DNA of 25,349 bases from a virus: positions 1-25,349 of IMG/VR virus record IMGVR_UViG_3300025577_000055; one strand, given 5' to 3'. The position numbers and the translations under genes were made by a program. The notes under the pieces are model-generated. The model did not search any database and was not told the origin of the DNA. It saw only the letters and a program-made list of their open reading frames with translations. This document shows positions 1 to 25,349 of the stretch, piece by piece. Position 1 is the stretch's first letter. Every line of letters starts with the position of its first letter.

Positions 1-1
1 T

Positions 2-436
2 TCTGCGGCTTTAACTATGGCTAAGTTGACTGAAGCTCACGTAAACCTACGTGCCGCTGGTGTACCAAACGAAGGTCTTACTGGTGCAATCAATGCCGCT
101 GGACTTGGTGGACTTCTCAAAGATGAGAAAGCTACTTCTTCTGATTATCAAACAGTTAAGGCTCTTGTAAGTGGTGACATTAACACTTTGCAAGGTTTCA
201 ACATTGTTGTTCTTGATGATCGTTCTGAAGGTGGTTTGACTGTTGCTAGTAACACTGTTGACTCATTCTTCTTCGCGCGCGACGCTGTTGGTCTTGCTAT
301 TGGCATGGACATGAAGACTTCTGTTGATTGGATTGCAGATCGTACTTCATGGTTGAGCAACGGCTGTTTGAAAGCTGGCTCTGTTGTCCGTGACTCAAGC
401 GGTGTCGTTAAAGTTGAATACAAAGATAACGTATAA
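2..436 (+). CDS. Major capsid protein, C-terminal part (5' end outside window)
   Basis: The frame is open from the first complete codon at base 2, so the ATG at 17 is probably internal and the gene starts before the window. The visible 144 residues include a SAALTMAKLTEAHVNLRAAG segment and end with AVGLAIGMDMKTSVDWIADR followed by a short beta-rich tail (VVRDSSGVVKVEY). This pattern is typical of the end of HK97-fold coat proteins of podoviruses (Phage_capsid_2-like; family assignment from memory). It would form the icosahedral shell. Its position directly before a small head-associated gene and the tail tubular genes fits. The ATG at 17 could be an alternative start, but the conserved-looking residues before it argue against that. 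Confidence 0.75.
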   Translation, partial: SAALTMAKLTEAHVNLRAAGVPNEGLTGAINAAGLGGLLKDEKATSSDYQTVKALVSGDINTLQGFNIVVLDDRSEGGLTVASNTVDSFFFARDAVGLAIGMDMKTSVDWIADRTSWLSNGCLKAGSVVRDSSGVVKVEYKDNV

Positions 437-447
437 GGGGAAATATC

Positions 448-711
448 ATGGCTTTTGCAAGATCAGGTTTATGCCGCATTGGCGGTTCAGGAACAGGTGG
501 AAGCACTTGGCAGTATACTTCTACTGATGCTAAAACAGTTGTTGATAACGCAGATTACTTCCTTGACGCTATCAATGAGTTTAACATTGGTGATTTAATC
601 ATCTGTAAAGATACTACCACTGCAACTGCTCCAGTAGTAACTATTACTTACATTAAGACCCAAACCGCTACAAGCATTACTGCGGCTGGTGGTACTACAG
701 TAACAGCGTAA
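448..711 (+). CDS. Small capsid-associated protein (possible decoration protein)
   Basis: An 87-residue protein preceded by a good ribosome site (AGGGG, 8 nt before the ATG). It begins MAFARSGLCRIGG, then a Gly/Ser/Thr-rich stretch and a beta-strand-rich C-terminus (VVTITYIKTQTATSITAAGG). Small proteins of this type with a similar opening often follow the coat gene in podoviruses and are usually annotated only as hypothetical. Location between the coat gene and a terminator suggests high expression together with the coat. A capsid-decoration or cementing role is inference; no catalytic motif is visible. Confidence 0.6.
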   Translation: MAFARSGLCRIGGSGTGGSTWQYTSTDAKTVVDNADYFLDAINEFNIGDLIICKDTTTATAPVVTITYIKTQTATSITAAGGTTVTA

Positions 712-730
712 GTAACAAAGTAAAACGTCT

Positions 731-750
731 GGGGGGTTCGTCCCCCCTTT
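731..750 (+). terminator. Intercistronic rho-independent terminator
   Basis: GGGGGG (731-736), loop TTCGT, CCCCCC (742-747), then TTTCTT. A perfect 6-bp GC stem followed by a short, imperfect U tract. It lies between the capsid genes and tail tubular protein A, with no convincing promoter after it, so it probably attenuates rather than fully stops late transcription. Confidence 0.75.
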
Positions 751-768
751 CTTACATAAAGGTTTATT

Positions 769-1326
769 ATGGCAAGCAAAATCCAGCTAATATCTAATGC
801 GTTAATTTTAATTGGGGATTTGCCTATTACAACTTTAGTCGGCAACTCACGCGCTCAAACTGTTGCTAACAATCTGTATGACAACATCGTACAAAACGAA
901 TTAACTAAATACCGTTGGGGCTTTGCTAAAAAGAAAGCACAGCTAGATTTAACAACAGAAACTCCAGTAGGCACTGAGTGGCAGTCTATCTACCAACTTC
1001 CTGCTGACCTCTTGTTTCTTATCAAAATTAATCCTCAAGTTAATTACACTATCTATGGCGACAAGCTATACTCAAATTCAACTGGCGCAATATACGCTGA
1101 TTACATTTACAACGCTCCAGAATCAGCATGGCCTGTATACTTTAGTAAGATGATTGAGTACAGACTTGCGATGGACTTTGCTCCATCTATCAGGGACAGT
1201 GCCGCATCTATGGAAGCTAACGCTGGTCAATATGTAAACGCTTCTCGAATGGCAAGATTTACTGATTCTCAACAATACCCAATAACCCCTATTACAGATC
1301 GTCCGTTTATTGATGTAAGGTTTTAG
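769..1326 (+). CDS. Tail tubular protein A (head-to-tail connector, T7 gp11-like)
   Basis: 185 residues, close to the length of T7 gp11. The opening MASKIQLISNALILIGDLPI, a Y-x-x-x-x-x-x-x-L-x-x-x-R-W-x-F-A pattern (YDNIVQNELTKYRWGFAKKK) and the central W-x-x-x-Y-x-L-P-x-D segment are typical of tail tubular protein A. The protein forms the gatekeeper ring between portal and nozzle. It follows an intercistronic terminator and sits two bases before the nozzle gene, a conserved gp11-gp12 order. Ribosome site is AAAGG before the ATG. Assignment is by recognised motifs and order, not by a search. Confidence 0.88.
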   Translation: MASKIQLISNALILIGDLPITTLVGNSRAQTVANNLYDNIVQNELTKYRWGFAKKKAQLDLTTETPVGTEWQSIYQLPADLLFLIKINPQVNYTIYGDKLYSNSTGAIYADYIYNAPESAWPVYFSKMIEYRLAMDFAPSIRDSAASMEANAGQYVNASRMARFTDSQQYPITPITDRPFIDVRF

Positions 1327-1328
1327 TT

Positions 1329-4190
1329 ATGGCGAAGTCGAAGTTTCTACAAAGTTCTTTTGTAAGCGGAGAGTTGTCACCATTACTTAAAGGCCGCGTT
1401 GATCTTGAGCAATACTATCAGGGAATGCAAACTGCTGAAAACGTCCTTATCGTCCCACAGGGAGGGTTAAAGCGTAGAGCAGGCACACAACACGTAGATA
1501 CCGCAGAAAACATTGTAGCTCCTTTTATTTTTAGTGGATTAGGGCAATTATTTTCGTTTAATGTTACTTCTGGCTTGCCTGTTGTTGGCGCTACATATAC
1601 AAATAATTCCTCTACTTTTACGGTGCTTTCTTTTACTGGAGCAAGTCTTCCATATACTGTCTACGCAGAAAGGACGGTTGGGACTAATAATCCTAGTGCT
1701 AGTGGTACTCTTACTAAAACAGTTAGTACACCTAACCTTGCATATTCTGCATTTACAACATTTACTTCAAGTATGCCTAGAGGCGGTACTGTTGCTAATA
1801 TTAATGACTTTGATCGGACAACGGTAGGACTAACAACAACTAATATTGGTGTATTCGGAACAACAGGACAATCTGCGCCAGATGATGAATATATAGTAGC
1901 TTTATATAATGTTCTTGGGACAACTGATAGAGGTGTGTTTATAGATGTTAAAGACATTAAACTAAGCGGAACTGGCTCTGGTCAATTTAAAATTCAAGTT
2001 TCTAGCAACGGTTCTTCTTGGACTACCGAAGAGACTTTAACTGTTACAGCAGAAGCGCAATCTATTCGTATTCGTTTAGATTCTGATTTTGTTGGTCAAT
2101 ACTACAGAATAGTAAGAACTGGTGATACAGGCGACTTAGGAACTTTAAAAATACAACTTAGTGAGTTTAATGTTCTTTACTCAACAGGCAATGTTTCTGA
2201 CGTCAAGACGTTTGACTTTAGCATTGAGACAGACAGGCATTACTTATGTGTTGTTACTGGAGGTGCTGATACGTCACCCTCTTTTGGTAATATGTCTATT
2301 TACAGAGTAACAGATCAAACATTTAACTTTGTTCCTGTAGCTTATTTGCCGTTACCTTTTAAGTCTACTGAAGTTGCAAACGTACGTGATGTGCAAACAG
2401 AAAATGTTATGTTAATGTTCCATGAGAATCATCATCCTAAAAGAATAATACACACAGGTTTATCTGCGTTTAGTGTTGACGACATTCCTTTTCTTAACGT
2501 GCCTCAGTACGATTATGATGATGCTTCTAGCCCTACACCTACAAGTTATGTAACAACGATGACATTAGGTCATTTTGAAACAGGCGATAGGTTTCAGATA
2601 GATGTCGAGGGCGTGTTAAGTAAAAACATTACTTTTGCTGGAGATGCTAATGCTAATGAACAATCATCTTCTGCATTTAACATAGAGAAAAATTTACAAG
2701 AAATGCCTGTTTTTGGTGATACAGGTGTGTCTGTAAGCAGAACAGGAACAGCCGCATACACTATTACTATTTCTGGTGAGTCTACAAAAGAATTTGAATT
2801 GTTTTCTGGTTTTGCAACTTCAGACAGTGGCGGTACTGCTAACCAAATAGCTTTTGCTTTAGTTACGCAAGGAGTGGCTAGAAAAGAAGACGTATGGTCT
2901 TCAACTAGAGGATACCCTAAGACAGCCGCATTCTATGCAGGAAGGTTATGGTTAGGTGGTACAAAGTCTAAGCTACAGAGTTTGTTTGCATCTAGGTCTG
3001 GATCGTTCTTTGATTTCTACACAGAAGAAGGTGATGATGACGAGGGTATCTTTACAACAATATCCTCAAGACAGCTAACAGAGATTATCGACATTAACCC
3101 TGATCGTGGCCTACAGGTGTTTACAGCAGGGGCAGAGTTTATTGTTAAGGGTAATACTCCGTCTGACATTACTATTGAAGCGCAAACACAGCATGGAGCA
3201 TCTTTCTTAGAGGTTAAGTCAGTAGATGGTGCAACATTATTTGTAGACCAAAACGGTAGAACACTACGATCTTATCTGTATAACTACAATGAAGATGCTT
3301 ATAACAGTACAGACATCTCTGTGTTGTCCTCACAGCTTATTGATAATCCAGTAGACTTAGGATCTTTAACAGGATCATTGTCTGAAGATGCTAACTGGGT
3401 ATTTATTGTAAACCAAGATGGCACTTCTAGTATTTTAAATACGCTTAGATCACAAGACATTAATGGTTTTACTAAGTGGATTAATGGAGATACTAACTCT
3501 GCATACCCTCTCAAGACTGTATCGGTATCTGTTGTTAATAATGATTTATTCTTAGTAAACAAAAGAACAACTGACACTACTACTACTTACACAGTAGAAA
3601 AGTGGGACTTTGACTACCTAATGGACTCATCTGTTAGACTTGAAACCAGTTTAAGTATAAGTGGAAATAACTTATCTTTAGCTTCACATCATTTAGATGG
3701 AGAGACAGTTAGTGTTGTAGCAAGAGGAACAACATTAGATAACCGCGTAGTACAGGTTGACCCTGCTTCTGGATACATTATTTTAACTGATGAAGAAAAG
3801 TCATTTATCCTTGAGCAAGACCCTTCTACTGGTGTTATTGACGTAGAGGTAGGTTACAACTTTACGCCTAAGATTGTGGGTATGCCTTTGAATACTAATT
3901 CAAATAGGATTGCAGGACAAAACCAAATGCGTGAGAAGAAGATTAATCGCATGAATCTAAGAGTGTATGAAAGCTCAGGTGTGTATATTGATGGTAATCC
4001 TGTACCTATTAGACAGTTTGGTGATGCGGCTAACTCGCCATTAGATTCCAATCTTCCTAAACAAACTGGTATTATACAAGATAACAATGGCGGTAATGGA
4101 TGGGGAATAGAGGTACAGCCAGAGATTACTATTCCTGAGCCTACACCGTTCCACATACAGGCTATAGAATACGAGGTAGAATCATCTTAA
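1329..4190 (+). CDS. Tail tubular protein B (tail nozzle, T7 gp12-like) with inserted domains
   Basis: 953 residues, longer than T7 gp12 (794). The start has the hallmark F-x-x-G-E-L-S-P-L-L-x-G-R-x-D-L-x-x-Y followed by N-x-x-x-x-P-Q-G-G-x-x-R-R-x-G-T. The middle carries the wing/propeller-type motif AAFYAGRLWLGGTK, and the end has a Y-N-F-T-P-K-I-V-G-M-P segment then MREKKINRMNLRVYESSG, all typical of the nozzle family. Residues about 82-130 (small Ser/Thr/Gly-rich module) and about 136-284 (discoidin-like jelly roll, with SSNGSSWTTEETLTV and YYRIVRTGD) interrupt the usual N-terminal part. It forms the nozzle through which DNA is ejected. The inserted domains may be exposed adhesins (inference). 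Confidence 0.88.
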   Translation: MAKSKFLQSSFVSGELSPLLKGRVDLEQYYQGMQTAENVLIVPQGGLKRRAGTQHVDTAENIVAPFIFSGLGQLFSFNVTSGLPVVGATYTNNSSTFTVLSFTGASLPYTVYAERTVGTNNPSASGTLTKTVSTPNLAYSAFTTFTSSMPRGGTVANINDFDRTTVGLTTTNIGVFGTTGQSAPDDEYIVALYNVLGTTDRGVFIDVKDIKLSGTGSGQFKIQVSSNGSSWTTEETLTVTAEAQSIRIRLDSDFVGQYYRIVRTGDTGDLGTLKIQLSEFNVLYSTGNVSDVKTFDFSIETDRHYLCVVTGGADTSPSFGNMSIYRVTDQTFNFVPVAYLPLPFKSTEVANVRDVQTENVMLMFHENHHPKRIIHTGLSAFSVDDIPFLNVPQYDYDDASSPTPTSYVTTMTLGHFETGDRFQIDVEGVLSKNITFAGDANANEQSSSAFNIEKNLQEMPVFGDTGVSVSRTGTAAYTITISGESTKEFELFSGFATSDSGGTANQIAFALVTQGVARKEDVWSSTRGYPKTAAFYAGRLWLGGTKSKLQSLFASRSGSFFDFYTEEGDDDEGIFTTISSRQLTEIIDINPDRGLQVFTAGAEFIVKGNTPSDITIEAQTQHGASFLEVKSVDGATLFVDQNGRTLRSYLYNYNEDAYNSTDISVLSSQLIDNPVDLGSLTGSLSEDANWVFIVNQDGTSSILNTLRSQDINGFTKWINGDTNSAYPLKTVSVSVVNNDLFLVNKRTTDTTTTYTVEKWDFDYLMDSSVRLETSLSISGNNLSLASHHLDGETVSVVARGTTLDNRVVQVDPASGYIILTDEEKSFILEQDPSTGVIDVEVGYNFTPKIVGMPLNTNSNRIAGQNQMREKKINRMNLRVYESSGVYIDGNPVPIRQFGDAANSPLDSNLPKQTGIIQDNNGGNGWGIEVQPEITIPEPTPFHIQAIEYEVESS

Positions 4191-4234
4191 ATCAAGTAGC
4201 AAAGCAAGATGAGATATTAAAACTACAGTCATTG

Positions 4235-4564
4235 ATGTTACAAGGTGATACTGTAGAGTTAGAAGTAAAGCATCATTTTAGTGATGGCTTATATGCAAGA
4301 GAGCTGTTTATTCCTGCTGGCGTATGTTTAGTAGGAGCGTTACACAAGACGACTCACTTGTACATGGTAGTAAAGGGTAGATGCAAGGTGTCTAGCCAAT
4401 TTGGTAACTTGGATATAGAGGCTCCGTTTATGGGAGAGACTATTCCGCAAACTAAGCGTGTTATATACGCTGAAACAGACTGTGTATGGATTACATATCA
4501 CCCTACACATTTAACTGATATAGACGAGATAGAGAAGGCTTTGTTAGAGCCAGAGGATATTTAG
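4235..4564 (+). CDS. Cupin-like small protein of the tail gene cluster
   Basis: About 109 residues from the ATG at 4235. A single double-stranded beta-helix (cupin) fold is suggested by G-L-Y-A-R-E-L-F-I-P-A-G, then HKTTHLYMVVKGRC and a later P-Q-T-K-R-V-I-Y-A motif, with W-I-T-Y-H-P near the end. Such proteins recur between nozzle and internal virion genes in podoviruses; their role is unknown. The frame remains open upstream to at least base 4181 and encodes plausible sequence (NQVAKQDEILKLQS) with no ATG, GTG or TTG before 4232, so the true start may be a rare codon near 4181-4187 after GAGGTAGA, overlapping the nozzle gene. The stop abuts the next ATG. Confidence 0.7.
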   Translation: MLQGDTVELEVKHHFSDGLYARELFIPAGVCLVGALHKTTHLYMVVKGRCKVSSQFGNLDIEAPFMGETIPQTKRVIYAETDCVWITYHPTHLTDIDEIEKALLEPEDI

Positions 4565-5023
4565 ATGACTTTTGGAATAGTGGCGGCATTAACCGCAATA
4601 GGTGGTGGAAGTGCCGCTGTAGGTGCGGCAGTAGCCGCGACAGCCGTAGGAACAGGGCTTAATGTTTACGGTCAAGTTGAATCTGGCAAAGCGCAACAAG
4701 ATGCTTTAGAAGAGCAAGCTAGGCAAGAAAAGATTGCGGCTGAAGGGCGTGAACTAAAAAGACGACAAGAGTTAAGCAAAGTCCTTGCATCTAACATTGT
4801 TAGTGCGTCTATGTCTGGAGAAACAGGTGAAGGATCTACTGCTAGTCTTTCTTTAGAAACTGCTAAACAAATAGGCACAAGTGAAGCAATGATAGGATTA
4901 ACTGAAAGGTTAGCCGAAGCACAAACATTAAGAAAAGCTAGAATGGCTAGAGGAACTGCTAATATTGGCGCGGCATCTACTTTGCTTAAAGGTACGGCAA
5001 AAGTTGCAAACGCGTTTGCATAA
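4565..5023 (+). CDS. Internal virion protein, small (T7 gp14-like)
   Basis: 152 residues. The N-terminus is a strongly hydrophobic, Ala/Gly-rich segment (residues 4-35), followed by a charged coiled-coil helix (Q-E-K-I-A-A-E-G-R-E-L-K-R-R-Q-E), then an Ala/Gly/Ser-rich C-terminus with L-R-K-A-R-M-A-R-G. This layout matches T7 gp14-type ejection proteins, which are packed in the virion and inserted into the host outer membrane at infection. The ATG directly follows the previous stop, with AGAGGA as ribosome site. Position before two larger internal virion genes supports the call. Confidence 0.7.
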   Translation: MTFGIVAALTAIGGGSAAVGAAVAATAVGTGLNVYGQVESGKAQQDALEEQARQEKIAAEGRELKRRQELSKVLASNIVSASMSGETGEGSTASLSLETAKQIGTSEAMIGLTERLAEAQTLRKARMARGTANIGAASTLLKGTAKVANAFA

Positions 5024-5043
5024 CTGATACATAGGAAACAATA

Positions 5044-7194
5044 ATGGCTAAACGACCTAGACAACAACGTATTCTATCTTACGGAGAGTTCCGCCCTACT
5101 GGTGTAGATGACTCTGCGGCTAGGCGTATGCAGGCTCTAGCAGGCTTAGGAGAGACTGTAGCAGGCGTTGCTGAACAGTTTGGCATTGCTAAAGCTGAGG
5201 AATTAGCTCCAGCAGAAGCGTTACAAGCTGTAGAAGAGGCTCGCATAGTCGATCCAGAAACAGGTAAAGTATCTTACGGAGAAATAGCACAGCGCAAAGG
5301 CTGGGGCGCTAATGTTTATGAAAATACAGTAATTAATGCGCAATATGCCCAACGTAAAACTGATACAACAATAAGATTAAATGAGATTGCAGTAGACTTT
5401 GCAGATGATCCTGTAGGTTATGAGAATGCGGCTAAAGCGTTTTATGATGCAACAGTGGATGCGGCACCTATAGAAATAAAGCAAGACCTTAGATCAGCAA
5501 TGGGGCCAAGAATTTCATCTAACTTTCAAACGATTAATGCTAATTTTATAGCAAATTCTGAAAAACAAAGCCAAGCAATTTTACAAGATTCTATTAATAC
5601 AGCTCTTATTGATCTTGAAAACTTAACAGCCAATGGCGAAAACCAGCTTGTTGCTGAAGAACTTCCATTGTTGTACTTAACAATAGATGCAATGGGAGAA
5701 GCTGATCCGCTATATGATGTTGAGGGTGCAAAAAATAAAGTAAATAATGCTCTTTATGAGCAAAGAACCTTAAAGAATCTTGATGACATAGCTGACAAAG
5801 ATGGTGTTGGCGCGGCTATGACAGCATTAGAAGAATTTCAAGATAAGCCATTGCCTAAAGGATATTCGCAAGATGACCTCAGAGCATTTACTGTATCTGC
5901 CCAGGAAGATTTAAACAGGAAAAACTCTCGTATAAATGCTTCTGCAAAAGTAGCAACAAAAGAAGCTACTGCAAAAGTGCAAGATTATATAACTGCTAGA
6001 AGTCTTGGACAGCCTATTAAAGAGCAAGAAAGAGCAAGTGTATATGAAATTGCTAAAAGAACTCCGCTAGAGGAGAAGTTATTTTTAGCTGATGAAATAG
6101 GAATCTTTGCTACTGCCTCATTACAGGCTAGAAATGAAATGCTTGATGCGGCTAGAACAGGTGGCTTGGATCGTGCTGATGCTTACAAAGCTATGTTAGT
6201 AGCTAATGCAGATATTAACAGGCAAGCTACAAAAGATGGATATTCTTTAGGAGTTAGCCAAGGTTTAATTAAAGAAATTGAATTCGACATTAATGATCCA
6301 AATTCATATTTAAAAAGAGAACAACAGGCAAAAGTTTTGTCTGCTCATTATGGTGTTCCAGTGTCACCATTAAATGATAATGAAGCTACAACTTTAGCTC
6401 TTGCAGTAAATGAAATGTCTGCTCAACAAAAAACAGATTTAGCTAATTCTTTTAATCCAAGCTCAAACATATTCGCGCAACTTGACGAAAAAGGTCAGGG
6501 TTTATTTGCAATGGCTTCTTCTATTGGAGATGAAACCATTATGAAAGAAATCTTTTTAGGACAAGATATTATTAATGAAGGAACGCAAGGGAAACTACCT
6601 GTAAATTATAAAGACATTTTTAATAATTTAATTGGTAATTCATTACCTGCAAACGCTTCTCGTCAGATTTTAGATGGAGCATTAGCTCTTGAGGCTTACA
6701 ATAAAAAAATATCTACACAAAGTTCTTTTGAAGATTCTATACAACGAGTTTCTGGAGGAATTAAAAAAATAAATAATCATAAAGTATTGTTACCTAGAGG
6801 AATTAATCAAAATACTTTTCAAGATTATATAGATGATTTTACTCCACAAAATGTTGAAAGTTTTGGAGGCATTCAAGGGCATACTCCTGAGCAAGCGGCA
6901 AGGGCTGTAAGCAACGGACGTATTATTTCTTTAGGCAGTAATAGATACGCGGTAATGATAGGCAAAGACAAAGATGTTACTGCAATGATTGCTAATGATA
7001 ATCCTTTATTAGAGCCTCAACCGTTTATATTTAGTTATGGACAGCCTGAATTGCCAAAAAGGCCCTCTATGAATGATGAAGTGTCTACATATTCTGTAGA
7101 AGAAGAGTCGGCAAAATTTGCAAAAGATAGGTCTGCTACTGGTGCATTAGACAAATTGTTGCGTATGAATCCTGCCGTTCCGAGAGATTTGTAA
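5044..7194 (+). CDS. Internal virion protein, large (T7 gp15-like)
   Basis: 716 residues, near the size of T7 gp15 (747). Starts MAKRPRQQRILSYGEFRPTG and is then almost entirely predicted helix with Ala/Glu/Gln-rich stretches (AKAEELAPAEALQAVEEAR). No signal peptide or strong membrane segment is visible. Size, helical character and the order gp14-like, this gene, gp16-like region indicate an ejected core protein forming part of the trans-envelope channel. Its stop overlaps the next ATG in TAATG. Sequence similarity to gp15 itself is not evident by eye; the name rests on context. Confidence 0.65.
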   Translation: MAKRPRQQRILSYGEFRPTGVDDSAARRMQALAGLGETVAGVAEQFGIAKAEELAPAEALQAVEEARIVDPETGKVSYGEIAQRKGWGANVYENTVINAQYAQRKTDTTIRLNEIAVDFADDPVGYENAAKAFYDATVDAAPIEIKQDLRSAMGPRISSNFQTINANFIANSEKQSQAILQDSINTALIDLENLTANGENQLVAEELPLLYLTIDAMGEADPLYDVEGAKNKVNNALYEQRTLKNLDDIADKDGVGAAMTALEEFQDKPLPKGYSQDDLRAFTVSAQEDLNRKNSRINASAKVATKEATAKVQDYITARSLGQPIKEQERASVYEIAKRTPLEEKLFLADEIGIFATASLQARNEMLDAARTGGLDRADAYKAMLVANADINRQATKDGYSLGVSQGLIKEIEFDINDPNSYLKREQQAKVLSAHYGVPVSPLNDNEATTLALAVNEMSAQQKTDLANSFNPSSNIFAQLDEKGQGLFAMASSIGDETIMKEIFLGQDIINEGTQGKLPVNYKDIFNNLIGNSLPANASRQILDGALALEAYNKKISTQSSFEDSIQRVSGGIKKINNHKVLLPRGINQNTFQDYIDDFTPQNVESFGGIQGHTPEQAARAVSNGRIISLGSNRYAVMIGKDKDVTAMIANDNPLLEPQPFIFSYGQPELPKRPSMNDEVSTYSVEEESAKFAKDRSATGALDKLLRMNPAVPRDL

Positions 7195-8882
7195 TGAGCT
7201 TTATTTCTAACAAAGACAATAAAGAAATGCTAGATCAGTTAATGAGTTTTTCGGAACCTATGGAGCCTGAATCTACCTTTACAGAAATGTATAAAGCCTC
7301 GACTCGTCTTTTTATTAACGAAAACCTTTCTTATTCTGCCTCATTAAACGATCAAAATTACGAAGATCGAAATCAAAAGGTAAGAGATCTTGTAGAAAAT
7401 AACACTATTGATAAATCACAATATCAAAACTATAGAGGTGAATTTGACTACGATAGAATAGCCGCTGACACTGGAGAAATTAAAACTAATCTTGAATTGT
7501 TTATTGAAAGAAATGAATCATTAAAAATTGCGCGAGAAGAAACTCAACGAATTATGGAGGCTGGTTCAGGCGCGTCCAAACTAGCGGCAAGTATTCTTGG
7601 GCCTATGTCAGCTTCTTTTTTAGAACCTGCTGTATTAGCAACTATACCTTATTCTGTATCTGGAACTGCTCTTAAAGGTCTAGGTACTTTAGCAAGCGCA
7701 TTAAAGGTTGCAAAAACTGAGGCGGCTCTTGCGGCTGGAGCCGAGACTTTTATACAGCCATTAGTGTTTGCTCACAAGCATACTATTAATTCTCCGTATG
7801 AGGTTGAAGATGCTCTTAGCGCAATTGCAACTGTAGCTGTTGGTGCTGGAGTTCTTGGAGGGGGAGTAGGTGGTTTATCTGGATATTTAAGAAATGTTAG
7901 GGAAAAAACAACTCCTATTATAAAAGAATCACAAGGTGCTAAATTTAAAGATCAAAGTGTGCCTTACGATGAATCTATTGATGTTGATGCAAGTGTTGCA
8001 CAAGCTGTGAATACTCCAGAAGATGAGGCATTAGAAATACTAGCAAGAGTAGAAAATGAATTAAATTCTAAAAAAACAGCTAGACCTAATGATATTTTAA
8101 CTGCTGAATACAGTAAATATAAACAAGGTGAATATGACACTCTTATAGAAACAAAAGAAGCAACAATTAAAAGTTTACAAAAAGACATTAATAAAGAAAT
8201 TAAAAACAACGAAACGTGGGTTCGTAGAATTGCCAATGAGGGCGGTTTAAATAAAGCAAGATGGGCTGAAGAAGGATTTGATGTTGCCGATATGAATGCA
8301 TTGGGTAAAGGCACTAGGCCAATGTTTAGGAAGACTGGAGGAATGGCTCCTCAAGATGTGTCTGAAAGATTTAGAGAGCAAGGTATAGACATGGACGATA
8401 ACATGGCTCTTGATTTTATTGACGATATTGTTCGCGACCCTTCAAAAGTTGTTGATGAAATGAAAGATAATTACATAAAAGAATTAAAAGCAAGGCTATC
8501 AGATTTAGAATTTTCTGATAATGATGTGTTAGAAGATTTGTATCATAAAGCTATTGAGATAGATATTGAAGATGACATTCAGATATTAAGAGAGTCTCAA
8601 GCAGAACTAGATAAATTTAACACTTCTATTTATGAAGATTATATTGATGAATTTCCTGCACCAAAAACACCTAATGCTTCGGTTACAGCACAACAAAAAA
8701 GTATTTTAGATGAAATAGGAATTGCAAAATTCTATGATGATGATATTGCCGCATTTAATGCTCTTGCAGAGCGACAAGTATTAGATGATTTTGATGAATT
8801 TGTTGATGGTGATATTCTTATGAAACAACTTGATGATGAAATTGAAGGGTTAGAATCAGTGACGAGGTGTGCAATTGGCTAA
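7194..8882 (+). CDS. Internal virion protein with hydrophobic core segment (gp16-like, N-terminal half)
   Basis: 562 residues. Residues about 125-230 form a long hydrophobic, Gly/Ala-rich region (GPMSASFLEPAVLATIPYSV, then AVGAGVLGGGVGGLSGYL), the signature of the membrane-active part of gp16-type ejection proteins. The rest is charged helix, and the protein ends in a run of acidic residues followed by E-S-V-T-R-C-A-I-G. It likely helps form the channel for DNA entry. The start overlaps the previous stop (TAATG) and the end overlaps the next gene. No lytic transglycosylase motif is visible. T7 encodes this function in one larger protein. Confidence 0.65.
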   Translation: MSFISNKDNKEMLDQLMSFSEPMEPESTFTEMYKASTRLFINENLSYSASLNDQNYEDRNQKVRDLVENNTIDKSQYQNYRGEFDYDRIAADTGEIKTNLELFIERNESLKIAREETQRIMEAGSGASKLAASILGPMSASFLEPAVLATIPYSVSGTALKGLGTLASALKVAKTEAALAAGAETFIQPLVFAHKHTINSPYEVEDALSAIATVAVGAGVLGGGVGGLSGYLRNVREKTTPIIKESQGAKFKDQSVPYDESIDVDASVAQAVNTPEDEALEILARVENELNSKKTARPNDILTAEYSKYKQGEYDTLIETKEATIKSLQKDINKEIKNNETWVRRIANEGGLNKARWAEEGFDVADMNALGKGTRPMFRKTGGMAPQDVSERFREQGIDMDDNMALDFIDDIVRDPSKVVDEMKDNYIKELKARLSDLEFSDNDVLEDLYHKAIEIDIEDDIQILRESQAELDKFNTSIYEDYIDEFPAPKTPNASVTAQQKSILDEIGIAKFYDDDIAAFNALAERQVLDDFDEFVDGDILMKQLDDEIEGLESVTRCAIG

Positions 8883-11289
8883 ATCTCCAAAAGATCAACA
8901 AAAATTAAATATGGGACTTGAGCCTCTTAACCCAGCGAAAACAAAAAAAGCTACTCAGCCTAAAGTTAAAAATGTTGACGCTGTGCAAACTGCTTACACT
9001 CGCTGTGTAGATGTTGCTGTACAAGCTGGAAAAATAACTACTCAAATGGGCCAACAGATATTAAGGTCTTCTGAGCCAGATGTAACAATTTCAAATCTTG
9101 TAAGAAATAAAAGCCGCGAACGCAGAAATGCCGCTATTAATGCTGTTAGATTAGCTGGAGCTTGGGATCAAGTTAGCGCTCATGGAGTTTCTAAATACGA
9201 TGGATTGTTATCATTGATGCGTAGAGACCCTACTCGCCAAGCTCAAGGCAGTAGTATAGAGCTTGAAGCGTCAAAGTATAAGGCACAATATCATTCTAAA
9301 ATAGCTGAATTTTTAAGTGAGTTTAGAACTAGAGACCTTGGTTTTACTCAAAATAAAAAAGGTTTGCAAGATTTTGTTAGGGCTAGATATGGAAAAAAAG
9401 AAGTTAGTGAGGAAATAAAAGAATTTTCCAAAACGTATGGTGAACTTAGAGATACGATGGTTAATAATTTTAACAAAGTTGGTGGTAGCATTAACAAAAA
9501 TGCAGATGCAATATTACCACAAGTACACGACCAGAAAGCTATGGCAAAAGCCACAAGACCTGATTGGATAGAATTTGTTAAAGGTCTTAAATATGAAATT
9601 AGAAACAAAGATACGGCAGAACCAATAAATCCTATAATGAATGATACTGCTCTTAATTCAATTTTTGATTCTATTACAACAAACGGATTAAACAAATTAC
9701 AAGATTTTGAAGTACAAAGAAAAGTGTCTCGTCTTGGCAGTAAAGGTTCAGAGCAGAGAGTTTTGTATTTTAAAGACCCTGAATCATGGCTTGCTTATAA
9801 TGATAGGTTTGGAAAGTCTGATGTTTTTACATTAGTTACTGACGATATCGAAAGCATGGCAGGCGACACTGCATTAATGAAAATTTTTGGGACTAATCCT
9901 GAGCGTATGTTTGAGTCACTTTTAACTCAAATTAAAAAAGAAGAACCGTTAAAAAAACTGCAAACTGAAACTCAAGCAAAAGCTATTTTTAATGTTGCAT
10001 CGGGAAAAGTAAACGATGGTGAGTTTACTACTGCGGCTAATCTTATGCAGTCTGCGCGAAACATAATAACTTCGGCTTTTTTGTATAGAGCTTTTTTAGC
10101 TTCATTTTCTGATTTAGGAACAATTAAATTAGCAAGTGAATTAAACGGTTTAGAGTCTTTTAAAATATTTAGTCGGCAACTTAAATTAATGATGCCAACT
10201 AAAAATAAAGAAGAAATGCGAAAATTTGCTGTTAAAACAGGATTATTAGCAAACCAAATGATAGATAGGGCGGCAGGAGGAAATAGACACGCTGACATTT
10301 ATGGAACAGGATTAAGTACAAAACTTGCTAGTGGGGCAATGAGAGCGTCATGGCTTACTCCTTGGACTGAATCTGGAAGGGGAGCTTTTGGTATGGAATA
10401 CTTTGCTTCTCTTGCCGATGATTTTTCTAAAACATTTGACGAATTAAGCCCTGCAAGAAAAGAGATATTTGCAACATATAATATTACTCCTGAAGATTGG
10501 AACGCATTTAGATTAACTACTCCGTTAGATTACGATGGAGTTAAATTTGCTAATGCTTTAGAGGCTAAAGGAGAAAAGTTTTTAAGAGTTGTGTTGTCAG
10601 AAAGAGATGATGCAATTATTACTCCAGGATTTGGAGTTCAAGCAATTACTACAGGTGGACTGCCGAGAGGAAGCATAGAAGGCCAAGGTGTGCGCGGAAT
10701 GACACAGTTTTCATCCTTTGCTTTAACAACTACTATGTACAATCATAGAAAAGGTTTTGCAAAACAAGGGTTGACTAGGGCTGAATATATTGGCAAATAT
10801 TTAGTTTACACTACAGTTTTAGGCGGCATAGCTTTATTAGCTAAAGATATTGAATCTGGTAGAAATCCAAGAGATATTAATAATATTGAGTTTCTTACAG
10901 CCGCGTTTTTGCAGGGAGGTGGAGGAGGCTTTGTTGCTGATTTGTTATTTAAAGACCAAAACAGATATGGCGGCAGTAGTTCTTTTGGCCCACTAGGATC
11001 TGCAATTAAAGACATTCAAAAATTAACTCAAGGTAATATCCAAGAGTTGGTGCAAGGAGAAGAGACTAAATTTACTTCTGAACTTTTAGAAAATGCTTTT
11101 AAATATTCTCCTAACGCATGGCAAGTTTCTATAATTAAAAGATCATTTCTTGATGAATTACGATTAATGCTTGATCCTTCTTATGAAAATAATCTTAACA
11201 AAATTATGAGACAAAAAGAAACTGAGTACGATACAGAATATTTTTGGAAGCGTGGCGAGATGTTACCAGAAGCATTACAAGATAACTAA
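8875..11289 (+). CDS. Internal virion protein, very large (gp16-like, C-terminal half)
   Basis: About 804 residues. I choose TTG at 8875 (protein MAKSPKDQQ...) because GAGGT at 8864-8868 lies 6 nt before it; a GTG at 8869 is in frame but too close to that site. The N-terminus is basic and helical. Hydrophobic stretches occur at about 410-430 (I-I-T-S-A-F-L-Y-R-A-F-L-A-S-F) and near residue 645 (YLVYTTVLGGIALLA). It ends Y-D-T-E-Y-F-W-K-R-G-E-M-L-P, a C-terminus I associate with large ejected proteins of marine podoviruses. It overlaps the previous gene by 8 bases, so translation is probably coupled. Exact function is inferred from position and size. Confidence 0.65.
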   Translation: MAKSPKDQQKLNMGLEPLNPAKTKKATQPKVKNVDAVQTAYTRCVDVAVQAGKITTQMGQQILRSSEPDVTISNLVRNKSRERRNAAINAVRLAGAWDQVSAHGVSKYDGLLSLMRRDPTRQAQGSSIELEASKYKAQYHSKIAEFLSEFRTRDLGFTQNKKGLQDFVRARYGKKEVSEEIKEFSKTYGELRDTMVNNFNKVGGSINKNADAILPQVHDQKAMAKATRPDWIEFVKGLKYEIRNKDTAEPINPIMNDTALNSIFDSITTNGLNKLQDFEVQRKVSRLGSKGSEQRVLYFKDPESWLAYNDRFGKSDVFTLVTDDIESMAGDTALMKIFGTNPERMFESLLTQIKKEEPLKKLQTETQAKAIFNVASGKVNDGEFTTAANLMQSARNIITSAFLYRAFLASFSDLGTIKLASELNGLESFKIFSRQLKLMMPTKNKEEMRKFAVKTGLLANQMIDRAAGGNRHADIYGTGLSTKLASGAMRASWLTPWTESGRGAFGMEYFASLADDFSKTFDELSPARKEIFATYNITPEDWNAFRLTTPLDYDGVKFANALEAKGEKFLRVVLSERDDAIITPGFGVQAITTGGLPRGSIEGQGVRGMTQFSSFALTTTMYNHRKGFAKQGLTRAEYIGKYLVYTTVLGGIALLAKDIESGRNPRDINNIEFLTAAFLQGGGGGFVADLLFKDQNRYGGSSSFGPLGSAIKDIQKLTQGNIQELVQGEETKFTSELLENAFKYSPNAWQVSIIKRSFLDELRLMLDPSYENNLNKIMRQKETEYDTEYFWKRGEMLPEALQDN

Positions 11290-11299
11290 AAAGCATCGA

Positions 11300-11328
11300 G
11301 TGATTTATAACTCATAAAATAGTATAAT
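11300..11328 (+). promoter_or_regulatory. Possible sigma70-like promoter before the tailspike gene
   Basis: TATAAT at 11323-11328, with a weak -35 (GTGATT, 11300-11305) 17 bp upstream, in the AT-rich gap between the last internal virion gene and the spike gene. A small inverted repeat GAGT/ACTC (11298-11312) lies just upstream. It could give the spike extra transcription. AT-rich sequence makes chance matches likely. Confidence 0.3.
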
Positions 11329-11354
11329 TGGCAAATAAAATATAGGACAAGATA

Positions 11355-13733
11355 ATGACCGTAACGGCCTTAGTAACAAGAAATGACATAACGGCTACAG
11401 CCAGCCAGACAAGTTTTACCTATACATTTAGGGTTCTTGCCGCTACTGACATGGACGTATACCAGAACGGTGTCTTATTGTCCTCTGGTTACACTGTAAA
11501 CAATGTTGGTACGGTGACTGGTGGTACTGTTGTTTTAGATAGCGGTGCAAGCGCAGGGCAGATTGTAAGCCTTGTTCTTAATATGCCATTAGATCGTACT
11601 ACCAACTATCAGAACAGTGGTGACTTTCTTGCCGCAGATGTCAACGAAGACTTTGATAAGATTTACATTGGTGCGGTTCAGAACGAAAATTCTCTTGATC
11701 GCAGTATAAGTTTGCAAGAAGTAGAGCCTACAGTATCAATGTCTCTTCCTCTTAAAGCAGATCGCGTAGGAAAATACTTGTATTTCAATGCTTCTACTGG
11801 CTCCCCTGAAGCTGGCGCAGTAACACCAACAGCGGCTAGTGATATTTCGTATCAACGCAGTGAGACAGGATCAGTTGCAACAACAGTACAAGCAAAACTT
11901 GAAGAAAGCGTTTCTGTTAAAGACTTTGGCGCAACAGGTGACAACGATACAGATGATACTGCCGCTATACAGGCCGCTTTGAATACAGGCAAATCAGTAT
12001 ACATTCCTATTGGTGATTATAAAGTATCAGCTACTATATACCTTACAACAGCAGGGCAACGCTTGTATGGTGAGAGTAGAGTAGATAGTAAAATTAAACG
12101 TACTAACACAACTAGTCCTGTGTTAGAAATGAGATATCCGCGTATTACTATTGATAACTTTACTATTCAGCACACTTCCTTACCTAACAAGTTAGAGATA
12201 GAATCAGCTAGAACAAGCTCTAATGTTGGACAGGGCGCACTATTGTATTGGCCTGAAACAGATGGTGATAATAATAAAGGAAAAGGATGGCATACCATAC
12301 GTAATATGTCTTTAAGGAATGGTTACTCTGGTATAGAAAATGATTGGAATGCTACAGAAAGTGGCGTTTTTAGTGCGGCATTTGAAAACATATACTGCCG
12401 ACAAATTAATGGATCATTTGTATTGCTAAATCCTGGCGGTTCAGCCAACAGTGGATGTCTCTGGAACAACTGTTACTTTGCTAACCAAAGGGGCGATGGC
12501 ATATTAATGAATCGAGCGTTTGATTACAGAGAGGGAGCAAACAGTTCCTTCAATCAATTAAACATAGAAGCCTGTAACGTAGTAGCTAACGAAGTTATGT
12601 ATATGCAGAATATACGTGGCGCAGTGTTTGATTCTATTCACGTTGAAGATGTCACTATTGCGCCTACTTCAGCTACAGCAGGGTCTTTTTTAAATCTAAC
12701 AACTTCTAGCTCTTTAGTCCTAGGTGGCGTACATATTAACAAGCTAGGTGTAAATACTGGTACAGGGGCAGGACAAGCAAGTCACTTTAGTGTGTTTAAA
12801 ATAGCAGGAAATGGAACTCAACAACCTTCATTTGTTGCAACTGAAACTTCTGTTAGGGCTGTGACTGCCGATGCAGAAGGAGTTAATGCGTTAATTGCAA
12901 TATATAATGCAACAGCTACGGCTTCAGAAACAACAACTCTTGTAGTTAGTGACGGTGTAACAACAGTTAGTATACCAAGTGCAACCTACACTTCGCTTGC
13001 TCAACAGGTAACTGCAATACAAGGAGGCACAGGTTACGACGCGTTAAAATTCGATGTCTCTTTAAATGATGCAAAAGATGGGTTTAAGTTTTATTATACT
13101 ACCACTGTTGGATCAACTCCAACCTTAACAGGTTCAGGAAGTAGCCACACAGTTAGCCTTTCTACTGCTGGATTTATTAATGGATTAAACCCAACTAACT
13201 TCTATCTCGTCAATATGACTGATAGTGACTTAGAGCTTAGCGAGGGAGTATCTGTTGGTTTAAATGGTGTCAGGTCAGAGAAGAACATTACTAAAGCTGT
13301 GTACTCTTCTGATGCGGACTTAGAGAACTATGGAATCAATAAGCTAGAGTTTGCATATTTCGATGGATCTTCTTCTGCTACAAAGATTGAGAACTACACT
13401 ACTCTTAATAACATAGGTAATTTCATACGTCTTGTTGACCAGTCGAGCGTTACAATAGCAAGCGGTGTTATCACTGTCACTGGGGCTAACGCATTTATTG
13501 ACACTGAGGGTTCAGCATCTACTGATGATCTGGATACTATTAATGGTGGTAGCTCTGGTGACATACTAATCTGTACAGCTAACAACGGGTCAAGAACTGT
13601 CGTATTAAAGGATGGTAGTGGAAACCTTAAGTTAGCAGGTGATTTTTCTTTAGATACTATAAACGACAAAATTGTGCTGATTAAAAATAGTAGCGGTAAT
13701 TGGTGTGAACTAAGCCGTTCCAACAACGCTTAA
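11355..13733 (+). CDS. Tailspike / tail fibre with beta-helix depolymerase-like domain
   Basis: 792 residues. Residues 1-125 resemble the T7 gp17 N-terminal anchor (FTYTFRVLAATDMDVYQNGV, L-N-M-P-L-D-R-T-T-N-Y, D-F-L-A-A-D-V-N-E-D-F-D-K). Residues 186-210 carry S-V-K-D-F-G-A-T-G-D-x-x-T-D-D-T-A-A-I-Q-A-A, the entry motif of pectate-lyase-type right-handed beta-helices found in tailspike polysaccharide depolymerases. The beta-helix runs to about residue 470, followed by a beta-rich insert (about 480-620). Residues 699-792 are a terminal module repeated in the next gene. The protein should trimerise, attach to the nozzle and bind or cut host surface polysaccharide. Whether it is enzymatically active cannot be read from sequence. 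Confidence 0.88.
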   Translation: MTVTALVTRNDITATASQTSFTYTFRVLAATDMDVYQNGVLLSSGYTVNNVGTVTGGTVVLDSGASAGQIVSLVLNMPLDRTTNYQNSGDFLAADVNEDFDKIYIGAVQNENSLDRSISLQEVEPTVSMSLPLKADRVGKYLYFNASTGSPEAGAVTPTAASDISYQRSETGSVATTVQAKLEESVSVKDFGATGDNDTDDTAAIQAALNTGKSVYIPIGDYKVSATIYLTTAGQRLYGESRVDSKIKRTNTTSPVLEMRYPRITIDNFTIQHTSLPNKLEIESARTSSNVGQGALLYWPETDGDNNKGKGWHTIRNMSLRNGYSGIENDWNATESGVFSAAFENIYCRQINGSFVLLNPGGSANSGCLWNNCYFANQRGDGILMNRAFDYREGANSSFNQLNIEACNVVANEVMYMQNIRGAVFDSIHVEDVTIAPTSATAGSFLNLTTSSSLVLGGVHINKLGVNTGTGAGQASHFSVFKIAGNGTQQPSFVATETSVRAVTADAEGVNALIAIYNATATASETTTLVVSDGVTTVSIPSATYTSLAQQVTAIQGGTGYDALKFDVSLNDAKDGFKFYYTTTVGSTPTLTGSGSSHTVSLSTAGFINGLNPTNFYLVNMTDSDLELSEGVSVGLNGVRSEKNITKAVYSSDADLENYGINKLEFAYFDGSSSATKIENYTTLNNIGNFIRLVDQSSVTIASGVITVTGANAFIDTEGSASTDDLDTINGGSSGDILICTANNGSRTVVLKDGSGNLKLAGDFSLDTINDKIVLIKNSSGNWCELSRSNNA

Positions 13734-14126
13734 TAATAGGAAATAGATATGAGCATTAAACAATACGGTGGAGTCTTTGGGCGAAACCCTACATTTAACA
13801 ATGTACAGGCAAACAGCTTAAACTTTGGCGATAACCCTATTGAAGTTGTTGTTGCATCTGGAGTCATTACGGCTGTGGGTTCTTTCTTGTCTGTTGACAC
13901 AGAAGGCGGTGCATCTACTGACGATTTAGATACAGTCAATGGTGGTCGTGCAGGGCAGATGTTAATTTTAAAGCCTAAAAATAATGCAAGAACTATTGTT
14001 GCAAAAGACAACTCTGGCAACTTAAAGCTAGAAGGTGACTTTTCTATGGATAATGCCAATGATGCCTTAGTTCTTATATACACTGGCAGTAATTGGCTTG
14101 AAGTATCTAGGTCTAATAACGCGGCC
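13449..14126. repeat. Duplicated C-terminal module (two copies, 13449-13730 and 13845-14126)
   Basis: The last 94 codons of the spike gene and the last 94 of the next gene encode the same module. Shared blocks include V-x-A-S-G-V-I-T, D-T-E-G-x-A-S-T-D-D-L-D-T, N-N-x-R-T, S-G-N-L-K-L-x-G-D-F-S and S-R-S-N-N-A. The DNA copies have diverged, mostly at third positions, consistent with an old duplication or separate acquisition of a common module rather than a recent copy. Confidence 0.85.
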
Positions 14127-14129
14127 TAA
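13749..14129 (+). CDS. Short fibre-like protein carrying the tailspike C-terminal module
   Basis: 126 residues. The first 32 (Y-G-G-V-F-G-R-N-P-T-F-N-N-V) resemble an N-terminal segment seen in fibre-like proteins of marine phages (from memory). Residues 33-126 are the same module that ends the tailspike. The gene has no beta-helix part, so it looks like an anchor joined straight to a tip. Ribosome site is AGGAA before the ATG. It may be a minor fibre, a tip that trimerises with the spike, or a free competitor or chaperone. None of these can be chosen from sequence alone. Confidence 0.65.
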   Translation: MSIKQYGGVFGRNPTFNNVQANSLNFGDNPIEVVVASGVITAVGSFLSVDTEGGASTDDLDTVNGGRAGQMLILKPKNNARTIVAKDNSGNLKLEGDFSMDNANDALVLIYTGSNWLEVSRSNNAA

Positions 14130-14159
14130 CATTAATTAAACGCAACGAAGGATTTTAAA

Positions 14160-14465
14160 ATGACAACTTATGTTACAGCAACTATTACCGCTGAGAATAC
14201 TTTTACTAGCACAGTATTTTTTGACGGATATTTTAACTTTTCAGCTTCAGGCACGTTTGCTAATGGAAACATAGTTACCGTACAAAGAAGTATAGATGGA
14301 TCTACTTGGCATGATGTGGATACCTTTACTGGTATAGAAGAGGCGGTAGGGTTTGAGCCTGAGCCAGCAATGCGATATAGGGCTGGTGTTAAGACTGGAG
14401 AGTTTGGCTCTGGATCAAGCACGGTTCTACGGTTTGGTGGAATCTGGAGACAGCCTGTTTCTTAA
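14160..14465 (+). CDS. Small beta-rich virion-associated protein, function unknown
   Basis: 101 residues with alternating hydrophobic and Thr/Ser residues (MTTYVTATITAENTFTSTVF), then V-Q-R-S-I-D-G-S-T-W-H-D-V, a pattern common in small beta-sandwich proteins such as discoidin-like or fibre-associated domains. AAGGA precedes the ATG by 8 nt. Position after two fibre genes suggests a tail or head surface component. No enzymatic motif is seen. Confidence 0.5.
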   Translation: MTTYVTATITAENTFTSTVFFDGYFNFSASGTFANGNIVTVQRSIDGSTWHDVDTFTGIEEAVGFEPEPAMRYRAGVKTGEFGSGSSTVLRFGGIWRQPVS

Positions 14466-14502
14466 CTAATTGGATATTATCATGCCTAAAGAGGGACCTG
14501 AA

Positions 14503-14667
14503 ATGATAGACGTAACGAAAGATACACTGGATGTATTAGCTGGCTCGACGGCTGTGTTCAGCCTAGCAGGGATTCTTCCTCCTATCGCGGCATTGTTTAC
14601 AATCGTTTATACAGGTATACGTATTTGGGAAAGTGATACGGTAAAAACATTTACAGGCAGAAAGTAA
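14503..14667 (+). CDS. Small membrane protein, possible class II-type holin
   Basis: 54 residues from ATG 14503, chosen because GAGGG lies 7 nt upstream; an earlier in-frame ATG at 14482 has a poor ribosome site and would add 7 residues. The protein has a hydrophobic segment (V-F-S-L-A-G-I-L-P-P-I-A-A-L-F-T-I-V) followed by Y-T-G-I-R-I-W-E-S-D and a basic tail. This recalls the A-Y-T-V-V-Q-I-G-A-K end of the T7 holin gp17.5, and the position after fibre genes is the same. A second, clearer holin lies at 16745, so this may be a holin, an antiholin or another small membrane protein. Confidence 0.5.
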   Translation: MIDVTKDTLDVLAGSTAVFSLAGILPPIAALFTIVYTGIRIWESDTVKTFTGRK

Positions 14668-14708
14668 TGCATAGGATTAATCAAGCACAAAACAATAATT
14701 GATACAAA

Positions 14709-15428
14709 ATGCAAAAAGTTCTTATTTTTATATTCTTTTTAAGCAGATCATTAATTGCACAAGAAGAACCAATGGGCGATACGGACAGTCAGAATACGCA
14801 AGATGGATCGCTCAACACAAACACCGTAGGATCAGTAGTTAGTAGTAACAACAATAGCAAGGATGAGTCAGTAAGCAATACTTACAATGGCGCAGGATCT
14901 AGCTCATCAATGCCAGTAGGGTCAGCTATTGCCCCTTCCTATATGTCTAACGGCATGGAAACGTGTCTGCAAGGATCAGGCCGTAGTATCCAAACAGGAC
15001 TGATTGGTTATACAGATGGCTCTTACGAAAAAGATGTTGATTGTAATCGTCGCAGGGATGCCAAGCTTTTAAATGATTTAGGAATGAAAGTAGCGGCTAT
15101 CAGTCGTCTTTGCCAAGGCAGTGTTGAAACCTTTAGATCAATGATGCTTTCAGCAACCCCCTGTCCTTTAATAGCCAGCGGAAAACTAGTTGTAGGTAAA
15201 CGTGCTTTTCTGTTAATGAAAACACAACCTAATTTGTACATCCCTGATTATGGTGAAGTAGCAGTAAAACGCACTGCAACATGGTCTAAAAAGCCACCAA
15301 CGCCGAAATACAGCGACACGCAAAAATGGTACAACTCAATTTTAGGGATAGGAACAGATGATGAAGAAAATGAAGAAAGCGGTTCTGATGAGCTTGTGTC
15401 TGTTATGTTCAGGCGTTCAATCAAGTGA
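14709..15428 (+). CDS. Secreted protein of unknown function, 239 residues
   Basis: A clear signal peptide (MQKVLIFIFFLSRSLIA, likely cleaved before QEE) is followed by an Asn/Ser-rich linker (residues 24-80) and a domain with four cysteines (C-L-Q-G-S-G, D-C-N-R-R-R, R-L-C-Q-G, T-P-C-P) that could form disulfides in the periplasm. The motif D-L-G-M-K-V-A-A-I-S-R-L-C is one I associate with uncharacterised proteins in podovirus lysis regions. The 3' end overlaps the next gene by 71 bases in another frame. The ribosome site is weak. Role could be lysis, envelope binding or exclusion; unknown. Confidence 0.6.
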   Translation: MQKVLIFIFFLSRSLIAQEEPMGDTDSQNTQDGSLNTNTVGSVVSSNNNSKDESVSNTYNGAGSSSSMPVGSAIAPSYMSNGMETCLQGSGRSIQTGLIGYTDGSYEKDVDCNRRRDAKLLNDLGMKVAAISRLCQGSVETFRSMMLSATPCPLIASGKLVVGKRAFLLMKTQPNLYIPDYGEVAVKRTATWSKKPPTPKYSDTQKWYNSILGIGTDDEENEESGSDELVSVMFRRSIK

Positions 15429-16221
15429 GCTTGACACTCTAATAGAAACGTCTAGCGCAATCGTTGATCAGATAGATAAAGGCATTATGTTTGTTGGAGG
15501 TTCAATCCACGCATCTCAGACAGGCATGGGTATTTCTAGCGGACAGCTTTCAGGAAACTATTACATATCTAGCGAGCAAGTAACTGCTTACAACTCTGCT
15601 TTGTCTGGCATGGTTAATTACCTGCCTTATGGTTCTGCTGAAGATTACCTCAACGAGCAAGCGCAAAGTGAACTCGATGCAATGGAAGATGCTATTGAGG
15701 AATTTACTACTGTAGTGGTTGATATGCTTGAGGTACAGGAAGTAGCAGAACGCGCTGAAACGGCTGAAACCCCCGATGATCAAGCAGAAGTCCAAGACTA
15801 CATAGCGCAGAATGATATGTCAGTTTCTCAAGAGGACGCTGATACTTACAATCAAAGTCTAGATGATATTGAAGAACACGCTAACGCGGCAGGAGCTTTC
15901 TTAGCTGTAGCAGGGAACCCAGAAGCGGTAGCATTTTTAGATCAAGGTGCAATGGACAACAACACTCGCGTCGAAGATAACACGCTTACTTACAGTTCTA
16001 CTAACCAAGCTGTTGAATTAGCTTGGGCATCTAGCGAGACAGTCAGCAGTGTGTATCTTAATGGGCAGGGTAATTACGGCTTAGATATTTACGCCTCCGA
16101 AACTGAAATTCTTAACACTGGTTACGAGAGTTTGTTCTACAACACTGGCCCAACGGCTTTAGGGTTTAATTGCTTCATGTATCAAATTGATTGTGAAGAT
16201 GAAGAAAGTGACAACACATGA
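15358..16221 (+). CDS. Secreted acidic protein of unknown function, 287 residues
   Basis: Starts within the preceding gene, 71 bases before its stop, with AGGA upstream. Signal peptide: M-M-K-K-M-K-K-A-V-L-M-S-L-C-L-L-C-S-G-V-Q-S; the L-L-C sequence is not a standard lipobox, so signal peptidase I cleavage near Q-S-S is more likely. The mature protein is strongly acidic and helical in the middle (Q-S-E-L-D-A-M-E-D-A-I-E-E-F) with a beta-rich C-terminus and two late cysteines (N-C-F-M-Y-Q-I-D-C). Its TGA overlaps the next ATG (ATGA). The overlap with another secreted protein suggests the pair works together. No known family recognised. Confidence 0.6.
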   Translation: MMKKMKKAVLMSLCLLCSGVQSSELDTLIETSSAIVDQIDKGIMFVGGSIHASQTGMGISSGQLSGNYYISSEQVTAYNSALSGMVNYLPYGSAEDYLNEQAQSELDAMEDAIEEFTTVVVDMLEVQEVAERAETAETPDDQAEVQDYIAQNDMSVSQEDADTYNQSLDDIEEHANAAGAFLAVAGNPEAVAFLDQGAMDNNTRVEDNTLTYSSTNQAVELAWASSETVSSVYLNGQGNYGLDIYASETEILNTGYESLFYNTGPTALGFNCFMYQIDCEDEESDNT

Positions 16222-16727
16222 GCCTAGAAGAGACTGAGTTAAAAATTGGCGGCACATCCTTTAAAGGTGTGTACATTGCAATTTTGTTTAGTCTTGCAAC
16301 AACCTTGGGTGGCGGTGTATGGACAGCAAGCAGTTTGTATTCACGGCTTGAGTCTGTAGAGTTGAATGAGATACCAAACATTACGCCTCTTCAAGAACAA
16401 GTTGTAACAAACAAACAAGAACTTTTGAGTGAGATTGAGTTAATTAAACAAGAACTAGCAGATAATGATGTGTCGCAGTTACAGGGCAAACTAGCAACAT
16501 TAGGGGCTAATCTACAAACGATAATTGACCAGCAAGATAGGTTGTTATTAATTGATGAAAATGTAAATGACCTTGAAAAAGAAATTGAATCCATGAAAGC
16601 TACAGTAACAAAGGCTGAGTTAGTCACAGAAAAGGTCAGTGGATTTGAAGCAAAGATAACTACAATTAAGCGAGAGGTAGAAGACCTGTGGTCTGCAATG
16701 GACTACCTTTCTAACCCATTAAAGTAA
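16218..16727 (+). CDS. Membrane-anchored coiled-coil protein (i-spanin-like topology)
   Basis: 169 residues. One membrane segment at about residues 17-38 (V-Y-I-A-I-L-F-S-L-A-T-T-L-G-G-G-V-W) precedes a long coiled coil (about 55-165) rich in Glu, Gln, Leu and Lys. It ends L-W-S-A-M-D-Y-L-S-N-P-L-K. Located between two secreted proteins and the holin, and translationally coupled upstream by ATGA. A single N-terminal membrane anchor plus periplasmic coiled coil is the layout of inner-membrane spanins (Rz), but no Rz1-type lipoprotein is visible, so that role is only a possibility. Confidence 0.55.
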   Translation: MSLEETELKIGGTSFKGVYIAILFSLATTLGGGVWTASSLYSRLESVELNEIPNITPLQEQVVTNKQELLSEIELIKQELADNDVSQLQGKLATLGANLQTIIDQQDRLLLIDENVNDLEKEIESMKATVTKAELVTEKVSGFEAKITTIKREVEDLWSAMDYLSNPLK

Positions 16728-16744
16728 TATAAGAAGATTATATA

Positions 16745-17122
16745 ATGAGCGTATTAACCTCCCTAATTGCGCCTGTCACTGGGCTACTTGATAAATGGAT
16801 ACCTGATGCCACCGAAAAGCAGAAGATTGCTTATGAACTCTCAACGCTTTCTGAACGCCACGCGCAGGAACTCGCAGTCGCTCAGATTGAACTCAACAAA
16901 GCAGAAGCCCAAGGAAACTGGTTTCAATCAAGTTGGCGGCCTGCAACAGGATGGGTCTGCGTACTTGGATTCGCAGTCAACTTCCTAATCTCACCACTGG
17001 CGGCAGGGTTTGGTGTAGTTATCCCTCAGGCGGACACATCTGTAATGATGCCTGTATTAATGGGAATGCTGGGCTTAGGTGGAATGCGTACAGCAGAAAG
17101 AATGAAGGGTGTAGGAAAATGA
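16745..17122 (+). CDS. Holin, three-segment family (GTA/3TM holin type)
   Basis: 125 residues. An N-terminal amphipathic helix is followed by a charged helix (residues 20-58). Then comes the family-like motif N-W-F-Q-S-S-W-R-P-A-T-G-W-V at 58-71, leading into a membrane segment (67-87), and a second membrane segment with M-M-P-V-L-M-G-M-L-G-L-G-G-M-R-T-A-E-R (101-119). The Q-S-S-W-R-P and G-M-R-T-x-E-K/R motifs are characteristic of the 3TM holin family (PF11351, from memory). It would permeabilise the inner membrane to release the endolysin encoded next; the TGA overlaps that ATG (ATGA). Confidence 0.85.
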   Translation: MSVLTSLIAPVTGLLDKWIPDATEKQKIAYELSTLSERHAQELAVAQIELNKAEAQGNWFQSSWRPATGWVCVLGFAVNFLISPLAAGFGVVIPQADTSVMMPVLMGMLGLGGMRTAERMKGVGK

Positions 17123-17460
17123 GATACTTCCAGCTAAAAGACTTCAACTGTCAGGAGACAGGCAACAATGAGATGTGTTCTGATTTTATGGATAAGTTGG
17201 ATGAGTTACGCCATGTATGCGGATTTCCGTTTATCATTACCAGTGGGTACAGGGACAAGACACACAGTATCGAAGCTAGAAAGGCAAAGGTCGGAACCCA
17301 CGGACAAGGGATAGCGGCAGACATTAGAATCAATAACGGTAACGAAGCGTACCAGATTATAAAGAACGCTCAGTCAATGGGCTTCAATGGGATAGGGGTA
17401 GCTAAGACCTTCATCCATGTCGATACTAGAAAGACTATGCCTGTTATCTGGACGTATTAA
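17119..17460 (+). CDS. Endolysin, M15-family D-Ala peptidase
   Basis: 113 residues from the ATG that overlaps the holin stop; the same frame is open further upstream but those starts lie inside the holin gene. Zinc ligands of the M15 family are visible: H61 in G-T-H-G-Q-G and D68 in A-A-D-I-R (H-x6-D), and H100 in F-I-H-V-D, with D102 as likely catalytic neighbour. The S-G-Y-R-D motif (42-46) is also typical. Enzymes of this family cut the D-Ala-containing peptide bonds of peptidoglycan. No signal peptide, so export depends on the holin. Its stop overlaps the stop of the convergent minus-strand gene. Confidence 0.9.
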   Translation: MRYFQLKDFNCQETGNNEMCSDFMDKLDELRHVCGFPFIITSGYRDKTHSIEARKAKVGTHGQGIAADIRINNGNEAYQIIKNAQSMGFNGIGVAKTFIHVDTRKTMPVIWTY

Positions 17461-17606
17461 CTTAACAGGCTCTTTGCTGTCTTCTTAGACTTCCTGAATG
17501 CCTTGGCTGTAGGCGCGCCTTTAGACCCAACCTTACGCATCTTCTCACCAGACCCAGCGGCTATTCTCTTTCTCTTAGCGTGTATGTTTGCGTATAAACC
17601 TTTCAT
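17457..17606 (-). CDS. Small lysine-rich phage protein, 49 residues
   Basis: Too short for most gene callers but familiar as a recurrent phage protein: begins M-K-G-L-Y-A-N-I-H-A-K-R-K-R-I-A-A-G-S-G and continues K-G-A-P-T-A-K-A-F. Eleven Lys and four Arg in 49 residues, so nucleic-acid binding is plausible but unproven. Its ATG overlaps the stop of the preceding gene (TAATG), and its TAA shares bases with the endolysin TAA on the other strand. Function unknown. Confidence 0.8.
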   Translation of the reverse strand: MKGLYANIHAKRKRIAAGSGEKMRKVGSKGAPTAKAFRKSKKTAKSLLS

Positions 17607-17782
17607 TATTTCTTCAACATTGATTTCTTTTTACGGTACTTCTTTCTGCCTGCCTCATCTCGCAAAGCCTGTATAGCTTTTTCAGCTTGCTCTTTGTCTA
17701 GCGGCATAGAACGTGCGCGTTTAGCTTTTACTTTCTTTGGTCGTCCTACCTTACTTCCGTATGTACCCTTACCTTGCGGCAT
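17606..17782 (-). CDS. Small lysine-rich phage protein, 58 residues
   Basis: Begins M-P-Q-G-K-G-T-Y-G-S-K-V-G-R-P-K-K, an opening seen in many phage small proteins (from memory), and ends in a Lys/Arg cluster (R-K-K-Y-R-K-K-K-S-M-L-K-K). It has 15 Lys and 6 Arg in 58 residues. A good ribosome site (AGGAG, 6-7 nt before the ATG) supports the start. Part of a three-gene set of small basic proteins transcribed towards the lysis genes. Function unknown; DNA binding or DNA condensation is a guess. Confidence 0.8.
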   Translation of the reverse strand: MPQGKGTYGSKVGRPKKVKAKRARSMPLDKEQAEKAIQALRDEAGRKKYRKKKSMLKK

Positions 17783-17791
17783 TGTATTCTC

Positions 17792-18070
17792 CTACCATTT
17801 AGATTTGTTAGCCCAGTATGCCGCAGACATCTTACCCTTAGCGATGTTCTTAGCGTGTCGAGCCTTGAATGATTTACGTCTAGCCTTCTGTTTAGCTGAC
17901 TTAGGATTAGCCCCTGCACCTGATACGCCCTGCTGACCATAGCGAATAGTCTTTACTTGATCGCCAGACTTAGCGACAACAACGTGGGATTTTGTTGGAT
18001 GGTTAGGTGTACGCTTAGGTTTATTGTAACCAGATACGCCAATTCTTTTTAAGAGACTCTTCTTTTCCAT
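17792..18070 (-). CDS. Small basic phage protein, 92 residues
   Basis: From ATG 18070 the protein is M-E-K-K-S-L-L-K-R-I-G-V-S-G-Y with a conserved-looking core S-H-V-V-V-A-K-S-G-D-Q-V-K-T-I-R-Y-G-Q-Q-G and end F-K-A-R-H-A-K-N-I-A-K-G-K-M-S-A-A-Y-W. I recognise this as a widespread podovirus protein without a known function. An upstream in-frame ATG (18127) would run through the terminator hairpin and add a cysteine- and phenylalanine-rich extension, so I reject it. A perfect extended -10 element ends 6 nt before the ATG, so the mRNA may be leaderless. Confidence 0.8.
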   Translation of the reverse strand: MEKKSLLKRIGVSGYNKPKRTPNHPTKSHVVVAKSGDQVKTIRYGQQGVSGAGANPKSAKQKARRKSFKARHAKNIAKGKMSAAYWANKSKW

Positions 18071-18076
18071 GCTCTG

Positions 18077-18085
18077 ATTATACCA
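18077..18085 (-). promoter_or_regulatory. Extended -10 promoter, start codon at about +1
   Basis: On the minus strand TGGTATAAT (TG-N-TATAAT) is a perfect extended -10 element. No good -35 exists because the upstream spacer is the terminator hairpin. The expected start site, 7 nt downstream, is the A of ATG at 18070, and no ribosome site fits between them. Confidence 0.5.
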
Positions 18086-18105
18086 AAAAAAGCCCCCGAA
18101 GGGGC
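18084..18105 (-). terminator. Rho-independent terminator ending the replication/nin-like operon
   Basis: Read on the minus strand: GCCCC, loop TTCG, GGGGC, then seven T. Stem 18092-18096 with 18101-18105; T tract 18085-18091. The stable loop and long T tract make it strong. On the plus strand the hairpin is not followed by T, so it acts leftward only. Confidence 0.85.
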
Positions 18106-18220
18106 AAAACAACACTAGGTAACACACATGAAATAGAAAATTATATAAGACCCATCAATCTCCACAATTAATAGGGCCTAATTTGAAATTAATCTGTGCA
18201 GACAATCTCAATCTCAATAT

Positions 18221-18460
18221 CTATTCTACACTAAACGTAGGGTGATGCAACCTTAATTCTTCATCTGTTGGCGGTTCAGCAAGAGCCTCTTGTTCAGCCT
18301 CTACATCAGACCAGATTAAATCTATCTCTTCTACTGCATAAGCAGGCAGGGCAGAGCCATACAGCACAGCCTCAAAGATAGAATCCATCTGTATTGGAAC
18401 ATGATGCATCTTTAAATCAATGGCCTTGCTCCGTAAATCGTTTAAAAATCCATTAGTCAT
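18221..18460 (-). CDS. Unknown acidic protein, 79 residues
   Basis: Begins M-T-N-G-F-L-N-D-L-R-S-K-A-I-D, helical and acidic in the second half (E-E-I-D-L-I-W-S-D-V-E-A-E-Q-E-A-L), ending H-H-P-T-F-S-V-E. Its ATG overlaps the TGA of the NinG gene (ATGA), so it belongs to the same operon and is probably translationally coupled. No family recognised. It is the last gene before the terminator, with 115 bases of untranslated sequence between. Confidence 0.55.
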   Translation of the reverse strand: MTNGFLNDLRSKAIDLKMHHVPIQMDSIFEAVLYGSALPAYAVEEIDLIWSDVEAEQEALAEPPTDEELRLHHPTFSVE

Positions 18461-18861
18461 AACAATCTTTCCTCATGGTATTTAATTAAATCATTAAACT
18501 CTTTTAACATATCCCTGTAATCAGCAGTGTACAACTTCTTAATCTTTCTTTTGTCTTGGTGCATCTGCCGAACAAAGTCCTCACCGTACATATCAATCAT
18601 CCATAGTGTGTACTGTCCTTCAGCACTACCCTTGGACATACCAAAGGCATTACATCCTTTACACTGGGGGTGAACATTCTCAACCTCTAATGCCCAGTAC
18701 GAACTACTCCCCTTAGCTATGTAGTGACCACCATCACATTCCTTCCAGTGCATTCTCTTATCACAAGATACACACTGAACCATTCCATATTCATCTGCGG
18801 CAGAGATTCTTGCCAATTTCTGGATTGCAGTCAAACACTTAGAACGTAATGTAACAGCCAT
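18457..18861 (-). CDS. ninG: NinG-like recombination protein (Rap family)
   Basis: 134 residues from ATG 18861 (GAGG 7 nt upstream); an ATG at 18900 is also possible and would add 13 residues containing a DNA palindrome. A zinc-binding module is clear: C-V-S-C (C30, C33), C42, then G-G-H-Y-I (H46), and E-N-V-H-P-Q-C-K-G-C-N (H64, C67, C70). This is the pattern of lambda NinG/Rap, a structure-specific endonuclease that resolves branched recombination intermediates. It is shorter than lambda NinG, lacking the long basic N-terminal part. Company of NinB-like and O-like genes supports the call. Confidence 0.85.
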   Translation of the reverse strand: MAVTLRSKCLTAIQKLARISAADEYGMVQCVSCDKRMHWKECDGGHYIAKGSSSYWALEVENVHPQCKGCNAFGMSKGSAEGQYTLWMIDMYGEDFVRQMHQDKRKIKKLYTADYRDMLKEFNDLIKYHEERLL

Positions 18862-18880
18862 AAATAACCTCATTTTACCA

Positions 18881-18894
18881 TACCCTGTAGGGTA
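18881..18894. repeat. Short palindrome TACCC-TGTA-GGGTA
   Basis: A perfect 5-bp inverted repeat with a 4-base centre, just upstream of the preferred NinG start. It could be an operator or an RNA hairpin that controls NinG translation. If NinG starts at 18900 it is coding. Another TACCCT half-like element lies at 18973-18977. Confidence 0.4.
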
Positions 18895-18908
18895 GATCAT
18901 ATTTTTAC

Positions 18909-19022
18909 CTAAACGCGCTTAGAAAGCTCTACAAGCCCTTTAAACGCCCTTCCAGAACCCTTCACGGAGTATACCCTAGCGTTTGTTCTTCTTCTTTCTT
19001 TCTTCCCACAGTTTTTGTTCAT
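18909..19022 (-). CDS. Possible 37-residue basic microprotein overlapping a membrane microprotein
   Basis: Begins M-N-K-N-C-G-K-K-E-R-R-R-T-N-A-R-V-Y-S-V and ends F-K-G-L-V-E-L-S-K-R-V. The frame starts inside the 40-residue membrane ORF and extends 67 bases past its stop, filling the otherwise empty gap before NinG. The last part looks like real protein sequence, with a charged amphipathic helix. The ribosome site before this ATG is poor, and a GTG at residue 21 is another possible start. Function unknown. Confidence 0.35.
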   Translation of the reverse strand: MNKNCGKKERRRTNARVYSVKGSGRAFKGLVELSKRV

Positions 19023-19098
19023 CGCTAACCATATCCCACCAACCTTTCATACATATTCCGATTAGTATAAGCCATGCAATTCCTAGTAAAATTTCCAT
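18976..19098 (-). CDS. 40-residue single-pass membrane microprotein
   Basis: Begins M-E-I-L-L-G-I-A-W-L-I-L-I-G-I-C, one membrane segment, followed by M-K-G-W-W-D-M-V-S-D and a basic tail (E-E-R-K-K-K-N-K-R). The ribosome site is excellent (AGGAG, then TTAAC, then ATG) and is the same leader as that of the HTH gene at 20888. It lies 8 bases after the NinB-like stop, in the operon. Role unknown; an N-out anchor with a charged cytoplasmic tail is the simplest topology. Confidence 0.65.
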   Translation of the reverse strand: MEILLGIAWLILIGICMKGWWDMVSDEQKLWEERKKKNKR

Positions 19099-19106
19099 GT
19101 TAACTC

Positions 19107-19526
19107 CTACTCAGTCATATCTTTTGAAGGGAATGGTATGTGTATACCAGTTCTCTCCACCAAACCCCGATTGATAGCGTCATATACTTTAGCTACTTTG
19201 TCAGAGTGTATCTCGGTAGTAGATTCTATGTCGTACATGGTGTTTTGAATCTGCTTCCAAAATAATTTAAATGATTGTTGTGTCCACGGTATCTCAATGT
19301 CACCCTTCATAAACTTAGCGTTCATCTGATGGTAGATACCTGCATCGTTTAGACGTCTAGCCGCCTCTTTGAAATAGACTTCCAGTGCCGCTTGTTGCTT
19401 TGGTGATCGTGGTTTACCAAACGTGTACCGAAAAGTAATGTACTGCTTGTCTTCAAACAACTCATCGACAAACTTTTTAAACAATTCTTTCTTCTGTTCA
19501 GTGTTTACTGTGTACGCTTCACCCAT
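19107..19526 (-). CDS. ninB: NinB-like (Orf) recombination mediator
   Basis: 139 residues from ATG 19526, chosen because AAGGA lies 7 nt upstream; ATG 19547 would add 7 residues. The C-terminal half has the order expected of lambda NinB/Orf: I-P-W-T-Q-Q-S-F-K, L-F-W-K-Q-I-Q, E-S-T-T-E-I, V-Y-D-A-I-N-R, and the ending G-I-H-I-P-F-P-S. Lambda Orf helps load annealing and recombination proteins on single-stranded DNA coated with SSB. The start overlaps the stop of the tandem-HTH gene (TAATG). Family named by recognised pattern; similarity at the N-terminus is less clear. Confidence 0.7.
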   Translation of the reverse strand: MGEAYTVNTEQKKELFKKFVDELFEDKQYITFRYTFGKPRSPKQQAALEVYFKEAARRLNDAGIYHQMNAKFMKGDIEIPWTQQSFKLFWKQIQNTMYDIESTTEIHSDKVAKVYDAINRGLVERTGIHIPFPSKDMTE

Positions 19527-20020
19527 TAGAGTTTCCTTCTTAACCATTGTGCACTTATAAATTCAGCGTGGCTTTCAAATACGCTACTTGCTAACTGTGG
19601 TTGAAAGTGGCTTTTATTTACAGCTTTAGATATTGGTCTTACATGGTGGTTACTAAACGTAGTAGCCTTACCTATCCTTTTGCTTAACGCATTTGGTTTA
19701 AGACCAGTAATCTCAGCTAATTTTTTAATTGTGTATTTTTCTCCTGCATTAAAGCGGGCATCATCCCCTACAAAAGTCATCAATTTTTGTTGATGTTGAT
19801 TGCCATTAAACTGTGTTTGAACGCGCTTAATTTTCTTAAAGTTATTGTCTCTAGCAGTTGCCTTGTATCTCAGCCGCTCGCATACAAATGTTTTAGATAC
19901 GCCAAATGCTTTAGCCAACTCGTCCCTGCTGTAGAATGTACCTGATGTTAGCTTAGGATTTTTACCCTTGTACTCAATTAAAATTGTTCTGCTATCGTGT
20001 TCCATAATTAATTCGCCCAT
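19526..20020 (-). CDS. Tandem helix-turn-helix protein, unknown role
   Basis: Up to 164 residues. Two helix-turn-helix-like segments are visible: Y-S-R-D-E-L-A-K-A-F-G-V-S-K-T-F-V-C-E-R-L at about 30-50, and Y-T-I-K-K-L-A-E-I-T-G-L-K-P-N-A-L-S-K-R-I at about 96-116, each preceded by a similar beta-like lead (T-S-G-T-F-Y; N-A-G-E-K-Y). The repeat suggests internal duplication and binding to a two-part DNA site. Start could be ATG 20020 (overlapping the initiator gene by 13 bases) or ATG 20005; neither has a strong ribosome site. It lies between initiator and NinB and may be a helper of replication or a regulator. Confidence 0.65.
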   Translation of the reverse strand: MGELIMEHDSRTILIEYKGKNPKLTSGTFYSRDELAKAFGVSKTFVCERLRYKATARDNNFKKIKRVQTQFNGNQHQQKLMTFVGDDARFNAGEKYTIKKLAEITGLKPNALSKRIGKATTFSNHHVRPISKAVNKSHFQPQLASSVFESHAEFISAQWLRRKL

Positions 20021-20688
20021 GATGTGTCTGTCAGTGCATCTTCAATAGATCGATCTTTTATTGTCCCCTTTTGTTTGGGTTTAGATCGTTGTTTGCGGTT
20101 AGTTTCCCATGTTCTCACACAAGCCTTCCAATCTTTCATCTTGTTCTTGCCTACCATCCATCCCTTTGCTTGGTAGAAATCAATAAAGGTTTCTGCATCA
20201 ACTAAATTGTTTCTTTGATTACAATAATCACTAACTTCATCAACACTGGGAGGAGTGAAACGAGTCCCCTTATTAGTTGTATTATTAAATGTATTATTAA
20301 TTGTCTTATTATCCTCCATTATTTTATGGGGAGGGTCCCCATCATTTTGTGGGGAGGGTATACATTTTTTAATGGGGAGGGTATCCATTATTTTATCCAT
20401 ACCCCCCTCGTTGATTCTTATGTATCTTTTCAGGACTTGCTTAGTACCTTCTTTGTATTCAAGTTGTACTGTGATGTATCCTTTTGTCTTAAGCTGTCCT
20501 ATCCAACCACTGACCGTCTTAGGGTCTACTTCATAAAGATCAGCAAAGTATTGATTACTAGACCAACAGTAGCCTTCCTTGTTACATAATGCAGTGATCT
20601 CTGCGTACAACAATCTAGCCAGTGGCTTTAAAGTCTTGTCATACCGAACATCAGCGGTCAAAATAGCGAAATAGGATGGCTTATCCAT
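20008..20688 (-). CDS. O-like replication initiator carrying its own origin
   Basis: 226 residues from ATG 20688, which overlaps the HTH gene stop (TGATG) with GGTGAG upstream. Residues about 15-92 form a winged helix (L-A-R-L-L-Y-A-E-I-T-A-L, W-S-S-N-Q-Y-F-A-D-L-Y-E-V-D, V-S-G-W-I-G-Q-L-K-T-K-G-Y-I) as in phage replisome organisers. Residues 96-141 are a low-complexity linker encoded by iteron-like repeats. The C-terminal part has F-I-D-F-Y-Q-A-K-G-W and W-K-A-C-V-R-T-W-E, a motif shared with DnaD/O-type C-terminal domains. It should bind the origin and recruit a helicase (host or phage). No DnaC- or DnaB-like gene is in the window. Confidence 0.8.
   Translation of the reverse strand: MDKPSYFAILTADVRYDKTLKPLARLLYAEITALCNKEGYCWSSNQYFADLYEVDPKTVSGWIGQLKTKGYITVQLEYKEGTKQVLKRYIRINEGGMDKIMDTLPIKKCIPSPQNDGDPPHKIMEDNKTINNTFNNTTNKGTRFTPPSVDEVSDYCNQRNNLVDAETFIDFYQAKGWMVGKNKMKDWKACVRTWETNRKQRSKPKQKGTIKDRSIEDALTDTSWAN
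20278..20301. repeat. Tandem AT-rich 12-mers, candidate DNA unwinding element
   Basis: TGTATTATTAAA (20278-20289) followed directly by TGTATTATTAAT (20290-20301), 11 of 12 identical, within an AT-rich stretch from about 20268 to 20326. It lies beside the iterons, on the initiator-gene downstream side, as the AT-rich region does in lambda ori. Confidence 0.55.
20317..20405. repeat. Iteron array inside the initiator gene (candidate origin of replication)
   Basis: Three 20-bp units begin at 20317, 20340 and 20363, each ending TGGGGAGGGT. Units 2 and 3 each differ from unit 1 at two positions. A fourth unit at 20386 keeps only the first 11 bases (CATTATTTTAT). The period is exactly 23 bp, which is not a multiple of three, so the three GC-rich cores are translated in three different frames. 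The repeat therefore cannot come from protein selection. Layout matches initiator-binding iterons. Confidence 0.75.
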
Positions 20689-20888
20689 CACTCACCTACC
20701 GCAATGAACTCTGATACCTTAACTTCACAAGCACTAGCCAGTTTAGTTAGTGTCTTCATGTTCGGAGATCGGTGGTTGTTTCTGATTAAACTTAGGGTAG
20801 CAATGTCCAACCCTGCATTGACTGCAAGCTGACTTTGATTTAAACGTAACTCATACATAAAATGATCTATTGATTTATTGATGTCCAT
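20688..20888 (-). CDS. Cro/CI-like helix-turn-helix regulator, 66 residues
   Basis: XRE-type HTH: L-N-Q-S-Q-L-A-V-N-A-G-L-D-I-A-T-L-S-L-I-R (residues 16-36), then N-N-H-R-S-P-N-M-K-T-L-T-K-L-A-S-A-C-E-V-K. There is no protease or dimerisation domain, so it is Cro-sized. The ribosome site AAGGAG is 5 nt before the ATG. It is the first gene of the leftward operon, and its promoter is back to back with that of the rightward early genes, so it probably represses one or both. Stop overlaps the initiator ATG (TGATG). Confidence 0.85.
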   Translation of the reverse strand: MDINKSIDHFMYELRLNQSQLAVNAGLDIATLSLIRNNHRSPNMKTLTKLASACEVKVSEFIAVGE

Positions 20889-20913
20889 GTTAACTCCTTA
20901 GTAGTGAATGCGA

Positions 20914-20942
20914 ACTGTAAATTAATTTTAATCTCTAGTCAA
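20914..20942 (-). promoter_or_regulatory. Leftward early promoter
   Basis: On the minus strand TTGACT (20942-20937), 17-bp spacer, TACAGT (20919-20914), 26 bases before the HTH start codon. Five of six and four of six matches to the sigma70 consensus. Confidence 0.6.
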
Positions 20943-20949
20943 ACTTTTG

Positions 20950-20978
20950 TTGACATCTAGTTAACCGTAGTCCATTAT
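20950..20978 (+). promoter_or_regulatory. Rightward early promoter
   Basis: TTGACA (20950-20955), 17-bp spacer, CATTAT (20973-20978). A TATACT at 20976-20981 is a better hexamer but with 20-bp spacing. The -35 boxes of the two divergent promoters form the inverted repeat GTCAA-N7-TTGAC centred on 20946, a natural site for a repressor that blocks both. Confidence 0.6.
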
Positions 20979-21010
20979 ACTATGACAAACAACAAAAAGA
21001 GGAAATCAAC

Positions 21011-21187
21011 ATGAGAGACAATCCAATACAATGTCCAGATGATTTAGATGATTTTTATTCAAGACTTGCAGGACGACCAATAGACCCTGATCAGAAGAAT
21101 GATGACTGGTTTTGGAATGAGCGCGAGAAGAAAGCCAAGGTTATAGAGGCTCGATGGATAAAGAATATGGAGAAAAGTCATGGATAA
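21011..21187 (+). CDS. Small unknown early protein, 58 residues
   Basis: First gene after the rightward promoter, with GAGGAA 5 nt before the ATG. Begins M-R-D-N-P-I-Q-C-P-D-D-L-D-D-F-Y-S-R-L and ends in a charged helix (W-N-E-R-E-K-K-A-K-V-I-E-A-R-W). Its 3' end overlaps the next ORF by 8 bases. No family recognised. A role as early regulator or inhibitor would fit its position but is a guess. Confidence 0.6.
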   Translation: MRDNPIQCPDDLDDFYSRLAGRPIDPDQKNDDWFWNEREKKAKVIEARWIKNMEKSHG

Positions 21188-21335
21188 TATGAATGATCTA
21201 AATGACTATGATCGTGGAGAGTACGATAGAATAGCAGGCTATGATGCTTTGCCTAATCAATCAGACTCTTATGAACAGGGTTATGGTAAGGCATACAACC
21301 TAGAGATGAATGCTACAGCGAGGAGCGAACAATGA
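21180..21335 (+). CDS. Small acidic early protein, 51 residues
   Basis: Begins M-D-N-M-N-D-L-N-D-Y-D-R-G-E-Y-D-R-I-A-G-Y and continues S-D-S-Y-E-Q-G-Y-G-K-A-Y. The D-Y-D-R-G and Y-x-x-G-Y patterns recur in small uncharacterised phage proteins (from memory). GGAG lies about 8 nt before the ATG. Overlaps the genes on both sides (8 and 4 bases), supporting coupled translation. Function unknown. Confidence 0.6.
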   Translation: MDNMNDLNDYDRGEYDRIAGYDALPNQSDSYEQGYGKAYNLEMNATARSEQ

Positions 21336-21640
21336 ATAAACAAGATTTGCTCGATCGTATTGAAATGGATGAAGAAGAATTTATTAAGTGGTCACAAAGT
21401 TTTTCTCCTGAATTAATATATTTTTGGGATGATACGCCTTGTTGTTTATACACTGATGGAGATGGAGGTATTGCATTGATACGAGGTTTTTGTGATGTAT
21501 TTGAGGAGAAAGGATTTCAAATATCTTTCCCAATCCCAACACTTTATTGTGATATTTCTTTTGATGATATGTCTGACATCATAGCAAACCTTAAAAAAAA
21601 TATTAAAACTTATTTAAAAGAACTGGAGGAAACAGAATGA
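21332..21640 (+). CDS. Unknown acidic early protein, 102 residues
   Basis: ATG overlaps the previous stop (ATGA) and GAGGAG lies just upstream. Begins M-N-K-Q-D-L-L-D-R-I-E-M-D-E-E-E-F, with an aromatic middle (L-I-Y-F-W-D-D-T-P-C-C-L-Y) and a helical end (I-I-A-N-L-K-K-N-I-K-T-Y-L-K-E-L). The acidic surface and position before the recombination genes are all that can be said; no family recognised. Overlaps the annealing protein by 4 bases. Confidence 0.6.
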   Translation: MNKQDLLDRIEMDEEEFIKWSQSFSPELIYFWDDTPCCLYTDGDGGIALIRGFCDVFEEKGFQISFPIPTLYCDISFDDMSDIIANLKKNIKTYLKELEETE

Positions 21641-22176
21641 GTACATGGAAAACATTATCAGCAATAGATTGCAGTAAACACGTAGAGAAGAAAGGCAACC
21701 TGTCTTACCTCTCTTGGGCATGGGCGTGGTCTACTTTGATGGAACACTACCCTGATTCAAGCTACACATACTGTCCTCCTTCCTTTCTTGAGAATGGTAC
21801 TTGTGAAGTCAACGTATCGGTCACAGTGAAAGAGAAAACACACTCTATGTGGCTACCAGTTATGGATAATAGGAATAAAGCTGTGCCTAATCCTACATCC
21901 AGAGACATTTCTGATGCTCGTATGCGCTGTTTAGTTAAAGCTATTGCCATGCATGGGCTAGGTGCTTACATCTACGCAGGGGAAGACTTGCCGCAAGCTG
22001 TACAAAATGCTGTACTGTCTGGCGATCAAGCTAAAGAGATCAAAGGGCTACTTGCAGAGCATGGAGTAGATGTTAAAGTCTTTCTAAAGCACTTCAAAGC
22101 AACCTCAGTTGATGAGATGTTAGCTGTACACTACTCTAAAGCTGTGGCGGCACTGAATGCTAAGGCTAAAAAATGA
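21637..22176 (+). CDS. Single-strand annealing protein, Sak family (DUF1071-type)
   Basis: 179 residues. The family-like motif N-L-S-Y-L-S-W-A-W-A-W (residues 21-31) is followed by a beta-rich core and D-A-R-M-R-C-L-V-K-A-I-A-M-H-G-L-G-A-Y-I-Y-A-G-E-D-L-P (about 92-120), both typical of Sak/DUF1071 proteins of the Rad52-like annealase group. It would anneal complementary single strands produced by the exonuclease next door. The C-terminal extension (K-E-I-K-G-L-L-A-E-H-G-V-D-V) is a helical domain. GGAGG lies upstream, and the gene overlaps both neighbours by 4 bases. Confidence 0.88.
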   Translation: MSTWKTLSAIDCSKHVEKKGNLSYLSWAWAWSTLMEHYPDSSYTYCPPSFLENGTCEVNVSVTVKEKTHSMWLPVMDNRNKAVPNPTSRDISDARMRCLVKAIAMHGLGAYIYAGEDLPQAVQNAVLSGDQAKEIKGLLAEHGVDVKVFLKHFKATSVDEMLAVHYSKAVAALNAKAKK

Positions 22177-22787
22177 TCGCCCTAGAGCATATTCAGGGCA
22201 GTGATGAGTGGTTTGCCTCAAGATTGGGTAGACCCTCTGCTTCCATGTTTAACAAGCTGATTACCTCCGCAGGGAAGGCTAGTTCTCAGGCTGATGGGTA
22301 CATAAATGAGTTGATAGCTGAGAGATTAACTGGTGTTCGTGTTCCTATCTACGTAAATGAGCACATGGAAAGGGGCACAAGGCTAGAACCTGATGCCAGA
22401 GAGATGTATGAGTTTGTAACTGAGCAAGAAGTCACAGAATATGGGTTTATATTGGACGATTCTGAGGAGTTTGGTTGCAGTCCAGATGGTATTATTAAAG
22501 ATAGCGATGGCAATTTTGAGGGAGGGCTAGAGATAAAATGCCCGACTGATTCCAACCTGATAGGCTATCATCGTAACAATAAATCGTTTATCAGCAAATA
22601 CAAACACCAAATTATGGGTTGCATGATGATTACGGGTGTTAAGTGGTTCGATTTAATGGCGTACTCTGAAGAACTACCCCACCTTATCGTAAGAGTGGAA
22701 CGTGATGATGAGTACATAGAGAAGTTGGCGGCTGAAGTACAAAAGGCCGTTGATATTATTGTAAATGAAACGGAGAATTTAAAATGA
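22173..22787 (+). CDS. YqaJ / lambda-exonuclease-like recombination nuclease
   Basis: 204 residues. PD-(D/E)XK exonuclease motifs are in order: G-S-D-E-W-F-A-S-R-L-G-R-P-S-A-S (9-24), R-G-T-R-L-E-P (68-74), G-C-S-P-D-G (101-106, D105), L-E-I-K-C-P (119-124, E120 and K122), and K-H-Q-I-M-G (144-149, Q146). This is the full set for the YqaJ/lambda Exo family, a 5'-3' double-strand exonuclease that pairs with the annealing protein encoded just upstream. Overlaps both neighbours by 4 bases, indicating one translation-coupled recombination unit. Confidence 0.92.
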   Translation: MIALEHIQGSDEWFASRLGRPSASMFNKLITSAGKASSQADGYINELIAERLTGVRVPIYVNEHMERGTRLEPDAREMYEFVTEQEVTEYGFILDDSEEFGCSPDGIIKDSDGNFEGGLEIKCPTDSNLIGYHRNNKSFISKYKHQIMGCMMITGVKWFDLMAYSEELPHLIVRVERDDEYIEKLAAEVQKAVDIIVNETENLK

Positions 22788-23101
22788 AAGTAGGTTTATC
22801 GGTAAGAATTGATGTAACAAAGATAGATAAAGAGCGGCTATACAAGGGAGAAAAGGGTACTTACCTAGACCTTACCACGTTTGTAGACACTGCCGAGCAA
22901 GATCAGTATGAAAACAACGGCTTTATCAGTCAAAGTGTAGACAAAGAAGAGCGAGAGAAGGGTGTTAAGACTCCTATCTTGGGTAATGTTAAGGTTTTCT
23001 ACACTGGAGAGACTGAGCGAGTGCAACAACAAACTAACAAGGAATGGGTTGATGAGTACAAAGCAAACTCTGCCCCAATCACAGAAGATATTCCCTTCTA
23101 G
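22784..23101 (+). CDS. Single-stranded DNA-binding protein-like, with D-I-P-F tail
   Basis: 105 residues. Begins M-K-V-G-L-S-V-R-I-D-V-T-K-I and has alternating strands consistent with an OB-fold, then a polar linker (E-Y-K-A-N-S-A-P-I-T) and a C-terminus of E-D-I-P-F. That tail is nearly identical to the tip of bacterial SSB, through which partner proteins dock. The location after annealing protein and exonuclease supports an SSB role. Overlaps the exonuclease stop by 4 bases, with GGAG upstream. The body does not look like classical SSB by eye, so it is a diverged or separate family. Confidence 0.7.
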   Translation: MKVGLSVRIDVTKIDKERLYKGEKGTYLDLTTFVDTAEQDQYENNGFISQSVDKEEREKGVKTPILGNVKVFYTGETERVQQQTNKEWVDEYKANSAPITEDIPF

Positions 23102-23133
23102 CCAAGGTGTCTGTAAGGCCTTCATAGCAGGAT

Positions 23134-23160
23134 TGACCCACCTGTGGCGACAACGGGTCA
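23134..23160 (+). other. Predicted RNA hairpin in the gap after the SSB-like gene
   Basis: TGACCC (23134-23139) pairs with GGGTCA (23155-23160), with an inner TGT-GGCG-ACA stem-loop. It is followed by AATAAAA, not a T tract, so it is not a typical terminator. It may stabilise mRNA or bind a protein. Confidence 0.4.
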
Positions 23161-23178
23161 TAATAAAAGGATATTAAT

Positions 23179-23640
23179 ATGATTAAGATGCGAGAAACAT
23201 CAGCAGACAGATCAAAGGAGCAAAGGTTATTGGCGGCAATGTCAAAGATACTAGGTTGTCAGTACAAGCAGTCACCAAATCTTAAAAAGTATAGGCTTGA
23301 TGGTTGGTTTCACAATGGCAGTGATTCTGATAGTCGTGGTGACATGGTTGGTTGGGCAGAATGTAAGTGGTACGGTGACGGCAAGAAAGCATTTTGTGCG
23401 TTAAATGTCCCTAAATACATGGAGATTCTTCATCTCAGCCAAACTACCATGCTTCCGTCTTACTTTATTTTTAGAGAAGAAGGAAGATTTGGTTATATAA
23501 TAGTCCATGATGGTGTTATGCATAGGGCAAAGTTTAAAGTATGTCAGACAGGCGGCACTGCAAAAGGGAGAACCCCAAACCCTGACGATATAGAGCCTCT
23601 AATTATGTTTGATAAGTCTGAAATTATTTGGGGAAAATGA
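23179..23640 (+). CDS. Putative PD-(D/E)XK nuclease
   Basis: 153 residues; AAGG precedes the ATG by 8 nt. Possible active-site residues: D41 in R-L-D-G-W, then E61 and K63 in G-W-A-E-C-K-W-Y, fitting D-x19-E-x-K of the PD-(D/E)XK fold. A helix with acidic residues precedes (E-Q-R-L-L-A-A-M-S-K-I-L). A late beta-rich segment (F-G-Y-I-I-V-H-D-G-V) completes the size expected for a minimal nuclease domain. Possible Holliday-junction or host-DNA nuclease; substrate unknown. Alternative: a non-catalytic member of the fold. Confidence 0.55.
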   Translation: MIKMRETSADRSKEQRLLAAMSKILGCQYKQSPNLKKYRLDGWFHNGSDSDSRGDMVGWAECKWYGDGKKAFCALNVPKYMEILHLSQTTMLPSYFIFREEGRFGYIIVHDGVMHRAKFKVCQTGGTAKGRTPNPDDIEPLIMFDKSEIIWGK

Positions 23641-23647
23641 GGTGTAT

Positions 23648-23854
23648 ATGAGTAAGGACATACAGATAGGCGGAACCCACTACAAAGACCTTTCGATACA
23701 GCCCATTGATTACATCTTGGGCAACTCACTTGGATATTGTGAGGGAAATGTGGTTAAATACGTTTCTAGGTGGCAGTCTAAGGGAGGAATAGATGATCTC
23801 CGAAAGGCTAAACACTACATTGATTTCTTGATAGATCATGAAACGAAAATATAA
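23648..23854 (+). CDS. DUF3310-type small protein
   Basis: 68 residues from ATG 23648, chosen for GAGGTG just upstream; an ATG at 23609 in frame lies inside the previous gene. The core P-I-D-Y-I-L-G-N-S-L-G-Y-C-E-G-N, then V-V-K-Y-V-S-R-W, G-G-I-D-D-L-R-K-A-K-H-Y-I-D is the DUF3310 signature found in many phages, often annotated loosely as nucleotide kinase. There is no P-loop here, so that name is not supported. Likely a small helical binding protein. Confidence 0.85.
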   Translation: MSKDIQIGGTHYKDLSIQPIDYILGNSLGYCEGNVVKYVSRWQSKGGIDDLRKAKHYIDFLIDHETKI

Positions 23855-23886
23855 CCTTTTGGTATGCCGCTTATTTAGAAAAGTCA

Positions 23887-23916
23887 TTACCTAAAGTGAT
23901 GGGAGGTAAGTATAAT
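23887..23916 (+). promoter_or_regulatory. Possible promoter with inverted repeat
   Basis: TATAAT at 23911-23916 follows an inverted repeat TTACCT (23887-23892) / AGGTAA (23904-23909). TTACCT is also a weak -35 at 18-bp spacing. It precedes the 24-residue peptide and the phosphoesterase. The operator idea is inference. Confidence 0.4.
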
Positions 23917-23944
23917 CGCGCTTCACAGACATAACGAGGTTGGA

Positions 23945-24019
23945 ATGATTACTTACTACATAGTCCTTGTAGTGTGCGGCTTGCTTGCCATTGCAAAAGA
24001 CGATTTAACAAATTCATAA
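23945..24019 (+). CDS. 24-residue membrane peptide
   Basis: Sequence M-I-T-Y-Y-I-V-L-V-V-C-G-L-L-A-I-A then K-D-D-L-T-N-S: one membrane segment and a short polar tail. Ribosome site GAGG, 7-8 nt before the ATG. A promoter-like element lies 28 bases upstream, and the stop codon sits in the base of a terminator hairpin, so the whole is a compact one-gene transcription unit. Small membrane toxins and regulators have this form, but function is unknown. Confidence 0.5.
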   Translation: MITYYIVLVVCGLLAIAKDDLTNS

Positions 24020-24040
24020 CGCCTTTCGGGGCGTTTTTTT
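24018..24040 (+). terminator. Rho-independent terminator
   Basis: AACGCC (24018-24023), loop TTTCGG, GGCGTT (24030-24035), then T to 24040. It lies directly after the 24-residue peptide and ends 10 bases before the phosphoesterase start. Confidence 0.85.
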
Positions 24041-24050
24041 GTGAGGTTCT

Positions 24051-24821
24051 ATGAAGCATTTAATTATTCCAGATACCCAAGTCAAACCTAATTCACCTAC
24101 TGACCACCTGAGATGGGCAGGATTGTATGCTGTTAAAATGCGGCCAGATGTTATCGTTCATATTGGCGACCACTGGGATATGCCAAGCCTAAATAGTTAC
24201 AGTGGAGCAGGTTGCAAATCATTTGAAGGCAATAGATATATAAAAGATATCGAGGCAGGGATAAATGCCATGCAGGAATTCCTTGCACCTATCAGGGCAG
24301 AGCAAAAAAGACTGAAGGTCAACAAGCATAAACAGTGGAACCCTCGAATGGTGTTTACCATTGGCAACCACGAAAACAGAATTACAAGAGCCATTGAAAG
24401 TGACCCCAAGCTAGATGGTTTAATAGGGTTTAAAGACTTCAAACTGGAAGAGATGGGATGGGAGGTTATTCCGTTCCTGCAACCTATCAAGATAGATGGT
24501 GTGTGTTATGCCCATTACTTCACCTCTGGGATTCTTGGTCGGCCTGTTAGTAGTGCGAGAGCAATGATAACGAAAATGCTACAATCAACGGTGATGGGGC
24601 ACGTTCAAGATAGAGAGGTTCATTTCGCGAAAAGGGCAGATGGTACAAGGGTTACAGGATTATTCGCAGGGATATTCTACCAACATGATGAGGATTACCT
24701 TACCCCGCAAACTAATTTGTCATGGCGTGGTGTATGGGTTTTGAATGAAGTAAACGATGGAGCGTTCGATGAAATGCCAGTGTCGATGAACTACCTACGG
24801 AACAAATACCAAGGGAAATAA
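24051..24821 (+). CDS. Calcineurin-like metallophosphoesterase
   Basis: 256 residues; GAGG lies 4 nt before the ATG. Metal-binding motifs in order: I-P-D-T-Q (D8, Q10 in place of the usual His), G-D-H-W-D (39-43), G-N-H-E-N-R (105-110), A-H-Y (H155) and G-H-V-Q (H184). These fit the calcineurin-like phosphoesterase fold with a two-metal site. The D-x-Q first motif is common in phage members (from memory). Substrate could be a nucleotide, a protein phosphate or DNA ends; unknown. The terminator just upstream suggests its own control or dependence on read-through. Confidence 0.88.
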   Translation: MKHLIIPDTQVKPNSPTDHLRWAGLYAVKMRPDVIVHIGDHWDMPSLNSYSGAGCKSFEGNRYIKDIEAGINAMQEFLAPIRAEQKRLKVNKHKQWNPRMVFTIGNHENRITRAIESDPKLDGLIGFKDFKLEEMGWEVIPFLQPIKIDGVCYAHYFTSGILGRPVSSARAMITKMLQSTVMGHVQDREVHFAKRADGTRVTGLFAGIFYQHDEDYLTPQTNLSWRGVWVLNEVNDGAFDEMPVSMNYLRNKYQGK

Positions 24822-24843
24822 AAAGCCCCCATGATGGAGGCTT
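24815..24843 (-). terminator. Terminator for the right-hand minus-strand genes
   Basis: Read on the minus strand: AAGCC-T-CC, loop, GG-GG-GGCTT, followed by TTTTATTT. AAGCC (24823-24827) pairs with GGCTT (24839-24843). The plus-strand side has no T tract. It overlaps the end of the phosphoesterase gene. Confidence 0.7.
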
Positions 24844-24860
24844 GGCAGGGTTAGCTACTC

Positions 24861-25040
24861 TTAGGATATATAGCAATCCTTAACGCATTCATTGCAAAGC
24901 CCAGTAGCATATTGATTTAGAGTGCAAACTACTACGTATATATTGGGTATAGGCCAGTATTTGACCTCGTAAATATCACTAGCCCAGTTTACCAATTTAC
25001 CATCGTCTACGGCTTTTTTTACTTGCTCTATTGTTTTCAT
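24861..25040 (-). CDS. Small unknown protein, 59 residues
   Basis: Begins M-K-T-I-E-Q-V-K-K-A-V-D-D-G-K-L-V-N-W from ATG 25040 with GGAGGT just upstream; an earlier in-frame ATG (25052) lacks a site. Strand-rich middle (Y-E-V-K-Y-W-P-I-P-N-I-Y-V-V-V-C) and three cysteines near the end (C-N-E-C-V-K-D-C), which may bind metal. ATG overlaps the stop of the HTH gene (TAATG). No family recognised. Confidence 0.6.
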   Translation of the reverse strand: MKTIEQVKKAVDDGKLVNWASDIYEVKYWPIPNIYVVVCTLNQYATGLCNECVKDCYIS

Positions 25041-25243
25041 TACAACCTCCATTTGGCGATAGATACCTTCTCACCATATTTGTTAGTTACTGTTAACCGT
25101 TCTGTCTTTATGTCATGGCCGTCCTGTTTCAACTCGCAGATCCTAGCAGGACATTCTAATATTCCAAGCATCTTCCAAGAGTTCAAGCGCGTCAGTGTAT
25201 GCCCACGCTCCAAGTAGTCCAATATGCGTTCTTTCTGTGTCAT
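25040..25243 (-). CDS. Helix-turn-helix protein, 67 residues
   Basis: Starts at ATG 25243, with GGAGGG 7 nt upstream. Sequence M-T-Q-K-E-R-I-L-D-Y-L-E-R-G-H-T-L-T, then M-L-G-I-L-E-C-P-A-R-I-C-E-L-K-Q-D-G-H-D-I-K-T-E is the winged-helix type often listed as HTH_39 in phages: helix, turn, recognition helix (P-A-R-I-C-E-L) and wing (T-E-R-L-T-V-T-N-K-Y-G). Probably a DNA-binding regulator or excisionase-like factor; target unknown. Overlaps both neighbours' start/stop regions. Confidence 0.8.
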   Translation of the reverse strand: MTQKERILDYLERGHTLTRLNSWKMLGILECPARICELKQDGHDIKTERLTVTNKYGEKVSIAKWRL

Positions 25244-25244
25244 C

Positions 25245-25349
25245 TTACAGCCCTCCAACGTGCATATGGTAGCCCATGACCAACACGGCCACAGTTAGGC
25301 CTGCTATGAATGATATGCTTATATCTGCTCTGTGCGTTGATCTAACGGC
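25245..25349 (-). CDS. Membrane protein fragment (5' end beyond window)
   Basis: The minus-strand frame is open from the window edge to a TAA at 25245-25247. The 34 visible residues include a hydrophobic stretch (I-S-I-S-F-I-A-G-L-T-V-A-V-L-V-M-G-Y) after a basic R-S-T-H-R, ending H-M-H-V-G-G-L. Its last codons supply the ribosome site of the HTH gene. No good start lies inside the window. A small inner-membrane protein is likely. Confidence 0.55.
   Translation of the reverse strand, partial: AVRSTHRADISISFIAGLTVAVLVMGYHMHVGGL

Follow-up and report, generated by a model that had tools for sequence, protein, structure and literature searches.

The replication initiator gene of an uncultured phage (virus record IMGVR_UViG_3300025577_000055; 25,349 bases, all of which were analysed and are referred to here as the window) carries in its interior a short direct repeat with a period that does not keep the reading frame. 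The locus raises the question of what such a repeat does within coding DNA, and in particular whether it forms part of the origin from which the phage replicates, as the initial annotation proposed. Origins of this kind are known from other phages. Ori-lambda is placed in the middle of gene O and consists of several closely spaced iterons with an adjoining AT-rich tract (PMC7466680; PMC6022878), and oriL of SPP1, which lies inside gene 38, is described as a combination of direct repeats and an AT-rich unwinding element (PMC6316719).

The initiator gene and its surroundings

The initiator gene (20008-20691, minus strand, 227 aa) starts with a GTG codon, with an ATG 3 bases further on. Near its N-terminus the protein matches Pfam HTH_36 (E 7.9e-11; 42 bits against a cut-off of 25), the match being encoded at 20473-20634 on the minus strand (residues 20-73). 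The best PHROG match is 19658, replication initiation protein (E 2e-30), and further matches include phrog_270 (E 1.1e-25) and the O-like phrog_678 (E 1.5e-11). By these profiles, the window protein is a phage replication initiator of the HTH_36 type (PHROG 19658/270). The protein had been said to differ in sequence from lambda O; this is borne out in Pfam, where HTH_36 and a sub-threshold DUF7175 are the only matches at E ≤ 0.1 and no lambda O model was matched, while weaker matches to O-like families exist among the PHROGs.

Pfam, pLDDT and fold neighbours together place the HTH_36 match within a winged-helix DNA-binding domain. In the predicted structure (mean pLDDT 67.9), the winged-helix block reaches means of 86-92 over residues 11-80, the linker (residues 97-143) is below 50, and the C-terminal module is helical. 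This module (residues 138-227; 20008-20280, minus strand), which is swapped for another in the relatives L007-L012, is proposed to be the part that docks a helicase or a loader. In lambda O, DNA binding is likewise N-terminal and partner docking C-terminal. A fold search gave no PDB match at E ≤ 0.001, and a sequence search of solved structures with a 30-row alignment (30 of 81 sequences) returned a single match, at E 0.25. A second fold comparison returned winged-helix domains from initiators, from primosome proteins and from regulators; the list includes 4pql_A (Z 9.3, rmsd 2.1, 84 residues aligned), 4pt7_B, “Structure of initiator” (Z 9.2, 4.7, 96), 5kbj_H, “Rep-DNA complex” (Z 8.5, 4.6, 95) and the N-terminus of DnaD, 2v79_A (Z 8.2, 5.0, 102); since LexA and other regulators are mixed in with these, the matches indicate a fold class only. 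When compared with viral proteins, the fold found replication initiators, with a putative replication protein O at rank 45 (E 5.4e-5), and a lambda O structure was not among the fold matches listed.

Directly upstream, and overlapping the initiator gene by 4 bases, is the gene for a small Cro/C1-type HTH regulator (20688-20888, minus strand; HTH_3, E 8.1e-08). The next gene downstream (19526-20020, minus strand, 164 aa) is HTH-like by weak matches, the best of them to HTH_10 (E 5.5e-05), and was not recognised as a helicase loader by Pfam, PHROG or a further search; beyond it lies the NinG gene (18457-18900). Counted against an origin at this locus is that a scan of 14 window proteins, a subset of the ORFs, recognised neither a helicase nor a loader. 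The Sak annealing protein and the YqaJ exonuclease are encoded on the strand opposite to the initiator, and 20889-21330 separates the recombination genes, which run rightward, from the initiator genes, which run leftward. Within this divergent region, positions 20950-20978 resemble a plus-strand promoter (10/12), although the number of such matches in the window is not above chance (7 found, 6.8 expected). A GC-skew switch had been predicted near 20.3 kb; the sign change falls at ~20.9 kb instead and proves nothing, because gene direction changes at the same place. Elsewhere in the window, the tail protein is 25-29% identical to those of Pelagibacter, Methylophilales and Vibrio phages (15 of 175 matches listed), and a tandem repeat (4576-4638; period 21, 3 copies, indels) lies inside a small ORF (4565-5023). 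Searches of the window for exact direct or inverted terminal repeats of 15-300 bases, and for tRNA genes, found none.

The repeat array and the adjoining AT-rich tract

The iteron array (20317-20408, no strand assigned) occupies the linker-coding part of the initiator gene and comprises four 23-bp units (20317-20339, 20340-20362, 20363-20385 and 20386-20408), as supported by repeat analyses and by synonymous suppression in relatives. The initial annotation described three near-identical 20-bp units at an exact 23-bp period followed by a degenerate fourth, and this description is confirmed. The first three units (plus-strand starts 20317, 20340 and 20363) agree in register at 52 of 60 positions and share the exact core TGGGGAGGGT at 20327, 20350 and 20373; the fourth (20386) keeps CATTATTTTAT of unit 1 at 11 of 11 positions and then carries the GC block in inverted form (CCATACCCCCC). 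Tandem Repeats Finder places the array at 20315-20396, with period 23, 3.6 copies and a score of 115. With up to one mismatch, TGGGGAGGGT has four matches in the window, a number equalled in 0 of 100 window shuffles, and the sole match outside the array is a single-mismatch copy at 16062.

A period of 23 is not divisible by three, so the frame shifts with each unit and the peptide is not repeated along the array; the three cores encode T-L-P, P-S-P and D-P-P, as first stated. The three-copy score of 52/60 was reached by none of 300 synonymous recodings that keep the same protein (maximum 48) and by none of 300 codon shuffles (maximum 40). A weaker two-copy test puts the window gene above 60 of 60 codon shuffles, whereas 6 of 60 synonymous recodings score just as high. 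The hyphenated inverted-repeat symmetry of iterons of the lambda O type is seen only imperfectly in the window units, their inverted-repeat score being matched by 75 of 200 codon shuffles, a result that counts against the origin reading. A dyad centred on the A-tract was rejected as unit architecture on the same figure; across the family, such dyad pairs reach p ≤ 0.05 in 16 of 61 sequences and p ≤ 0.01 in 11 of 61. GC blocks were rejected as a family hallmark, since two or more occur in 60 of 61 linkers yet also in 43 of 61 controls from the first 195 nt and in 21 of 61 from the last 195 nt.

Beside the array, and missing from the initial annotation, lies an AT-rich tract (20270-20311, no strand assigned), a 12-bp tandem repeat of 3.5 copies and 88% AT that is proposed to be a DNA unwinding element. 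By nearest-neighbour energies, no 50-bp duplex in the window is less stable than that at 20277-20326, which adjoins the array. Two other measures are counted against the origin reading: among 100-bp windows the tract ranks only in the top 2.2%, and by the AT content of 60-mers one other site in the window is richer and two are equal. The relatives examined were the best 80 of 595 viral-contig stretches encoding a related protein, from which a non-redundant set of 51 sequences, window included, was drawn. In 46 of these 51, a 50-mer among the 1% least stable of the locus falls within the linker (6.5% for random segments); the figure for the 5% least stable is 51 of 51 (22.6%). The stability minimum of the locus, measured over 50-mers, is itself in the linker in 23 of 51 (1.3% for random segments). 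The AT words TAATAATA[ACT], TAATACTA or TTAATAATA, which were picked after the linkers had been inspected, occur in 56 of 61 linkers, compared with 0 of 61 controls from the first 195 nt and 4 of 61 from the last 195 nt.

These data bear on the possibility that the array is an operator, at which the initiator or the Cro-like protein binds within the gene and controls transcription of its own operon rather than replication. Winged-helix and HTH proteins are encoded next to each other here, and in-gene binding could block transcription. However, no unit-like site is present near the operon start: outside the array, the window contains only the single-mismatch core at 16062, and a window search for the 16-mer AAAATAATGGATACCC with up to three mismatches found it in the array only. 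An operator would also leave the adjoining least stable tract, and its recurrence in relatives, unexplained. We give this explanation a slim chance.

Selection on the linker and repeats in other phages

An origin would be expected, according to the initial annotation, to show DNA repeats that are kept while the linker protein varies. In the close set (the window and ten relatives, 11 sequences in all, of which L006 is partial), the linker has indeed changed in amino acids and hardly at all synonymously. Degenerate codons with synonymous variation number 32 of 90 over codons 2-94 and 2 of 40 in the linker (codons 95-137; Fisher p 1.6e-4, which like the p-values below is optimistic because the sequences are related), whereas amino-acid-changing codons number 6 of 93 before the linker and 6 of 43 within it. 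Only 1 of 30 core columns varies. Among the five sequences with the window's C-terminus, synonymous variation affects 22 of 90 codons before the linker, 1 of 40 in it and 14 of 84 in the C-terminus; the corresponding values for the six with the other C-terminus are 24 of 90, 2 of 40 and 5 of 59. The synonymous quiet of this alternative C-terminus (5/59) counts against the origin reading. A distant clade of 14 sequences has the same lack in its linker (3 of 38, compared with 29 of 73 before it and 14 of 47 in the C-terminus; p 3.4e-4 and 0.014). The substitution pattern shows that selection keeps the linker DNA more than the linker amino acids, and the two clades agree in the low synonymous variation of the linker.

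This pattern also tells against the view that the repeats arose as a side effect of a low-complexity linker or through recent tandem duplication, with no function at the DNA level. The linker does resemble disordered segments in its low pLDDT, and short tandem repeats expand easily; yet the period of 23 shifts the frame and leaves the peptide unrepeated, no synonymous recoding reached the three-copy score, and synonymous variation in the linker is suppressed in two clades. We consider a mere by-product very improbable.

Repeats compatible with an in-gene origin recur beyond the close set. In 29 of the 51 non-redundant sequences, a repeated 18-mer pair scores above 60 of 60 codon shuffles; in 22 it does not, and this is counted against the origin reading. 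Judged from its position, the best pair belongs to the iteron part in 25 of the 29; the other 4, three with the pair in the AT tract (L005, L013 and L066) and one with it elsewhere (L081), are likewise counted against the origin reading. The 25 iteron arrays have periods of 22-24 bp. Also counted against is that only 9 of 51 beat 60 of 60 synonymous recodings as well, a control that is strict because arrays of period 24 repeat the peptide too. Relatives that retain the same protein without the repeats, named at the outset as evidence that would speak against an origin, were not seen: the 22 sequences without a detectable repeat are all loci of at most 50% identity, with another DNA-binding domain and linker. 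They include a group with VSR-type helices, several members of which have two GTTAAC-like words ~22-24 bases apart. In the genome-contig scan, 79 of 80 loci match from residue 107 onward only, most of them just in the C-terminal module, and these loci were left aside.

Related HTH_36 initiators are also found in cultured phages, such as Lactobacillus phage c5, Staphylococcus phage phiSP38-1, Enterococcus phage vB_ElaS_B1578 and Flavonifractor phage Cormatin. Ten cultured phages were fetched for host diversity from 60 listed of 114 matching records, and their initiators are 29-51% identical to the window protein in the matched part. Nine of the ten have, in the linker, a repeated 18-mer pair that at most 1 of 100 codon shuffles reaches; by position, the pair falls in iteron-like units in 6 and in an AT-rich tract in 3. 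Erysipelothrix phage SE-1 failed this test (26 of 100 codon shuffles reach its pair). Within the gene, the 50-mer of lowest stability is at codons 112-130 for 8 of the ten phages and at codons 74-77 for the other 2, and the unit sequences vary from phage to phage. The gene directly behind the initiator is annotated as DnaC, IstB-like, DnaB-like, DNA replication protein or replication protein P in 6 of 10, and in phiSP38-1 a DNA helicase is encoded two genes on from the initiator; the window, in contrast, has its HTH-like gene in this position.

Module exchange, proposed origin layout and site specificity

Exchange of C-terminal modules is visible among the close relatives. The sequences of L002 and L009 agree without a difference through at least 1,314 bases, reaching from 900 bases ahead of the gene (the limit of the comparison) to gene nucleotide 414, after which their C-termini are unrelated; the junction maps to ~20277 in the window, where the AT tract ends on the side away from the array. 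Behind the alternative C-terminal module, L007 has an extra 150-aa gene, shortened to 100 aa in L009, for which Pfam, PHROGs, NCBIfam and the phage collection gave no matches. Pairwise comparison of the relatives (3,160 pairs) yielded 40 pairs with the same DNA-binding domain (at least 90% identity) and a different C-terminus (at most 65%), whose common iteron-region words are 17-72 bases long. The reverse combination, a shared C-terminus with differing DNA-binding domains, occurs in 15 pairs, whose common words are 7-10 bases long (L038 is present in 7 of these 15). The iterons therefore seem to go with the DNA-binding domain and not with the C-terminus, although linkage to the adjoining domain code could by itself explain this. 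That the conserved linker DNA is mainly a recombination joint for C-terminal modules, or an RNA hairpin or terminator, would fit the swap junction at the end of the AT tract and a terminator-like hairpin at 20326-20342. A joint, however, has no need of periodic units, and the hairpin, rejected as a conserved element, is missing from the close relative L003; we hold this explanation scarcely probable.

We put at roughly 86% the probability that the array and the AT-rich tract together form a replication origin of iterons plus unwinding element inside the initiator gene, similar to lambda O/ori-lambda and SPP1 gp38/oriL. The initial proposal of a phage origin within the initiator gene is thereby upheld in the main, through initiator homology and the substitution pattern. 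This reading rests on the identity of the initiator, on an out-of-frame repeat beyond codon controls and on synonymous suppression in two clades; on the adjoining least stable 50-mer, its recurrence in relatives and the tracking of the DNA-binding domain by the iterons; and on linker repeats in nine of ten cultured phages, along with the lambda and SPP1 precedents. In the proposed mechanism, the array would serve as the initiator-binding half of the origin, placed in code for a flexible linker, and the 23-bp units would be bound by the winged-helix N-terminal domain. Once occupied, these closely spaced units could strain the adjoining AT-rich tract until it melts, as its position and predicted instability suggest, and the C-terminal module may then bring in the host replicative helicase, either directly or via a loader.

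Lambda and the Shiga-toxin phages P27 and 933W have an in-gene origin made up of iterons and an AT-rich tract, the layout proposed for the window. The window differs from lambda in the sequence and period of its units, and no P gene was recognised among the proteins scanned. SPP1 is likened to the window by layout only; it differs in possessing two origins and in encoding a loader and a helicase of its own (PMC6316719). On these comparisons, the window holds a further phage initiator of the HTH_36 type with a putative in-gene origin, lambda-like in its working and of a kind already known. The titles and abstract openings searched, in which subscription papers are partly covered, contained no description of in-gene iterons in HTH_36 initiators, which is not to say that none has been published. 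The analysis locates the probable origin of a phage that has not been cultured, and the lambda-type layout of an origin inside its initiator is extended, with evidence from substitution patterns, to an HTH_36 initiator.

The GC-rich 10-mer, initially taken as the core of the units, is probably not what the protein recognises. The DNA-binding domain of L005 is 91% identical to that of L007, a member of the window's clade, yet L005 lacks the three in-line cores; its units are of an A-tract type (AAAATAATGGATACC), and the single 10-mer that it contains points the other way. Because the A-tract half is kept in L005 and also in the fourth unit of the window, the 10-mer was judged unlikely as the specificity element, and specificity probably resides in the A-tract half, the GC-rich block serving as flank or spacer. 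When linkers are ordered by recognition helix, the unit sequences, judged by eye, sort with the helix: KNKxTISRW goes with TTAGCA-AAAA-TGCTAA, KSxVTISKW with TTAAAG-AAAA-CTTTAA, VSR[VI]SIQKW with paired GTTAAC, and VDPKTVS with AAAATAATGGATACCC. A new iteron specificity, as had been suggested for the window, is thus likely but ordinary, since the HTH_36 initiator family has many different iteron sequences and the layout was known before.

A more tentative idea, to which we give well under even odds, is that the family constitutes a natural library of matched pairs of winged helix and landing site that change together. In that case, sequence alone could reveal how HTH_36 initiators recognise their sites, and the DNA-binding domain, iterons and unwinding element would make up a portable origin to which varied helicase-loading modules attach at a single fixed point. 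As a set of many self-contained protein-site pairs, the family may help in the study of origin choice by small winged-helix initiators, and it may be useful for tracing the exchange of replication modules between phages.

Two further observations concern the relatives. The Sak protein of the window (21637-22176) and the protein encoded at 1283-1858 of L002 have, by eye, different N-terminal parts and similar C-terminal tails, which suggests that modules have been exchanged a second time in this replication-recombination region. L006 (record G001, 25214 bases), a contig close to the window in length and weighed as a possible rotated copy of it, ends inside the initiator gene; elsewhere its kinship to the window is partial, for the end of the window was not found in G001, and bases 7-437 of the window match it at 76% identity.
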